A DNA stretch of 61,278 nt from Bacteroidota bacterium (GTDB lineage: Bacteria; Bacteroidota; Bacteroidia; Bacteroidales; UBA6013), in assembly GCA_020048645.1 (NCBI GenBank), contig JAIFMG010000014.1, positions 1 to 61,278 on the forward strand. The letters run 5' to 3'. Shown piece by piece: positions 1-61,278 of this stretch. The position numbers and the translations under genes were made by a program. The notes under the pieces are model-generated. The model saw only the letters and a program-made list of their open reading frames with translations, did not search any database and was not told where the DNA came from. Numbering within the stretch: the first letter of the stretch is position 1; every line of letters starts with the position of its first letter.

Positions 1-174
1 CGCCAGGTCGATGGCGTTGCCGCCCGAAATGGCCAGCTCGCTGCCCGCGAGGCTGAGCTGCTGGGCGTCCGTGTCGTCCAGGAAAGGCGCCAGGTCGATG
101 GCGTTGCCGCCCGAAATGGCCAGCTCGCTGCCTGCGAGGCTAAGCTGCTGGGCGTCGGTGTCGTCCAGGAAGGG
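1..174. repeat. 87-bp tandem repeat inside the surface-protein gene
   Basis: Bases 1-87 and 88-174 are two copies of the same 87-bp unit, differing at about four positions. Each encodes one 29-residue repeat on the minus strand. The array continues off the left edge. Confidence 0.92.
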
Positions 175-768
175 CGCCAGGTCGATGGTTCGCGGGCCGG
201 CGGCGTCCTCCAGGCGCAGCTCGGTGCCGCTGAGGCTGAAGTCGATGAGCAGCTCGTTGGCCGGGTCGGCGTCGGCGTCGCCCGTGTTGCTGATCTGCTG
301 CCCGGCGTCGATGGAGATGCCCTGCCCGGCGGTGTAGAGCACGGGCGCCAGGTCGTTGAGCAGGACGAAGGTCCCCGCCTGCTTGCGGAAGATCTGGCCG
401 TCGGAGCTCAGGAAGAAGTCGCCATCCTGGCCCAGCGCATCGTCGGGCAGTGGCCCGGCGAACCAGTTGGAGCTTTGGGCCGCGTTCCTGGCCCACTGGC
501 CCCTGGACCAGAAGAAGAATTGCTGCTGGTCGGTGTCGAAGACCATCAGGCCTTCCTCGGCGGCGCCCAGGGCCTGGGTGAAGGCGGCCGCCTCGCGCTG
601 GGCGGTGGACAGCCGGGGCACGAGCAGGCCCTGGTTGCCATCGGGGGCCACCAGCTCCAGCACGGCGTTCGGGTTGGGCGCCAGGGTGTTGATCCCGACG
701 CTTTTTTGGGCCATTGAGGCCGAGCCCAGCAGGGCCAAGCAACTGAAAGTGAGCAGTATTTTACGCAT
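1..768 (-). CDS. Secreted surface protein with 29-residue repeats (3' end outside window)
   Basis: Only the first 256 codons are present; the gene runs off the left edge. The start is the ATG at 768, giving a signal peptide (MRKILLTFSCLALLGSASMA, then Q). Next comes a VGINT..P...AVLEL segment, seen at the start of many Bacteroidota tail-fibre-like or adhesin-like secreted proteins. The following ~170 residues are a polar, Gln/Asp/Ala-rich region. From about residue 199 a 29-residue unit (beginning DDTDAQQLSLAGSELAISGG) repeats at least twice before the edge. The frame stays open from 768 to base 1. Function is unknown; an exported structural or adhesive protein is an inference. The gene stands alone, transcribed away from the tRNA. 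Its total length and any C-terminal sorting domain cannot be seen. Confidence 0.8.
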   Translation of the reverse strand, partial: MRKILLTFSCLALLGSASMAQKSVGINTLAPNPNAVLELVAPDGNQGLLVPRLSTAQREAAAFTQALGAAEEGLMVFDTDQQQFFFWSRGQWARNAAQSSNWFAGPLPDDALGQDGDFFLSSDGQIFRKQAGTFVLLNDLAPVLYTAGQGISIDAGQQISNTGDADADPANELLIDFSLSGTELRLEDAAGPRTIDLAPFLDDTDAQQLSLAGSELAISGGNAIDLAPFLDDTDAQQLSLAGSELAISGGNAIDLA

Positions 769-893
769 CTTCGGGGGGAGGGGTTTTGGGCTGAGGTCTT
801 AGGGATTCCTCCAAAAGTAAGGATTTTGGAGCTCACGGCGCAATCCCAACACCCAGCCGCTCGTCTCCCCCGCGCCAGGCCTGGCATTGGCAC

Positions 894-921
894 AAAAAAA
901 GCCTGCGAGGCAATCGCAGGC
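894..921 (-). terminator. Rho-independent terminator of tRNA-Val
   Basis: An 8-bp perfect stem (GCCTGCGA, 901-908, with TCGCAGGC, 914-921) and a 5-nt loop lie just downstream of the tRNA on the minus strand. Seven T residues follow (A run at 894-900 on the plus strand). A shorter T run on the other side could make it work in both directions. Confidence 0.82.
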
Positions 922-933
922 TTTTTCACGAAG

Positions 934-1008
934 TGGGCAATACTGGATTCGAACCAGTGACCCCTACCCTGTCAAGGTAATGCTCTAAACCAACTGAGCT
1001 AATTGCCC
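934..1008 (-). tRNA. tRNA-Val (anticodon GAC)
   Basis: Read on the minus strand, the 7-bp acceptor stem GGGCAAT (1008-1002) pairs with ATTGCCC (941-935), with A as discriminator. The D arm contains AGCTCAGTTGGTTTAGAGC. The anticodon stem TTACC/GGTAG encloses the loop TTGACAG, so the anticodon is GAC (valine, codon GUC). The T arm has the standard GGTTCGAATCC. The 3' CCA is not encoded. The tRNA is single, not part of an array. Confidence 0.95.
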
Positions 1009-1294
1009 TTCGTTTGGGACGGCAAATATAGAAACTTTTTTGATTCTCCAAATCCTCTCGAAGGAAAAAATGGATTTTTTTTCGCCCCTAGCGTTTTTGC
1101 CTCCCCAGGCCTTGGGCCGATGGGGGCTGCCGGGCCAAGCCGTCGTTCTTTTTTGGGTGATGCGCTGGCACGAAGGCCAGCGCGGATGCTGTTCTGCGCG
1201 ACAAGCTCCGCCTTCCAAGGCCTTTTGCTCAATCTTCCGTTCTTCGTCATAACTTAATTTCCATCCCTTTTGCGTTACAAATTCATGGGTCAAA

Positions 1295-1567
1295 ATAAGG
1301 TAATAAGGTTAATTTGACACCTCTATTTGATTTTCTACTAAGGTTTTGACCAAAAATAAGGTCCTGTTACCCTGTATCGAAATTTTTGAAAACCTCGGGT
1401 ATAAAATTCGCCCATTTAAAAACAAAAGAACGTAGTTACCCAATTGCAATTCTATAAAGACTAATACTTGATATTCAATGATTTATAAGTTGCGATTTAC
1501 AAGTTGGGTGAAATGAAAACCTTAGTAGAAATCCTAACCCATGACGGGCACAAGCTTATTACCTTAT
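1295..1567. mobile_element. AT-rich MITE-like inverted-repeat element
   Basis: The gene-free stretch 1009-1734 contains a 273-bp AT-rich block bounded by perfect 13-bp terminal inverted repeats, ATAAGGTAATAAG (1295-1307) and CTTATTACCTTAT (1555-1567). A second nested pair, TTTCTACTAAGGTTTT at about 1332-1347 and AAAACCTTAGTAGAAA at about 1516-1531, and an inner pair (ACCCAATTGCAA / TTGCGA...TTGGGT) make the whole block an imperfect palindrome. It encodes nothing recognisable. The structure fits a miniature transposable element or a large folded RNA. No target-site duplication is obvious. Confidence 0.55.
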
Positions 1568-1680
1568 CGATCCAGGAACCCTAGGGTTGGCAAGGGTTTC
1601 TTGATGTTTTGTGGGGTGGTTCGGACATTTCATGTTTGAACGCGCCTTGGTATAAGGGCCTGCCGTGCCTTGGTAGCGCG

Positions 1681-1712
1681 AAAGCCTCCGCCCGGGCGTG
1701 GGCGGAGGCTTT
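1681..1712 (-). terminator. Terminator after the secreted-protein/OmpA operon
   Basis: A 13-bp perfect stem, AAAGCCTCCGCCC (1681-1693) with GGGCGGAGGCTTT (1700-1712), lies about 22 bp beyond the stop at 1735 on the minus strand. The T tail is short (TTT). Together with the position, this supports termination. Confidence 0.7.
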
Positions 1713-1734
1713 CGGCATGGAAGGCGGGCCGGCG

Positions 1735-3909
1735 TCAGGGCTTGGGCTGGGCCTGCTTGTCGAGCACGCGCAGGCGGCCGCTGTGGGGCTCGGTCAGGGA
1801 ATAGGTCGTGGCCAGGCCGATGGTCTCGCTGTCGATCTTGACGACCTTGTGGATGAAGAAGGGCTCGTCGTCGGCGAAGGCCCGGGTGCCGACGATGGCA
1901 CCGTCGGCGTTGAGGGCCAGGGCGCAGGCGCGGTTGCGGGGGTTGGTGGGAACCAGGGCGGCGCCGTTTGCGCCGATGATGCCGTTGGAGTTGAAGAACA
2001 CCCAGAGCAGGTCGCCCATGCGGGCCTGCCCGGCGTAACTGCCCGTGGTGCCGCCCTCGACTTTCCAGAGCGATTTCCCGGTGGCGTCGAGCAGCTCGAT
2101 GGAGAAGCCGGGGATGGCGGCGGCGTTGCCCAGCGGGTCGATGCCGCACGAGACGAGCAGGCCGCGCTCGTTGATGTCGTCCCAGGCCAGTTCGCGCAGG
2201 CCGAGGTTGGAGGTGGCCTTGTGCTGGGCCAGGCTCTTGCCCTCGCGGTCGAAGCGCAGGGCCTGGTTGTGGGCGCCGCCGGGGTTGGCCACGGCCAGGG
2301 CCACGACGTCTTGGCTGACCGACAGGCTGGTGGCCATGTTGGCGCTCCGGTCGGGGCTGGCCAGGGTCTTGAACCAGCCCAGGTTCTGCCCGTCGGCGCT
2401 GGCCCCGACGAAGGCGACGCTGGCCCCGCCGTCGGCGGGCACCTGGAATCCGCAGATTACCAGGCCTTTGTCGTCGCGCTCGTAGTCGGTCAGGTAGTAG
2501 CCTGGAGTGGTGGGCAGCGCGCCCGGCGCGGCTGGCAAGCCCAGCTTGATCATCTGCTCCCCGTTCATCATGGTGTGCTCCTGGTGCTCGCCGAAGCGCA
2601 GGTGGGCGGCGAGGTAGGCGTAATCGTTGGTGAAGGCGCTCCAGCGCATAACGGAAAAATCGACCAGGCTCTCGTCGAAGCTGGCGAAGGTTTCCTTGTC
2701 GGCCAAGCCAGGATGCTTGCTGTGGTTCTCGGGGGTGAGGAATCCGGAGAGCACCTTGGCCTGGTCCTCCACCTGCTTGAGCATGGCCTGGGCCTGGCTG
2801 ATTTCGCGGGTGAGCTGGTCGAATCCGGTGGCCCATTCTTTCGAGATGAAGTCCTGAAGCGAGAAATGGCCTTTCTCGAACATGGCAAGGTTAAAGCGCA
2901 TGAGCTGGAAGTACTCGACGACCCACGACTGGAAGTCGTACTTGCCGATTTTGAACAGCAGCGTGTCGGATATGGCATAGGGCCTGAAGTCGGCGGGCCT
3001 ATCGATGCCAAGGTTGGGCGTCATGATGTCGAGGCTTTGGGAGGTCTGCCAATAGGCGTTGGAGATGGCGCCGCGCAGGTCGGCGATTTCGGTGTTGAGC
3101 ATCCGCCGGGTCTCGGCGCACCAGGCCTTGTAGTCCCAGACTTGGATTTCGGGCAGGAGGAAGTTGAAGGAGGTCAGGCCGTCGAGGCGGTAGGTCTCGA
3201 TGGGCATGACCTTGAGGCGCTGGTCGTACCCGCCCATGGGGTAGGCGCGGATGGCGGCCTGGTAGGCGCCGAAGTGGTGCTCGAACGAGTCGTAGGCCTG
3301 CTCTAGCTTGGAGAGCTCGGAAAGGAAGAGCTCGTCGGCCATGAGGTAGAGCTCCTTGCCGTTGTCGAAGCGGGCGTTGATGCCGCGGAAGGTGGCCACG
3401 CACTGGTTGTAGAACTCGACGCTGGCGCGGTGGTGGCCCAGGATGTTGGCGTGGTTCTGGCCGAAGGTCTTCGCATCGGCCACGTATCCGTCGATTTCGG
3501 CGACGATCTCGGCCCATTCGCGCTTGCGGGCTCCCTCGGCCACCTGCACGCGGTCGAAGAACTCGTTGTCGCGGCGGGCGGCGCCTTCGTCGAGCTTGAG
3601 CTTGGCCAGGCCGTAGTAGAGGGCGGTGTTGTAGGCGAAGAGCTTGACCAGGTCGCTCTGCGCGAGGGGGTCGTACTCGCGCATCCACTGGCTGGAGATG
3701 GTGCCGAGCTGGTAGTAGGCGGCGGCCAGCTCGGGGTCTTGGCGCTGGTACTGCTGGAGCAGGGCGTAGGCCTTGGCCCTGTCGAGGATCTTGGTCTGGT
3801 CGTAAACGTCCTTGAACTTGAGGACTTGCTGGCCGGAGGCGCCTTGCGGAAGCCAGAGCAGGGCCAGGGCCAGGACCAGGGCTCGGAGTATGTTGCTTTT
3901 ATGGTTCAT
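1735..3909 (-). CDS. Secreted protein of unknown function, C-terminal propeller-like region
   Basis: 724 residues starting at the ATG at 3909; longer open frame upstream is an artefact of the high-GC sequence lying over the next gene. It begins with a signal peptide (MNHKSNILRALVLALALLWL, cleavage near ASG|QQ). The N-terminal half (to about residue 480) is helical with many Tyr and Gln and includes a tetratricopeptide-like stretch (AKAYALLQQYQRQDPELAAA). The C-terminal ~240 residues alternate short strands with Gly/Asn turns (for example VAFVGASADGQNLG), which looks like beta-propeller blades. I do not recognise the family. It starts 44 bp after the stop of the PD40/OmpA gene on the same strand and is followed by a terminator, so the two form an operon. 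A periplasmic or surface role with the OmpA-type partner is inferred. Confidence 0.8.
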   Translation of the reverse strand: MNHKSNILRALVLALALLWLPQGASGQQVLKFKDVYDQTKILDRAKAYALLQQYQRQDPELAAAYYQLGTISSQWMREYDPLAQSDLVKLFAYNTALYYGLAKLKLDEGAARRDNEFFDRVQVAEGARKREWAEIVAEIDGYVADAKTFGQNHANILGHHRASVEFYNQCVATFRGINARFDNGKELYLMADELFLSELSKLEQAYDSFEHHFGAYQAAIRAYPMGGYDQRLKVMPIETYRLDGLTSFNFLLPEIQVWDYKAWCAETRRMLNTEIADLRGAISNAYWQTSQSLDIMTPNLGIDRPADFRPYAISDTLLFKIGKYDFQSWVVEYFQLMRFNLAMFEKGHFSLQDFISKEWATGFDQLTREISQAQAMLKQVEDQAKVLSGFLTPENHSKHPGLADKETFASFDESLVDFSVMRWSAFTNDYAYLAAHLRFGEHQEHTMMNGEQMIKLGLPAAPGALPTTPGYYLTDYERDDKGLVICGFQVPADGGASVAFVGASADGQNLGWFKTLASPDRSANMATSLSVSQDVVALAVANPGGAHNQALRFDREGKSLAQHKATSNLGLRELAWDDINERGLLVSCGIDPLGNAAAIPGFSIELLDATGKSLWKVEGGTTGSYAGQARMGDLLWVFFNSNGIIGANGAALVPTNPRNRACALALNADGAIVGTRAFADDEPFFIHKVVKIDSETIGLATTYSLTEPHSGRLRVLDKQAQPKP

Positions 3910-3953
3910 GTTGGAAAAGGGATGGAGGTCGATGGGTGAAATGGTCGGGCGAG

Positions 3954-6065
3954 TCAGAATCCGCTTTCGGTAACCTTCAGCTCGACACGGCGGTTGGTGG
4001 CACGGCTGAGGTCGTCGGTGTTGGGCACGGTCGGCTCGGTCTCGCCATAGCCCTTGGCCACGAGCTGGCCGTCGGGGACACCCTGCGAGCGGAAGTAGGC
4101 CATGACCGAGGCGGCGCGGCGCTCGGAGAGCTTGAGGTTGTAGGCGTCGCTGCCCACGTCGTCGGTGTGCGCCGCGATTTCGATCTTGAGCTTGGGGTTG
4201 CGCAGGATCAGCTCGGTGGCGCGGTTGAGGCTGGCGTAGGAGCTCAAGGTCAGGTCGGCCGAGTTGGTCTCGAAGTTGATGTTGTCGAGCACCAGCTTGG
4301 CGCCCTTGGAAAGCGGCATCAGCTCGATCAGCAGGTTGTTTCCGCCCACGGGCATGTCGAAGGCGCCGTCCTTGAACTCGTAGCCCTCGGGCGTGAGCGA
4401 GAACTCGTACTGGTCGCCCTCGCGGAGCATGACCCGGTATTCCTGGCCGACCAACTGGGCCGGCGTTACCACCAGGCTCTCGCGGCGGCTGAGGTTGTTG
4501 AGCGAGATGTTGGTGCGCACAGCCGCGCGGCTCTGTTGGTCCAGCAGTTGGAAGACCATCGGGGCCAGCTTCTGCTCCAGCTCGATGTCCTTCTCGAACT
4601 GCTCGAAGATGACCACCTTGTCGAGGTCGAGCGCCAGGCCCGACGCCTGGAAGAAGTCCTTCTCGACGACGATCTCCCACCGCTTGCCGATGGGCAGCTC
4701 CAAGGCGTAGCGCCCCTGCCCGAGCGAGCGCGCGGCGATGCCCGCGGCCTGCCCGGCGGTGCGGGCCTGCACCCTCGACTCGAGGGGCTGGAAGACCTGC
4801 TTGTCGAAGACGTTCAGCACCAGGCTCACCTTGTCGAACAGCTTGGGGTCCAGGGTCTTCTCGGCGTCTTTCTGGAGCTGGCTGAGGTCCAGGCTCTCGA
4901 AGTGGTGCGAGTGGCCGGGGGCCGTGAAGTCGAGCACGTACTCGCGTCCCTTGGGGGCCATGAGCGCGTAGCTGCCATCGGGCAGCGCGGGCCACTCGGA
5001 AAGGATCTCGAGGCTGAAGGGGTCCTTGACGGCGACCGTGCCACCGGCCAGGGCCTGCCCGCCCGAGCGGCTCATGCGCCCGCTGACCCGCATCACGGCC
5101 TCGGGCGCGGCGCCCGGAGGCACGGGGCTGAGCTGCAAGGAAATCGTGGACTTGCGCTTGTCGAGCTCGCCCGTGGTCCAGAGCATCTGCCCGCGGTTGA
5201 CGGCGGCGCTGGCCGAGAAGTCGTCGTCCTCGGTGTTGAAAGGCAGTGGCGAAGGCAGCGACCAGACCTGCGGGGCCAGCATCTTGACCATGTAGAGGTC
5301 GTAGCCGCCCAGGCCGCCCTCGCGCACCGACGAGTAGTAGAGCGTGCTGCCGTCGGCGCTGATCTTGGGCGAGGACTCGACCATCAGGTTGACCGGCTCG
5401 GGCAAAGGCATCGGCTCCTTCCACTGGCCGTCGGCGCCCTTGGCACACTGGTAGATGTTGCCGCAGGGGTAGTCCTTGTTCTCGCAGGCGTCCTCGGGCA
5501 GGCCCCGCACGAAGAAAATCGAGCGGCCATCGGCGCTCACCGAGGGCCAGCGCTCGTCGCCGGCGGTGTTGATCGGGGCCGGCAGGGCCTGCGGCGCGCT
5601 CCAGGTCCCCGCCTGGTTCACGCTGAAGAACAAATCGCTGTTGCCGTTGACAGTGGCGTGGAAATAGAGCGTTTTGCCATCGCCCGAGAAGCACGGCCCG
5701 CCCAGTGCCTTTTCCTTGGCCTCAAAAGCCGAAAAGGCGGGGACCGCGGCAGGCTGTTCCCACTGGCCGCTGGCGCCCAGGCGGCTCAACAGCAACTGGT
5801 GGCTGGTCTCCTGCACCCAGACGTAGGCCATCTGCCGCCCGTCGAAGCTCAGGCAGGGGTCCATGTTCTGGCGTTCTGGCTGGTTGAATCCGGACACGGC
5901 CGGCAGGTCTTGGGTTTGCGCGACAAGCGTTTGCGATGCCACCAACAGCAAGGCGCCCATCCATGCGAGCGGCCTTGGCCTCCGGCCCGCCTGGGGCCAC
6001 CCAGCTTCGGCGCCCTGGCGCGAAGTTCTGGCCGCAGCGATCAAAATCATTTCCGAGTTTGGCAT
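3954..6065 (-). CDS. PD40 repeat / OmpA-family outer membrane protein
   Basis: 703 residues. I chose the ATG at 6065: the alternative start at 6137 would be TTG, and a TAATTTTG promoter element lies between them at 6095-6102. An N-terminal hydrophobic segment (LAWMGALLLVASQTLVAQ) acts as signal sequence. Four PD40 (WD40-like) repeats follow, recognisable by PCLSFDGRQMAYVW, PCFSGDGKTLYFH, PSVSADGRSIFFVR and PKISADGSTLYYSS. A middle region has carboxypeptidase-regulatory-like strands. Residues ~585-703 form an OmpA/Pal peptidoglycan-binding domain (NINFETNSADL, HTDDVGSDAYNLKLSERRA, NRRVEL). The same architecture occurs in PorE of the type IX secretion/gliding machinery and in many related Bacteroidota proteins; assignment to PorE itself is not justified. 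It is the first gene of an operon with the secreted protein at 1735-3909. Confidence 0.88.
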   Translation of the reverse strand: MPNSEMILIAAARTSRQGAEAGWPQAGRRPRPLAWMGALLLVASQTLVAQTQDLPAVSGFNQPERQNMDPCLSFDGRQMAYVWVQETSHQLLLSRLGASGQWEQPAAVPAFSAFEAKEKALGGPCFSGDGKTLYFHATVNGNSDLFFSVNQAGTWSAPQALPAPINTAGDERWPSVSADGRSIFFVRGLPEDACENKDYPCGNIYQCAKGADGQWKEPMPLPEPVNLMVESSPKISADGSTLYYSSVREGGLGGYDLYMVKMLAPQVWSLPSPLPFNTEDDDFSASAAVNRGQMLWTTGELDKRKSTISLQLSPVPPGAAPEAVMRVSGRMSRSGGQALAGGTVAVKDPFSLEILSEWPALPDGSYALMAPKGREYVLDFTAPGHSHHFESLDLSQLQKDAEKTLDPKLFDKVSLVLNVFDKQVFQPLESRVQARTAGQAAGIAARSLGQGRYALELPIGKRWEIVVEKDFFQASGLALDLDKVVIFEQFEKDIELEQKLAPMVFQLLDQQSRAAVRTNISLNNLSRRESLVVTPAQLVGQEYRVMLREGDQYEFSLTPEGYEFKDGAFDMPVGGNNLLIELMPLSKGAKLVLDNINFETNSADLTLSSYASLNRATELILRNPKLKIEIAAHTDDVGSDAYNLKLSERRAASVMAYFRSQGVPDGQLVAKGYGETEPTVPNTDDLSRATNRRVELKVTESGF

Positions 6066-6094
6066 TTTTAGGGGATTATGGGTATTCTTGCCCA

Positions 6095-6102
6095 CAAAAT
6101 TA
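6095..6102 (-). promoter_or_regulatory. Bacteroidota-type -7 element for the PD40/OmpA operon
   Basis: TAATTTTG on the minus strand matches TAnnTTTG and lies 29 nt before the ATG at 6065. A TTTG is present further upstream, but at 26 bp it is more distant than usual, so the -33 partner is uncertain. Confidence 0.5.
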
Positions 6103-6291
6103 GGAAATAATAACGATTTCTCCCGCGCCAAAGGCAAACATAAAAAAGATGCCTTAGTCCTAATACCCGCCGGACCAGTCCACGCTGTCGCGACATGCCT
6201 CCGCTGGTCTGCCGCGGTCTCATGCCAGATGGCTTTCGGTTGGCCCTATCCGAGCCGCGCTTGCCCTGCGCAATTTGGGCAACCGGAATTT

Positions 6292-6336
6292 GCCAGCCGC
6301 GACAAGGGCCTCGGGCGAGCCCCTGTCGCGGCTGGC
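6292..6336. repeat. Long GC-rich palindrome
   Basis: GCCAGCCGCGACAAGGG (6292-6308) pairs with CCCCTGTCGCGGCTGGC (6320-6336); the outer 13 bp are perfect and the loop is 11 nt. It sits in the gene-free region 6066-7201 with no T tract. The rest of 6138-6660 is GC-rich sequence in which I see no credible gene. Confidence 0.7.
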
Positions 6337-6684
6337 ATCGCTCCTCCCCTTTTCCGAGAAGCAGCTCTGCTAACCCATTGGCTCCAACCGTTTGCCGCAG
6401 GCAAGACTGCCTTCCTCCTCAAAGCCCTACACTGGTTCGCAGGATTTCAACCCTTCGCTAGGGAGCGAGACCTGTCTCTTTTCGAAAAGGCGGATTGCCA
6501 GATCGCGGATGGGCTCAGGGGGAGGAAACAGCAATGGATTCTGGTCGTTTGAACAACAACAGCACGCTCTAAACGCCAAAATTGCCCTGCTTGCAACCTC
6601 TTGAAAAACTGCCACCTGCAATCGCTATAAGTAAGACTTTGAAATTAGATTGTATTAAATCTGAAATCAATGTTCGATTTTTTT

Positions 6685-6935
6685 CCACGAAAAACACGAA
6701 GAACACGAATTTTTTTTGGGGATCGAAATTTGAAGAAGAGTCACGCAAGGAGCCAAACCAATTGAGAGCCATCCCAATGAGACCAGGCCACCTGGCAAAC
6801 TTCGGCCCCCCCCAAAAGCCACCACCATAAAATTCGTCCCCTAGGCTCGAAAACCCTTTCCTTCAAAACCGCTTTCGCACCCTCCATCCCTTTCGAGGAC
6901 AAGAATATTTTTCGTGTTTTTCGTGCATTTCGTGG
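6685..6935. repeat. Inverted repeat of CACGAA-rich arms (MITE-like)
   Basis: The 25-nt arm at 6685-6709 (three CACGAA motifs) and the arm at 6911-6935 (three TTCGTG motifs) are reverse complements with three mismatches, about 200 bp apart. T/A runs lie next to each arm. The same three-motif arms occur in the tandem array at the right edge of the window (60851-61278), so this is a dispersed family. No coding sequence lies between the arms. 6945-7201 is AT-rich and shows nothing recognisable. Confidence 0.7.
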
Positions 6936-7201
6936 AAAAATGATTACCAATCGCTTGCTATCATCTGCTTTCATCAAATTCTTTTCAATAAATTGAAATG
7001 GTTACAGTTTCAATGGTTCTGTTTTTTCGGCTAGGTTTTCGGAACAATTCACACCATTGGGATAAAAAAACCTGGATTCCAAGGCACCAAACGCATCAAT
7101 TGCCCACAAAGGTTTCTTCCTTGCGCAAAGTTTCAAGTTTGCACATCTTCAAAAAGACATCCCCTCAATATTGAAAGCTATCCTCTCTATTCCTTTCATT
7201 G

Positions 7202-8626
7202 TCAAAGCAATAAGAACCATTTCAAGGGTAAAATTATCGTATTGTCGCGAATTTCATAGTTGTCAATTTTTGAATTAACAATTATTCCATATCTGTAATC
7301 AATCCTGCTTTTGTTTATTTGTTTAACCGTCGTTTTGTTTATTCCTATTTCTAACAGAATTGGATTTTTGAGTGTTTCGATAATTAAGTCTGGATTTTTT
7401 TGTTTTATACTGCTCGAAAATGAAATTATACTTTCCAATTTAAACAAGCGCTTTAGATACATGACAACTGTATCTTCGAGCAATTTCGCCAATAAATCTT
7501 CCGTTGTTGTGTTTCCGAAGAGTGGAGAAAGGATTACCTTTCGTATGGAAGGCGACATAAAGTAGTATTTTTGAGCTTTATTGATTTTGCTGTCAATACC
7601 ACCGTAAGGAAACAAAACATTGAGCAATTCGGCTTTTGCTAAGATGTCCAAATTCTCAATGATTTCATTTTGAGAAATTCCGATCGATTGACTTAGTGTT
7701 TGAATGTTTATTTCATCTGATGCGGCAAGTCTGCGCAATAATTTTTCAGAATGTAAATATTTGTTGCTATCACCCATCATTTGGGGAATATCTTCAAGAA
7801 TCACACGTTTGAACAAATCTGTAATCAAGTCGGTTATAAAATCAGTCTCTTCATAGACACAAAAACGCGTAATGTTGTAAAATTCAATGTACTTAACAAT
7901 GTGTTCGTGCAAATTGTCAATTGAATTGTAAAAGTCGTTTACTGGATTGATATACTTTTCTAATCCATTTTCTAATTCAGTAAAATCTTTTGAATAAAAT
8001 AAGATCTGCTTTAAGTCATTTTGAAAATCATTGCCATTTGTATCTTTTTTTACATTTCTGATAGACAGGTATTCTGTAAAGGTCAAAGGGAAAATATGCC
8101 GAATTAGCATTCTAGTTGCCAGATCTGAGGTTGATTGCAGCAATAATGCTGAACTTCCCGTCGCAATGACAAATGCCGTTTTCAATTCATCGTAAACAAT
8201 CTTTAAGGAATTTGTCCATTTTGGGTCTTCGTGAACTTCATCGAACAACAAAACAATAGGTTCGCTGTATTCGGTAAATCTTGTTTTTAAGGTTTTGGAT
8301 TGTAACAATTCTAAAATATCGCGAATATTTGTATCATAATTGTCAAGCGTGTTAACATTGAAAAAATAAATATTGGTTGTGATATTCTCATAAATATATT
8401 CTGCTGTTTGCCACAGAAGTGTAGTCTTTCCTGTTCCGCGCAAACCCGACAAACCGATCATACGAGGCTCGGTGCCTTGTGCAAAAAAATCAATCGCACA
8501 TTTTTTTAATACATTAAATTCAATTCTTGGTTTCATGTCTGTCCTTAACACCGGATGCACCAACCGCTGTTTTATTCCGGTTGGTGTAACTTTGGCATTT
8601 GACAGTATATTTTCAAGTTCCGACAT
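7202..8626 (-). CDS. AAA ATPase (AAA_14/DUF4143-like), horizontally acquired
   Basis: 474 residues. Walker A is GLRGTGKTT (61-69), Walker B IVLLFDE (124-130), and a sensor-like segment IATGSSALLL starts near 154. The segment HIFPLTFTEY and the C-terminal PDLIIETLKNPILLEIGINK, a nuclease-fold-like PD...E.K arrangement, match the AAA_14 plus DUF4143 family of prokaryotic ATPases, whose roles are mostly unknown. A winged-helix-like stretch (INIQTLSQSIGISQNEIIEN) lies between. The gene is strongly AT-rich (Asn, Ile, Lys, Tyr dominate), unlike its neighbours, and sits alone between gene-poor, repeat-bearing regions. Acquisition by transfer is a strong inference. A defence or maintenance role is possible, but no partner gene is present. 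Confidence 0.85.
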   Translation of the reverse strand: MSELENILSNAKVTPTGIKQRLVHPVLRTDMKPRIEFNVLKKCAIDFFAQGTEPRMIGLSGLRGTGKTTLLWQTAEYIYENITTNIYFFNVNTLDNYDTNIRDILELLQSKTLKTRFTEYSEPIVLLFDEVHEDPKWTNSLKIVYDELKTAFVIATGSSALLLQSTSDLATRMLIRHIFPLTFTEYLSIRNVKKDTNGNDFQNDLKQILFYSKDFTELENGLEKYINPVNDFYNSIDNLHEHIVKYIEFYNITRFCVYEETDFITDLITDLFKRVILEDIPQMMGDSNKYLHSEKLLRRLAASDEINIQTLSQSIGISQNEIIENLDILAKAELLNVLFPYGGIDSKINKAQKYYFMSPSIRKVILSPLFGNTTTEDLLAKLLEDTVVMYLKRLFKLESIISFSSSIKQKNPDLIIETLKNPILLEIGINKTTVKQINKSRIDYRYGIIVNSKIDNYEIRDNTIILPLKWFLLL

Positions 8627-8690
8627 TCTATTTTTATTTTATTTTAATTTATTTTCGATAATTAAAAAGCAGTACTATTTTCGCTTTTGA

Positions 8691-8698
8691 CAAAATTA
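8691..8698 (-). promoter_or_regulatory. Candidate -7 element for the AAA ATPase gene
   Basis: TAATTTTG on the minus strand lies about 64 nt before the ATG at 8626. No clear TTTG is found at the right distance, and the region is AT-rich, so chance is possible. The remaining 8700-9072 holds no gene that I can support. Confidence 0.35.
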
Positions 8699-9072
8699 TG
8701 TGGAATTTGCTTGTTTTGATTTTGACATTGCACATGAAGTCATTGCTTCCCCCATCTTCAATCCCTTCGCAAAAGCACAATAGCGCAAGCCAGAATGAAA
8801 TGCGCTGTCCATCGGGTGATGGTGAATCGGTCAAAAGCAAATCTACAAGTTATATTTGGGAAAAGCAAGGGCCTGGGCGTTTTTGCCGGGCTCTTGGCAC
8901 GGTGTGGCTGGGCGATGCCATGGCATGCCGCAAGCCATTGGCATTCAGGTAGAAAGCCTGCAATTCGAGGAAGCTGGACGCAATCGCGCGGGCCGGGGGA
9001 AGCATGGCCCGGGGGCTTGTCGCGTGTTCAGGGGCGCGAGGGCGCGTGGGGCGATGCGGGGCCAAGCCGGCC

Positions 9073-9807
9073 TCAGAGCGACGGCCCGGCCAGCGGGCGC
9101 AGTTGGTCGAGGAAGCTGGGGTCCTGTTCGATGGCCGTGCCCACGACCACCATGTCGGCCCCGGCGGCGAAGGCCTTGGCCACGGCCTCGGCACTGCGCA
9201 GCCCGCCGCCCACCACCAGCGGCACGCCGATGCAGCCCTTGACGGCCCGGATGGTGGCCTCGGGCACGGGGTGGGCCGCGCCGCTGCCGGCGTCCATGTA
9301 GATCAGCCGCAGCCCCAGCATCTCGCCAGCCATGGCCGTGGACATGGCGATCTCGGGCTTGTCGCGAGGGATCGGCCGGGTGTTGCTCATGTACTCCACC
9401 GAAGTGGTGCGCCCGCCCTCGATGAGCATGTAGCCCGTGGGCAGGATCTCGAGCTGGCTGGCCCGCAAGAACGGCGCCGCCACCACGTGGTTGCCGATCA
9501 GGAAGTCGGCGTTGCGGCCCGAAATCAGCGAGAGCAGCATGATGCCGTCGGCCTTGTCGCTGATTTGCAGCAGACTGCCCGGGAAGATGACCACGGGCAG
9601 GCGCGTGTGCCGCTTGACCTGCTCGATGGCCGCCTCCACCGAATGGAACACCAGGCTGCCGCCCACGAGCACCAGCCCCATGCCCGCGGCCTCGGCGCGC
9701 GCCAGAAGGCCGGGCAGGTCGGCCGGCATCTTGTCGGGATCCACCAGCAGCGCGATGCGCTTGTGGCCTTGGTCGAACGACCGTTTCAGCTTTTGGTGGA
9801 TGCTCAT
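9073..9807 (-). CDS. Geranylgeranylglyceryl/heptaprenylglyceryl phosphate synthase (PcrB/GGGPS family)
   Basis: 244 residues, the usual family size; the ATG at 9807 is chosen because upstream codons show no conservation. The protein is a TIM barrel that joins a polyprenyl diphosphate to glycerol-1-phosphate. Family motifs are visible: VDPDK (22-26), VGGSLV (48-53), YMDAGSG (170-176) for phosphate/Mg binding, VVGGGLRS (198-205), and GADMVVVGTAIE near 218. This is the group II type known from Bacteroidota and some Archaea; the lipid made in these bacteria is poorly defined. The gene is divergent from the LuxE-like gene at 9905, with a 97-bp shared upstream region. The role is predicted from sequence; chain length of the prenyl substrate cannot be read from it. 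Confidence 0.9.
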   Translation of the reverse strand: MSIHQKLKRSFDQGHKRIALLVDPDKMPADLPGLLARAEAAGMGLVLVGGSLVFHSVEAAIEQVKRHTRLPVVIFPGSLLQISDKADGIMLLSLISGRNADFLIGNHVVAAPFLRASQLEILPTGYMLIEGGRTTSVEYMSNTRPIPRDKPEIAMSTAMAGEMLGLRLIYMDAGSGAAHPVPEATIRAVKGCIGVPLVVGGGLRSAEAVAKAFAAGADMVVVGTAIEQDPSFLDQLRPLAGPSL

Positions 9808-9866
9808 GCCTGGGGGATAAATGCTTGTGGTGGGCAAAAATGCAAAAAATAGGGCCATGCCCAAAA

Positions 9867-9899
9867 TTTTGGCCCCGCCCATTTCCTTGTGTATCTTTG
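9867..9899 (+). promoter_or_regulatory. Promoter of the LuxE-like gene (possibly leaderless)
   Basis: TTTTG (9867-9871), a 20-bp spacer and TATCTTTG (9892-9899) match the Bacteroidota -33/-7 consensus. The ATG at 9905 begins only 6 nt after the last base of the -7 element, so transcription would start at or very near the start codon. Confidence 0.65.
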
Positions 9900-9904
9900 C
9901 CCGC

Positions 9905-10897
9905 ATGGATAGCCCCACCCTTTTCGAGGCCTCGATCTTCGAGGAACACGAGCCCGCGCGATTCGAATCGCTGGCCCTGCGCGTCTTCCGTTGGCAAGCC
10001 GCCAACAATCCCGTTTATGGCGAATACCTGGCCGCACTCGGCGTCAATCCAGCCCGCATCGACCGCCTGGACCGCGTGCCTTTCCTGCCCATCGAGTTCT
10101 TCAAGAGCCGCGAGGTGGTCTGCGGGCAATGGCAGGCCGAGGCCACGTTCCGCAGCAGCGGGACCACCGGGCAGATCACCAGCCAGCACAGGATCAAGGA
10201 CTTGCGCCTCTTCCGCGAGAGCTTCGTCCGGACGTTCCGGCACTTCTACGGCGACCCGCGCTCCTACCGCGTGCTGGCCCTGCTGCCGTCTTACCTCGAG
10301 CGCGACGACTCCTCGCTGGTCTTCATGGCCCGCGCGCTGGCCGAGCTTTCCGGCCACCCCGAAAACGGCTTCCACCTCTACGACTTCGACCGCCTGGCCT
10401 GGCAGATCGACCAGCTCGAAGGCCGCGGCGAGCGCGTCCTGCTGCTGGGCGTTACCTTCGCCCTCTGGGAGTTCGCCGAGCGGTACCCGCGGCCGCTGCG
10501 CCACACGCTGGTCATGGAGACCGGCGGCATGAAGGGGCGCCGACCCGAGCTGGTGCGCGAGGCCTTCCACGGCATCCTCCGCCAGGCCTTCGGGCTCGAG
10601 GCCATCCATTCGGAGTACGGCATGACCGAGCTCCTCTCGCAGGCCTATTCCGACGGGCAGGGCATCTTCGCCTGCCCGCCCTGGATGCGCGTCATGGCCC
10701 GCGACCCCTACGACCCCTTCGCCCTGCGCGCCCACGGCTCCGGCGGCCTCAACGTCATTGACCTGGCCAACCTCCACTCCTGCTCCTTCATCGAGACCCA
10801 GGACCTCGGCACGGTGCTGCCCGATGGCCGCTTCACCGTCGATGGGCGGTTCGACCACAGCGAGCTGCGCGGCTGCAACCTCATGGTAGCCGACTGA
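9905..10897 (+). CDS. LuxE/PaaK-like acyl-protein synthetase family protein
   Basis: 330 residues. The segment SSGTTG (84-89) is the nucleotide-binding loop of adenylate-forming enzymes, and EYGMTELLSQ (237-246) is their second signature. The family includes LuxE, which activates fatty acids as acyl-adenylates and passes them to a protein cysteine, and PaaK-like CoA ligases. The protein lacks the large C-terminal domain of standard ANL ligases, as is usual for LuxE-like members. The start at 9905 fits the promoter just upstream. It is divergent from the GGGP synthase gene and followed 27 bp later by a DUF192 gene. The substrate is unknown; an acyl-activating step is the safest description. 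Confidence 0.82.
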   Translation: MDSPTLFEASIFEEHEPARFESLALRVFRWQAANNPVYGEYLAALGVNPARIDRLDRVPFLPIEFFKSREVVCGQWQAEATFRSSGTTGQITSQHRIKDLRLFRESFVRTFRHFYGDPRSYRVLALLPSYLERDDSSLVFMARALAELSGHPENGFHLYDFDRLAWQIDQLEGRGERVLLLGVTFALWEFAERYPRPLRHTLVMETGGMKGRRPELVREAFHGILRQAFGLEAIHSEYGMTELLSQAYSDGQGIFACPPWMRVMARDPYDPFALRAHGSGGLNVIDLANLHSCSFIETQDLGTVLPDGRFTVDGRFDHSELRGCNLMVAD

Positions 10898-10924
10898 ACG
10901 CCAGGACTTTAAACCCCAACGAAC

Positions 10925-11482
10925 ATGATCGCCCAACCCGAAAAAAAGAATTTCCGCTGGCAGAATGTCGCCTTCGCCGTCCTGGTCGGCGCGCTGGTTT
11001 ACATGGCCATTTTCTTCTACCGCTTCGCCAACCGCGAGCGGCCCGTGCCCGGAATCGCCAACATCGCCGCCGACCAGGTGCGGCCCAAGTTCAACACCGA
11101 ATTTGAGGAGCAGGGGCGGCTGGTTTTCCTCCGCGGAGGCAGGCCCGACACCCTGGCCGCCGTCCGGCTCGAGTTCGCCCTCGAGGAGCAGGAGCAGGCC
11201 CAGGGTATGATGTGGCGCCGCGACGTCCGCCCCGACCAGGCCATGCTCTTCGTCTTCCCACAAGAAGAACCGCGCTCGTTCTGGATGAAGAACACCCTGG
11301 TCTCGCTCGACCTCTACTTCATCGCCGCCGACAGCAGCATCCTGAACATCCACAAGGCCGCCGTACCCGAGAACACCGAGCTGCACTACCGCTCGGAGGG
11401 AAAGGCCCAATTCGTGCTCGAAACCGTCGCCGGATTCGCCGACCAGCACGGCATCGCCCCCGGCGACAAAATCCGCTGGTGA
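10925..11482 (+). CDS. DUF192 family membrane-anchored protein
   Basis: 185 residues. An N-terminal transmembrane anchor (VAFAVLVGALVYMAIFFY, about residues 16-33) precedes a DUF192 domain (~70-185). The domain shows RLEFALEEQEQAQGMMWRR, the signature FWMKNTLVSLDLYFI, and the terminal GDKIRW. DUF192 is a small beta-barrel of unknown biochemical function, usually exported. The gene is 27 bp after the LuxE-like gene and 2 bp before the next ATG, so it is co-transcribed with both neighbours. Confidence 0.88.
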   Translation: MIAQPEKKNFRWQNVAFAVLVGALVYMAIFFYRFANRERPVPGIANIAADQVRPKFNTEFEEQGRLVFLRGGRPDTLAAVRLEFALEEQEQAQGMMWRRDVRPDQAMLFVFPQEEPRSFWMKNTLVSLDLYFIAADSSILNIHKAAVPENTELHYRSEGKAQFVLETVAGFADQHGIAPGDKIRW

Positions 11483-11484
11483 AC

Positions 11485-12363
11485 ATGGTCAAGCGCTGGC
11501 TCCTGCCCCTGCTGCTGGCCTGCCTCTGGCCCACCGCGCTCCGGGCGCAATCGGCCCTCGACCAGCAGGCCCGCGCCGAGATGGACTTCGCCCTGCGCCT
11601 GGCCGCCAACGACTGGCGCGAAGAGGCCCTGCAAGCGCTGGCCGCCCTGCCAGCCGACGCGCTGGAGCCCCGGCTGGCCGACAGCCTTCGGCACTTGCGC
11701 GCCCAAATCCACTTCCGCGAGGCCGATTTCGCCGCCGCCTGGGACGACTGGAGCCGCGTCGGCCCCACGGCCCCCTTCGCCTTCGAAGCGCGGGCCTACG
11801 GCGCCTTCGCCCTGCTCATGGACGGCCGCATCGACCTGGCCGACAGCGCGCTGAGCGCCTGCCCTACCCCAGACAGCCTCGCGGCGGAGCTGCTGGCCGT
11901 CTTGCGCGCCGGCCACGCCCTGCTCGCCCGCGACCCGGACGGCTTCGCCCGGCAGGCCGAGCGCTTCGGGCTGCGGCACCATGCCCTGGCCCGCCCCGAG
12001 CGCGAGCTGCTCCTGCTCGCCCAGGCCGCCGCCGACTTCCGGCCGCGCTCGCCCATGCTGGCCGCCGGGCTGTCCGCGCTGGTCCCTGGCCTGGGCAAGA
12101 TCTACGCGGGCCGCCTCGGCGAGGGCCTTTCCGCCGCGCTGACCGTCTCGGCCCTGGGCCTGATGGCGCTCGAAAACCACCGCAAAGCCGGCCCCTGGAA
12201 CTGGAAGACCCTGGGCTTCGGCGGCGCCTTCGCCGTTTTCCACCTGGGCAACGTGCTGGGCAGCTTCCACCTGCCCGACGCCCGACACGAAGATTTCTGG
12301 CATGAACAAGACGACGCTACTTTGGGCGAGCTGCACCATGCTCTTCGCCTGTTCTTCCCTTGA
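11485..12363 (+). CDS. Exported membrane protein with C-terminal DUF5683-like hairpin
   Basis: 292 residues from the ATG at 11485, 2 bp after the previous stop. A signal peptide (MVKRWLLPLLLACLWPTALR, then AQ) is followed by an Ala/Leu-rich helical region resembling tetratricopeptide repeats. Near residue 194 is LSALVPGLGKIYAGRLGEG, then two hydrophobic helices. The P-G-x-G-x-x-Y-x-G motif is shared with DUF5683/TM2-like membrane proteins of Bacteroidota. The next gene encodes the same layout, so the pair are probably ancient paralogues. The ends overlap by 62 nt or 26 nt, depending on the start of the next gene. Function unknown. Confidence 0.78.
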   Translation: MVKRWLLPLLLACLWPTALRAQSALDQQARAEMDFALRLAANDWREEALQALAALPADALEPRLADSLRHLRAQIHFREADFAAAWDDWSRVGPTAPFAFEARAYGAFALLMDGRIDLADSALSACPTPDSLAAELLAVLRAGHALLARDPDGFARQAERFGLRHHALARPERELLLLAQAAADFRPRSPMLAAGLSALVPGLGKIYAGRLGEGLSAALTVSALGLMALENHRKAGPWNWKTLGFGGAFAVFHLGNVLGSFHLPDARHEDFWHEQDDATLGELHHALRLFFP

Positions 12364-13105
12364 GGCCACGGCACAGCCAGCCGACTCGCTGCTCGCCGCG
12401 AAGCTCGACCACCTGCGCCATTGGCACCAGGCCGACGCCCCCGAGGACCAGGCCAGGGCCTTGCTCGCCGCCTCGGAGGCCGCCGCCGGGCTGGGGCAGT
12501 GGGCGCACGCCCAGGAGCTGCTCGAAGCCGCGCCCTGGCCCTTCTGCCCCGAACCGCTGGCCCGCGACCTCCTGCGCCGGCAGGCCGCGCTCTCCTACCT
12601 CTCGGGCGAGTTCGCGCTCTGCCTGGCCTTGCAGGAGCGAATGTCCATGCACCTGGGCGACAGCGTCTTGCAGGTGCCCGACCTCGAACTGGCGAGCCTG
12701 GCCCTGGCCCAGCTCCAGCGCTGGGACGAGGCCCACGCCCACGCCCGCGCGGCCCACCCCGAGAACGCCCCGGCGCTCGATTCGCTCTTCGCCCGGGCCC
12801 CCAAGGCCCTCGACCCCGAGAAGGCCCGCAAGCTGGCCACCTTCCTGCCCGGCTTCGGGCACGCCTATGCGGGCGAGTGGGGCGAGGGGATGCTCAACCT
12901 GGGCCTCAACTTCGCGGCGCTGGGCTTCGGCCTCTGGCAGGGCCTGACGGGCTTTCCCGCCACGGGCTACCTTGTCGGCGCGGGCCTGCTCCAGAAGTTC
13001 TACATGGGCGGCATCCGCCGGGCCACCTTCCTGGCCCAGCGCGAAAACCACCTGCGCGCCCAAGGTTTCGTCGAACAGCTCAAGCCGCTTGTGCTTCCGC
13101 CTTGA
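12302..13105 (+). CDS. Second DUF5683-like exported membrane protein, overlapping the previous gene
   Basis: 267 residues. The ATG at 12302 lies 62 nt inside the upstream gene in another frame; an ATG at 12338 would reduce the overlap to 26 nt, and either start gives a hydrophobic leader ending near SLEATAQ. The cysteine in LFAC is a weak lipobox candidate. The middle is Ala/Leu-rich helical. The segment ATFLPGFGHAYAGEWGEG corresponds to VPGLGKIYAGRLGEG in the preceding protein and is again followed by two hydrophobic helices. Tight packing after the DUF192 gene suggests a four-gene operon from 9905. Function unknown. Confidence 0.75.
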   Translation: MNKTTLLWASCTMLFACSSLEATAQPADSLLAAKLDHLRHWHQADAPEDQARALLAASEAAAGLGQWAHAQELLEAAPWPFCPEPLARDLLRRQAALSYLSGEFALCLALQERMSMHLGDSVLQVPDLELASLALAQLQRWDEAHAHARAAHPENAPALDSLFARAPKALDPEKARKLATFLPGFGHAYAGEWGEGMLNLGLNFAALGFGLWQGLTGFPATGYLVGAGLLQKFYMGGIRRATFLAQRENHLRAQGFVEQLKPLVLPP

Positions 13106-13180
13106 ACTTCTGGCACCAAGTTGCATTCAGTGGTAAAAGACTTGCGTCCTCTGTATCCGCCAAAATTGGGCTATTCAGCC

Positions 13181-13225
13181 AATCCTTTAGGGATTGAATA
13201 GGATTGACCCGGATGAAATCCGGGG
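13181..13225. repeat. Cluster of short intergenic hairpins
   Basis: Two small palindromes lie side by side between convergent genes: AATCCTTTAGGGATT (13181-13195) and CCCGGATGAAATCCGGGG (13208-13225). A related form, AATCCCTTCGGGATT, occurs at 24186-24200, so they may belong to a dispersed family. Confidence 0.5.
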
Positions 13226-13320
13226 TGCAACAAACCAGAACCCCCGTAGAGGTTCAATGCGGACAAAACCGTTAATCGTTCGAATCCAGGATGTCTGAAA
13301 GCAACTTGGTATTAGGGCTG

Positions 13321-13353
13321 AAAACCCAAGTCCGCTGCTTTCGTTGCGGACTT
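13321..13353 (-). terminator. Terminator at the end of the sucrose operon
   Basis: The perfect 8-bp stem AAGTCCGC (13328-13335) / GCGGACTT (13346-13353) lies 5 bp beyond the kinase stop at 13359. On the minus strand it is followed by GGGTTTT. Confidence 0.7.
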
Positions 13354-13358
13354 GTTGA

Positions 13359-14225
13359 TCAGGGTCGTGGATGTTCCGGCATGGCCCCTTGTTGCGTGCA
13401 GACAAAGGCCGACAGCGCAGAAGCCCGTTCGTGCAACTCGTCCAGCGGAAGGCCGGACAGCCAGCCCACCACCAGAGCGGCCGAGAACGAATCGCCTGCC
13501 CCGATGGTATCGGCCACACGCACCGACCGAGCAGGCATTTCCGAGATTTGCCCACCCCGCAGGAGCAGGCTGCCGGCCCCGCCCCGCGTAAGGGCCAATC
13601 CTTTCAGCTCGAAACGCTCTGAAAGCGTGAGCAGCTTCTGTTCGAGCGTGCCTTCCAAGCCCAGTTCTTGCGCAAGATGGCTCAGCTCTTCCTCGTTGAT
13701 TTTCAGAATGTTCGCCTGCGTCAGACAGAACAGCAGGGCTTCTCGGTCGTGGAAGTTTTGGCGCAGGTTCAAGTCGCAAAAACGCAGTGCTTCGGCGGGC
13801 AACAGGCCCAGCGCTTCGGCAATGGCCTTTCGAGAGGTCTCCGAGCGCTGGGCAAGGCTACCAAAACAGAATGCCGACGCACTGGCGAGGGCCATGCGGG
13901 CTTCGACTGTCAGGCGCAAGTGGTCCCAGGCCACATCTTCCCGTATCTCGTAATCCGGAATGCCCTCGCGCAAGCGGACGGCCACCGTGCCCGTGGGCTT
14001 GTCCACCCGCGCCAACGCGTGGGCGACGCCTTTTTCGTCCAGTTCGGCGACAAGCTCCTCGGCCAGTTCGTCCTGGCCTATCGCGCTGATCAAAAGGGAT
14101 TTGGCGCCCAACTGGGCAGCGTGGAAGACTTGATTGGCCGGCGCCCCTCCCAACTTCTTCCCTTGCGGCAGAAGGTCCCACAAGACTTCGCCCATGCCTA
14201 TCACCAGAAAGTTGTGCTTGTCCAT
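13359..14225 (-). CDS. PfkB-family sugar kinase, probable fructokinase
   Basis: 288 residues. The ATG at 14225 is chosen because the ribokinase-fold first strand (NFLVIGMGEVLWDLLP) begins right after it and a promoter-like element lies just upstream; in-frame ATGs at 14267 and 14285 add unconserved residues. Substrate-binding GGAPANQVFHAAQLG (27-41) and the catalytic DTIGAGDSFSAAL (near 238-250, Asp of GAGD as base) are intact. PfkB kinases phosphorylate sugars with ATP; in this locus, fructose released by the sucrose phosphorylase is the likely substrate, giving fructose-6-phosphate. It is the last gene of the cluster before a terminator, 150 bp after the MFS gene. Confidence 0.88.
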   Translation of the reverse strand: MDKHNFLVIGMGEVLWDLLPQGKKLGGAPANQVFHAAQLGAKSLLISAIGQDELAEELVAELDEKGVAHALARVDKPTGTVAVRLREGIPDYEIREDVAWDHLRLTVEARMALASASAFCFGSLAQRSETSRKAIAEALGLLPAEALRFCDLNLRQNFHDREALLFCLTQANILKINEEELSHLAQELGLEGTLEQKLLTLSERFELKGLALTRGGAGSLLLRGGQISEMPARSVRVADTIGAGDSFSAALVVGWLSGLPLDELHERASALSAFVCTQQGAMPEHPRP

Positions 14226-14243
14226 CGCTTTGTCATTTTTTGT

Positions 14244-14251
14244 TGAAGATA
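14244..14251 (-). promoter_or_regulatory. Candidate internal promoter before the sugar kinase
   Basis: TATCTTCA on the minus strand, 18 nt before the chosen ATG, resembles the TAnnTTTG/TAnnTTCG element. It would allow separate transcription of the kinase from the 150-bp gap. The match is imperfect. Confidence 0.35.
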
Positions 14252-14375
14252 CGAGAAGTTTTTCCATCCGAGAAGTTTGATCCATCAGCCTTCTGATTTT
14301 TGTATGTTGTTTTTAGCTTTTCGCTTTCTGGATTTCTTCCAAGATAGAAATCTTTCATTCATGCAATTTTCAAGT

Positions 14376-15617
14376 TTATTCACCCTGTTGGTACTGGCTG
14401 CTTTCCACCTCGCTCAAGCGTTGTTCGGTGGGTCGGTGGATCCAGTTGAACAGCAGGCCAACAAAAAGTAGCGCGGAAAAAACCGTCGCCAGCAGGAAGC
14501 CATAGCGCGCATCCGAGCCAAAGGCATCGCTCAAAGCCCCCATCGCCAAAGGCCCCAGCGCAGCACCGGCGGCCGTGAAAAACAGAATGACGCCTGCCAC
14601 CGAGCCGTGTTGGTGCTTGGGGAAACAACTGATTCCCTTTGAGTTGAGCGTAGGATAGATCACCGACATGAAGATGCCGGTGAGCGGCAGCAGCAGCACC
14701 GTAACCGACCCGCCCCAAAACATGCTGGCCACGAAGCAAAGCAAAATGACCAAGCTGAACAGCGCCAGCACCGCCGCCCAGTTGAACCGCGCCATCACCC
14801 ATGCGCCCAGAAATCGCCCGCCTGCCCTAAACATGAAAAAAATGGACAGCGAGTAGGCTGCGACTCCGGCCAGGGCGCCCTGGTGTCCTTGCACCAAGCT
14901 GGGCATCCAGACGTATATCGCCGCTTCGGTGGCCACGTACAGAAAGGCGCCCAGCGAGAAGCCCAGCGCGTAAGGGTCTTTCAACATCGCGAAAGTTGCC
15001 CGAAGCGATACTTTCTCTTTCCCTGATTCCGCCAAGCGAGGCGGATACTTGGCAAACAATGCCATGACAATCAACAAAACACACAAGATGGAAGCCATGA
15101 CATACAACCATTTCCAAGCGACACCATTTTCGAGCAAGAGGGTTACGACAAGTGGCCCGATGATGGCCCCGACACCAAAAAATCCTTCCACATAGTTCAT
15201 GTTGGCGGTATGCTCTTGGTTCGATTTTGAAATGTCGCCGATGAGCGAAAGCGCCCCGGTTTTGAACACACCAATGGCCAGACCCGAAACCAGCAGCAAA
15301 GACAAGAAAAAGCCGAAGTTTTCCCCCACGATGAACAAGAACGAGCTCAGCGCGTACAAGCCCAAGCCCAGCAAAACCGTGGTTTTCCGCCCGAACCGAT
15401 CCGCAAGGAAGCCCAAGAAGATGCCCGCCAAGGCAATGGCCACCATCGGCCCGTAGTGCAACATGCCCGCCGCAGCCATGCCCAAGTCGAACTGTTTCAT
15501 CACCTCGGGGATGATGACCCCCACGGCGTCGGTGGTCATGGCGAAGGTCAAAAACATGACGAAGGTAAGCCAGCGAATGAGCCGCTTATCGCGTTCGGAA
15601 TAAGTAAGTTCGTTCAT
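14376..15617 (-). CDS. MFS transporter, probable inner-membrane sugar importer
   Basis: 413 residues with about 12 hydrophobic segments. The loop between helices 2 and 3 carries the MFS signature (GFLADRFGRKTTV). A second loop repeat occurs later as AGGRFLGAWVMARF. The start codon at 15617 lies 27 bp after the sucrose phosphorylase stop, so the two are co-transcribed. In this position it most likely brings sucrose (or another disaccharide taken in by the TonB receptor) across the inner membrane. Substrate specificity is inferred from neighbours only; the sequence does not resemble the classic LacY-type sucrose permease closely enough to say more. Confidence 0.87.
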   Translation of the reverse strand: MNELTYSERDKRLIRWLTFVMFLTFAMTTDAVGVIIPEVMKQFDLGMAAAGMLHYGPMVAIALAGIFLGFLADRFGRKTTVLLGLGLYALSSFLFIVGENFGFFLSLLLVSGLAIGVFKTGALSLIGDISKSNQEHTANMNYVEGFFGVGAIIGPLVVTLLLENGVAWKWLYVMASILCVLLIVMALFAKYPPRLAESGKEKVSLRATFAMLKDPYALGFSLGAFLYVATEAAIYVWMPSLVQGHQGALAGVAAYSLSIFFMFRAGGRFLGAWVMARFNWAAVLALFSLVILLCFVASMFWGGSVTVLLLPLTGIFMSVIYPTLNSKGISCFPKHQHGSVAGVILFFTAAGAALGPLAMGALSDAFGSDARYGFLLATVFSALLFVGLLFNWIHRPTEQRLSEVESSQYQQGE

Positions 15618-15644
15618 CGGTGAGAGATGTTTTTTTTTGGGTCT

Positions 15645-17108
15645 TCAAGGTATAAAGACTTGGCTATTTCCGCTTTTGCCCCAGGCTACTCGGAAGTCGC
15701 CCGTTTCCAGATGGGCTTCCAGAAGGGCGAAGTGCTCTTGTTTTGTCCAGCGGACGGACAGCTTGGAGTCTTCGGTATCCAACATTTCAAAATCGCCGTC
15801 GAAGGCTGGGCACTGGTTGCGCATGCGCATCAGGTCGAACAGCTTGCTGACGAGATTTTCCTGTGCGCTTTGTTGGACTTCTTCGACCGAAAAGTAGGCG
15901 CGGTTGATGTCGCGGCCCACGTTGGTGCGGGCCAGCAGCTCCATGTCGTTGCGCCCGGCCAGTAGGCCGACGTAATACACCTGGGGGATACCCGGACAAA
16001 AAAACTGAATGGCACGGGCCAGCAAATAAGATTTTTGGTTGCCGCCTAGCGCATCGAAGTAGGTGCAATTCACCTGGTAGAGGTCGAGGTTGGATGCGGC
16101 GGCGCCCGTGGCCTTGCGGCTTTGTCCTTCGCTGTTCAGGTGTATCTGCTCGACGATCTGGCTCAGCCGCTCGCCTTCGATCAGCCCTGGGCGCGCGCCT
16201 TCGGCGGCCACGTCCACGATGCCGATTCCGTCGTGGGTGTCGAGCACTGTAACGCAGTTCCGTGGGGCGATTCGCAGCCATTTTTTGAGATTCGACGCAT
16301 CACGGTTGAACAAAACATCTAAAACGAGAACGGGTAGCGCGAAATCGTAAACATAATCCACTCGCTTGGCAATGGCCACCTGGGGCAGGTGGTGGGCGTG
16401 GATTTCAACCAGCACCTTCATGCCCAGCGCATTTGCCTTTTTTGTGATGTTTTGGATAAAGTCAAAGGTTTCCTTGATCATGAAGCACGAACTGCCTACC
16501 CGCTTGATGGCGTAGCCAGCGGCATCGAGTCGGATCAGCTTCACATTGGCCTTGTGGAAGCGCTCCAGGATGGAGTCGAGGTAGCGCTGCCCCTGCTCTC
16601 CGAGCACGTCAATGTCGATCTGGTTGGAGGTGAAGGTCGTCCAGAGCAGCCGCTCGCTGCCATCGGCCAGCTTGAAGCGCGTGAACGGAAAGCCTGGCCG
16701 CGGGCGGTAGATGCGGAGCAGGTCCGCCTCGGTCGCGCCTTGCGGAAAGACCTTGTCGAAGGTCAAAAACAGTTCAGCATCAGGCGATTGACTGCCCTTT
16801 TGCAAGAATGATTGGAAGGCCTCGGACTGTCCGGAAACGTGGTTGACGATCAGGTCGGCCATCAGGTCGAAGCGCTCGCCCAAGGTGCGAACCTGCTCCC
16901 AACCGCCCAACCGCGGATCGACCTGCCGGTGGTCGATGGGGTCGAATCCGGCATCCGATCCATCTATCGGATAGAAAAAAGGCAATAAGTGGAGGCCGCC
17001 AGCGATTCCTTGCAGTGGGCCGTCCAAAAGCTCGCCCAGGGTCGCCAAGTCGCCTTGGCCCAGACGGTCGGCATATGTGATGATTTGAATCTGGTTTTTC
17101 ATCTTCAT
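15645..17108 (-). CDS. Sucrose phosphorylase (GH13_18)
   Basis: 487 residues, typical of sucrose phosphorylases (about 490-505). The enzyme converts sucrose and phosphate to alpha-glucose-1-phosphate and fructose in the cytoplasm. The N-terminal strand IQIITYADRLG and FYPIDGSDAGFDPIDH are hallmarks of the subfamily. The GH13 catalytic triad is present: nucleophile Asp195 in IRLDAAGYAIKR, acid/base Glu235 in VLVEIHAHH, and Asp293 in TVLDTHDGIG. All three are offset by exactly three residues from the Bifidobacterium adolescentis enzyme (192, 232, 290). I start at the ATG at 17108; 17102 is equally possible. It sits between the TonB receptor and the MFS gene. A related GH13_18 member acting on sucrose-6-phosphate or glucosylglycerate cannot be excluded. 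Confidence 0.92.
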   Translation of the reverse strand: MKMKNQIQIITYADRLGQGDLATLGELLDGPLQGIAGGLHLLPFFYPIDGSDAGFDPIDHRQVDPRLGGWEQVRTLGERFDLMADLIVNHVSGQSEAFQSFLQKGSQSPDAELFLTFDKVFPQGATEADLLRIYRPRPGFPFTRFKLADGSERLLWTTFTSNQIDIDVLGEQGQRYLDSILERFHKANVKLIRLDAAGYAIKRVGSSCFMIKETFDFIQNITKKANALGMKVLVEIHAHHLPQVAIAKRVDYVYDFALPVLVLDVLFNRDASNLKKWLRIAPRNCVTVLDTHDGIGIVDVAAEGARPGLIEGERLSQIVEQIHLNSEGQSRKATGAAASNLDLYQVNCTYFDALGGNQKSYLLARAIQFFCPGIPQVYYVGLLAGRNDMELLARTNVGRDINRAYFSVEEVQQSAQENLVSKLFDLMRMRNQCPAFDGDFEMLDTEDSKLSVRWTKQEHFALLEAHLETGDFRVAWGKSGNSQVFIP

Positions 17109-17124
17109 TCGATTGGGGTAAAAA

Positions 17125-17172
17125 TTAAAAAAAAATGGACGCCCCACCCTCACGGGTCAGGGCGGAGCGTCC
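17125..17172 (-). terminator. Terminator/attenuator between TonB receptor and sucrose phosphorylase
   Basis: A long hairpin (17137-17172; arms GGACGCTCCGCCC and GGGTGGGGCGTCC on the minus strand, two imperfect pairs) is followed by a run of T residues (17125-17135 on the complement). It lies 12 bp after the receptor stop, so only part of the transcripts may continue into the catabolic genes. Confidence 0.72.
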
Positions 17173-17184
17173 GAACAAAGCAAA

Positions 17185-19845
17185 TCAGAAAGCGTAAACG
17201 ACAGAGAGAAGGGTTGCCCTGCCGGTGATCGGACGGGCGCGCATGAAGTTGTCTTGGCCTTCCACGAAGGCATCACCTTCCATTTCGGTGAATCCCAGGG
17301 TGTTGGTCAAGTTGTTCGAGTTCAGGCGGAGGGTCAGTCCGCGGGTGAGGTCGTATGAAGCGAATGCGTTGGCGTAGAGGTAGCCCGGAATGGCCACCAC
17401 GTTGTCATCCTGTGCATAGACCTTGGAGGTACCGATCAGGCTGAAACCAACTGCGGCCTTGTTGCCCAAAAAGCGATACGAAGGCGATATGTTGTACAGC
17501 AAGGCGGGCACACGGCGTGGAACGTTTCCTTCCTCGGCCGGATTGATGCTCTTTTGGATGGTAGCTTGGGTGAATGTCGCTCCGGCCAACAAGTCAAAAT
17601 TGCCAAAGTTGGCCGAGAGTTCTGCTTCGAGGCCGTAGGTTACGAAATCCTTGTTCAGGATGCGGCCAAACTCCTCGTTCTGCTCGCTGATTTGCGTGAA
17701 GAAGGCCGTGGTAATGAGGCTCCAGCGTCCGGCGCGGTGCTTGTAACCCAGTTCTGCCTGGCTGATGCGGTCGGCGTCAAGCCCGTCGATGGTGCGGCCC
17801 TCGGCCGTCAGGAAGGGCGAGTAGAGCAGGCGGTCGGCATTGGCGCGTCCACCTTGGCTGTATCGGGCATAAACAGCCTGGTTGTCAGACAGTTTGTAGT
17901 TCATGCCAACCGAGAAAGAGTGGTAGTCGAACTCATAGTTCACGATGTTTGGGTTGCCGTTGTCCAGGACAGTTACCTGCTGTTCGAGCGTATCGAGCGC
18001 GCCGTCGCCGTTGACATCCATCGGGGCCTGGAAGTTGCCCAGGTAGAAGCCCGAAGCGCTGCCAAAATCCCAGCGCCAACTGGCGTCGAGGTTGATTTGC
18101 TCGGTGATTTGGGCGCCCAGGTTGGCGTAGGCGGCGTCGATGCTGTATGCCACGTCGTAGTCGCGGGTGCAGCAGTTTCCCCAAAATGGGACACCGTAGG
18201 CAAGCAATCCGTTGTCGGACAGGGACGTTCCGTCGGCGGTGGCCACGTCCATCAGGCGAGGCCCGCCTTCGCCGCCCACGTCCGTCAGGTAGCTCTGCCA
18301 CATCCAGGTCATGGCGATGCGCTGGTATGCCTTGTAGTAGCCGGCCGTGAGGTCGATTTTGCCAAAGTTTTTGGTCAGGTAAAAGTCGTTGGTGAAGTTG
18401 TTCAAATTTGACATTTCAACATCGAAGGTATGGATTCGCATCAGCAGGCCGTTGCCATTCAGATTTTGGATTTGCTGTGTTGTGAGGGGTACTCCGGCAT
18501 CGGTTCCGTTGGCATAGCTCAGGCTGTAGCCGGCTCCGGCGATGCTCTCGGCGATGCCATCGGCGGCGGCCACCTGCGCGGGGAACGGCGCGTTGAAGCT
18601 GCCGCTGGTGAAGGCCATGCGCGAGCGGTTTTTCATTTGCCAACCGTCGCCAAGGTCGAACGAAAGCTCGCTGCCAATGGCCGTCGAGCGCGGGTTCATG
18701 CCGTCGGCGATGTTGGCCGAGCGGCGGTTCCCATCGCCATCGAGGGTGAAAACGTTCAGGAAGTCAGTGCTTTGCAGCGAGTGCCGGGTCAGGTCGAAGC
18801 CCTCGACGGACTCGAAGGTGGGGTCGGCGCCCGTGCCCGAGACTCGGACAGGCATCGGCAGGTAGCTCACGGCCCTGTCGTTCAGGTACTTGAAGTAAAC
18901 GCGGGCGTAGCCGTTGTCGAAGTTCTTGGTCAGGTTGGCCTTGATTTGGCCGCCATAGTTGCCCATGTAGCCGATTTCGCGGGGGCCTTCGCCTTGCCGG
19001 AAGAAGCCGCCGATGTGGAAGCTCGTGCCTTCGCCGATGGGCGATCCATACTCGAAGTCGGTGCGGAAGGTGTTGTAGTCGAGGCCCAGGCTCGTGGCCA
19101 CGCTGCCGCCTTGCACGGCCCCCGTCTTGCTGATCAGGTTGATGATGCCCGCGGGCGAGTTGCTGGCGAAAGTCGAGGCGCTGCCCCCCTTGATGGCCTC
19201 GATGCGCGCCAGGGTACGGTCGGCACGCATGAAGATGTCCGCGTTGCCGAAAGAAATATCACCAAACTGTAACACGGGCAAGCCGTCTTCATGAATTTGC
19301 AAGAATTTTGCTCCGCCCGAGGCCACGGGCACGCCCCGCACGGCGATGTTCGCGTTGCCTTCGCCGCCCGAAGCCTCCGAGCGGATACCCGGAATCGCCT
19401 TGAACAGCTCGGCGGTCGTAACAGCGCCAAATTCCTCGATGAATCCCGGTTTGATCGTGCTCATGGCCACACTCGACTCGAGGGCCGAGCGCGCGTTGAC
19501 GACACCCGTAACTATCACATCCTCAAGGCTCAGGCCATCGCCTGCCAATTGGAAGTCGAGGCGGGCGTTCTCGCCGGCCGCCAGGGTTACGGTGCTGCTC
19601 TGGCTGGCGAATCCGACAAAGGCCACCACCAGTTTGTACTCGCCGGCTTGCAGTCCGGTTATCTCGAACTGCCCTTCAAGGTCGGTAACCGAGCCTTTGC
19701 CCGTGCCCTCGATAGCGACGGTCGCCCAGGGCAGGGCCTCGCCGCTCATGGCGTCGGTTACGAACCCGGTGATGCTGCCCTGCTGGGCCAGAAGGTGCAA
19801 CGGCGTCAGGAAGAACAGCCAGATTGCCAAGTGAAACTTTCTCAT
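17185..19845 (-). CDS. TonB-dependent outer membrane receptor of the sucrose locus
   Basis: 886 residues from the ATG at 19845. Signal peptide MRKFHLAIWLFFLTPLHLLA, then Q. Residues ~25-105 are a carboxypeptidase-regulatory-like domain (GSITGFVTDAMSGEALPWAT). The plug domain (~115-240) shows EDVIVTGVV, FKAIPGIRSEASGG and INLISKTGAV. The rest is a 22-strand barrel ending in the typical aromatic C-terminus (LLSVVYAF). A sequence PMDVNGDGALDT near residue 615 could bind calcium in an extracellular loop. There is no SusD partner, so it resembles the SusD-independent sugar receptors. It is the first gene after a LacI-type operator and a good promoter. Transport of sucrose or a sucrose-containing sugar is inferred from its neighbours. 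Confidence 0.9.
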   Translation of the reverse strand: MRKFHLAIWLFFLTPLHLLAQQGSITGFVTDAMSGEALPWATVAIEGTGKGSVTDLEGQFEITGLQAGEYKLVVAFVGFASQSSTVTLAAGENARLDFQLAGDGLSLEDVIVTGVVNARSALESSVAMSTIKPGFIEEFGAVTTAELFKAIPGIRSEASGGEGNANIAVRGVPVASGGAKFLQIHEDGLPVLQFGDISFGNADIFMRADRTLARIEAIKGGSASTFASNSPAGIINLISKTGAVQGGSVATSLGLDYNTFRTDFEYGSPIGEGTSFHIGGFFRQGEGPREIGYMGNYGGQIKANLTKNFDNGYARVYFKYLNDRAVSYLPMPVRVSGTGADPTFESVEGFDLTRHSLQSTDFLNVFTLDGDGNRRSANIADGMNPRSTAIGSELSFDLGDGWQMKNRSRMAFTSGSFNAPFPAQVAAADGIAESIAGAGYSLSYANGTDAGVPLTTQQIQNLNGNGLLMRIHTFDVEMSNLNNFTNDFYLTKNFGKIDLTAGYYKAYQRIAMTWMWQSYLTDVGGEGGPRLMDVATADGTSLSDNGLLAYGVPFWGNCCTRDYDVAYSIDAAYANLGAQITEQINLDASWRWDFGSASGFYLGNFQAPMDVNGDGALDTLEQQVTVLDNGNPNIVNYEFDYHSFSVGMNYKLSDNQAVYARYSQGGRANADRLLYSPFLTAEGRTIDGLDADRISQAELGYKHRAGRWSLITTAFFTQISEQNEEFGRILNKDFVTYGLEAELSANFGNFDLLAGATFTQATIQKSINPAEEGNVPRRVPALLYNISPSYRFLGNKAAVGFSLIGTSKVYAQDDNVVAIPGYLYANAFASYDLTRGLTLRLNSNNLTNTLGFTEMEGDAFVEGQDNFMRARPITGRATLLSVVYAF

Positions 19846-19883
19846 GTTGCTAGTTTTTTTAGGTTGAACGCTTAGGTTTTTGT

Positions 19884-19914
19884 CAAAGCTAAAACAAGCG
19901 CGAGTGCTCTGCAA
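19884..19914 (-). promoter_or_regulatory. Promoter of the sucrose operon
   Basis: On the minus strand TTG (19914-19912), a 20-bp spacer and TAGCTTTG (19891-19884) match the Bacteroidota consensus. The expected transcript would have a leader of about 30 nt before the ATG at 19845. Confidence 0.65.
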
Positions 19915-19939
19915 TAGCCTTGCGGCCCCTGGTTTTCCG

Positions 19940-19996
19940 CACACGTGAACGCACACGTGAACGGTTGATAAGTTGTATCAAATTGTTGATAACTTG
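19940..19996. repeat. Short direct repeats in the sucrose control region
   Basis: A 12-bp unit CACACGTGAACG is tandemly duplicated at 19940-19951 and 19952-19963, each with a CACGTG palindrome. Directly after it, GTTGATAAGTTG (19964-19975) and GTTGATAACTTG (19985-19996) form a second, 21-bp-spaced pair. They lie between the receptor promoter and the LacI-type operator. Confidence 0.6.
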
Positions 19997-20000
19997 CATT

Positions 20001-20012
20001 GCAAACGTTTTC
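20001..20012. promoter_or_regulatory. Probable LacI-family operator
   Basis: GCAAACGTTTTC is a near-perfect palindrome (one mismatched pair) with the central CG typical of LacI/GalR operators. It lies in the 265-bp divergent region between the TonB receptor and the LacI-type gene, upstream of both start codons. Confidence 0.6.
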
Positions 20013-20096
20013 TAAAGCCCCTTTTTCGACCTCCGATTTCGTTCAGGGCTCTCCGAAACTTGTGCGGAACCCATTTTCGGAGTCCAAATAAAATGC

Positions 20097-20104
20097 TATT
20101 TTTG
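20097..20104 (+). promoter_or_regulatory. -7 element of the LacI-type regulator gene
   Basis: TATTTTTG matches TAnnTTTG. A TTTTCG at about 20074 is an imperfect -33 partner. The ATG at 20111 starts 7 nt after the element, so that start would be leaderless; the ATG at 20138 would have a ~27-nt leader. Confidence 0.5.
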
Positions 20105-20110
20105 GGATGA

Positions 20111-21151
20111 ATGTCCCTATCCCAATCTTCCCAAGAAATGAAAAAGAAAGCCTTGCGCCTGAAAGATCTCGCCCAGTTGCTTGGGGTCTCGCACACCACG
20201 GTCTCTCGCGCGCTCAACAACCACCCCGACATCAGCGAGGCCACCCGCGAGCGCGTCAAGCAGGCCGCCGCGGCGCTGCACTACACTCCCAATGCCATGG
20301 CCGCGCACTTCCGCGAGCAGCGCAGCAAGACGCTGGGCGTCATCATGCCTTTTATCTCGTTCTACTTTTTCCCCTCGGTGCTCCGCAGCATCGAGGCCGT
20401 AGCCCATGCCAACGGGTACAATGTCATGATAACGCAAAGCGGAGAGTCCACCGAGCGCGAGGCCGCCAACGCCCGCCTGCTGCTGAACAACCGCGTGGAC
20501 GGCGTGCTGGCCTCCATCGCGGAAAACACCTTGGAAATCCATCATTTCGCCGAGCTTGAGGAAGCGGGAGTGCCCGTGGTGTATTTCGACCGGGTGCCCA
20601 GCCAGCCAGGGCTGAACCGCGTGGTCATCGACGGCGAAAAAGCGGCTTATCAAGGCACTTTGCACCTGATTTCCAAGGGATTTCGGCGTCTGGTCATGGT
20701 GGCGGGCCATCCAAGCCTGTCCATCTCGCGCAGCCGGGTCGAAGGTTTCCGGGCTGCCTTGCACGAATCGGGCCTTGGCCTTGGGCCGAGCCAGGTGCTG
20801 CACGCCAGCTCCCGCTCCGAGGCCGCCCTGCTCTGCGGCCGTGCCATGCTGGGCCAGGACAAGCCGGATGCCTTTTTCGCCATCAGCGACGAGGCCATGT
20901 CGGGGGTGGTCTTGGCGCTGGCCCAGTTGCCCCCCGAACAGAGCCAGTCCATCGGCCTGCTCTGCTTCAGCGACGGCGAGCTGCCCGCTCTTTTTGGCCG
21001 TCCGGTCAGCTACATCCACCACTCGGGCCAGCTTGTCGGGCAGGAGGCGGCCTTGCTGCTGCTCCGCAGGCTGCACCATCCCAGCGAGTTGACCCCGCGC
21101 ACCCTCGTGCTCGAGACCGTGCTTCGCGAGCCGCCTTTCGACGGGCTTTGA
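20111..21151 (+). CDS. LacI-family transcriptional regulator of the sucrose locus
   Basis: 346 residues. The helix-turn-helix lies near residues 15-60 (RLKDLAQLLGVSHTTVSRAL, then NNHPDISEATRERV), followed by the hinge helix and a periplasmic-binding-protein-like effector domain (TLGVIMPFISFYFF onward; VDGVLAS; VYFDRVP; ISDEAMSGV). The 20111 ATG gives nine extra residues; the ATG at 20138 (MKKKALRLK) begins closer to where family members usually start and is equally credible. It is divergent from the TonB receptor and shares a control region with a palindromic CG-centred operator. Repression relieved by a sugar is the usual mode and is inferred. The 333-bp stretch after it (21152-21484) shows no gene. 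Confidence 0.9.
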   Translation: MSLSQSSQEMKKKALRLKDLAQLLGVSHTTVSRALNNHPDISEATRERVKQAAAALHYTPNAMAAHFREQRSKTLGVIMPFISFYFFPSVLRSIEAVAHANGYNVMITQSGESTEREAANARLLLNNRVDGVLASIAENTLEIHHFAELEEAGVPVVYFDRVPSQPGLNRVVIDGEKAAYQGTLHLISKGFRRLVMVAGHPSLSISRSRVEGFRAALHESGLGLGPSQVLHASSRSEAALLCGRAMLGQDKPDAFFAISDEAMSGVVLALAQLPPEQSQSIGLLCFSDGELPALFGRPVSYIHHSGQLVGQEAALLLLRRLHHPSELTPRTLVLETVLREPPFDGL

Positions 21152-21484
21152 GGGTGGGCAAGTCCTTTTCTTGGGTTGCTGCAACACCTCAGAAACGCAA
21201 TTGCCCCAAGGAGCTCGCTGTGATTTTTTAACTTTCGTTTGCTTTTTTCGCGTTCTATTCGTACTTTGCGACCTTTGCCAAAAGCGCGATTTGATGGATA
21301 AACTTGACCCCAGAACAGACCAAACAGCCTTCCTGCTAGGCATTTCATTGCTATTTGAATCGTCATTTTTGTCAAAAATGGGGATTTTTTGCCTTATGCT
21401 TTGCTTCCGCACCAGGCGACGAGCCGAACGTGAACCACAGCGCGAAACCTCCGAAGTTTTTCCCAACCATCACAACGCTTCAAC

Positions 21485-22447
21485 ATGTCAAAACTGAACC
21501 CGATTTCGCACTATCATCTTCAATCCGGTACGATGGAAGACGACAAAGATCAACAAATCAAAAAACTGGAAAAGCAGTTGCGCGATTTGCAGGAACAAAG
21601 CGCTTCGCAACGGAGCATGTACGAAATGACCGCGGTCTATATGAAGCAACTCCAAGATGAGCTGCGGCTTTCGGAGCAAAAGTTCCGGAGCATCAACAAG
21701 TCTCTGACGGACAGCATTGACTACGCCAAGTACATCCAAGATGCTTTTGTGGTGAAAGTCAGCTTTTTGCGAAAGCTGTTCGAGCATTCGTTCCTGGTTC
21801 AGCGGCCCAAGGACACTGTCAGCGGCGACTTTGTTTGGGCCTTCGAGAATGGCCTGGAAACCTACCTCGCCGTGGGCGATTGCACGGGGCACGGCGTCCC
21901 GGGGGCCATGCTGTCGATATTCGTCATCAGCATGCTCAACCAGATAGCCAGCTCGCAAAACAAGCAAACGCCTTCTGGCATTTTGGAAGAACTGGACGCG
22001 CTGATCCACAAGTATCTTTCGCAGTACAGCGAAGTGGTGCGCGATAGCGCCGAAATCGCGATGATTCGCTACAACAAGACAAATGGAAGGATGCTTTTTT
22101 CGGGAGCCAAGCGGCCCTTGATCCACATCCGCGACCACCAGATGACCCAACACAAGGGCGCCAAATATGTCCTTGGCAACAACGACCGCCGGGACGAAAT
22201 CGTCAACGACACCGAAGTTCACATACAAAATGGGGATATGATTTACATGTTTTCCGATGGTTTCGCCGACCAGTTTGGCGGTCAAAAGAACGCCAAATTC
22301 TCCACGAAAAGATTGCTATCTTTGTTGCTGGAAGTATCAAATTCAAGCATCGACCAGCAAGATGAACACATCAACTTCACCTACGACCAATGGAAAGGGC
22401 AGAATGGCCAGATTGATGATGTGTTGCTGCTCGGCATTCGTTTGTGA
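21485..22447 (+). CDS. SpoIIE-type PP2C serine phosphatase with N-terminal coiled coil
   Basis: 320 residues. Residues ~20-75 form a coiled coil (DQQIKKLEKQLRDLQEQ). The phosphatase domain follows, with metal-binding Asp in DTVSGDFVW (110-118), GDCTGHGVPGAMLS (131-144), MFSDGFADQFGG (about 251) and the terminal QIDDVLLLG. This is the RsbU/SpoIIE class that dephosphorylates STAS-domain antagonists or other serine-phosphoproteins. Many Bacteroidota homologues carry 7TM, TPR or HAMP sensor regions; here only the coiled coil precedes the catalytic domain, so input must come by protein contact. The small STAS-like gene at 22468 follows at 20 bp or overlaps. Confidence 0.88.
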   Translation: MSKLNPISHYHLQSGTMEDDKDQQIKKLEKQLRDLQEQSASQRSMYEMTAVYMKQLQDELRLSEQKFRSINKSLTDSIDYAKYIQDAFVVKVSFLRKLFEHSFLVQRPKDTVSGDFVWAFENGLETYLAVGDCTGHGVPGAMLSIFVISMLNQIASSQNKQTPSGILEELDALIHKYLSQYSEVVRDSAEIAMIRYNKTNGRMLFSGAKRPLIHIRDHQMTQHKGAKYVLGNNDRRDEIVNDTEVHIQNGDMIYMFSDGFADQFGGQKNAKFSTKRLLSLLLEVSNSSIDQQDEHINFTYDQWKGQNGQIDDVLLLGIRL

Positions 22448-22467
22448 ACCACCTAAAATTCAGCGCC

Positions 22468-22929
22468 ATGAACATTGAAGCGACAGCCCAAGTGGTCTTG
22501 CCGACGCTTTCTTATGAATACACGATGCCCATCGAAAAAGATTTTGGCAAGGTCTTTTTGTTGCCCCAAAAGGGCACTCTTATCATGGAGCTGACCCGAG
22601 AATACGTTCCGATGGACGATTTTCGGTCTATTTTCAGTGAAACCATACCCATTATCGAAAGGGAAAAGGTCAAGAAGTTCATCTTCGACAAGCAGAACCT
22701 GCGGGTTTTCCACCAGCCTTCTATGGAATGGTACTACGTCCATTGGAAGAAGGAAATATACGAAAAAGGCCTGGCGACGCATCGAAAAATCCTGCCCAAG
22801 GGCCAGTTGGCTTTTAACCTGGCGGTGGAGGCCGGCATCGCCAAGATCATGGCCGTGCACCAAGATTCGGTGATTCCTCTTCTGGACATCCAGTACAAGG
22901 CGACCATCCTGGAGGCCATTGAAAGTTAG
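22468..22929 (+). CDS. Small STAS/SEC14-like protein, putative phosphatase partner
   Basis: 153 residues from the ATG at 22468. A GTG at 22444 overlaps the upstream stop as GTGA and would add eight residues. The alternating strand/helix pattern (KVFLLPQKGTLIMELTREYV; VKKFIFDKQNLRVF; MEWYYVHWKKEIYEKGL; GQLAFNLAVEAGIAKIMAV) resembles small Bacteroidota proteins annotated as STAS/SEC14-like. Similarity is by eye and not certain. The immediate upstream gene encodes a SpoIIE-type phosphatase, whose usual substrates are STAS proteins, so a partner-switch pair is a reasonable hypothesis. No cognate kinase gene is nearby. Confidence 0.7.
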   Translation: MNIEATAQVVLPTLSYEYTMPIEKDFGKVFLLPQKGTLIMELTREYVPMDDFRSIFSETIPIIEREKVKKFIFDKQNLRVFHQPSMEWYYVHWKKEIYEKGLATHRKILPKGQLAFNLAVEAGIAKIMAVHQDSVIPLLDIQYKATILEAIES

Positions 22930-22965
22930 CCATAGTTTTTGCTGAATTTCGATAGGGCAGGTGCC

Positions 22966-23976
22966 TTATGGCCTGAAGGGTGGCTTCTTTGGCTGGATGA
23001 GTGTTTTCAAATCGTTTTCCAGTTCCTCCAGGCTTTGGACTTTTTGGATTTCGCGTTGTTTGGCCCTGTATTTCTCAAGCTCCTCGCCCGATTTCTGCAA
23101 GGCCAGCTCGTGGCTGATCTTTCCGGCATGGGTCAGCAGTTCCCTGCCGTTAAGTTGCAGTAGGGCATCCAGCCGATCGATCCAGTCTTTCATGAACATG
23201 GGGGTGCGTTGTTGTGCCATTGTCTCCGCAAAGGCGAGGTATTGCTCCACCAACAGGCCAAGAAGTTTCATCTCATCTTCATTCAAGTAGTTTTTGGCCA
23301 CGCTGACCTCCGCTTTTTTGATGGATGCCGTTCCTTTCTTGTCATACGATCGCATTCCCATCAAGGGAAGCGACGCGTCCGCCCTGCGATAGACCAGCTC
23401 GGCTGCCGTCTGCTGGCTGATGGCCCACAACAGCTTGTTTTGCACCACTTTGAAAAAGGCTGTCGTCTTTTCATCTTTCGGGTCGTAGTCGATGCTGGTG
23501 GTGTAGATGTCCTTGATTTTCTGGTAAAAGAAGCGCTCCGAAAGGCGGATTTCCCGGATGCGATCCTGCAGCTCGTCGAAATAGTTCATCGTGTTGCCAC
23601 TTTTGAACCGGTCGTCGTTCAGCGTGAAGCCCTTGATGAGGTATTCTTTCAGCCTTTGGGTGGCCCAGATCCGGAATTGCGTGCCCTGCGGCGATTTTAC
23701 CCGGTAGCCCACGGAGATGATAACGTCCAGGTTGTAGTGGTTGGTGTCATAATTCTTACCGTCGGCGGCAGTTGTCCGGAAATTCCGGACAACTGAGCCC
23801 TCGTCCAGCTCGCCTTCTCTGAAGATGTTGCCGATATGTTCCGAAATGGTCCGCTTGTCTTTGCCAAATAGCAGTCCCATTTGTGCCTGTGTGAGCCAGA
23901 CGGTTTCTTCTTCCAGGCGGACATCGATTTTGATGTTGCCTTCCTGGTTTTGGTAGAGGATGATTTCGCTGTTCAT
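22966..23976 (-). CDS. rhuM: RhuM family protein
   Basis: 336 residues, the normal size for the RhuM family. The N-terminus (EIILYQNQEGNIKIDVRLEE, then ETVWLTQAQMGLLFGKDKRT) and the segment YNLDVIISVGYRVKSPQGTQ followed by FRIWATQRLKEYL are highly characteristic. The family takes its name from a gene of Salmonella pathogenicity island 3, but its biochemical function is unknown; it is common on mobile and accessory regions and the N-terminal part also occurs fused to Fic domains. No Fic motif is present here. The gene is alone, convergent with the STAS-like gene, and is moderately lower in GC than the neighbouring core genes, consistent with transfer. Confidence 0.9.
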   Translation of the reverse strand: MNSEIILYQNQEGNIKIDVRLEEETVWLTQAQMGLLFGKDKRTISEHIGNIFREGELDEGSVVRNFRTTAADGKNYDTNHYNLDVIISVGYRVKSPQGTQFRIWATQRLKEYLIKGFTLNDDRFKSGNTMNYFDELQDRIREIRLSERFFYQKIKDIYTTSIDYDPKDEKTTAFFKVVQNKLLWAISQQTAAELVYRRADASLPLMGMRSYDKKGTASIKKAEVSVAKNYLNEDEMKLLGLLVEQYLAFAETMAQQRTPMFMKDWIDRLDALLQLNGRELLTHAGKISHELALQKSGEELEKYRAKQREIQKVQSLEELENDLKTLIQPKKPPFRP

Positions 23977-24159
23977 TTACCTTGCTGATGAAGTGTTTCT
24001 TGTCTTTTCGAGGATAGTTTCGTAAAAAAGGCAACGGTGATTTTGGCTTGGATTTCCCATTCCCGCAAAGACAATGCCGCGTTTTGAGTCTTAGCAATCT
24101 ATGTGATTGTTGCCAAACATCGAGTCTTGGCCTGGAAGAGTCTTGGTTTTCGCATTGCC

Positions 24160-24200
24160 CCCCGTCGGGGTTGCTACCCCCATTCAATCCCTTCGGGATT
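24160..24200. repeat. Short intergenic hairpins upstream of rhuM
   Basis: The 417-bp gap 23977-24393 contains CCCCGTCGGGG (24160-24170) and AATCCCTTCGGGATT (24186-24200), both small stems with tight loops, about 15 bp apart. They resemble the pair at 13181-13225. Nothing else recognisable was seen in this gap. Confidence 0.5.
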
Positions 24201-24393
24201 GCGGAACAGCCGGACTTTGTCGAATGCTGGTGCTTTGGACACTTCACCTTTGAAAGCAACTTGGCATGAGCCGTGTCATGGTGTCATTGCCCCTGGCTTC
24301 GCACCTTGCGCGACGACATGGACCATTTTGCCGGATGTCCGAATGACCCAGCGGCATTTTTGATGAACCCGGACGCGATGCTGTTGTTTTCAG

Positions 24394-25644
24394 CTATTTG
24401 TTGTCCTTCAAAATGATCCGAAGTGCCGTGTTTTTTGTGATGTAGGCCCACGACCAGTTGATGAAGATGATCAGCTTGTTCCGAACGTTCAGGATGAGCA
24501 TCAGGTGCAGGAACATCCATATGAGCCAGGCGAAATAACCCCTGAGGTGGAGAAATCGAAAGTCCACGACGGCCTTGTTCCTCCCGATGGTGGCCAAGGC
24601 GCCAAGGTCGGTATATTCGTATTCGGCGGTGGGTTTTCCTTTTTCGATGTTTTTGAGGTTTTCGGCCAGCAGTTTTCCTTGGTTGATGGCCACGTTCGCG
24701 ACCTGGGGGTGGCCCATCGGGTATTTCGGGGTTTCCATGTAGGCCATGTCTCCGATTACAAAAATGTTCTCGACCCCTTCCAACTTGTTGATTCGGTTGA
24801 CTTTGAGGCGGTTGCCTCTCTTCAGGCTCTCCTGGGGAATTCCGTTGACGGTGTTCGCGATGACCCCTGCGGCCCAAATCACGGTTTTTGTCTTGATTTC
24901 CAGCCCGGTGTTCGTGGTCAGGATTTCGCCGTTGTATGTTTTAACGTTGGTCTCAGTCATGATGTCAACGCCAAGTTTTTCCAGGTACCTCCTCGAATCG
25001 GCATGGGTTTTCGCGCTCATGTTGTTGAGGATGTTCTTGCTGCCTTCGATCAGGATGATCTTGAGTTTTGAAAAATCAATCCGGTGGTAGTCTTTGGGCA
25101 AGATGGAGCTTTTGATTTCCGCGAAGGAGCCTGCCAGCTCTACTCCGGTGGGGCCCGCGCCAACAATCACAATGTTTTGAAGAACTTGCTTGTCGCGGTC
25201 GCCCGAGTTGATGATGTCTTCAAAAGTTTGCAGGATGTGGTTCCTTATCGTGATCGCGTCGTAGGTCGTTTTCAGGGTCAAAGCGTGCTTGCTGATTTCT
25301 TCGTTCCCGAAAAAGTTGGTCTTGCAGCCCATCGCGAGCACCAAGTAGTCGTATTTGAAATCACCAATGCTTGTATTTATCGTGTTGTTCTCAATGTCCA
25401 CCTTTTCGACTTTGGCCAAGCGTATCCAAATCGATTTGTTTCGGCGAAAGACGTACCGCAAGGGGAACGAAATGCTGGAAGGTTCGATTTGCGAGGTAGC
25501 GACTTGGTAGAAAAGAGGCTGGAACTGGTGGTGGTTCAACCGATCGATCAGCAGGACATCAAAAAGGGAGGTGTCAATTTTTTTTACAATTGATATTCCC
25601 GCGAAGCCGCCGCCTACGACGACGATTTGTTTTTTCGGTTTCAT
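24394..25644 (-). CDS. ndh: Type II NADH:quinone oxidoreductase (NDH-2)
   Basis: 416 residues. The protein transfers electrons from NADH to quinone at the inner membrane without pumping protons. The FAD-binding Rossmann motif is near the N-terminus (VVVGGGFAGISIVKKI), followed by NHHQFQPLFYQVATSQIEPS, a family signature. The second dinucleotide motif for NADH is IVIVGAGPTGVELAG (near 157-171). The segment IFVIGDMAYMETPKYPMGHP closes the FAD site. Two C-terminal hydrophobic stretches (YFAWLIWMFLHLMLILNV; IIFINWSW) probably bind the membrane. The gene is monocistronic and less GC-rich than the glycan and glycogen genes. The 383-bp upstream gap (25645-26027) holds no recognisable feature. Confidence 0.93.
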   Translation of the reverse strand: MKPKKQIVVVGGGFAGISIVKKIDTSLFDVLLIDRLNHHQFQPLFYQVATSQIEPSSISFPLRYVFRRNKSIWIRLAKVEKVDIENNTINTSIGDFKYDYLVLAMGCKTNFFGNEEISKHALTLKTTYDAITIRNHILQTFEDIINSGDRDKQVLQNIVIVGAGPTGVELAGSFAEIKSSILPKDYHRIDFSKLKIILIEGSKNILNNMSAKTHADSRRYLEKLGVDIMTETNVKTYNGEILTTNTGLEIKTKTVIWAAGVIANTVNGIPQESLKRGNRLKVNRINKLEGVENIFVIGDMAYMETPKYPMGHPQVANVAINQGKLLAENLKNIEKGKPTAEYEYTDLGALATIGRNKAVVDFRFLHLRGYFAWLIWMFLHLMLILNVRNKLIIFINWSWAYITKNTALRIILKDNK

Positions 25645-26027
25645 GTGAGACGATTTTTTGCTGTTTTTTATGGAAAGCGATTCTGATAAGTCTTGCTTTC
25701 ATTCCAGCATCAAGCTGCGGAAACCCAATGGGCAGCACCGAAGGCCTTTCGGCGGAGGAGCCAAGTGCCGGGCGGAAGGTGAGCTTCTTCGGGCTTGGCG
25801 GCATGGCGTGGTTCTGCCCCTGCGCTTTGGTGTTGAGAATGGCGCATCAAATCTATTTCCTGTCGTGCAGACCACCAAACATTTTCGGCCTTTGTTTTGG
25901 CGGGCATCGCAACCGATTGGAAGACTATTTCTTGCGATTTCGTTTGCTCGTCGGTTGGCTGCCCAGGCGGCGCGCGGCTCGTGCTTTGGGCGTGGCCGTT
26001 GCCTTGCGGAAGCGTGTTGCGGCGGGC

Positions 26028-26831
26028 TCATCCTCCCGGCCCGCGTTCCTGCTCCAGCATCTGGTCGAGCAGCTTGGGGATGCGGAACTGGCCGAGCTTG
26101 CGCAGGGGTTTCCAGAAGAGGGCCAGGTGGGGCACGGGCAGGCCGTTGAGGCGCCAGGCGGCGCGGTCTTCGCGGTTGGCGTTCAGGCGGGCGCGCCAGT
26201 TGGCGTTGCTCTGGCCGCCCACGCGCATGCGCACGAGCACCTGGGGCAGGTAGGTGGCCGTGGCCATGTGCTTGTGCAGGAAGCGCAGCATCAGCTCGTA
26301 GTCGTTGGCCGTGCGCAGGTCGAGGCGGAACCCGCCCCAGCGCTCGTAGAGCTCGCGGCGGCAGAAGAAGGTCGGGTGCGGGGGCATCCAGCCGCGGCGA
26401 AACCGGCGGCTGTCGTAAGGGCCTGACTTCCAGTAGCGCAAGACCTTGGCGGTGTCCTGGGCGTCCACGTAGAGCAGGTCGCCGTAGAGGCAGTCGGCGC
26501 CGCTGGCCTCCAGGGCCTCGACCACGCGCTCGAGCACCCGCGGATGCGCGTAGAAGTCGTCGGAGTTGAGGATGCCCACGTAGCGCCCGCGGGCCAGGGC
26601 GATTCCCTTGTTGAAGGCGTCGTAGAGGCCGCGGTCGGGCTCGACCAGCAGGCGGTCCACGCCGAAGCCGCGGGCCAGCTCGGCCGAGCCGTCGGTGGAG
26701 CAGCCGTCCACGACGATGTGCTCGACGCTGGCCAGGCTCTGCCCGCGCACCGAGCGCAGGGTGTCGGCCAGGGTCGCGGCGCTGTTGTAGGTGGCCGTGA
26801 TGATGCTCAGCAGGGGAGGCGCGGTTTCCAT
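26028..26831 (-). CDS. Family 2 glycosyltransferase
   Basis: 267 residues of the GT-A fold. The N-terminus LLSIITATYNSAATLADTL, the nucleotide-sugar contact VVDGCSTDGS, and the acidic motif ILNSDDFYAHP (DXD-like) are clear. The segment MPPHPTFFCRRELY and TANDYELMLRFL (acceptor side, catalytic D/E) match the WcaA/WfgD-type subset that builds surface polysaccharides. No membrane segment is visible, so the enzyme is cytoplasmic or peripheral. It is the last gene of a minus-strand run, 36 bp after the DUF6427 gene. Donor and acceptor sugars cannot be predicted. Confidence 0.87.
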   Translation of the reverse strand: METAPPLLSIITATYNSAATLADTLRSVRGQSLASVEHIVVDGCSTDGSAELARGFGVDRLLVEPDRGLYDAFNKGIALARGRYVGILNSDDFYAHPRVLERVVEALEASGADCLYGDLLYVDAQDTAKVLRYWKSGPYDSRRFRRGWMPPHPTFFCRRELYERWGGFRLDLRTANDYELMLRFLHKHMATATYLPQVLVRMRVGGQSNANWRARLNANREDRAAWRLNGLPVPHLALFWKPLRKLGQFRIPKLLDQMLEQERGPGG

Positions 26832-26867
26832 GTGCAGTGTGTTTTTCGCACGCGTCGTCCGCTCGTT

Positions 26868-27842
26868 TCAGCCGACGAACTGGAGGTAGGCCACGCCGAG
26901 GATGAGGATGCCGAGCAGGGCCTTGAGCAGGGGCGTCTGTTCCCAGAAGTGGGCCACGCGGGCGAAGAGGATGGACAGCGAGAAGGCCGTGTAGGGCAGC
27001 AGTTCGAGGAAGGCGGGCGGCCAGAGCACGAAGATGCCCACCGAGAAGAGGAGCAGGGCCAGGACCATGACGAAGAACTTGCGGGTCTCGAGCTTCATGG
27101 AGATGCGGTTGAGGATCAGCACGCCCGAGAGCCAGCCCAGCAGCACCCAGAAGGCCATGAAGCCGAGCAGGGGCCAGTTGTCTTGCAGCTTGCCCACGCC
27201 CATGGGCCCGAAGGCGAACTGCTCGGCCAGGGGCAGGTCGAGCAGGAAGAGGATGCCGGCGGTAACGGCGTAGGGCATGGCCACGCCCAGGAGCATCACG
27301 CCCCACTCGCGCCAGACGAAGGGCCGCATGACCAGCAGGCCCAGGAAGGTGAAGCCCGCCAGGAAGAGGCTGGGGAAGTGGAAAAGGCTGGCCACGGACA
27401 CGTAAACTCCGGCATTGAAGGCGTTCTCGATGGCCTTCTCCTTTTTCACGGTGTCGAACAGCTCGTTGAGGGCCAGGATCAGGAAGAAGTTGGCGAACAA
27501 GACGGGATGCACGCGCTGCAAGGGCACGTACAAGGTGCTGAACATCAGGAAGAAGTAGGCAGGCATGAAGGTCTGCGCCTGCGAGAGCCGGTAGCTGAGG
27601 TTGAGGTAAGTGACCAGGAAGGCCTGCGCCATGACCAGGATGAAGCCCAGGGCGATGTTGAGCCAGACGGTGGGCGCGATGAGCCGGAAGAGCCGGTACA
27701 GGGGCATGGGCTGCCGGTCGAAGGGGAAGTCGCCCGCCACGCCGGGCCAGTGCTGCCCGTGGTGCGGAAACCAGAGGGCCGCGCCCAGCATCACGATGAA
27801 GAGGATGGCCCTGGGGCGGGTGTCTTTGAGCAGGTCGATCAT
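26868..27842 (-). CDS. DUF6427 polytopic membrane protein
   Basis: 324 residues with about nine or ten transmembrane helices (for example AILFIVMLGAALWF, WLNIALGFILVMAQAFLV, FLAGFTFLGLLVMRPFVWRE). The RPFVWREW sequence near the middle and general layout match the Bacteroidota-restricted DUF6427 family, sometimes mislabelled as a carotene monooxygenase. No catalytic motif is recognised. It lies between the acyl-CoA carboxylase and glycosyltransferase genes, 87 and 36 bp away. Family assignment is by memory of its features. Confidence 0.78.
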   Translation of the reverse strand: MIDLLKDTRPRAILFIVMLGAALWFPHHGQHWPGVAGDFPFDRQPMPLYRLFRLIAPTVWLNIALGFILVMAQAFLVTYLNLSYRLSQAQTFMPAYFFLMFSTLYVPLQRVHPVLFANFFLILALNELFDTVKKEKAIENAFNAGVYVSVASLFHFPSLFLAGFTFLGLLVMRPFVWREWGVMLLGVAMPYAVTAGILFLLDLPLAEQFAFGPMGVGKLQDNWPLLGFMAFWVLLGWLSGVLILNRISMKLETRKFFVMVLALLLFSVGIFVLWPPAFLELLPYTAFSLSILFARVAHFWEQTPLLKALLGILILGVAYLQFVG

Positions 27843-27929
27843 GGCGTAGGGGTTGGGGGATGGGGGGCGTCGGTTGGGGAATGGTGGCCCGCGCGGACAG
27901 GTTCCAGAGCCACGCGCGGGCCTCCCCTA

Positions 27930-29477
27930 TCAAAGCGGAATGTTGCCGTGGCGTTTGCGCGGCATGGAATCCACCTTGTTTTCCAACATTTCGAAACCGC
28001 GGATGACGCGCTGGCGGGTCAGGGCCGGCTCGATGACCTCGTCCACGAAGCCCCGGGCGGCCGCGCCGTAGGGGTTGGCGAACATCTCGTCGTATTCCCT
28101 TTCCTTTTCGAGCAGCTTGGCCTCGTGGTCGTCGGCCAGGTCGATGTCCTTGCGGAAAATGACCTCGGCGGCGCCCTTGGAGCCCATGACGGCGATCTCG
28201 GCGCTGGGCCAGGCGAAGCTCAGGTCGGCGCCGGTGTGCTTGGAGTTCATCACGGTGTAGGCCCCGCCGTAGGCCTTGCGGGTGATGACGGTGATGCGGG
28301 GCACGGTGGCCTCGCAGAAGGCGTAGAGCAGCTTGGCTCCGTTGGTGATGATGCCGTTCCACTCCTGGTCGGTGCCGGGCATGAAGCCGGGAACGTCCTC
28401 GAAGACCAGCAGGGGGATGTTGAAGGCGTCGCAGAATCGGACGAAGCGGCCGCCCTTCTTGGAGGCGTTGATGTCGAGCACGCCGGCCAGGAAGGCGGGC
28501 TGGTTGGCCACGATGCCCACGCTGCGCCCGGCCACGCGGGCGAAGCCGACGACGATGTTCTCGGCGTAGTCGCGCTGCACCTCCATGAAGCTGTCGGGGT
28601 CGGCCACCTGGGCGATGACCTCCTTCATGTCGTAGGGCTGGTTGCGGTTCTCGGGCACGATGTCGTTGAGCAGCGGCCGGACCTCGTCGGCTGGCGCGTA
28701 GGGCAGGGCCGGGGGCAGTTCCTCGCAGTTCTGGGGCATGTACGAGAGCATGCGCTTGACCTGGTGGATGCAGTCGAGCTCGTTGCGGGCCGTGAAGTGC
28801 GAGACGCCGGACTTGCTGGCATGGGCCATCGCGCCGCCGAGCTCCTCGGCCGTTACGTCCTCGTGCGTTACGGTCTTGAGCACGTTGGGCCCGGTTACGA
28901 ACATGTACGAGCTCTTTTCGACCATGATGGTGAAGTCGGTCATGGCGGGCGAATAGACGGCTCCACCGGCGCAAGGCCCCAAGATGGCCGAAATCTGCGG
29001 CACCACGCCCGAGGCGCGCACGTTGCGGTAGAAGATGTCGGCATAGCCGGCCAGGCTGCCCACGCCCTCCTGGATGCGCGCGCCGCCCGAGTCGTTCAGG
29101 CCGATGACCGGCGCCCCGTTCTTGAGGGCCAGCTCCATGACCTTGACGATCTTGGCCGCGTAGGTCTCGGAGAGCGAGCCGCCGAACACCGTGAAATCCT
29201 GCGCGAAAACATAGACCAGCCGCCCGGCCACGCGCCCGTAGCCCGTTACGACGCCGTCGCCCAGGAAGATCTGCTGGTCGAGGCCGAAGTTCTTGCTGCG
29301 GTGCGTTACGAAGCGGTCCAGCTCCTGGAACGAGCCATCGTCCAGCAGAAGCTGTATCCTTTCGCGGGCCGTCAGTTTGCCTTTCTGGTGCTGCGCCTCG
29401 ATCCGTTTGGGGCCTCCGCCCGCGAGCGCCTCGGCGTTCATGCGCTCCAGTTTCTCGAATTGCTCCTTCTTGGTCAT
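27930..29477 (-). CDS. Acyl-CoA carboxylase carboxyltransferase (beta) subunit, propionyl-CoA type
   Basis: 515 residues, the normal length. It holds two crotonase-fold halves: an N-terminal acyl-CoA site ([40 protein letters not shown]) and a C-terminal carboxybiotin site ([49 protein letters not shown]). Such subunits transfer CO2 from biotin to propionyl-CoA (PccB) or, in decarboxylase complexes, from methylmalonyl-CoA (MmdA). No biotin carrier, biotin carboxylase or membrane decarboxylase subunit is next to it, so the two roles cannot be told apart here. The start at 29477 gives the standard N-terminus ([14 protein letters not shown]). Confidence 0.93.
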
Positions 29478-29627
29478 GGGCTTGTCTTGTTTTTTGGGGG
29501 TTGATGTGTTGCGGGTTGGGGCAGGGCCGCGCGGCGAATCGCGGTGGAAGGATCCGAGGGCATTCCGGCTGGGCAGCGGCCTGCTTGTCTTGGGTAGCAG
29601 GCGCGCCTTCGCGGCCCGGGCCGGAGC

Positions 29628-30272
29628 TCAGGCCAGCGCCAGGCTGGCGTGCGGAAGCGCCTCCAGGCCTTCGAGCGACTCGAAGGACAGGCCCCGGGCG
29701 GCCAGCCCGTCGAGCACGCGGGGCAGCGCGCCGAGCAGGTTGGTCCGCGCCTTGAGCGAATCGTGGAAGACGACGATGGAGCCCGGCTGCGCGTGCCGGA
29801 GGACGCCCGCGGCGCATCGCTCGGGCGCGAGGCTGCGGTCGTAGTCGCGGCTGAGCACGTCCCACATGATGGTGCGGAAGCCCTTGGGCAGCCCGCGCAC
29901 CTGGCGGGCCGTGGCGCGGCCGTAGGGAGGCCGGAAGAGCGTGCCGGGCACGTGCAGCCGCGCCTGGTCGATGTTCTGCAAGTAGAGGTGGGTGGGGGTG
30001 CGCCAGCCGTCGAGGTGGTTGTGGGTGTGGTTGCCCACGGCATGGCCGCGCGCGCGCAGGGCGCTGACCAGCTCGGGCCAGCGCTGGGCGTTCTCGCCCA
30101 CCAGGAAGAAGGTGGCCTTGGCGCGGTGCTGGTCGAGCAGGTCGAGCACCAGGGGCGTTACCTCCGGGTGCGGGCCGTCGTCGAAGGTCAGGTGCAGGGC
30201 CTGCCCGGCGCGGGGCAGGTGCCAGACGCGGGCCGGGAAGGCCCGCACGATGGTCTCAGGGACGTGGAACAT
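29628..30272 (-). CDS. Polysaccharide deacetylase (NodB/CE4 family)
   Basis: 214 residues. The CE4 motifs are complete: TFDDGPHP (29-36, base Asp and metal Asp), GNHTHNHLDGW (80-90, metal His82/His86), RPPYGRA (114-120), MWDVLSRDY, and the final VVFHDS. Such enzymes remove acetyl groups from N-acetylglucosamine in peptidoglycan or exopolysaccharide. No signal peptide is obvious; the short N-terminal segment before the first strand is not hydrophobic. The gene ends 150 bp before the carboxylase start and begins 21 bp after the DUF2723 stop, so it is likely co-transcribed with the latter. Confidence 0.9.
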   Translation of the reverse strand: MFHVPETIVRAFPARVWHLPRAGQALHLTFDDGPHPEVTPLVLDLLDQHRAKATFFLVGENAQRWPELVSALRARGHAVGNHTHNHLDGWRTPTHLYLQNIDQARLHVPGTLFRPPYGRATARQVRGLPKGFRTIMWDVLSRDYDRSLAPERCAAGVLRHAQPGSIVVFHDSLKARTNLLGALPRVLDGLAARGLSFESLEGLEALPHASLALA

Positions 30273-30293
30273 TCGGCGGGTCGGGTTGTGGGG

Positions 30294-33200
30294 TCACATG
30301 TTGTACTTCTGCGCGAGGCCCATGTACTGGCCCTCGATCCACTCGCGGGCTTCCTCCTGCTCGTAGATGCGGCACATGTTGATGCACTCCTGCACCATGA
30401 GCATGGCCCGCTGGGCGTCGTCTTGCACGGTGGCGTACTTGTCCTGGTCCAAGGCCAGGTAGAAGTCAAGCTCGGCCAGGGAGTTCTTGGCCACGGTCTT
30501 GGACATGTCGGCGCCCTTGGCGGCGGCCCCGGCGCGGAAGTAGCTGTCGGACATGAGCAGGTTGTAGTAGTTGTACTCCACGCGGCTGTCGGGCATGATG
30601 GCGGCGCACTTGTCGAGCACCTCGATGGCCTTGTCGTTCTGGCCCAGGGCGATGAACTTGTCGGCCAGGCGGTAGAAGTTGTTGCGCAGGTTCATGGCCA
30701 TGCGGCTGTTGTTCTCGTCGAGATAGACGCTCGGGTTGTCGAGGCCTCCCCAGGTGAACTTCTGCATGAGGTTCTCGTACATGGCCGCGTGGTTGACCCC
30801 GCCGACTTGCCCGTCGGCGCTGGTGTTCTCGACGGGCACCAGGCGGTAGGCCATGCCTTCGAGCTGGAAGTACTTCTCGAGGTTCATGAAGTTTTCGCGG
30901 CCCACGGTGATGGCGAAGTAGATGGGGCGCTCCCAGTTGTTGGTGGCGATCATGTCGAGCACGACCAGCTCGGCCTTGCGCAAGTAGTTGGCGCCCAGCT
31001 CCCAGCGCATCTCTGTAACGACGCGTCCGGTGTCGGCCAGGGGCACGGCGCCGTTGGCCAGCACGGCCTGCTTGTCGATGGCCAGCTTGATCTTGCGCGT
31101 GGGCAGGAAGTCGTACTCGTCGCCCGATTGCAGTTGCACCTTGGTGCTGCGGTCGTCGCTCTTGACGAACTCGAGCAGCTCGCCCAGCCCGCGGTAGTCG
31201 TCGATCTGCTCCTGGATGTAAACCACTTCGCGCTGTCCCTGCTCGTACTGGTCGTAGGTCAGGGAGATGGGCAGAGGCTCCGACTCGTAGGCCTGGCGGG
31301 TCATTCCCTCGATGTACCAGTCGGTGCTGAGGTAGCTGAGGTTGACCACGCGGACGTCGGTGCGGATGCCCTCGACCTCCTGGGCGTACCAGAGCGGGAA
31401 GGTGTCGTTGTCGCCGTTGGTGAAGATGATGGCGTTGGGCGCGCAGGACTCGAGGTAGTTTCGGGCGAAGTCGCGGGCGGTGTAGCGGTTCGAGCGGTCG
31501 TGGTCGTCCCAGTTCTGGAAGGCCATGAGCGTGGGCACGGCGGCCAGGGCCAGCGCGGTGCTCGCCACGGCCGAGAGCCTGCCGTCGGCCCAGAGGCGCA
31601 GGGCCTCGTAGAGGGCCAGCACGCCCAGCCCGATCCAGATGGCGAAGACGTAGAACGAGCCGGCGTAGGCGTAGTCGCGCTCGCGGGGCTGGTAGGGCGG
31701 CTGGTTGGTGTAGAGCACGATGGCCAGGCCCGTGAAGAAGAAGAACAGCAGCAGCACCACGAAATCCTTCTGGCCGCGGGTCAGGCTCAGGGCCATGCCC
31801 AGGAGGCCCAGCACCAGCGGCAGGAAGAAGTACTTGTTGTTGGCCCGGTTGTTCCGCAGCGGCTCGGGCATGAGGTCCTGGTCGCCCAGGCGGGCCTGGT
31901 CGATGGCGGGCACGCCGCTGATCCAGTTGCCCCGGGTTACCTCGCCCGTGCTGCCCTGGATGTCGTTCTGCCGCCCGGCGAAGTTCCAGAGGAAGTAGCG
32001 CATGTACATGTAGCCCACCTGGTACTTGAAGAAGTACGAGAGGTTGTCGGAGAAGCGGGGCGCGCTGGTCTGCGCCTCGGGCGTGCCGCGCATTCCGGCC
32101 CACATCATGTAGCCCTGCTGGTGGCTGGGCGAGTCGCTGTACATCCTGGGGAAGATGGTCGTGTAGCGCGGGTCGAACTCCCGCTCCAGGCGGTTGTCAA
32201 CCACTTTGTAGCCCTCGGCGCCCAGGGCGTAGATCGGAGGGCCGTCCTTGTAGCCCACCACTGGGGCGTTGAAATACTGGCCCCTGACCAGCGGGTTCTC
32301 GCCGTATTGCTCGCGGTTCAGGTACGAGAGCAGCGTGAACATGTGCTCGGGGTTGTTCTGGTCCATGGGCGGGTTGGCCGCCGAGCGGATGACGATCAGG
32401 GCGAAGGACGAGTAGCCGATCAGGATGACCAGCAGGGCCGTCATGGCCAGGTTCAGCATCGGCTTGGCCTTCTTGTACGAGAAGACCAGCAGGTAGCCCA
32501 GCGCGGCGAAGACCAGCGCCAGGAAGACCACCAGGCCCGACTTGATGGGCAGACCCAGGCCGTTCACGAACAGCAGCTCGAACTTGGAGGCCACGCTGAC
32601 GCTCAGCTTGATCACGCCCCAGAGCGTCGCCCCGAGGATGGCCACCGAGATGCCCGCCGCTGCCAGCACCCCGCCGCGGGTAACTTCGTAGCGTTTGAAG
32701 TAATACACGAAGACCATCGCCGGGATGGCCAGCAGGTTCAGCAAGTGGACCCCGATGGAAAGCCCCACCAGGAAGGCTATCAGCACGATCCAGCGGTTCG
32801 AGCCCGGCAGGTGCGCCTGCGATTCCCACTTCAGGATGGCCCAGAAGACCATCGCGGTGAAGAGCGACGACATGGCATAGACCTCGCCCTCAACGGCCGA
32901 GAACCAGAAGGTGTCGGAGAAGGTGTAGGCCAGCGCGCCCACCACGCCCGAGCCCAGAATGGCCAGGCCCTGCCCCATGTCGGGCATCGGCGGAACATAG
33001 CCCCGCGCACGGGCCAGCGGCACGAAGTCGTTCAGCACCAGCTTCTTGGCCATGTGGGTGATGGTCCAGAACAAGAACATGATCGTGAAGGCGCTGGCCA
33101 GGGCCGACATCAGGTTCACCATCATGGCCGCCTTCGAGGCGTCGCCCAAGGCCAGCAGCGTGAACAGCCGGCCCAGCATCATGAACACCGGCGCCCCGGG

Positions 33201-33353
33201 CGGGTGCCCCACCTCCAGCTTGTAGGCCGAGGTGATGAACTCGCCGCAGTCCCAGAAGCTGGTCGTCGGCTCGATGGTTGAGACGTAGGTGAAGGCGGCC
33301 ACCAGGAAGACGGCCCAGCCCGTGAGGACGTTCAGTTTTTCGTATCGCTGCAT
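30294..33353 (-). CDS. DUF2723 protein, GT117-like protein O-mannosyltransferase homologue
   Basis: 1,019 residues. The N-terminal ~470 residues hold about eleven membrane helices and the DUF2723 signature TTSFWDCGEFITSAYKLEVG (31-50), whose Asp35 and Glu38 match the acidic pair of GT-C enzymes; the human homologue TMEM260 is an O-mannosyltransferase (GT117). Further helices continue to about residue 620. The soluble C-terminal part (630-1019) includes a region after IIFTNGDNDTFPLWYAQEVE and a tetratricopeptide-like tail (FIALGQNDKAIEVLDKCAAI). Bacteroidota carry this long version; a role in O-glycosylating exported proteins is inferred from the homologue. It is the first gene of the minus-strand run, with a promoter at 33429-33462. 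Confidence 0.88.
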   Translation of the reverse strand: MQRYEKLNVLTGWAVFLVAAFTYVSTIEPTTSFWDCGEFITSAYKLEVGHPPGAPVFMMLGRLFTLLALGDASKAAMMVNLMSALASAFTIMFLFWTITHMAKKLVLNDFVPLARARGYVPPMPDMGQGLAILGSGVVGALAYTFSDTFWFSAVEGEVYAMSSLFTAMVFWAILKWESQAHLPGSNRWIVLIAFLVGLSIGVHLLNLLAIPAMVFVYYFKRYEVTRGGVLAAAGISVAILGATLWGVIKLSVSVASKFELLFVNGLGLPIKSGLVVFLALVFAALGYLLVFSYKKAKPMLNLAMTALLVILIGYSSFALIVIRSAANPPMDQNNPEHMFTLLSYLNREQYGENPLVRGQYFNAPVVGYKDGPPIYALGAEGYKVVDNRLEREFDPRYTTIFPRMYSDSPSHQQGYMMWAGMRGTPEAQTSAPRFSDNLSYFFKYQVGYMYMRYFLWNFAGRQNDIQGSTGEVTRGNWISGVPAIDQARLGDQDLMPEPLRNNRANNKYFFLPLVLGLLGMALSLTRGQKDFVVLLLFFFFTGLAIVLYTNQPPYQPRERDYAYAGSFYVFAIWIGLGVLALYEALRLWADGRLSAVASTALALAAVPTLMAFQNWDDHDRSNRYTARDFARNYLESCAPNAIIFTNGDNDTFPLWYAQEVEGIRTDVRVVNLSYLSTDWYIEGMTRQAYESEPLPISLTYDQYEQGQREVVYIQEQIDDYRGLGELLEFVKSDDRSTKVQLQSGDEYDFLPTRKIKLAIDKQAVLANGAVPLADTGRVVTEMRWELGANYLRKAELVVLDMIATNNWERPIYFAITVGRENFMNLEKYFQLEGMAYRLVPVENTSADGQVGGVNHAAMYENLMQKFTWGGLDNPSVYLDENNSRMAMNLRNNFYRLADKFIALGQNDKAIEVLDKCAAIMPDSRVEYNYYNLLMSDSYFRAGAAAKGADMSKTVAKNSLAELDFYLALDQDKYATVQDDAQRAMLMVQECINMCRIYEQEEAREWIEGQYMGLAQKYNM

Positions 33354-33428
33354 AATAAGGCTTGGAAGGATGGGGGCGGCGGGCAGGCCCGGTCGCCCTT
33401 TGGGGTTTCATTCGCTTGGCAAAACGTG

Positions 33429-33462
33429 CGAAAGTAATATTATTTCGAGGAAATGGGCCAAA
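33429..33462 (-). promoter_or_regulatory. Promoter of the DUF2723 run
   Basis: On the minus strand TTTG (33462-33459), a 22-bp spacer and TACTTTCG (33436-33429) resemble the phylum consensus (TAnnTTCG variant). The leader to the ATG at 33353 would be about 70 nt. Confidence 0.45.
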
Positions 33463-33514
33463 GCCGGGACGGGGAGAGTGGCTTGTGGCCTCAAAAAAAG
33501 CGGGCAACATGGAA

Positions 33515-33549
33515 TTTGCCCTTCCATTTCGGATTATTCCGTATTTTTG
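33515..33549 (+). promoter_or_regulatory. Promoter of the DegT-NeuD-GT2 operon
   Basis: TTTG (33515-33518), a 23-bp spacer and TATTTTTG (33542-33549) match the Bacteroidota promoter form. The leader to the ATG at 33638 would be about 80 nt. Confidence 0.55.
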
Positions 33550-33637
33550 ATGCCTTTGAAGATGGCCCGAACACGCTCCGGCGACGCCCCTGCCAACTAG
33601 CCCCGACTTTACCATCCCGATTCCACCCAACCGCACA

Positions 33638-34756
33638 ATGGAGAACATATACGTAACCTCGCCCTCGCTGCCGCCGCTCGAAGAATACCAAGAGTACCTG
33701 GCCTCGATATGGCAGAGCAAGAAGCTGACCAACTACGGCCCATTCCACGAGAAGCTGGAGGCGGAGCTGTCCCAGAAACTGGGAGTCGAGCACCTGATGC
33801 TCACCTCCAACGGAACGCTGGCCCTGGTGATCGCCCTGCAAGAAATGCGGATCACCGGCGAGGTCATCACCACGCCCTTCAGCTTCGCGGCCACCACCCA
33901 CGCCCTGCACTGGAACGGCATCAAGCCCGTCTTCAGCGACATCGACCCCCAGACCTACAACCTCGACCCCGCCAAGATCGAGGCCGCCATCACCCCCCGG
34001 ACCACGGCAATCCTGCCCGTGCACGTTTACGGCACCCCCTGCGACATGGAGGCCATCGGCAAAATCGCGGACACCTATGGCCTCAAGGTCCTCTACGACG
34101 CCGCCCACGCCTTCGGGGTCGAGAAGGACGGCCAGAGCATCCTCAACTTCGGCGACATGTCCGTGCTCAGCTTCCACGCCACCAAGGCCTACAACACCGT
34201 GGAGGGCGGAGCCATCGTCTGCAAGGACGCCAAGACCAAGCAGCGCCTGCGCTACCTCCAGAACTTCGGCATCGCCGACGAGCTGACCATCGTGGCCCCG
34301 GGCATCAACGCCAAGATGAACGAGTTCCAGGCCGCCTTCGGGCTGCTCCAGCTCAAGTACGTGGACGGCGAGATCGACAAGCGCGAGAAGGTCTGGAACC
34401 TTTACGACAGCCTGCTGGACGGCGTCCCGGGCATCACCCGGCCCGCCAGGGTTCCCCGGGTCCGCGCCAACTACTCATACTACCCGGTGCTCGTCGATGG
34501 CGAGGCCTTCGGCACGGACCGCGACGGCCTCTACCAGCGCCTCAAGGAAGACAAGATCTTCGCCCGCCGCTACTTCTATCCGCTCATCAGCGAGTTCCCC
34601 ACCTACCGGGGCCTGCCTTCGGCCGACAGGGCCAACCTGCCCAACGCCCACCGCGTGGCCGACCGCGTGCTCTGCCTGCCCATCTTCGCTGACCTCTCGC
34701 CCGAAGCCGTCCAGCTCATCGTCGGCATCATCCGCGAAATCGCCCTCGGCCAATGA
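33638..34756 (+). CDS. DegT/DnrJ/EryC1/StrS sugar aminotransferase
   Basis: 372 residues, the family norm. This PLP enzyme moves an amino group onto a nucleotide-linked keto-sugar. Visible are the cofactor site SNGTLALVIAL (57-67), ATTHAL, Asp154 in YDAAHAFG, and the PLP lysine Lys183 in SFHATKAYNTVEGG. The substrate-side segment NAKMNEFQAAFGLLQL is typical of the VioA/FdtB-like group. It is the first gene of a three-gene operon in which the next start overlaps its stop. With the NeuD-like acyltransferase it would make an N-acylated amino sugar for a surface glycan; which sugar is not determined. Confidence 0.92.
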   Translation: MENIYVTSPSLPPLEEYQEYLASIWQSKKLTNYGPFHEKLEAELSQKLGVEHLMLTSNGTLALVIALQEMRITGEVITTPFSFAATTHALHWNGIKPVFSDIDPQTYNLDPAKIEAAITPRTTAILPVHVYGTPCDMEAIGKIADTYGLKVLYDAAHAFGVEKDGQSILNFGDMSVLSFHATKAYNTVEGGAIVCKDAKTKQRLRYLQNFGIADELTIVAPGINAKMNEFQAAFGLLQLKYVDGEIDKREKVWNLYDSLLDGVPGITRPARVPRVRANYSYYPVLVDGEAFGTDRDGLYQRLKEDKIFARRYFYPLISEFPTYRGLPSADRANLPNAHRVADRVLCLPIFADLSPEAVQLIVGIIREIALGQ

Positions 34757-35418
34757 AAGAGCGCGTCATCATCTTCGGATCCTCGGGCCACGCCCGGAGC
34801 ATCGCCGTCATCCTGGAGGAACTGGGCCACCCCATCGTCGGCTTCATCAACTCCTACGAGCCGGCCGGCGTCAAGGTGCTGGCCTACCACACCCTGGGCG
34901 ACGAGAGCGTGCTGGCCGACGCCCAGGAACGGTTCGGCACCCACCAAGTGGTCTTGGGCATCGGCGACCTCGCCGCCCGGAAGGCCGTGCGGCAGAAGCT
35001 CGAGCTCCTCAACCCTGGCCTGGTGTACCCCACCATCATCTCGCCACGGGCCACCGTGGCCGCCTACGGCCAGATCGGAGCGGGGACAGTGGTCTTCAGC
35101 AACGCCTTCGTCAACGTCGAGTGCCGCATCGGCGAGTTTTGCGTGGTCAACTCGGCCGCCATCGTCGAGCACAACACGGTGGTCGAGGACTACTGCACCA
35201 TCTCGCCCGCCGTCAACATCGGCGGCGACGTCCACATCGAGCGCGAGGTCTTCATCGGATCCTCGGCCACCATCATCCAGAAGCGACGAATCGGCAGGCA
35301 AAGCGTCGTGGCCGCCGGGGCGGTCGTCGTGCAAGACGTGCCCGAGCGCGTGCTCCTGGCAGGCGTGCCCGGACGGATCAAGCGCCACGACTACCAGAAC
35401 AACAACCTTTTCCGATGA
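34753..35418 (+). CDS. NeuD/PglD-like sugar O/N-acyltransferase
   Basis: 221 residues. The N-terminal Rossmann-like domain (VIIFGSSGHARSIAVILEEL; GIGDLAARKAV) and C-terminal left-handed beta helix of hexapeptide repeats (PTIISPRATVAAYGQIGAGT through VVAAGAVVVQDVPERVLLAG) are the PglD/NeuD architecture, which acetylates the amino group of UDP-4-amino sugars or O-acetylates sialic acids. The catalytic His is probably in VEHNTVVEDY. It overlaps the aminotransferase stop by ATGA, and its own stop overlaps the next gene, so expression is translationally coupled. With an upstream aminotransferase, N-acylation is the likelier reaction. Confidence 0.9.
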   Translation: MKERVIIFGSSGHARSIAVILEELGHPIVGFINSYEPAGVKVLAYHTLGDESVLADAQERFGTHQVVLGIGDLAARKAVRQKLELLNPGLVYPTIISPRATVAAYGQIGAGTVVFSNAFVNVECRIGEFCVVNSAAIVEHNTVVEDYCTISPAVNIGGDVHIEREVFIGSSATIIQKRRIGRQSVVAAGAVVVQDVPERVLLAGVPGRIKRHDYQNNNLFR

Positions 35419-36347
35419 ACGAAGTTGACATTTCCATCGTCATCCCCATCTATTTCAACCAAGGGAGCATCTTCAAGACCTACGAGAAGATCCGGGACGA
35501 GATCTTCCCCGCCTTTCCCGGCCTGGCCTTCGAGATCGTGATGGTGGACGACGGCTCGAAGGACGAGTCGTACAGCGAGATGCTCCGGGCCAAGGAGGCC
35601 GACCCCCGCGTGAGCCTGGTCCGCTTCACCCGCAACTTCGGGCAGGTGCCGGCCATCTACGCCGGCTACGCCAAGGCGCGGGGCCGGGGCGTGGTGAACA
35701 TCGCCGCGGACCTCCAGGAGCCTGCCGAGCTGCTCGTCCAGATCATCCGCAGCTTCCTCGACGGCCAGGCGCCCGTGGTGGCCGGCAGGCGCGTCTCGCG
35801 CGACGAGAGCCTCTACCGCAAGCGCAGCTCGCAGTTGTTCTACCGCCTCATGCGCAGGCTCAGCTTCCCCGAGATGCCCGATGGAGGCTTCGACATCGTG
35901 CTGGTTGACCAGGCCGTCAAGCAGCGGCTGATCGAGTCGAGCGAGAGCAACCCCTTCTGGCAAGGCCAGATCCTCTGGCTCGGCTACCCGGTCAAGTACA
36001 TCCCCTACCACCGCCTCAGGCGTGAGGTCGGCAAGTCCCGGTGGACTTTCGGCAAGAAGCTGAAATACCTGCTCGACGGAGTGCTCAACTACTCCTACGC
36101 GCCCCTGCGCCTGTTCTCGGCCATTGGCATCGCCAGCTTCGGGCTCGGCCTGCTCTACTCCCTGGTCATCGTCGTCTCATACTTCATGGGCAAGTCCCCC
36201 TTCGAGGGCTGGGCGCCGATCATGATCGTCGTCCTGCTCTTCTCGGGCCTTCAGCTCATGCTCATGGGCCTGATCGGCGAGTACATCTGGCGCATCCTCG
36301 ACCAAGTAAAAGCCAGGCCCAGGTACGTCATCCGCGACGAGTCTTGA
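35415..36347 (+). CDS. Polyprenyl-phosphate glycosyltransferase (GT2, DPM1/ArnC-like)
   Basis: 310 residues starting at the ATG that overlaps the previous stop (ATGA, 35415). The GT-A domain has SIVIPIYFNQGSIFKTYEKI, VMVDDGSKDES, FTRNFGQVPAIYAGY and the acceptor-side DLQEPAEL. Two C-terminal transmembrane helices (LFSAIGIASFGLGLLYSLVI; PIMIVVLLFSGLQLMLMGLI) and the ending GEYIWRILDQVKARPRY are diagnostic of enzymes that load a sugar onto undecaprenyl phosphate, such as ArnC and GtrB. It is the last gene of the operon and convergent with the membrane protein at 36379. Confidence 0.9.
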   Translation: MNEVDISIVIPIYFNQGSIFKTYEKIRDEIFPAFPGLAFEIVMVDDGSKDESYSEMLRAKEADPRVSLVRFTRNFGQVPAIYAGYAKARGRGVVNIAADLQEPAELLVQIIRSFLDGQAPVVAGRRVSRDESLYRKRSSQLFYRLMRRLSFPEMPDGGFDIVLVDQAVKQRLIESSESNPFWQGQILWLGYPVKYIPYHRLRREVGKSRWTFGKKLKYLLDGVLNYSYAPLRLFSAIGIASFGLGLLYSLVIVVSYFMGKSPFEGWAPIMIVVLLFSGLQLMLMGLIGEYIWRILDQVKARPRYVIRDES

Positions 36348-36378
36348 TGGGGCAAGCGCCAGGCGGCGGCACATCCCC

Positions 36379-38355
36379 CTAACGGGGCAGAATGGAAATC
36401 TGGCTTGGCTCGTCCACGTCGATATAGTCGAGCCGCAGGCTGTCCCCTTGCGAGCGCAGGTATGCGATCTGCTCAAAGCCAAGCGCCTTTGCCTGTTCGG
36501 CAAGACTCAGATCGTTCAATTTTTGTGCTTGCCTTCGGGATGTGTAGTTCGCTGTGTAATAATCTCCGCTGCTGGCAACCAGGGGGTTCAGCGCGCAGAG
36601 TTCCGAGAAGCTCTGGATCATGAAAAAGGTCCCCACCATCCTGTATTGCTGCATTTCCCAGAAGGGCTCTTCCTGCGGGATGTAAACGCAGGTTGTTCTT
36701 TTGGACTGCCGGTCCAGGGACGAGATGCGGACCAGGGCATCGACCCATTGTTTGTTTGGCCGGAGCCTTTCTTGAAGCGACGGCCTCAGAAGATAGTCCA
36801 GCGCAGGGAGCAGGTCGTCCAGGCTGTCGATGGAAGGTTGTTCGATGGTCATCGCCCTGCGTTCGGACCAGTTGTTTTTCAAAAGTCTTTTTGCGTGAAG
36901 CGCAAAGCCATGGCCAGTCCAAAGCGTCGCGAGGACAAATGAAGCGGGAAGCAGTTTTCTGAAACGTTTTCCTTCTTGGTTTGCGAGCTTGTCAATTTCT
37001 GCCATCAGAAAAGGAAGCGCGAGCCATCTTGTGAGCGCGGAAAAGTAAGTCGAGGAAAAACCGTGCGTGACCAAGAAGATATTGGGCATTTCCCCGACCA
37101 CCGCCATGACCAGCAAGGTCTCGAGGACAATCGACCTCCTTTGCCTGACCAGGTCCACCAGGCTTGTGTGCCGATGGTTCATCTTCCATGCAAAGGCATA
37201 GATGAATATCCAAACATGGTTAAGAAAATAATAAGCGGCAGGCGACCGGAGCGTGCTAAAATACGTTGGACCATCGAATGGCACTTGGTCGGATAGCATC
37301 CATAGGACCAAGGGCACTATGCTCGCGCCCAGAAGCGAAAGGGTTAGAATGGGTTTTTCGACATTTTTGGTGAAAAGTGCGTAATAGCCAATGCCGCCCA
37401 AAAAAAGGATGCCCGTCGAAATTTTCGCAAATACCAGGATGTTCAATAGCAGCATTGCCGCCAAAACCTTCCAATGCCATTTTTTTTCTTGGAGCTCAAT
37501 CAGACAGCCTGTGGCAAGCAATGCAAAAATGACACTCACGAAGAATGACTCGCTGCCAAACAGTTTCAAGCTCGGAATATATCCCGGTGTGTTTTGAATG
37601 ATGACCGCCACCGGCAAAACGGCCAGAGCGAACCATGTGTTCTGTTGGGCGGATCCTTGTGGATGGACCCTCGAGGACAACCAATAGAAGGAGCTGATGA
37701 AAAAGAAGGTGGCCAGCATGGGGTAGCCAAGATTGTAGAAAAGAAAGGTCCCGGTGCTTGACAGCTCACTGATTCCAACAAATAAAAAATGGGAGAAGGC
37801 ATGGTAGTTGAACGTGAGCAGGCCATCGGTACCCTCTGATACCACCCCATGGGTTTGAATCATGTTTGCTATCGAGGCATGGAAGAAGGTGTCCGCATAG
37901 GTCTGCCCAGCAAACACTTTCTCCAGAACGAAGGGGGTGTGGATGCCCCTGCTCCAAAAAAGATCGGCGAAAAGCAGGCTTAGCGGCAATGAAAAAAGAA
38001 TCGCGGGGAAGTCTTTCCTTAGCTCCACCTTGGTCAAACCCCAGAGCGACAAGCCTATTCCCGAAGCAAGCACCAGGTATCCCATCCCGATGCCCAGCCA
38101 AGCGTCGGCAAGGCCCAGCAAGGTGTGGAGCAATATCGACAGAATGGTGAATGAAAAGATTTCACCATAACTTTTCTTCCGGTATGCGATGAAAACCGGG
38201 GCCAGGGACACGGACGCGATCACCCCCAAGATCCTGAAGGTTTCGAGCCAGTAGCCCGGCTCGAAGCCAATCCGGAACAGGTTGAAAATGACCCCGAGCA
38301 AAAAGCTCGTCGAGGCAGCCAGGCCGAAGGCAAATCGTTTTGTCGTTGTTTGCAA
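36379..38355 (-). CDS. Large polytopic membrane protein, GT-C-like, paralogue of the protein at 39672-41819
   Basis: 658 residues. The start is TTG at 38355: an in-frame stop lies just upstream and the next ATG is at residue 91. About 12 hydrophobic helices occupy residues 8-500. Between helices lies HASIANMIQTHG, then TDGLL and YHAFSHF (159-190); the last ~130 residues are soluble and contain TCVYIPQEEPFW. The same motifs in the same order occur in the 715-residue protein at 39672-41819. The layout resembles GT-C glycosyltransferases or polysaccharide polymerases, but I see no certain catalytic motif. It is part of the surface-glycan region, less GC-rich than its surroundings, and convergent with the GT2 gene. 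Confidence 0.78.
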   Translation of the reverse strand: MQTTTKRFAFGLAASTSFLLGVIFNLFRIGFEPGYWLETFRILGVIASVSLAPVFIAYRKKSYGEIFSFTILSILLHTLLGLADAWLGIGMGYLVLASGIGLSLWGLTKVELRKDFPAILFSLPLSLLFADLFWSRGIHTPFVLEKVFAGQTYADTFFHASIANMIQTHGVVSEGTDGLLTFNYHAFSHFLFVGISELSSTGTFLFYNLGYPMLATFFFISSFYWLSSRVHPQGSAQQNTWFALAVLPVAVIIQNTPGYIPSLKLFGSESFFVSVIFALLATGCLIELQEKKWHWKVLAAMLLLNILVFAKISTGILFLGGIGYYALFTKNVEKPILTLSLLGASIVPLVLWMLSDQVPFDGPTYFSTLRSPAAYYFLNHVWIFIYAFAWKMNHRHTSLVDLVRQRRSIVLETLLVMAVVGEMPNIFLVTHGFSSTYFSALTRWLALPFLMAEIDKLANQEGKRFRKLLPASFVLATLWTGHGFALHAKRLLKNNWSERRAMTIEQPSIDSLDDLLPALDYLLRPSLQERLRPNKQWVDALVRISSLDRQSKRTTCVYIPQEEPFWEMQQYRMVGTFFMIQSFSELCALNPLVASSGDYYTANYTSRRQAQKLNDLSLAEQAKALGFEQIAYLRSQGDSLRLDYIDVDEPSQISILPR

Positions 38356-38486
38356 AGCAATTCCAGGTTTGGGGGATTTAGGTTATCTGGCGCAAGAAAA
38401 AAGTTCTGGTGAAAAGCGAGCCATGTGCGTTCACAATGGTCTTTCTCTTTTCGATGCTCGAAGAAGGCTCCTCTTCCGACAGAAGG

Positions 38487-39416
38487 TCAATCGCATTCGC
38501 CTTGGTTCGGCGCCGGGGCATGCCCTCGCGCCGCCGGGGCCTGCAGAGGGGTTCCCAACAAGCTGTCAACAATCGCGGATGCCTTGTCTGAACCTTTTCT
38601 GGATACGTGGTCACCATCGGGCAAGAAGTCGTCGTCCTCGAACGCGAACCCGTCAAAATCGATGATGCTCAATTTGTTCTCGGCGATTATGGAGTTGAAT
38701 TTATCAACGTACTCTTGAGGTGTCATTTGTTTGTACATGCTGTGCAGGGGTGTGTTGATGATTATCAACGTGATGCCATTTTCTCTACAAAAGTTTACTG
38801 TTTCTTGGAAATAGAATAGGTTCATGTCTGAAAACAGACATTGGCGATCGGCATGGTGGTATTGCAGGGCCACCCGCTTGGATACATAATATTGGCTGAC
38901 TTGAATCTGGGTATGGCTGTTGCCGAAACCGGCAATCCACTTGCTCGATCCCTGATAGTCAAGATAATCAATCAATGAATAGATGAAAAAGGCCAATGGG
39001 TTATCTATTTCCGCGATCATCTCAAGTTTCTGCTCGATGGGTAGGATGTAAAAATATCGGTTCAGGATCTGATGCCTTAGGGTATATTCGTCATAATATC
39101 GTGAAAAGCTATGGTAGCTCGCACCAAGAAGGATTGTGTCAATTTGTGGATTGTTTTTGGTAACTGCCAATATTTTGAAGAACGAGTAGAATAGACTTTC
39201 GCTATTGCTGCTAATGTTTCTCATGTTGGATATAATGCTGTCATTCATTGATTGCTGAATATGGGAGTCGCCAAGGGCAATCTTGTTGGTGGCCGGGCTC
39301 AATTTGAAATCGGAAACCGTTCTATTGACGCGCATTTGAATCACAAGGATCTGTGATACCAGCACAAACAAAATTGGCAGGAAGAACAAAAAGACACGTC
39401 TGACAAAAGCGCCCAT
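38487..39416 (-). CDS. Membrane-anchored SGNH-like (AlgJ/DHHW-type) protein
   Basis: 309 residues. One N-terminal transmembrane anchor (RRVFLFFLPILFVLVSQILV) precedes a periplasmic domain. KIALGDSHIQQS (around 45-56) fits block I of SGNH hydrolases (GDS, Ser nucleophile), and the C-terminal LPDGDHVSRKGSDKAS supplies an Asp-x-x-His-like pair. TLIIINTPLHSMY matches the central strand. Relatives of this type O-acetylate exopolysaccharides outside the inner membrane (AlgJ, AlgX); this gene lies between two paralogous glycan-related membrane proteins, so a glycan-modifying role is likely. No MBOAT partner is visible in this window. It is AT-richer than its neighbours. Confidence 0.72.
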   Translation of the reverse strand: MGAFVRRVFLFFLPILFVLVSQILVIQMRVNRTVSDFKLSPATNKIALGDSHIQQSMNDSIISNMRNISSNSESLFYSFFKILAVTKNNPQIDTILLGASYHSFSRYYDEYTLRHQILNRYFYILPIEQKLEMIAEIDNPLAFFIYSLIDYLDYQGSSKWIAGFGNSHTQIQVSQYYVSKRVALQYHHADRQCLFSDMNLFYFQETVNFCRENGITLIIINTPLHSMYKQMTPQEYVDKFNSIIAENKLSIIDFDGFAFEDDDFLPDGDHVSRKGSDKASAIVDSLLGTPLQAPAARGHAPAPNQGECD

Positions 39417-39671
39417 AGTTGTAAAGTTTTCGAGGAGGTTGCATTCTATTCTGGGTTGTAGCCGCTGTTCAAATCGACAAACTTCCCGTCTTCGCTCAAA
39501 TCAAGAACCGACCGTCAGTTGGTTCTCTTCGATAGGGCAGGCCTTCGGTTCTGGAGAAGTCCGACCCGGCAAAGTCCTGCTGTCGAAAGGGTTTCCATTG
39601 TTTTGGAGTCATCGGTTTTTCAATGCGCAGGCGCCGCCATCGAGGCTCTAGCGTAGGATTCCCCGGCGGGC

Positions 39672-41819
39672 TCACAGGTCCAGCTCCCGCACGATGGTTT
39701 CCTGTTCGGCGTTTTCGATGATGATAAGATGCTGGAAACCCTGCTCTTTCGCGACAAGGGCGATTTCTTCATCCGTGAATGTTCGGCTGGCGTCCTTGTA
39801 GGTGTAGTCTGAGGCGAAGCCAACAAAATCGTGGGGGAAATACGCGGGAACCCCTTCGATCATGGCGATTCCGCTCAGGGCTGGCGCGATGAAGGGAATC
39901 GCCAGCCGCTTGTAAAGCGGGATTTTCCAATAAGCATCGTTGGTCTTGGGGATATAGACGCAGGTTTGCTTCTTCTCGGCGATGGGCCTGTTGCCCAGCT
40001 CTATGAGTTCGCGGAAAAGCCTATGCCTCGGAAGGGATTCTTTGGCGATCTGGGAGGAGTGCATTTTCTGGTGAAACCCTGTCAAAATCGTCTCGATTGC
40101 CAAGGGCTCCTGGCCAAGGTCCGCGCTGTCGAGCAATTGGTTCCTGGTGTAGATGTTGTCTATCACGGCCTGTTTGACAAGCAGATAGTAGTTCCGGGGC
40201 ACGTTTTCCAGAATCTGGAAGGTGATGAACAAGGCCATGCCGGCCAAGAGCGCTCTTGTGGCCAACGCGAACTTGCGGAAGCTCCGCACCTTTTCGGCGA
40301 ATAAAGGCAGGTAGGCCATTATCATCAGCAAGGACAGCCATCGCTGCAAGTCCATGAAATACAAAGAATTGCGCCCTGTCGTATCCATGACGATGCCCGG
40401 CACCAGGCCGATGATGGAAACGAACAGCAGCAGCTCGACTTCCAGGAAGGCATTTTTCCTCAATCCTCCCCAAAATTCGCCAGCGCTGCCCAAAGCCGGG
40501 TTTTGAAAGAGGAACATGAAAACAAAAAGCGAAGTGTAGAGGTAATAGTAAAACAGGAAGTGAATTGTGTTCCCAACATTGTTTTTGAAAAACGAGAACA
40601 ATTCGATAGGCTTATCACCTCCGTTGCCCATGGAAGAGGCGATGAGGAAGGCCACCGCGAAGGAAGCGAACGAGAGGGCGAAGGAAACCATGACCGGCAA
40701 CTTCCTGAACCAAGCCTGGCGCAGGACGACGTAGCCAAACATCGCCATGGCCAGGAAGCCCGATGATATCTTCGTGATGCTGATGAAGGCCACCATCAGC
40801 GGGATGAAGCCATAGGCAAACAGCTTGTCGAGGACGCTGGCGGACCCTGTCGCGTTTCCTTGCCCGAAAAAGCGCAAGGCGATGCCCAACAGGATGAAAG
40901 TAAGCGCCAACCCCAGGTTGTACGACTCGCTTTGGAAGATGATCGTGGTCATCAGTGGGCTTTGGTTGCGCTCGATGCCCTGGTAAAGCCCTGCGAGCGC
41001 GACGAAAAGAATCGCGAAAGGAGCGACGATGAAACGCTGTTTTGCTTTGAAATGGCCCGCGATCGATTCATAGAAGGAAAAAAACGACTTGAAAAGGAAT
41101 GGGATGAAGATGACAGGGTAGGCCATATTGTAAAACTTGGTGGATGGGATGTCCACAAGGTCGGACAGCAGCGCGAAAACCCAGTGGCTTCCGTAGTGGT
41201 AAGGAAGGTACGTCAAACCATCGATCCCGATCGTCGGGTAACTGTAGGTCTTGATCATATTGCTGATCGCTGCCAGGTAGATCGGGTCGAAGTGTCCGGG
41301 GCCCAGAATAAGTTTTTCCAGGTAGAGCGGATCGTGCGCGATGGTCTTGTAGAAAAAGAAGGGAATGAAGATGGCGAATGCCGCGAACAACAAGGACAGC
41401 GGCAGGGAAATCCCGGCCTTCCTCTTGAACAGCCAGACAAGGAACCAGGCCGTGAGCAATGACCCGCTCAGCAGCACGACCCAAGCCAGGGGCAGGCCAA
41501 GGTACAGGCTCGCCGCGCCCAGGGCTGTGGCACCCATGAGGCTTGAAAAAAGATACCACGGGGCCGAGTTGAACCACTTTTCAGCTCGGCCTTCGCTGTT
41601 TTTCAGCGCGTACCAGAAGTCAGGAGCGAGAATCAGGGTGAAACTCAAAGCGAGAACCTTCAAGACGTCAGAAAAGCTGTTGTCGTCGAAGCCGTAGCGA
41701 AAAGCCCAGTAGTAAAGCGCTATCGAAATGGCCAAAAGCACAGCCAGCAAGGACACCCTCATGTGCAGGTCCAGGATTTCACGGATATCGTCTTTGGGTG
41801 TCGCTTGGCGTGGTTCCAT
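39672..41819 (-). CDS. Large polytopic membrane protein, GT-C-like, paralogue of the protein at 36379-38355
   Basis: 715 residues. About 13 hydrophobic helices occupy residues 25-560. Shared with the 658-residue neighbour are AISNMIKTY (184-192), DGL (200-202), YHYGSH (207-212), FYNMAYPVIF and the soluble-tail segment TCVYIPKTNDAYW. The paralogue has HASIANMI, DGLL, YHAFSH, FYNLGYPML and TCVYIPQEEPFW at corresponding places. The tail ends with a small alpha/beta unit (LVAKEQGFQHLIIIENAEQE). Function unknown; a lipid-linked-sugar glycosyltransferase or polymerase is the most natural guess from topology and neighbours. The 255-bp gap 39417-39671 contains nothing recognisable. Confidence 0.78.
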   Translation of the reverse strand: MEPRQATPKDDIREILDLHMRVSLLAVLLAISIALYYWAFRYGFDDNSFSDVLKVLALSFTLILAPDFWYALKNSEGRAEKWFNSAPWYLFSSLMGATALGAASLYLGLPLAWVVLLSGSLLTAWFLVWLFKRKAGISLPLSLLFAAFAIFIPFFFYKTIAHDPLYLEKLILGPGHFDPIYLAAISNMIKTYSYPTIGIDGLTYLPYHYGSHWVFALLSDLVDIPSTKFYNMAYPVIFIPFLFKSFFSFYESIAGHFKAKQRFIVAPFAILFVALAGLYQGIERNQSPLMTTIIFQSESYNLGLALTFILLGIALRFFGQGNATGSASVLDKLFAYGFIPLMVAFISITKISSGFLAMAMFGYVVLRQAWFRKLPVMVSFALSFASFAVAFLIASSMGNGGDKPIELFSFFKNNVGNTIHFLFYYYLYTSLFVFMFLFQNPALGSAGEFWGGLRKNAFLEVELLLFVSIIGLVPGIVMDTTGRNSLYFMDLQRWLSLLMIMAYLPLFAEKVRSFRKFALATRALLAGMALFITFQILENVPRNYYLLVKQAVIDNIYTRNQLLDSADLGQEPLAIETILTGFHQKMHSSQIAKESLPRHRLFRELIELGNRPIAEKKQTCVYIPKTNDAYWKIPLYKRLAIPFIAPALSGIAMIEGVPAYFPHDFVGFASDYTYKDASRTFTDEEIALVAKEQGFQHLIIIENAEQETIVRELDL

Positions 41820-41925
41820 TTTTTATTGAAATTTGATGCGTTTAAAGACAGTGTTTCGTGGGAATTTTCAACGATTGGACTTTAAGGCACTCGCGAACCG
41901 TCTTGGAAATGCGTGTCTGCCACCC

Positions 41926-42909
41926 TCACTCGTACAGCTTCAGCTCGCCGATCTTGTCCAGCAGGGCCGAGATGTCCTCGTACTCGGTCAGCAGCGTCGT
42001 GTTGGCCGAGGTGTACTCGTAGCCCAGCGGGTAGGCCTTGTTCTCCTGGAAGTCCACGTACTCGGGGTGGATCATGAAGAAGCTCGCCGACTCGTCGGCC
42101 CGGCGGATCTCGTACTCGTTGACCAGCACCTCGTCCATCTTCTCGCCTGGGCGGATGCCGACGAGCTCCACGCGGTCGAGGTCGCCGTCGCCGTACTTGC
42201 GCAGCATGGCCTTGGCCAGGTCGATCACGCGGGTGGCCGGGGCCTTCTTGACGAAGACCTCGCCGCCCTTGGCCTGGGTCAGGGCGTGCATGACCAGCTC
42301 CACCGAGTCGTCGAGGCTCATCATGAAGCGGGTCATGTCGGGGGCCGTGATGGTCAGGGGCCGGCCCTGCTCGATCAGGCGGCGGAACAGCGGGATGACC
42401 GAGCCGCGCGAGCCCATGACGTTGCCGTAGCGCACGCAGGCGAAGCGCGTGGGCAGCTCGTGCTGGTTCTGCGAGCAGACGATCTTCTCCATCATGCTCT
42501 TGGAGATGCCCATCGCGTTGATGGGCTTGACGGCCTTGTCGGTGCTCAGGGCCACCACGGCCTCCACGCCGCTCTCGATGGCCACCTGGCAGAGGTTCTG
42601 CGAGCCGATGATGTTGGTCTTGACGGCCTCGAAGGGATAGAGCTCGCACGAGGGCACCTGCTTGAGGGCGGCCGCGTGGAAGACGAAGTCCACCCCGCGC
42701 ATGGCGTAGCGCAGCCGGTCCTTGTCGCGCACGTCGCCGATGACGTAGTGGTAGCCCGGATGGTCTTTCTCCATCTCGTACTGCTTCTTCTCGTCGCGGC
42801 TGTAGATGATGATCTTCTTGGGGTCGTGCTTTTCGAGGAAGCTGGAGACCTTGTGGCCGAAGGAGCCGGTTCCGCCGGTTACGAGGATGGTCTTGTTCTT
42901 TATCGACAT
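41926..42909 (-). CDS. UDP-sugar 4,6-dehydratase (CapE/PseB/FlaA1-type)
   Basis: 327 residues of the extended SDR superfamily. NAD(P) binding is by TGGTGSFGHK (11-20). The active-site segment is STDKAVKPINAMGISK (122-137), with Thr123, Asp124, Lys125 and Lys137, and a Met in place of the usual Tyr, as in CapE-type enzymes. Such dehydratases, often also 5-epimerases, convert UDP-GlcNAc to a 4-keto-6-deoxy sugar, the kind of product used by the DegT aminotransferase at 33638. The segment GIRPGEKMDEVLV is typical of the family. It lies 50 bp upstream of a GT2 gene stop, on the same strand. Confidence 0.9.
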   Translation of the reverse strand: MSIKNKTILVTGGTGSFGHKVSSFLEKHDPKKIIIYSRDEKKQYEMEKDHPGYHYVIGDVRDKDRLRYAMRGVDFVFHAAALKQVPSCELYPFEAVKTNIIGSQNLCQVAIESGVEAVVALSTDKAVKPINAMGISKSMMEKIVCSQNQHELPTRFACVRYGNVMGSRGSVIPLFRRLIEQGRPLTITAPDMTRFMMSLDDSVELVMHALTQAKGGEVFVKKAPATRVIDLAKAMLRKYGDGDLDRVELVGIRPGEKMDEVLVNEYEIRRADESASFFMIHPEYVDFQENKAYPLGYEYTSANTTLLTEYEDISALLDKIGELKLYE

Positions 42910-42959
42910 GGTGTTGGGGTGGTTGTCGCTTGTTGTGGGTCAATGGGGTTGCCTCGCGG

Positions 42960-43946
42960 TCAGCCTGCCGCGGCCGAGCGGGAGGCCTCCGGGGCGGCGC
43001 CTCCCTCGGCCTGCCAGGGCTGGTCGAGCAGGCGCATGATGGCGCGGTCGTCGAGCACGGGCCGCGGGTCGCGGCGGCGCTGCCAGAGGGCCTTGGGCAG
43101 GCGGCGCAGCGCGCGCCACAGGGCCGCGTAGGCGTCGCGGTCCACCTTCCAGCCCGTGAGCAGCCGGTAGGGCAGCATCAGCAGGAAGGCCGCCAGGAAG
43201 CCCGGGTGCCGCCCGTCGCGGGCCATCCAGAGGATCTGGTTGGTGTAGATCTTCCGGCTCAGCTCCGAGCGGGCGAACTGCTCGCCGATGGTGCCGCCCT
43301 CGCGGTGGTAGAGCAGCGCCTTGGGGGCGAAGACCGAGGGCCAGCCGCGGTGCCAGGCCTTGTGGCCCAGGTCCAGGTCCTCGCAGTAGGCCGGGCGGAA
43401 CAGCGGGTCGAAGCCGCCCAGCGCGTTGATCTTGCGGGTGCGGAAGATGGCCGCCCCGCCGCCGCAGTAGAGCGTGTAGCGCGGCCGCTCGTCCTCGATG
43501 GCGCCTTTCCAGTGGCTGAAGAGCCAGCCCCGGCGGACGCCCAGCTTGCGCACCGTCGCGGCCGTGTAGCCGTCGTCCCAGTCGCGGATGTGGCAGGTGA
43601 CGCCCAGCAGCGACGGGTCGGCGTCGAGCAGCGGCAGGCTCTCGCGCAGCACGTCGGGGTGCAGGCGGATGTCGTCGTTCAGCACGAACACGTAGTCCTC
43701 CGGCAAGGCCCGCAGGTAGGGGTTGAGCGCGAAGAGGTAGTCGTTCGCCGGCGAGAACTCGTACTCCACCTCGGGGAAGTTCCGCCGCACGTAGTCGCGG
43801 GTGGGCTCGTGGCGGCCGTTGTCCACCACCAGCGTCCGCAGGCGGTATCCCGGCGTGCGCTCGGCCACCGCCCGGACGCTGGGCAGCAGGTGCTCAAGGT
43901 GCTTCTGCCCCTTGTAGGTCAGTATCAGGAAAACGCAGCTCTTCAT
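42960..43946 (-). CDS. Family 2 glycosyltransferase, rhamnosyltransferase-like
   Basis: 328 residues; the ATG at 43946 is chosen because the first strand (CVFLILTYKGQKHLEHLLPS) follows at once, while an upstream ATG adds only Arg/Pro-rich residues. The donor site TLVVDNGRHEP, the acidic motif FVLNDDIRLHP (DD), and the acceptor segment FRPAYCEDLDLGHKAWHRGW (ED) with GGGAAIFRTRKINALGGFDP match GT2 proteins of the WbbL/rhamnosyltransferase set. The C-terminal ~80 residues are Arg-rich with an amphipathic helix. It is divergent from the FkbM methyltransferase gene and followed by the dehydratase gene. Confidence 0.87.
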   Translation of the reverse strand: MKSCVFLILTYKGQKHLEHLLPSVRAVAERTPGYRLRTLVVDNGRHEPTRDYVRRNFPEVEYEFSPANDYLFALNPYLRALPEDYVFVLNDDIRLHPDVLRESLPLLDADPSLLGVTCHIRDWDDGYTAATVRKLGVRRGWLFSHWKGAIEDERPRYTLYCGGGAAIFRTRKINALGGFDPLFRPAYCEDLDLGHKAWHRGWPSVFAPKALLYHREGGTIGEQFARSELSRKIYTNQILWMARDGRHPGFLAAFLLMLPYRLLTGWKVDRDAYAALWRALRRLPKALWQRRRDPRPVLDDRAIMRLLDQPWQAEGGAAPEASRSAAAG

Positions 43947-44040
43947 GCGGACGCGGGTGGAGGCCGCGAAGATAGGCATCCGCGGCACACGCCCAAGCGG
44001 AAATCTGCCCGGCAGGGCTCGGCGGGTGGCCGATTTTGAC

Positions 44041-44048
44041 TAGTTTTG
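44041..44048 (+). promoter_or_regulatory. Candidate -7 element for the FkbM gene
   Basis: TAGTTTTG matches TAnnTTTG and lies about 62 nt before the ATG at 44111, in the gap between divergent genes. No good TTTG is seen at -33. Confidence 0.35.
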
Positions 44049-44110
44049 GCAGAGCCCAGCACACAAGGGCGAGTCTTCCAACATCTTTCCTGACAATCCA
44101 AATCCCAAGC

Positions 44111-44923
44111 ATGGACCTCCTCAAGCGACTGGTTTTCAAACTCTACTGCGTTTACCACGAAAAGTCTCCCTTGCAACGCGGAAAGGCAAGACTTGGAATC
44201 GTCCTGCTCAAGCTGTTCGGGCTGGCCCGCTACCCGATCAACGGCCTTCAGCTCGAGCTCAACCCGGTCTCGGACATCGACCGCTCGCTGATCGTCCGCG
44301 GCAGGCACAACGGAAGCCTGGGCCCTCGCCTCCAGGAGCTTATGGCCCAGGGCGGCGTGTTCATCGACATCGGGGCCAACATCGGCTACTTTTCCATGCT
44401 GGTGGCCCGTATTCCGGGCACGCAGGTCTTTTCGTTCGAGCCTTCCCCTCGCGAGCAGCAGCGTTTCGCCCGGGGCATCGCCCTGAACGGCCTCAACAAC
44501 ATCACGCTTTTCCCCTACGGCATCTCCGACCGCGAGGAGCTGGCCCTGCTCAACCTCTACAGCCTGGCCAACCCGGGCATGAACTCGCGGCTGAAGGCCC
44601 ACGGCGAGATGGTGGACCAGAAGGAGTGCTTCTTCGCGCCGCTGGGCCATTTCCTGAGCGAGAAGCTGCTCTCCCAGGCCAAGGTGGTCAAGGTCGATGT
44701 CGAGGGCTTCGAGCTGCACGTGGTCAAGGGCTTTGCCCCGGTGATGCGCCTGCTCGAGCAGGCCGTCTTCATCGTCGAGGTCTCGGAAGCCAACCTGTCG
44801 AAGGCCGGGCATTCGGCGGCGGAGCTCTACGCCTTTTTCGCCTCTTTCGGCTTCGAGCCCAGGCTGGGGCTGTCGGGCAAGGCCCTCTACGACGAGGAGT
44901 TCCGCCGGCCGCGGGGCGGCTGA
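44111..44923 (+). CDS. FkbM-family methyltransferase
   Basis: 270 residues; the ATG at 44111 is preferred to one at 44036, which adds residues without family resemblance. The SAM-binding motif is GVFIDIGANIGYFSMLVAR (82-100), followed by VFSFEPSP (106-113, acidic contact to SAM ribose) and VVKVDVEGFELHVVKGF, the FkbM signature near residue 195. FkbM enzymes O-methylate sugars or polyketides; in glycan clusters they cap or decorate surface polysaccharides. The gene is divergent from the GT2 gene and followed 64 bp later by the GSCFA gene. Confidence 0.9.
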   Translation: MDLLKRLVFKLYCVYHEKSPLQRGKARLGIVLLKLFGLARYPINGLQLELNPVSDIDRSLIVRGRHNGSLGPRLQELMAQGGVFIDIGANIGYFSMLVARIPGTQVFSFEPSPREQQRFARGIALNGLNNITLFPYGISDREELALLNLYSLANPGMNSRLKAHGEMVDQKECFFAPLGHFLSEKLLSQAKVVKVDVEGFELHVVKGFAPVMRLLEQAVFIVEVSEANLSKAGHSAAELYAFFASFGFEPRLGLSGKALYDEEFRRPRGG

Positions 44924-44964
44924 TTCCGCTGTCGGCGCGGTGGTCCGCGGGCGGGGCAAATTCC

Positions 44965-44972
44965 TATCTTCG
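44965..44972 (+). promoter_or_regulatory. Candidate -7 element for the GSCFA gene
   Basis: TATCTTCG resembles the TAnnTTCG form of the phylum -7 box, 15 nt before the ATG at 44988. The upstream -33 position lacks a TTG, so it is only a candidate. Confidence 0.4.
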
Positions 44973-44987
44973 CGGAAAGCCTACCGC

Positions 44988-45986
44988 ATGGAACCCAAAG
45001 CCTTCCGCACCCTGGTCGATTTCCCGCGCTACCCCTACCGGATCGAGCACCACGAGCCGCTGCTTCTGCTGGGGTCCTGCTTCGCCGAGAACATCGGGCA
45101 GGAGCTGGCCGCGCGCAAGTTCGCGAGCCTGTCGAACCCGCTGGGCACGCTGTTCAACCCCTTCTCGGTGGCCAGCGCGCTGGAGCGCCTGCTCGACCGG
45201 CGGCTGCCCGAGGCCTCGGAGCTGGTCCCGCACGAGGACCTGTGGTTCCACTACGACTTCCACGGCGACTTCTCGGCCCTGTCGCCCGGGCAGGCGCTGG
45301 CGGGCATCGGCCAGGGAGTCGAGCGGGGTGCGGACTTCCTGGGGCGGGCGCGGCACCTGTTCCTGACCTGGGGCACCTCTTGGGTGTATGAGCTGGCGTC
45401 CACGGGGCAGGTGGTCAGCAACTGCCACAAGCAGCCCTCGGCGCTGTTCCGGCGGCGGCGGCTGGAGGTGGACGAAGTGGTGGCGCGCTACGAGCCGCTG
45501 CTGGCGCGCCTGCGCGAGCGGCTGCCGGGCCTGCGGGTGCTGCTGACGGTCAGCCCGGTGCGGCACCTGAAGGACGGCGCCCACGGCAACCAGCTCAGCA
45601 AGTCGGTGCTGCTGCTGGCGGCCGACCGCCTGGCCGAGCGCTGCCCCGGCGTGGCCTACTTCCCGTCGTATGAGGTGCTGCTCGACGAGCTGCGCAACTA
45701 CGGCTTCTACAAGAAGGACATGGTGCGGCCCAACGCGCTGGCCGTGGAGTACCTCTGGGAGCTGCTGGCCGAGCACCTGCTGAGCGAAAAGGCGCGGGCG
45801 ACCGCCGAGGAGATGGAGCGGATGGCCCGGGCGGTGGCCCACCGGCCCATCCGGGTGGCCTCGCGCGAGCACCAGCGCTTCGTGCTTCGGCAGTTGGAAG
45901 TTTTGGAGGGAATCAGAAAGAAATACCCTTACGTTGACCTGGATTCTGAAGAAAAATGCCTCTTGGAACAAAGGGTCGCGCCATGA
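44988..45986 (+). CDS. GSCFA domain protein
   Basis: 332 residues; the ATG at 44988 follows the promoter-like element. The name-giving motif LLLGSCFAENIG (about 27-38) is followed by NPLGTLFNPFSV, LFLTWGTSWVYE, and LLTVSPVRHLKDGAHGNQLS, all hallmarks of the GSCFA family. The domain is SGNH-like (Ser in the GSCF block, His in SPVRHLKDG), so an esterase- or acyltransferase-like activity on sugars is plausible, but it has not been established for most members. The stop overlaps the next start (ATGA at 45983), giving translational coupling. Confidence 0.88.
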   Translation: MEPKAFRTLVDFPRYPYRIEHHEPLLLLGSCFAENIGQELAARKFASLSNPLGTLFNPFSVASALERLLDRRLPEASELVPHEDLWFHYDFHGDFSALSPGQALAGIGQGVERGADFLGRARHLFLTWGTSWVYELASTGQVVSNCHKQPSALFRRRRLEVDEVVARYEPLLARLRERLPGLRVLLTVSPVRHLKDGAHGNQLSKSVLLLAADRLAERCPGVAYFPSYEVLLDELRNYGFYKKDMVRPNALAVEYLWELLAEHLLSEKARATAEEMERMARAVAHRPIRVASREHQRFVLRQLEVLEGIRKKYPYVDLDSEEKCLLEQRVAP

Positions 45987-46468
45987 CCCCGGCCGAGCGC
46001 GAGGCGCTAGGGCAGCGGGCGGGCTACCTGGAATGGAAGCTGCGGACGCTGGAGCAGGAAGCGCGCGCAAGCCGCCGCCGGCTCTGGCTTTTGTTGCTGT
46101 TTTTCTCAATTTTGGCGATTTCAGGCGCGCTGGTGGTCTTCCGTGCGCGGCTTTCGGCGCCCTCGGAGGCGCTGGCGGCCCGCCCGACGGCGACGGGGGC
46201 CAGGCGGCCCATCGCGCGGGATGCCCTGCCCGCCAGGATGCTTCCGGCGGTGGTGCTCGGCCCTGGCCCCGACGCGGGAACCCCGCGTCCGGAGCGGGCT
46301 TCGTGCCGGGGCGACCGCGGGGAGGGCGCGCCCGCGCGGGCGACCGGGTTGTCGGACAGCCTTTTGCCCGCGCGGCTCGCCTCCGACAGCTTGTCCCCGA
46401 CAATGGGGGGGGCCGTCCGAGACTCAAACGTTTTCGCGCCTCCCCCCCCCGAAGCAGGGCCCGATTGA
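45983..46468 (+). CDS. Small single-pass membrane protein coupled to GSCFA gene
   Basis: 161 residues from the ATG overlapping the GSCFA stop (ATGA). An alternative ATG at 45956 would extend it into the GSCFA gene. Residues 1-30 form a charged, coiled-coil-like helix (REALGQRAGYLEWKLRTLEQ), then one transmembrane helix (LWLLLLFFSILAISGALVVF). The remaining ~105 residues are Ala/Pro/Arg/Gly-rich and without predicted fold. The N-terminal coiled coil plus helix looks real; the tail has the composition of non-coding GC-rich DNA, so the true end could be uncertain. Function unknown. Confidence 0.55.
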   Translation: MTPAEREALGQRAGYLEWKLRTLEQEARASRRRLWLLLLFFSILAISGALVVFRARLSAPSEALAARPTATGARRPIARDALPARMLPAVVLGPGPDAGTPRPERASCRGDRGEGAPARATGLSDSLLPARLASDSLSPTMGGAVRDSNVFAPPPPEAGPD

Positions 46469-46494
46469 AAAAACAAAATGGCCTTTGTATCAAC

Positions 46495-46524
46495 TTGGAA
46501 ATAACAAATTTGTTCCTACATTTG
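46495..46524 (+). promoter_or_regulatory. Promoter of the glycogen cluster
   Basis: TTG (46495-46497), a 19-bp spacer and TACATTTG (46517-46524) match the Bacteroidota consensus. It lies in an AT-rich island in otherwise GC-rich DNA and gives a leader of about 105-110 nt before the ATG at 46639. Confidence 0.7.
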
Positions 46525-46638
46525 TGGGGGATGCGGCGAGGCGCCCCTTTCAATTTTCGCGAAGGCGGCGTCAACCGTGCCGCCGAGACAGCCCCCGCGG
46601 CCGACAACCAACCCGAACTTAAAAACAAACGAACACCA

Positions 46639-48582
46639 ATGGGCTACCTTAAATTTGACAAGGCACAACTGGTCAACCTGGAATATTCCTTGAACAAGGA
46701 GGTCATCCGCTCGAACCGGGCGGGTTCATACGCCAGCACCACCATCATCAACTGCAACACCCGGAAGTACCACGGGCTCCTGGTCTGCCCGCTGGACTCC
46801 TTCGGCGGGACGCGGCACGTGCTGCTCTCTTCTTTGGACACCACGGTCATCCAGCAGGGCAAGGAGTTCCACTTGGCCGTCCACAAGTACCCCGGCAGTG
46901 TCCACGCCGGGCACAAGTACGTCCGCAACTTCGACAGCGACCCCATCCCGACGATCACCTACCGGGTGGGCGGCGTGGTGCTGACCCGCGAGACGATGCT
47001 GGTGGAGGAGGCCGAGCAGGTGCTGGTCCGCTACACCCTGGTGGACGCGCACTCGCCCACCACCCTGCGCTTCAACCCCTTCCTGGCCTTCCGGGGCATC
47101 CACCAGCTCAGCAAGCGCAACGACCGCGTGCGCGACGAGGCCCTGCCCATCAAGAACGGCGTGGCCGTGAGCCTCTACCCCGGCTACCCCTACCTGAACA
47201 TGCAGCTCTCCAAGGAGGCCCACTACGTCCACGCCCCGCAGTGGTTCGAGAACGTCGAGTACTTCAAGGAGAAGGAGCGGGGCTACGACTACCACGAGGA
47301 CATCTTCAACACGGGCTACTTCGAGGTCGAGATCGAGAAGGACGAGAGCATCGTCTTCTCGGCCTCGCTCAAGGAGGAGGCCCCCAACGGCTTCAAGAGC
47401 AAGTTCACCAACCAGGTCAAGAAGCGCATCCCCCGCGACAGCTACATGGGCTGCCTGGAGAACGCCGCCCAGCAGTTCTTCAACCGGCAGGAAGAGGGCC
47501 AGACCTACGTGCTGGCCGGCTTCCCCTGGTTCGGCACCATCAGCCGCAACGTCTTCGGCTCACTGCCCGGCCTGACCCTGCCCGGCGACGACCTCAAGAC
47601 CTTCGAGGCGGTGCTCGACACCCTGGTGGCCCACCAGCAGGGGCCGCTCTTCCCGTCCATCATCGAGCGCAAGGAGGAGGGAAACATGTCGGTTGACACC
47701 CCGCTCTGGTTCATCTGGAGCCTCCAGCAGTTCATGGCCCGCGGCGGCGCCGACGCCGCCCGCCTGTGGAAGAAGTACGGGACGAACATCCGCCAGGTCC
47801 TCGAGGGCTTCCGCGACGGCGCCGACCACGGCATCAAGATGGCCGAGACGGGCCTGCTCGCGGCCGGCCGCGAGGACATCTTCGTCACCTGGATGGACGC
47901 CTACGCCTACGGCGCCCCGGTGACGCCGCGCAACGGCTACGCCGTGGAGGTCCAGGCCCTCTGGTACAACGCCATCCGCTTCGCGCTGGAGCTGGCCAAG
48001 GCCAACGGCCAGGCCGAGTTCGAGCAGGAGTGGGAGGCCGTGGCCCAGCGCATCGAGCAGAACTTCACCCGCGTGTTCTGGGACGAGAAGCGGCAGTACC
48101 TGGCCGACTACGTGAACTGGGGCAAGAAGGACATGTCCATCCGCCCGAACATGGTCTTCGTGGCGTCCATGCCCTATTCCCCGGTTGACGACTACGTGAA
48201 GAACGCGGTGCTGTCGGTGGTCAAGACCCACCTGCTGACCCCGCGGGGCCTGCGCACGCTCTCGCCCTCGGACCCCGGCTACCGGAGCGTGTTCGCGGGC
48301 AGCATCGACGAGCGCTACATGGCCTACCACCAGGGCACGGCCTGGCCTTGGCTGCTGGGCCACTACGCCGAGGCGTACCTGCGCCTGCACGAGCGCACGG
48401 GCCTGAGCCATGTCAAGAAGATCTTCGACGGCTTCGAGGCGGGCCTCAACGAGCACGGCCTGGGCACCATCTCGGAGGTCTATGACGGCGACCCGCCGCA
48501 CGACGGCCGCGGGGCCATCTCCTCTGCCTGGAGCGTGGCCGAGCTGCTGCGGATGAAGCACCTGATCGACCAGTTCGCCTGA
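46639..48582 (+). CDS. Glycogen debranching enzyme (GH133, amylo-alpha-1,6-glucosidase)
   Basis: 647 residues. The N-terminal beta domain (GDE_N-like) shows SNRAGSYASTTIINCNTRKY followed by HGLLV, a strong family signature. The C-terminal (alpha/alpha)6 barrel (~300-647) includes WFGTISRNVFGSLPGL, SVDTPLWFIWSLQQF, TWMDAYAYGAPVTPRNGYAV and GTISEVYDGDPPHDGRGA. The enzyme hydrolyses alpha-1,6 branch glucose left after phosphorylase action. It opens a co-directional cluster with a GT4 synthase-like gene, GH57 enzyme and phosphorylase fusion. No GH13 branching-type domain is present, as expected for the GH133 type. The next gene starts 149 bp on. Confidence 0.93.
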   Translation: MGYLKFDKAQLVNLEYSLNKEVIRSNRAGSYASTTIINCNTRKYHGLLVCPLDSFGGTRHVLLSSLDTTVIQQGKEFHLAVHKYPGSVHAGHKYVRNFDSDPIPTITYRVGGVVLTRETMLVEEAEQVLVRYTLVDAHSPTTLRFNPFLAFRGIHQLSKRNDRVRDEALPIKNGVAVSLYPGYPYLNMQLSKEAHYVHAPQWFENVEYFKEKERGYDYHEDIFNTGYFEVEIEKDESIVFSASLKEEAPNGFKSKFTNQVKKRIPRDSYMGCLENAAQQFFNRQEEGQTYVLAGFPWFGTISRNVFGSLPGLTLPGDDLKTFEAVLDTLVAHQQGPLFPSIIERKEEGNMSVDTPLWFIWSLQQFMARGGADAARLWKKYGTNIRQVLEGFRDGADHGIKMAETGLLAAGREDIFVTWMDAYAYGAPVTPRNGYAVEVQALWYNAIRFALELAKANGQAEFEQEWEAVAQRIEQNFTRVFWDEKRQYLADYVNWGKKDMSIRPNMVFVASMPYSPVDDYVKNAVLSVVKTHLLTPRGLRTLSPSDPGYRSVFAGSIDERYMAYHQGTAWPWLLGHYAEAYLRLHERTGLSHVKKIFDGFEAGLNEHGLGTISEVYDGDPPHDGRGAISSAWSVAELLRMKHLIDQFA

Positions 48583-48731
48583 TCGCGGCGCCCGGCCGCA
48601 CCCAAGCCCGAATTTCCAACAAGACCCATTAACCCATCTCAGACCCCAAGGAGCCAAACGCCTGGACCAAGGCGCCTTCACCAGTGCCCCCCGCGAAGGG
48701 GGCTGGCTCGCGGTTCACAAAAGCAGTTCTT

Positions 48732-50252
48732 ATGAAAGTACTCATGTTCGGGTGGGAGTTCCCACCACACATCAGCGGCGGATTGGGCACGGCTTGCTAC
48801 GGCCTGACCCGCGGCATGGCTGAAAACGGCCTGGACATCCTCTTCGTGATCCCCAAAGCCTACGGCGACGAGCCCAAGGAGAAGATCGACCTGGTGGGAG
48901 CCAACAAGACGGTCATCAAGCGCAAGCGCTTCATGCAGCACACCGTGTGGCGCGACCAGGAGGAGACCGAGCAGCGCGTGGAGACCCGCGAGACCCAGAG
49001 CTGGGAGCCGGGCCAGACGCGCTGGCGCGAAGTGGAGACCCCCGGCGGCAAGGACGACCCGTACGAGCACGTGCGCCGCATCGACGTGGACTCGTTCCTG
49101 CTCCCCTACCTGACCCCGGAGCAGTTCGAGGTGGCCATGCTCGAGCGCGGCCTGGACCACACGATGGTGCGGGTGGACGACCAGGGCAAGCTGGTCTTCG
49201 GCCAGGAGGCCATCCTGACGGAGGAGCAGCGCAAGACGCGCGAGGTCGTCGGGCAGGTGCGGGAGGACTGGGAGGAGCTGGGCGAGGCCGGCAACTTCTA
49301 CGAGTTCACGGGCCGCTACGGCGCCAACCTGATGCAGGAGGTGGCCAACTTCGCCGTGGTGGCGGGCGAGGTCGCCGCGCACCAGGAGTTCGACATCATC
49401 CACGCCCACGACTGGCTGACCTACGCCGCGGGCGTCGCGGCCAAGCGCCTCTCGGGCAAGCCCCTGGTGGTCCACGTCCACGCCACGGAGTTCGACCGGA
49501 CGGGCCAGAACGTCAACCAGCAGATCTACGACCTGGAGCGCATGGGCATGGACGAGGCCGACATCGTGATCACGGTGAGCAACCTGACCCGGCAGATCGT
49601 CATCGAGCGCTACGGCATCGACCCCAAGAAGGTCTTCACGGTCTATAACGCGGTGGAACCGGTCGAGAAGGCCAAGGTCGAGTTCAGGAAGGGCGTCCGG
49701 GAGAAGATCGTTACCTTCCTGGGGCGCATCACCTTCCAGAAGGGCCCCGAGTACTTCGTGGAGGCGGCCAACCTGCTGCTCCAGAAGGACCGCGACATCC
49801 GGTTCGTGATGGCGGGCACGGGCGACATGATGAACAAGATGATCAAGCGGGCGGCTCAGTTGGGCATCTCGGACAAGTTCCACTTCCCGGGCTTCCTCAA
49901 GGGCGACGAGGTGGACCAGATGTTCGCCATGAGCGATGTTTACGTGATGCCCTCGGTCTCGGAGCCCTTCGGCATCTCGCCCCTGGAGGCCATGCGCTCG
50001 AACGTGCCGGTGATCATCTCGAAGCAGTCGGGGGTCTCGGAGATCCTCAAGCACGCCATCAAGATCGACTTCTGGGACGTGAACGCGATGGCCGACGCCA
50101 TCTACGGCCTGCTGCGCTACGACGCCCTCTCGGGGATGTTCAGCCACCACGGCAAGCAGGAGGTGGACGACCTGAAGTGGGAGAAGGCCGGCCGCGAGGT
50201 CAAGGACGTTTACATGACCCTGTTCCAGAAGGCCGCGGCGGCCCAGCCCTGA
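48732..50252 (+). CDS. GT4/GT5-like glycosyltransferase, glycogen synthase-type
   Basis: 506 residues from the ATG at 48732; a GTG further upstream adds unconserved residues. The GT-B N-terminus MKVLMFGWEFPPHISGGLGT carries the glycine-rich motif of glycogen and starch synthases. IIHAHDWLTY contains the family His/Asp pair. The C-terminal donor domain has FLGRITFQKGPEYFVEAANL and the E-x7-E motif in PSVSEPFGISPLEAMRSNVP. A charged insert of about 110 residues (around 70-180) interrupts the N-terminal domain. In other Bacteroidota homologues occur next to GH133 and GH57 genes and are thought to extend alpha-glucan. UDP- or ADP-glucose preference cannot be told. Confidence 0.9.
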   Translation: MKVLMFGWEFPPHISGGLGTACYGLTRGMAENGLDILFVIPKAYGDEPKEKIDLVGANKTVIKRKRFMQHTVWRDQEETEQRVETRETQSWEPGQTRWREVETPGGKDDPYEHVRRIDVDSFLLPYLTPEQFEVAMLERGLDHTMVRVDDQGKLVFGQEAILTEEQRKTREVVGQVREDWEELGEAGNFYEFTGRYGANLMQEVANFAVVAGEVAAHQEFDIIHAHDWLTYAAGVAAKRLSGKPLVVHVHATEFDRTGQNVNQQIYDLERMGMDEADIVITVSNLTRQIVIERYGIDPKKVFTVYNAVEPVEKAKVEFRKGVREKIVTFLGRITFQKGPEYFVEAANLLLQKDRDIRFVMAGTGDMMNKMIKRAAQLGISDKFHFPGFLKGDEVDQMFAMSDVYVMPSVSEPFGISPLEAMRSNVPVIISKQSGVSEILKHAIKIDFWDVNAMADAIYGLLRYDALSGMFSHHGKQEVDDLKWEKAGREVKDVYMTLFQKAAAAQP

Positions 50253-50306
50253 GCGGGCGGGCCCGCATCCGGCGCGCAAAACTGACAACAACCAAAACTC
50301 CAGACG

Positions 50307-51470
50307 ATGAACGTAATCTTTTTGTCCCCCTACTTCCCCCGGAACTACTTCCATTTCTGCGTGGCCCTCAAACGCAAGGGCGTCAACGTGCTGGGCATCG
50401 GCGACACGCCCTATGAGAACCTCCGCCAGGAGCTGCGCGACTCCCTGAGCGAGTACTACCGCCTGGACAACATGGAGAGCTACGACGAGCTGTACAAGGC
50501 GGTGGCGTTCCTGGCGTTCAAGCATGGCAAGATCGACCGCCTGGACTCGCTCAACGAGCACTGGCTGGAGACGGAGGCCCAGCTACGCACCGACTTCAAC
50601 ATCTGGGGCGTGAAGATGGACACCATCGACATGATCAAGAAGAAGTCGGAGATGAAGAAGCGGTTCCGGGCGGCCGGGGTCAAGGTGGCCGAGGGCGCCC
50701 GGGTGGGCAGCCTCGACGAGGCCAGGGCCTTCACGCGGCAGCACGGCTTCCCCGTGGTGGCCAAGCCCGACACGGGCGTGGGGGCCGCCGGCACCTACAA
50801 GCTCGAGAGCGAGGACGACATCGAGATGATCCGGGAGGTGCTGCAGAAGTACCCCATGTTCCTCGAGCAGTTCGTCTCGGGGCGCATCTTCAGCTTCGAC
50901 GGGCTGGCCAACTACGACGGCGAGGTGGTCTTCTTCGCCATCCACAAGTACCAGACGGGCATCATGGAGATCAAGCATGGCCGCACCGACACCTCGTACT
51001 ACTCGCTCAAGGAGCTGCCCGAGGACCTGGTCAAGGCGGGGATGGACTCCGTCAAGGCCTTCAACGTGCGGGCCCGCTTCTTCCACTTCGAGTTCTTCCG
51101 CACCTACGACACCCACGAGATCGTGGGCCTGGAGGTCAACATGCGCCCCCCGGGCGGCTACACGACCGACATGCTCAACTACGCCACCGACATCAGCGTC
51201 TATGACGAGTGGGCCAACATCGTGGTCAACAACCGCTTCGACTCGAAGATCGAGCGCAAGTACCACGCGGCCTACATCAGCCGGAAGAACCACCTGAGCT
51301 ACTTGCACACCCACCAGGAGGTCCTGGACCAGCAAAAGGGCAAGGTGATGTTCGAGACCGTGATGGACGAGGTGCTCAGCGACGTCCTGGGCGACCACGC
51401 CTACCTCTGCCGCACGAACACCGAGCAGGAGATGGAAGCGCTCATCCAATTCATCCACGCCAAGAAATGA
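50307..51470 (+). CDS. ATP-grasp ligase of unknown substrate, within glycogen cluster
   Basis: 387 residues. N-terminal Rossmann-like pre-ATP-grasp part (VIFLSPYFPRNYFHFCVALK; VNVLGIGDTP) and an ATP-grasp domain (~105-300). ATP-binding residues are visible: Lys153 in FPVVAKPDTGVGAAGTY, the hinge FLEQFVSG (185-192), and the Mg-binding pair Glu276/Asn278 in GLEVNMRPPGGY. Such enzymes ligate a carboxylate to an amine, thiol or hydroxyl through an acyl-phosphate. The C-terminal ~90 residues (YHAAYISRKNHLSYLHTHQE) do not match a family I know. It is 54 bp after the GT4 gene and 37 bp before the esterase, so it is firmly within the operon. No peptide or amino-acid substrate clue is available. Confidence 0.87.
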   Translation: MNVIFLSPYFPRNYFHFCVALKRKGVNVLGIGDTPYENLRQELRDSLSEYYRLDNMESYDELYKAVAFLAFKHGKIDRLDSLNEHWLETEAQLRTDFNIWGVKMDTIDMIKKKSEMKKRFRAAGVKVAEGARVGSLDEARAFTRQHGFPVVAKPDTGVGAAGTYKLESEDDIEMIREVLQKYPMFLEQFVSGRIFSFDGLANYDGEVVFFAIHKYQTGIMEIKHGRTDTSYYSLKELPEDLVKAGMDSVKAFNVRARFFHFEFFRTYDTHEIVGLEVNMRPPGGYTTDMLNYATDISVYDEWANIVVNNRFDSKIERKYHAAYISRKNHLSYLHTHQEVLDQQKGKVMFETVMDEVLSDVLGDHAYLCRTNTEQEMEALIQFIHAKK

Positions 51471-51507
51471 ACGGTGGCGACCCGCGCCGCCACAACCCAC
51501 GACAAAG

Positions 51508-52245
51508 ATGCACAGAGAATTTCACAAGTGGTACAGCGCCAACCTGGGCCGCGACATGGAGCTTGAGGTCTATGGCCACGCCGGCAGGCCCATGCTGGTC
51601 TTCCCCTGCTCGAAGGGGCGATTCTTCGACTACTACAACCGGGGCATGATGCACTCCATCCTCGACCACATCGAGGGCGGCCGCGTGCGGCTGGTCGCCG
51701 TGGACAGCATCGACGAGGAGACCTGGCACGCCCACGGGGGCGACCCCTGGTGGTGGGGCGTCCGCTACAACGACTACGACCGCTACATCACCCAGGAGGT
51801 CGTGCCCTTCATCAACAACCTCTGCGGGCACCCGCACGGCGGCATCGTCACCACGGGCACCAGCATGGGGGCCTACCACGCGGTCAACATGTTCCTCAAG
51901 CATCCCTACGTCTTCAACGGGGTGCTGGCCATGAGCGGCCTCTACCGCCTGCGCACCCTGATCGGCAACGTGATGAACGAGAACATCTACTACAACTCGC
52001 CGCTCGACTACCTGCCGAACCTCGACAACGAGAACACCTGGAACCAGATCCGCTCGGGCAACATCGTGGTGGTGGTGGGCCAGGGGGCCTGGGAGGACGA
52101 CATGCGCCGCGAGACCGACGAGCTCCGGGGCATCCTCAACCAGCGCGGGGTGCCGCACACCATCGACTACTGGGGCAGCGACGTCAACCACGACTGGCCC
52201 TGGTGGCTCAAGATGTTCCCCCACTACATCGGGCGCTTCGTCTGA
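51508..52245 (+). CDS. Esterase-family alpha/beta hydrolase
   Basis: 245 residues of the esterase D / putative esterase family. The nucleophile elbow is TTGTSMGAYHAVN (Ser119). The catalytic Asp is in VVGQGAWEDD (197 or 198) and His228 is in SDVNHDWPWW. Unusually Trp/Tyr-rich surroundings (HGGDPWWWGVRYNDYDRY) probably shape the substrate pocket and resemble carbohydrate esterases. No signal peptide: the enzyme is cytoplasmic. It lies between the ATP-grasp ligase and GH57 genes with 37 bp and 130 bp gaps; a hairpin follows its stop. It may remove an acyl group from glucan or from the product of the ATP-grasp enzyme; this is inference. Confidence 0.87.
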   Translation: MHREFHKWYSANLGRDMELEVYGHAGRPMLVFPCSKGRFFDYYNRGMMHSILDHIEGGRVRLVAVDSIDEETWHAHGGDPWWWGVRYNDYDRYITQEVVPFINNLCGHPHGGIVTTGTSMGAYHAVNMFLKHPYVFNGVLAMSGLYRLRTLIGNVMNENIYYNSPLDYLPNLDNENTWNQIRSGNIVVVVGQGAWEDDMRRETDELRGILNQRGVPHTIDYWGSDVNHDWPWWLKMFPHYIGRFV

Positions 52246-52258
52246 GGCCTCCGGATCC

Positions 52259-52287
52259 GGAGCCCTGGGAGCGTTACCCAGGGCTCC
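52259..52287 (+). terminator. Hairpin between the esterase and GH57 genes
   Basis: A perfect 11-bp stem GGAGCCCTGGG (52259-52269) / CCCAGGGCTCC (52277-52287), 7-nt loop, followed by GGGCCTTTT. It starts 13 bp past the esterase stop. A partial terminator or mRNA-stabilising structure is likely. Confidence 0.6.
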
Positions 52288-52375
52288 GGGCCTTTTCGAG
52301 GCCGGGGCCTCGCCGGGCCCCCCAGCACCCATCCGAAAAAAAAGACCTCCAACCCCAAAACAAAAAGCTGAACTG

Positions 52376-53815
52376 ATGAGAACCATAACGTTTTATTTCC
52401 AAGTACACCAGCCCTTCCGCCTCCGGAGATACCGCTTCTTCGACATTGGCAACGACCATTACTACTATGATGACTTCTCGAACAAGAGCATCATGCGCCG
52501 GGTGGCCAAGAAGTGCTACCTTCCGGCCAACCAGGTGATGCTGGACCTGATCGAGAAGCACAAGGGCAAGTTCAAGGTCAGCTACTGCATCTCGGGCATG
52601 GCCATGGAGCAGTTCGAGCGCTACGCCCCGGAAGTGGTCGAGAGCTTCCGCAGGCTGGTGGCCACCGGGCAGGTGGAGCTGCTGACCGAGACGTACTCGC
52701 ACTCGCTGGCCTCGCTGCGCGACGCCGACGAGTTCAAGGCCCAGGTGCTCCGCCACACCGACAAGATCGAGCAGCTCTTCGGGGTCCGCCCGACCGTCTT
52801 CCGCAACACCGAGTTCATCTATTCCGACCACATCGGGCACATGGTGGCCCAGATGGGCTTCAAGGCGATGCTCACCGAGGGCGCCAAGCACGTCCTGGGA
52901 TGGAAGAGCCCCAACTACCTCTACCACCACCCGGCGCATCCCGGCATGAAGATCCTGCTGCGCAACTTCAAGCTCAGCGACGACATCGCCTTCCGGTTCT
53001 CGAACGTCCGCTGGACGGACTACCCCCTGACGGCCGAGAAGTTCAGCCAGTGGCTCAAGGACATCCCGCAGGCCGAGGAGAACGTCAACCTCTTCATGGA
53101 CTACGAGACCATCGGCGAGCACCAGTGGGCCGAGACCGGCATCTTCGAGTTCCTCAAGGCCCTGCCCGAGGTCGTGCTCAACAGCACCGACTACGGCTTC
53201 GCGACCCCGTCGGAGGCCGTCGAGGCCTACGGCTCCAAGGACGCCCTGAACGTGCCCTACCCGATCTCGTGGGCCGACGAGGAGCGCGACCTGAGCGCCT
53301 GGGTGGGCAACGAGCTCCAGAACGAGGCCTTCAACAAGCTCTACCAGCTCATCGACCAGGTGCGCAAGTACGCCGACCCCTCCCTGCTCGAGGACTGGAG
53401 CAAGCTCCAGACCAGCGACCACTTCTACTACATGTGCACGAAGTTCTTCACCGACGGCGACGTCCACAAGTACTTCAACCACTACGACACGCCCTACGAC
53501 GCGTTCATCAACTACATGAACGTCCTGAGCGACTTCACCGAGCGCCTCCAGCAGGCCACCCGCGAGCGCCAGGAATCGCCCGAGCACGCCACCGGCGAGG
53601 AGCTCGAGCAGCTTATCGCCCACTTCAGGGAGACCCTGGCCAAGCTGGAGGAGCGCAAGGCGCTGGAACAGCACGGGCGGGCAGCCGAGGCCATCGAGAG
53701 GGCCATGCCGCAGGCAGAGGCCGCCCACCAGGACAATCAGGCCAAGCCCAAGGCGCAGAAGGCCAAGGAGGCCGACGCCCCCAAGAAAGGCGAGAAATCC
53801 AAGAAGGGCAAGTAA
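52376..53815 (+). CDS. GH57 glycoside hydrolase, alpha-amylase/4-alpha-glucanotransferase type
   Basis: 479 residues. GH57 motifs: YFQVHQPFRL (7-16), nucleophile Glu146 in VFRNTEFIYSD, and Asp242 in MDYETIGEHQ. The order and spacing are those of the short GH57 alpha-amylase-like group found next to glycogen genes in Bacteroidota. The catalytic part ends near residue 395. The remaining ~80 residues are a low-complexity, highly charged tail rich in Lys, Ala and Glu (KAKEADAPKKGEKSKKGK at the end), not part of the family fold. No signal peptide, so it acts on intracellular alpha-glucan. Branching, transglycosylation and hydrolysis cannot be separated from sequence alone. Confidence 0.92.
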   Translation: MRTITFYFQVHQPFRLRRYRFFDIGNDHYYYDDFSNKSIMRRVAKKCYLPANQVMLDLIEKHKGKFKVSYCISGMAMEQFERYAPEVVESFRRLVATGQVELLTETYSHSLASLRDADEFKAQVLRHTDKIEQLFGVRPTVFRNTEFIYSDHIGHMVAQMGFKAMLTEGAKHVLGWKSPNYLYHHPAHPGMKILLRNFKLSDDIAFRFSNVRWTDYPLTAEKFSQWLKDIPQAEENVNLFMDYETIGEHQWAETGIFEFLKALPEVVLNSTDYGFATPSEAVEAYGSKDALNVPYPISWADEERDLSAWVGNELQNEAFNKLYQLIDQVRKYADPSLLEDWSKLQTSDHFYYMCTKFFTDGDVHKYFNHYDTPYDAFINYMNVLSDFTERLQQATRERQESPEHATGEELEQLIAHFRETLAKLEERKALEQHGRAAEAIERAMPQAEAAHQDNQAKPKAQKAKEADAPKKGEKSKKGK

Positions 53816-53850
53816 GGGCCTCCCGGCCCTGCCCAACGCAACGTTTCGGA

Positions 53851-53878
53851 CCTCCGCCCCTCCCCCGTGGGGCGGAGG
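53851..53878 (+). terminator. Hairpin between the GH57 gene and the synthase-phosphorylase fusion
   Basis: A perfect 10-bp stem CCTCCGCCCC (53851-53860) / GGGGCGGAGG (53869-53878) in the 86-bp gap. The T tract is poor, so it may attenuate transcription or protect mRNA ends rather than terminate strongly. Confidence 0.5.
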
Positions 53879-53901
53879 CGTTCTCAAACAAAATCAAAAC
53901 C

Positions 53902-56900
53902 ATGGAGTTAAGAAAAAACCAGCCGGACTATCTTTTTGAAACCAGTTGGGAAGTCTGCAACAAGGTCGGTGGGATCAACACCGTCATCGCCACCAAGGTG
54001 CCCCTCATCCAGCGCCAGTTCAGGGACAACCACATCCTGATAGGACCCGACCTCTCGCGCGAGACCGAGGGCAGCCCCTATTTCCTGGAGGACATGAACC
54101 TCTTCAAGGCCTGGCGCCAGCGGCTGGCCGACGAGGGCCTTCGCATCCGGATCGGACGCTGGAAGGTGGATGGCAACCCCATCACCTTCCTGGTGGACTT
54201 CTCGACGGTGATTCCGGACAAGAACGACATCTTCAAGAACCTCTGGGAGAAATACAAGGTCGATTCCATCTCGGGCCAGCGCGACTACTACGAGCCCGCG
54301 CTTTTCGGCCACGCCGCCGGCAAGGCGATCGAGAGCTTCTGCAAGTACAACCTGACCATCCGCGACCGGGTGGTGGCCCACTTCCACGAGTGGATGACCG
54401 GCAGCGGGGTGCTCTACCTCAAGCAGTACGTGCCGCAGGTGGGGACGCTCTTCACCACGCACGCCACCGTGCTGGGGCGGACCCTGGCCGAGCGCGGCCA
54501 CGCCCTCTACGACAACCTGCGCAGCTTCGAGCCCAGCACCAAGGCCGCCGAGCTCTCGGTGCAGGCCCGCCACACGCTCGAAAGGGCCGCGGCCCAGAAC
54601 GCCGACTACTTCACCACCGTCAGCGAGATAACCGCCTCCGAGTGCGAGCACTTCCTGGAGCGGCGCCCCGACCTGGTGACCCCCAACGGATTCCTCGACC
54701 ACTTCGTCCCCAAGGGCGAGCTCTTCGACGTCAAGCGGGAGAACGGGCGCAAGAAGCTGCTCGACGTGGCCGCCGCCATCTCCAGGGCTCCCATCGCCAA
54801 CAACGCCCTGCTGCTGATCAACAGCGGCCGCTACGAGTTCCGCAACAAGGGCATCGACGTGTTCATCGAGTCCATCAGCCAGCTCCGCCTGCGCAAGGAC
54901 CTGAGCCGGGAAGTGGTGGCCTTCATCATGGTGCCGGCCAACAACTACGGCGCGCGCCGCGACCTGGCCGCCTACCTCAGCGGCAAGGAGCCTGCCGACA
55001 GCGACAAGAGCAGCAACCGCATCGTCACGCACAAGCTGCACGACTCGGACTCCGACCTGATCTACCAGGCCATCAAGGCCGCCGGCTTCACCAACGGGCC
55101 TGACCAGAAGGTGAAGCTGTTCTTCGTTCCGGCCTACCTCAACGGCGACGACGGGGTCTTCAACCTCAGCTACTACGACCTGCTCATCGGCGCGGACCTG
55201 ACCATCTTCCCGTCGTACTACGAGCCTTGGGGCTACACCCCGCTCGAGAGCATCGCCTTCAAGGTGCCCACCGTCACCACCAACCTGGCCGGCATCGGCA
55301 TGTGGGTCAGCAAGGAGCTGGTGCAGGTCAACGACGGCATCGACGTGCTCTCGCGCCAGGTGGGCATGGACCAGGGCCTGATAGCCCGGATCGTCCAGAA
55401 GGTCGTCGATTTCTCGCACCGCTCGGCGCAGGACATCGCCCGCGCCCGCGAGAACGCCGACTTCGTCTCGAAGATCGCCCTGTGGGAGAACCTGATGAAG
55501 TACTACCAGCGGGCTTTCGCGGCCGTGGTCGAGAAGGTCGAGCTGCGCGCCGACACCTACATCCACAACCTCACGACCGAGCCGCTGCTGACCATCACCA
55601 AGAAGCCTGACAACAAGCCCTCCTGGCGGACCGTCACGGTGCTGCCCCGGATGCACCCCGTCCTCGACGGCCTCGACAGGCTCTCGCGCAACCTCTGGTG
55701 GTCCTGGAACTACGAAGCCAAGGAGGTATTCGAGGTCATCGACCCCGAGATCTGGCGCGAATCCAAGGAGAACCCCATCATCCTGCTCAACGAGGTGGCC
55801 TACGACCGCTACCTCGAGCTGGCCAACGACAGGGAGTACGTCGAGAAGTTCCAGCGCGTGCTGAACCGGTTCGACGAGTACATGGCCGCCAAGACCGACC
55901 AGAACCCCAGGATCGCGTACTTCAGCATGGAGTTCGGCCTGATCAGCCACCTGCGCATCTACTCGGGCGGCCTGGGCGTCCTGGCCGGCGACTACCTCAA
56001 GGAGGCCAGCGACTGCAACGTCAACATGTTCGGCGTGGGCTTGTTCTACCGCTACGGCTACTTCCAGCAGCAGCTCTCCATCAAGGGCGAGCAGATGCAC
56101 TCCTACCAGGCCCAGAACCCGCTGGAGCTTCCCCTGACGCCCGAGCTGAACCACGACGGCAGCTACAAGACCGTGGAGGTGGCCCTGCCCGGCCGCATCG
56201 TCCATGCCCGCATCTGGCGCGTGGACGTCGGCCGCATCCCGCTCTACCTGCTCGACACCGACTGCCCGGAGAACAACGAGGAGGACCGCTCGCTCTCGCA
56301 CAACCTCTACGGAGGCGAGACCGAGCACCGCCTCAAGCAGGAAATCCTGCTGGGGATCGGAGGCATCCGCCTGCTCGACCGCATGGGCGTCAGCTCCGAC
56401 CTGTTCCACTGCAACGAGGGCCACGCCGCCTTCATCAGCGTCGAGCGGCTGAAGAACTACATCAACGACAACAACTTCACCTTCTCCGAGTCGCTCGAGA
56501 TCGTCCGGGCCTCGACCCTTTTCACGACCCACACTCCGGTCCCGGCCGGCCACGACTCGTTCGACGAGGACCTGCTCGCGGTTTACATGCGCCATTTCCC
56601 CGAGAAGCTGCGCATCAGTTGGGACGAGTTCATGAACCTGGGGCGGATGCACCCCAACGACAAGAAGGAGCGCTTCTCGATGAGCCACCTGGCCGCCAAC
56701 ACCTCGCAGGAGATCAACGGCGTCAGCATGCTCCACGGCGAGGTCACCAAGGAGATGTTCAACGACATGTGGGACGGATTCTCCAAGGACGAGCTCCACA
56801 TCGGATTCGTCACCAACGGAGTCCACTACCCGACGTGGGCCGGCCGACGCTGGCAGCGCCTCTACGAGAAGGCCTTCGGCAGGGAGTTCCTCGCGGACCA

Positions 56901-58149
56901 GTCCAACGAAAGCCAATGGCACAAGATCCACCAGGTGGACGACAAGGTCATCTGGGACCTGCGCCACGCCCACCGGGCCGAGCTGCTCGACTACCTCAAG
57001 GACCGCCTGAGCTCCAACTGGATACAGCGGCACGTCCCGCCCAAGCGCATCATCCAGGTCAAGGAGAAGCTCAGCGACAAGGCCCTGACCTTCGGCTTCG
57101 CCCGGCGGTTCGCCACCTACAAGCGGGCCCAACTGCTCTTCTCGAACAAGGAGCGCCTGGCCAAGATCGTCAACAACCCCCACCGCGAGGTGCAGTTCAT
57201 CTTCGCCGGCAAGGCCCACCCCAAGGACAAGCCCGGACAGGACCTCATCCGCATGATCGTCGAGATCTCGAACGAGCCCGAGTTCACCGGAAAGGTGCTC
57301 TTCCTGCAAGACTACGACATGGAGCTGGCCCGCCGCCTCGTGCAGGGCGTGGACATCTGGCTCAACACCCCCACCCGTCCGCTCGAGGCCTCGGGCACCA
57401 GCGGCATGAAGGCCATCTTCAACGGGGTGATGAACTTCAGCGTGCTCGACGGCTGGTGGGTCGAAGGCTACCGCGAGGACGCCGGATGGGCCCTCCCCCT
57501 GGAGAAGACCTACAACAACCAGGACTTCCAGGACGAGCTCGACGCCGAGACCATCTACTCGACCCTCGAGAACGAGATCATCCCGCTCTTCTACGACCGC
57601 GGCCCCGACGGTGTCCCCAACGGATGGGTCAAGCGCATCAAGAACAGCATCGCCCAGATCGCGCCCAACTTCACCATGAAGCGCATGATCGACGACTACC
57701 ATGAGCGCTTCTACGGCAAGCTCGCCGCCCGCACCCGCGAGATGCGCAAGGACAACTACCGCCTGGCCAAGGAGATCGCGTCCTGGAAAAAGCGCATCTT
57801 CCGGAGCTGGGACAGCATCGAGGTCGTCTCGGTCAACTCGCCCAACACCAGCAACAACCAGCTCCTGCTCGGAGAGAAGTACCGCCTCGAAGTGGTCCTC
57901 GACCTCAAGGAGCTCTACCGCTCGGGCATCGGCATCGAGATTCTCATCGCCGAGGAGGACAAGGACGGCTCGCGCAACTTCATCGAGAAGATCCCCATGG
58001 CCCAGACCAAGATGGAGGGCCAAGTGGCCCACTTCGAGGCGGACCTGGTCATCAACAGGCCCGGCAGTTTCAGCTACGGCATCCGCGTCCACCCGCTCAA
58101 CGACGTGCTGCCCCACCGCCAGGACTTCAACTACGTCAAATGGCTCTGA
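53902..58149 (+). CDS. Fused glycogen synthase (GT3) - alpha-glucan phosphorylase (GT35)
   Basis: 1,415 residues. Residues ~1-560 are a eukaryote-type GT3 glycogen synthase (LFETSWEVCNKVGGINTVIA; VVAHFHEWMTGSGVLYLKQY; VTPNGF; E-x7-E at Glu441/Glu449 in YYEPWGYTPLES). From ~574 a DUF3417 segment (LDRLSRNLWWSWNYEA) leads into a short-type alpha-glucan phosphorylase (AYFSMEFGLISHLRIYSGGL; DLFHCNEGHAAF; TTHTPVPAGHD). The PLP lysine is Lys1170 in SGTSGMKAIFNG. The last ~140 residues are a beta-sandwich. One chain thus carries chain elongation from a nucleotide sugar and phosphorolysis to glucose-1-phosphate. The frame is open through the junction; no frameshift is seen. It is the last gene of the cluster, with a strong terminator. 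Confidence 0.93.
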   Translation: MELRKNQPDYLFETSWEVCNKVGGINTVIATKVPLIQRQFRDNHILIGPDLSRETEGSPYFLEDMNLFKAWRQRLADEGLRIRIGRWKVDGNPITFLVDFSTVIPDKNDIFKNLWEKYKVDSISGQRDYYEPALFGHAAGKAIESFCKYNLTIRDRVVAHFHEWMTGSGVLYLKQYVPQVGTLFTTHATVLGRTLAERGHALYDNLRSFEPSTKAAELSVQARHTLERAAAQNADYFTTVSEITASECEHFLERRPDLVTPNGFLDHFVPKGELFDVKRENGRKKLLDVAAAISRAPIANNALLLINSGRYEFRNKGIDVFIESISQLRLRKDLSREVVAFIMVPANNYGARRDLAAYLSGKEPADSDKSSNRIVTHKLHDSDSDLIYQAIKAAGFTNGPDQKVKLFFVPAYLNGDDGVFNLSYYDLLIGADLTIFPSYYEPWGYTPLESIAFKVPTVTTNLAGIGMWVSKELVQVNDGIDVLSRQVGMDQGLIARIVQKVVDFSHRSAQDIARARENADFVSKIALWENLMKYYQRAFAAVVEKVELRADTYIHNLTTEPLLTITKKPDNKPSWRTVTVLPRMHPVLDGLDRLSRNLWWSWNYEAKEVFEVIDPEIWRESKENPIILLNEVAYDRYLELANDREYVEKFQRVLNRFDEYMAAKTDQNPRIAYFSMEFGLISHLRIYSGGLGVLAGDYLKEASDCNVNMFGVGLFYRYGYFQQQLSIKGEQMHSYQAQNPLELPLTPELNHDGSYKTVEVALPGRIVHARIWRVDVGRIPLYLLDTDCPENNEEDRSLSHNLYGGETEHRLKQEILLGIGGIRLLDRMGVSSDLFHCNEGHAAFISVERLKNYINDNNFTFSESLEIVRASTLFTTHTPVPAGHDSFDEDLLAVYMRHFPEKLRISWDEFMNLGRMHPNDKKERFSMSHLAANTSQEINGVSMLHGEVTKEMFNDMWDGFSKDELHIGFVTNGVHYPTWAGRRWQRLYEKAFGREFLADQSNESQWHKIHQVDDKVIWDLRHAHRAELLDYLKDRLSSNWIQRHVPPKRIIQVKEKLSDKALTFGFARRFATYKRAQLLFSNKERLAKIVNNPHREVQFIFAGKAHPKDKPGQDLIRMIVEISNEPEFTGKVLFLQDYDMELARRLVQGVDIWLNTPTRPLEASGTSGMKAIFNGVMNFSVLDGWWVEGYREDAGWALPLEKTYNNQDFQDELDAETIYSTLENEIIPLFYDRGPDGVPNGWVKRIKNSIAQIAPNFTMKRMIDDYHERFYGKLAARTREMRKDNYRLAKEIASWKKRIFRSWDSIEVVSVNSPNTSNNQLLLGEKYRLEVVLDLKELYRSGIGIEILIAEEDKDGSRNFIEKIPMAQTKMEGQVAHFEADLVINRPGSFSYGIRVHPLNDVLPHRQDFNYVKWL

Positions 58150-58175
58150 TCCTTTGGCGCAGGGCGCGAAAAGCG

Positions 58176-58218
58176 AAGGCCCGGACTCGAAAGAGCCCGG
58201 GCCTTTCTTTTTTTCCGG
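58176..58218 (+). terminator. Rho-independent terminator of the glycogen cluster
   Basis: A stem of about 13 bp with one mismatch (AAGGCCCGGACTC with GAGCCCGGGCCTT, GAAA loop) spans 58177-58207 and is followed by TTCTTTTTTT. It lies about 28 bp after the stop of the fusion gene. Confidence 0.87.
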
Positions 58219-58338
58219 CCGAACGGCCGCGGCCCGCCGGACGGCGTCGCGCCGTTTGCGTTTTTTTTGTAAATTGACGTCGAGGCCGCGTGGGGCCGCG
58301 GATGCCATTCCCTTTTCCCCCAACAAAAAACCAGCGCT

Positions 58339-59829
58339 ATGAACAACAGCCAGATCCTCATGAACCCCAACAAGTTGGCCGCCTTCCTACAGAAAGAGCC
58401 GCGGGAGTTCAACCGCAAGGACATCCTTCGTTTCATCAAGGCCAACAACCTGCGGCGGCTCAACTTCCGCTACGTGGCCGAAGATGGGCACCTCAAGACG
58501 CTTGACTTCGTGGTCAACAGCCGGCGGCACCTGGACGAGCTGCTCTCGACGGGCGAGCGCGTCGATGGCTCAAGCCTGTTCTCCTTCATGGAGCAGGGCC
58601 AGAGCGACCTCTACCTCATCCCCCGTTTCCGCACGGCCCTGCTCAACCCCTTCCAGCAGGAGCCGACCCTGGAGCTCTTCTGCTCCTTCTACACCCACGA
58701 CGGCAGCCCCCTGGGCATGGCCACCGAGAACATCCTGCGCGCCGCCGACCAGCGCTTCAAGGCCCGGACGGGGCTGGACTTCATGGCCCTGGGCGAGCTC
58801 GAGTACTACATGATCAGCCCGGCCGACCCCAGCGCGCTGCCCCACCGCGGCAGTGGCTACCACCTGGCCTCGCCCTTCGTCAAATGGGAAGGCCTCCGCG
58901 ACAAGGCCATGGAGCTGCTCTCCGAGATGGGCGTGGCCATCAAGTACGCCCACTCCGAGGCCGGCTGCTTCACCGAGGGCGGCTTCGACTACGAGCAGCA
59001 CGAGATCGAGTTCCGGCCCGCGCCCGCCGAGGAGGCCGCACGGAGCATCATCCTGGCCAAATGGGTCTTGCGCAAGCTCGCCCACCAGCAGGGCGTCCGG
59101 GTCAGCTTCGCCCCCAAGATCTCGCCCAAGCATGCCGGGAGCGGGCTGCACGTCCACATGCAGCTCGAGCGCGGCGGGCAGAACGTCATGCTCGAGGGCG
59201 GGGAGCTCAGCCTCACCGCGCGCAAGGCCGTCGCCGGCTGGCTCGACTCGGCCGACCTGCTCACCGCCTTCGGCAACACCACGCCCACCTCCTACCTGCG
59301 CCTGGTCCCCGGAAACGAGTGCCCGACCAGCATCTGCTGGGGCGACCGAAACCGCTCCGTGCTGGTGCGCGTGCCCCTGGGCTGGAACCTCCGCCACTCC
59401 ATGATCCACGACGCCAACCCCTTCGAGCTGGACGACATACCGGACACCAGCGGAAAGCAGACCGTCGAAATCCGTAGCGGCGACGGCTCCGCCAACGCCC
59501 ACCTCTACATGGCCGCCCTGATCATGACCGCGCTGCACGGCCTCGAAATGGACGACCAGAAGGCCCTGGACCTGCTCCGCCAGCACCGCGCCGAGCTGGG
59601 GACCGCGCCCGTCGGCCTGCCAAGGCTCCCCGGCTCTTGCTCCGAGTCGGCCCGGGCGCTGCTCGGAAAGCGCCAGCGCCTCGAAAGGGACGGCGTGTTT
59701 CCCGCCTCCACCATCGACAAGCAGGCCCAGCACCTGGCCGACCACCACGACGAGGACCTGGCCGAGCTGCTCGCCGACGACCCCACCAACTTGGACGAGC
59801 TGGTCCGCAAGCACCTGCACTGCGGCTAG
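58339..59829 (+). CDS. Divergent type I glutamine synthetase homologue
   Basis: 496 residues. The beta-grasp domain (RFIKANNLRRLNFRYVAEDG; VDGSSLFSF with Asp76) and catalytic domain match GSI. Metal/substrate residues are kept: Glu153 and Glu155 (GELEYYM), Glu222 (QHEIEFRP), His271 (SGLHVHM), Glu327 (PGNECPTS), Arg339 and Arg344 (NRSVLVRVP), Glu377 and Arg379 (TVEIRS). The normally invariant FPDP.ANPYL after the last Arg is SGDGSANAHLY, and no adenylylation-site Tyr loop is recognisable. It may be a genuine glutamine synthetase or a gamma-glutamyl ligase for another amine. Bacteroidota usually use GSIII, so this is likely a second enzyme. It is monocistronic and convergent with rsmE. Confidence 0.87.
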   Translation: MNNSQILMNPNKLAAFLQKEPREFNRKDILRFIKANNLRRLNFRYVAEDGHLKTLDFVVNSRRHLDELLSTGERVDGSSLFSFMEQGQSDLYLIPRFRTALLNPFQQEPTLELFCSFYTHDGSPLGMATENILRAADQRFKARTGLDFMALGELEYYMISPADPSALPHRGSGYHLASPFVKWEGLRDKAMELLSEMGVAIKYAHSEAGCFTEGGFDYEQHEIEFRPAPAEEAARSIILAKWVLRKLAHQQGVRVSFAPKISPKHAGSGLHVHMQLERGGQNVMLEGGELSLTARKAVAGWLDSADLLTAFGNTTPTSYLRLVPGNECPTSICWGDRNRSVLVRVPLGWNLRHSMIHDANPFELDDIPDTSGKQTVEIRSGDGSANAHLYMAALIMTALHGLEMDDQKALDLLRQHRAELGTAPVGLPRLPGSCSESARALLGKRQRLERDGVFPASTIDKQAQHLADHHDEDLAELLADDPTNLDELVRKHLHCG

Positions 59830-59838
59830 GCGATTGGT

Positions 59839-60540
59839 TCAGAGGTCGTTGCGAAGATTGAACATCTGCACGCCCGCCAGCCCCGCCGTCTCGGTGCGCA
59901 GCCGGAAGGCGCCCAGGCTCGCCGCCTCGTAGCCCAGCGAGAGGGCCAGGCCGATCTCCTCGGGGCTGAAGTCGCCCTCGGGGCCGACCAGCAGCGTCGC
60001 GTCCTGGCCCTTGGGCAGCCGCTCGAAGTAGAGGCCCTTCTGGGTCGGCAGGCAGTGGGCCACGTGCCGGGCGCCCGGCCACGCCGCGCCGACGAACTCC
60101 GAGAAGGGCGTCAGCGCGTCCAGGCTGGGCAGATGCCTCCGCCCCGACTGCTTCATGGCCGCCACCAGCACCTTCTCCAGGCGTTCGTCGCGCAACGTTC
60201 GGCGCTCGCTCTTCTCGCAGAGCAGCGGCACTATCCTGTCCACGCCCAGCTCCGTGGCCTTCTCCAGGAAAAACTCGAAACGGTCGATGTTCTTGGTCGG
60301 CGCGATCGCCAGGCAAAGCCTCGGCCTGCGCGGCGCGTCCACCTGGCTCCGCTCGACCTCGACCGCGGCCCGCTTGGGATGCGCCTCCAGCACCTGCCCA
60401 TCGTGCCAGCCCCCGCGGCCGTCCACCAGCGTCACGCGGTCGCCAGGGCGCAGCCGCAGCACCTTCGACAAATGCGCCGACTCCTCGGCAGAAAGCTCGT
60501 TGACGCCCAGGCGGGCCTCGGGATGGTAGAACAGACGCAT
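59839..60540 (-). CDS. rsmE: 16S rRNA m3U1498 methyltransferase RsmE
   Basis: 233 residues; the ATG at 60540 is the family start, and the open frame further upstream runs into repeat DNA. RsmE methylates N3 of U1498 in helix 44 of 16S rRNA. The N-terminal PUA-like domain (AEESAHLSKVLRLRPGDRVT) and C-terminal SPOUT knot (LAIAPTKNIDRFEFFLEKAT; LLVGPEGDFSPEEIGLAL; GAFRLRTETAGLAGV) are complete. It ends 9 bp from the stop of the convergent glutamine synthetase homologue with no visible terminator between them. Confidence 0.95.
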   Translation of the reverse strand: MRLFYHPEARLGVNELSAEESAHLSKVLRLRPGDRVTLVDGRGGWHDGQVLEAHPKRAAVEVERSQVDAPRRPRLCLAIAPTKNIDRFEFFLEKATELGVDRIVPLLCEKSERRTLRDERLEKVLVAAMKQSGRRHLPSLDALTPFSEFVGAAWPGARHVAHCLPTQKGLYFERLPKGQDATLLVGPEGDFSPEEIGLALSLGYEAASLGAFRLRTETAGLAGVQMFNLRNDL

Positions 60541-60599
60541 GGCGATGGGGTTTTCAAGGCCGCGAAGATAAGCCATTCGCCCAATCCGAAAATTCGGAG

Positions 60600-60794
60600 C
60601 TAGAGGCGAAGGCTTCGCAAGATTTCCTCCTTGCGATCCGGCCCCACGACCTGGGTCGGCCGCGCCGTCCGCTCGCGCGGCGCGTGCTCCGCCCAGGCCC
60701 AGCGCGGCGCCTGGCCCCGGCTGGCCAACCACCACCGCGGCAGGGCGGGCGAGGCGGCCGCGAACCTGCCGGCGCTGGGATGCAGGGTGTTCAT
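60600..60794 (-). CDS. Small hypothetical protein, doubtful
   Basis: A 64-residue frame from the ATG at 60794, upstream of rsmE on the same strand. It is rich in Arg, Ala, Pro and Trp (PRWWLASRGQAPRWAWAEHA) and ends 59 bp before the rsmE start. No family is recognised and the composition is close to that of random GC-rich DNA, so it may not be translated. Confidence 0.2.
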   Translation of the reverse strand: MNTLHPSAGRFAAASPALPRWWLASRGQAPRWAWAEHAPRERTARPTQVVGPDRKEEILRSLRL

Positions 60795-60850
60795 TCCAAG
60801 TCGCGTCCGAAGGTGATAGGCGGGTGCCGAAGACCACTTCGAGACCTGGC

Positions 60851-61278
60851 TTCGCTTGGCTTGCTTTCAGGTTGTCAAATTCTTGAAAAGACTCTTTTTC
60901 AAAAAGAAAATTTCGTGCTTTTCGTGTCTTTTGCGGGCTTTGTTTTGTCCACGAAAGGCACGAATGGCACGAAAGGAGTTTTTTTTGCGCGAAAGGGCTC
61001 TGGGGTTTATTCGCTAGGCTTGCTTTCAGGTTGTCAAATTCTTGAAAAGACTCTTTTAAAAAAAGAAAATTTCGTGCTTTTCGTGTCTTTCGTGGACTTT
61101 GTTTTGTCCACGAAAGGCACGGATGGCACGAAAGGTGTTTTCGCACGAAAGGGCTCTGGGGTTTATTCGCTTGGCTTGCTTTCAGGATGTCAAATTCTTG
61201 AAAAGACTCTTTTTCAAAAAGAAAATTTCGTGCTTTTCGTGTCTTTCGTGGACTTTGTTTTGTCCACGAAAAGCACGG
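60851..61278. repeat. Tandem array of ~157-bp repeats with CACGAA palindromes
   Basis: Three consecutive copies begin at 60851, 61010 and 61166 (periods 159 and 156 bp); the third is cut by the window edge. Each starts with TTCGCTTGGCTTGCTTTCAGG or a close variant and contains an internal palindrome. In copy 2 the arms are 61070-61097 and 61106-61133 (28 nt, four mismatches, 8-nt loop), with three TTCGTG-type motifs on one arm. Copy 1 has a partly degraded left arm. The same motif forms the inverted repeat at 6685-6935. No protein is encoded. Confidence 0.85.

Follow-up and report, generated by a model that had tools for sequence, protein, structure and literature searches.

A free-standing ATP-grasp ligase-esterase module probably inserted by horizontal transfer into a conserved Bacteroidota glycogen operon

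Two adjacent genes, encoding an ATP-grasp ligase and a serine esterase, lie between a GT4 synthase-like gene and a GH57 gene in the glycogen operon of a Bacteroidota bacterium. Our analysis suggests that this pair is probably a free-standing metabolic module that arrived at this site by horizontal transfer and has no glycogen function, with the ligase joining small molecules and the esterase acting on a related bond. The whole stretch of DNA analysed, hereafter the window, is 61,278 nt long and contains the following features.

46639-48582: GH133 gene, a neighbour in the operon.
48732..50252, + strand: GT4 synthase-like gene, upstream of the pair, part of the host operon and outside the module (matches to PF00534, PF13439 and PF08323).
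50307..51470, + strand: predicted ATP-grasp ligase of the L-amino-acid-ligase (RizA/BacD) type, 387 aa (PF13535, AF2 fold, conserved residues).
51508..52245, + strand: predicted PF00756 serine esterase/hydrolase, putatively cytosolic, 245 aa, with Ser119, His228 and the probable acid Glu196 (PF00756, AF2 fold, conservation counts).
52257..52289, + strand: 13-bp perfect hairpin 3' of the esterase stop (inverted repeat I4, 100% matched along its 13 nt, with a loop of 7 nt).
52376..53815, + strand: GH57 gene, downstream of the pair, part of the host operon and outside the module (PF03065, 3.4e-78).
53902-58149: GT3-GT35 fusion, a single ORF of 1415 aa.
58339-59829: glutamine synthetase-like gene after the operon (TIGR00653, 197 bits, under the cut-off of 429).

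The open reading frames and gaps confirmed that the ligase and esterase genes lie between GT4 and GH57 at the spacing originally described, with 54 bp between GT4 and the ligase and 37 bp between the ligase and the esterase; a further 130 bp separate the esterase from GH57. Full-length orthologues of both proteins, at up to 53% identity, occur in many phyla, and both are therefore genuine genes.

The original prediction proposed that the pair acts on alpha-glucan or on a molecule made from it, took the tight spacing as an argument against chance, and suggested a survey for co-occurrence with glycogen genes. Of 60 same-order genomes examined for the GT4 gene, 53 have it. In all 28 genomes in which both genes were readable, GT4 was directly followed by GH57 with nothing between them, neither ligase nor esterase. 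The estimated GT4-GH57 gaps in these relatives ranged from about -26 to +156 bp, apart from one value of -170 (L145) that reflects a frame-broken alignment. The ligase was present in just three of the 60 genomes, including that of the window. In the other two owners (G331 and G350), the contigs that bear the ligase and the esterase (L149 and L150) are not those of the glycogen loci (L151 and L159), where the GT4-GH57 junction is uninterrupted. A reverse survey of 152 loci carrying the ligase family, spanning 2.31 Mb of DNA, revealed no homologue of GH57, GH133, GT3 or GT35 and only one weak, generic GT4 match. The window thus has the same genes in the same order as the Bacteroidota glycogen operon GH133-GT4-GH57(-GT3-GT35), and differs from all the other operons compared in carrying the ligase-esterase insert. 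Because the junction is intact in every readable relative and the ligase family elsewhere has no glycogen genes nearby, we rejected a glycogen role for the pair; nothing outside this one operon ties it to alpha-glucan, and close spacing in a single genome is no evidence of glycogen function. Absence of the pair from the locus in most relatives is also the outcome that the original prediction itself had named as counting against it. Since the pair is absent at this site in relatives, we infer that it was inserted.

The hairpin at 52257-52289 comes shortly after the esterase stop and coincides exactly with the end of the insert. The region from 52240 to 52380 folds at -61.3 kcal/mol (z -3.55). 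The hairpin was not called by the terminator scan and shows no clear U tract; it would be either a terminator-like or a processing structure, and it may mark the 3' end of the module.

The ligase and the esterase form a real unit, as the original prediction supposed. With each GTDB species represented by a single genome, scanning identified 310 stretches encoding relatives, and we analysed the best 80 of these together with six further loci. In 60 of these 86 loci the esterase adjoins the ligase, mostly as the next gene downstream on the same strand; the gaps are mostly -4 to 46 bp, with a median near 8 bp. Moreover, the distances in the ligase and esterase trees are correlated across 54 pairs (mirror-tree r = 0.79, species history included, versus a permutation maximum of 0.25). 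The hosts belong to at least nine phyla, namely Chloroflexota, Bacillota, Bacteroidota, Pseudomonadota (including Alphaproteobacteria and Pasteurellaceae), Myxococcota, Deinococcota, Melainabacteria/Cyanobacteriota, Ignavibacteriota and Synergistota, with Synergistales and Ignavibacteria among them. In Erysipelotrichia, ligase-esterase-ligase triplets occur. No third partner is conserved across all loci, and the flanks are otherwise lineage-specific.

The trees indicate that the module moves between lineages, since in the ligase and esterase trees alike the copy from Streptococcus is sister to that from a Pasteurellaceae bacterium, and the three ligase copies from the same order fall into separate clades: that of G331 groups with Saprospiraceae, that of G350 with Prevotellaceae, and that of the window stands apart. 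Both proteins of the window sit on long branches and point to no particular donor. We found no description of the pair in the open-access literature. A role in anti-phage defence was also considered and rejected, as the pair matches no PADLOC model; comparison with PHROGs gave only weak matches, to unknown families. Taken together, the pair is a widespread, uncharacterised, free-standing ligase-esterase module that moves horizontally.

The ligase also occurs without its partner. Among 20 genomes with no intact esterase call beside the ligase, 11 encode an esterase relative in the genome; in one of these 11, Heliophilum, the esterase is apparently adjacent to the ligase but split between frames. 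Among 392 genomes sampled from Bacillota (the phylum of Thomasclavelia), 100 encode the ligase, many of these being only ~1 Mb in size, and this prevalence, extending to very small genomes, suggests a metabolite worth finding. In 24 of 30 ligase-bearing Bacillota genomes tested, mostly small ones, an esterase relative was absent at E <= 1e-15. In other samples, the ligase was found in 11 of 399 Pseudomonadota genomes, in five of 301 Chloroflexota genomes and, within the genus to which the Prevotella locus belongs, in seven of 120 genomes. Since the ligase persists in many genomes that lack any esterase relative, it has a job of its own, and the two enzymes need not act on one molecule. These genomes weaken the earlier idea that ligase and esterase install and remove the same group; such a cycle is not obligatory.

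The second set comprised 58 loci, and in 14 of these (L249, L278 and 12 others of L242-L301) a lone ligase lies just downstream of apparent F1Fo ATP synthase genes, recognised by eye. This arrangement is seen in small Bacillota genomes, and a gene resembling inorganic pyrophosphatase by eye is sometimes next after the ligase.

The ligase matches PF13535 (ATP-grasp_4) at 7.9e-8, over the Pfam cut-off. Lys153 and Glu276/Asn278, previously read as intact, are invariant in 71 of 71 relatives, as are R280, G283 and G284; E84, W86 and R94 are also invariant in the family. The AlphaFold (AF2) model has a pLDDT of 94.8, and its five best PDB fold matches in Foldseek are all L-amino acid ligases: RizA (4wd3) is the top match at 4.8e-26, and YwfE/BacD (3wnz, 3vmm) and BL00235 (3vot) are also close. 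RizA is additionally the best PDB sequence match (profile 1.7e-24, residues 51-306), and the two proteins can be aligned at the catalytic Lys and at the Arg-x-x-Gly-Gly loop of the acceptor site. However, identity to the L-amino acid ligases is only about 19%, and Asn278 corresponds to Ala in RizA. RizA variants at T81, K83 and S84 change product specificity (PMC9321006), and this specificity stretch aligns with the region of the ligase family that bears the invariant E84, W86 and R94. No NCBIfam model passes for either ligase or esterase, only generic Pfam models do; the NCBIfam model AAntcapLigBacD gives the ligase 20 bits against a cut-off of 850. On the basis of the structural model, the first protein has an ATP-grasp fold of the L-amino-acid-ligase (RizA/BacD-like) type and is predicted to have ligation activity. 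This fold is shared by purine and carboxylase enzymes, so by itself it does not prove peptide-bond formation.

The esterase matches PF00756 at 6.2e-11 (43 bits versus a cut-off of 22), and its AF2 model (pLDDT 96.4) gives the second protein a serine-esterase fold. The catalytic triad had been assigned as Ser119, Asp197/198 and His228. Ser119 and His228 hold, both being invariant in 56 of 56 relatives, but the assigned acid does not, as position 197 is Asp in only 27 of 56 and position 198 in only six of 56. Position 196, in contrast, is Glu in 50 and Asp in two of the 56, and it closely follows strand 185-190 of the model; Glu196 is therefore more likely to be the catalytic acid than Asp197/198. 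The assignment of the esterase to the cytoplasm rests on its N-terminus (MHREFHKWYSANLGRDMELEVYG), which by eye has no hydrophobic leader. The fold matches comprise feruloyl esterases (5vol/7xrt), S-formylglutathione hydrolases, FphF/FrmB and Ag85 acyltransferases. The esterase shares with these PF00756 enzymes the GxSxG serine, the His and a probable acid after the seventh strand, at 12-18% identity. Unlike them, it has no leader or carbohydrate-binding module, and its gene is linked by position to that of a ligase.

We propose that horizontal transfer would have placed the module between GT4 and GH57, a position where the promoter of the glycogen operon may drive it but which confers no role in glycogen metabolism. 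The ligase would use ATP to activate an amino acid, or some similar small acid, at its carboxylate as an acyl phosphate. It would then couple this to a second small molecule through an amine (or hydroxyl) group of the latter, yielding a dipeptide-like amide or ester. The esterase could act by hydrolysing or trimming an ester, thioester or amide bond, either in this product or in a precursor. The substrates and a shared pathway for the two enzymes are inferred.

Neighbouring genes offer some hints at function. A second PF00756 esterase occurs near the ligase in 13 of the 152 loci, mostly near the pair and sometimes as the next gene (L067, L079, L089, L090, L103, L111, L247, L252, L254, L256, L293, L296 and L297), in hosts from Bacillota, Bacteroidota, Myxococcota and Pasteurellaceae. 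More elaborate arrangements are found in two Prevotellaceae clusters (L079:9137-16134 and L103:2806-8967), in which genes for two ATP-grasp paralogues and two or three PF00756 esterases apparently belong to one operon together with those for a Glu-Cys ligase (PF04262, 9e-64) and for an EgtC-like class II amidotransferase (PF13230, with TIGR03442 sub-threshold). These clusters represent a possible undescribed pathway and hint at a peptide-like small molecule as its product. More broadly, we suggest, as a tentative and somewhat doubtful extension, that the ligase is the founding member of a small-molecule pathway that is widely transferred and as yet undescribed. In this pathway, one or two RizA-like ligases and one to three PF00756 esterases, joined in some Prevotellaceae by the Glu-Cys ligase and EgtC-like amidase, would make a peptide-like metabolite.

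A narrower possibility is that the module serves the synthesis and turnover of a small gamma-glutamyl or cysteine-containing peptide, in a thiol or protected-amine pathway. The partners encoded in the two Prevotellaceae clusters are consistent with such a product, and the second esterase distantly resembles S-formylglutathione hydrolase. However, none of the other Prevotella-genus copies with enough flank has GshA or the amidotransferase beside the pair, and PF04262 is missing from eight of 12 tested pair-bearing genomes or records. We consider this reading unlikely, and keep the glutathione link as no more than a rival, since it is limited to two loci of Prevotellaceae.

The ATP-grasp enzyme might alternatively be a depsipeptide-type ligase that forms an ester bond, with the esterases as matching hydrolases. 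D-Ala-D-lactate ligases, which are ATP-grasp enzymes, form ester bonds and provide a chemical precedent. The partners of the ligase are esterases rather than peptidases, and a second esterase is found in the 13 loci listed above, but the nearest solved ligases make amides, and we judge this mechanism to be quite improbable. Finally, capture of the pair into the glycogen operon as a lineage-specific modifier that decorates alpha-glucan with acyl or aminoacyl groups is highly improbable: the same-strand position within the operon, the short gaps of 54 and 37 bp and the likeness of the esterase fold to carbohydrate esterases, including the CBM48-CE1 enzyme 7b6b, are outweighed by the presence of this arrangement in one genome only, the lack of glycogen genes near the family elsewhere, the lack of a sugar-binding domain in the pair and the use of small amino acids by RizA-type ATP-grasp ligases.

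The preferred reading, that of a transferred metabolic module, does away with an attractive but mistaken connection between glycogen and a new acyl modification; the case also shows that a mobile module can sit within a housekeeping operon. The pair is ordinary as a glycogen finding and moderately interesting as an orphan ligase family.

Some further observations concern individual loci. In Peptoclostridium acidaminophilum (L115:5779-11046), the pair lies between two genes for 3-deoxy-7-phosphoheptulonate (DAHP) synthase, and genes of histidine catabolism follow farther downstream; prephenate-dehydratase-like genes, recognised by eye, occur near L052, L063 and L068. A link to aromatic amino acids was considered and dropped, since these cases are too few. 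With respect to the glycogen operon itself, no homologue of the glutamine synthetase-like gene was seen near the operons of relatives within the flanks read. The GT3 glycogen synthase and the GT35 phosphorylase, fused in the window, are encoded side by side in the same operon in several relatives, and at L154 the GT3-GT35 block precedes GH133 rather than following GH57.
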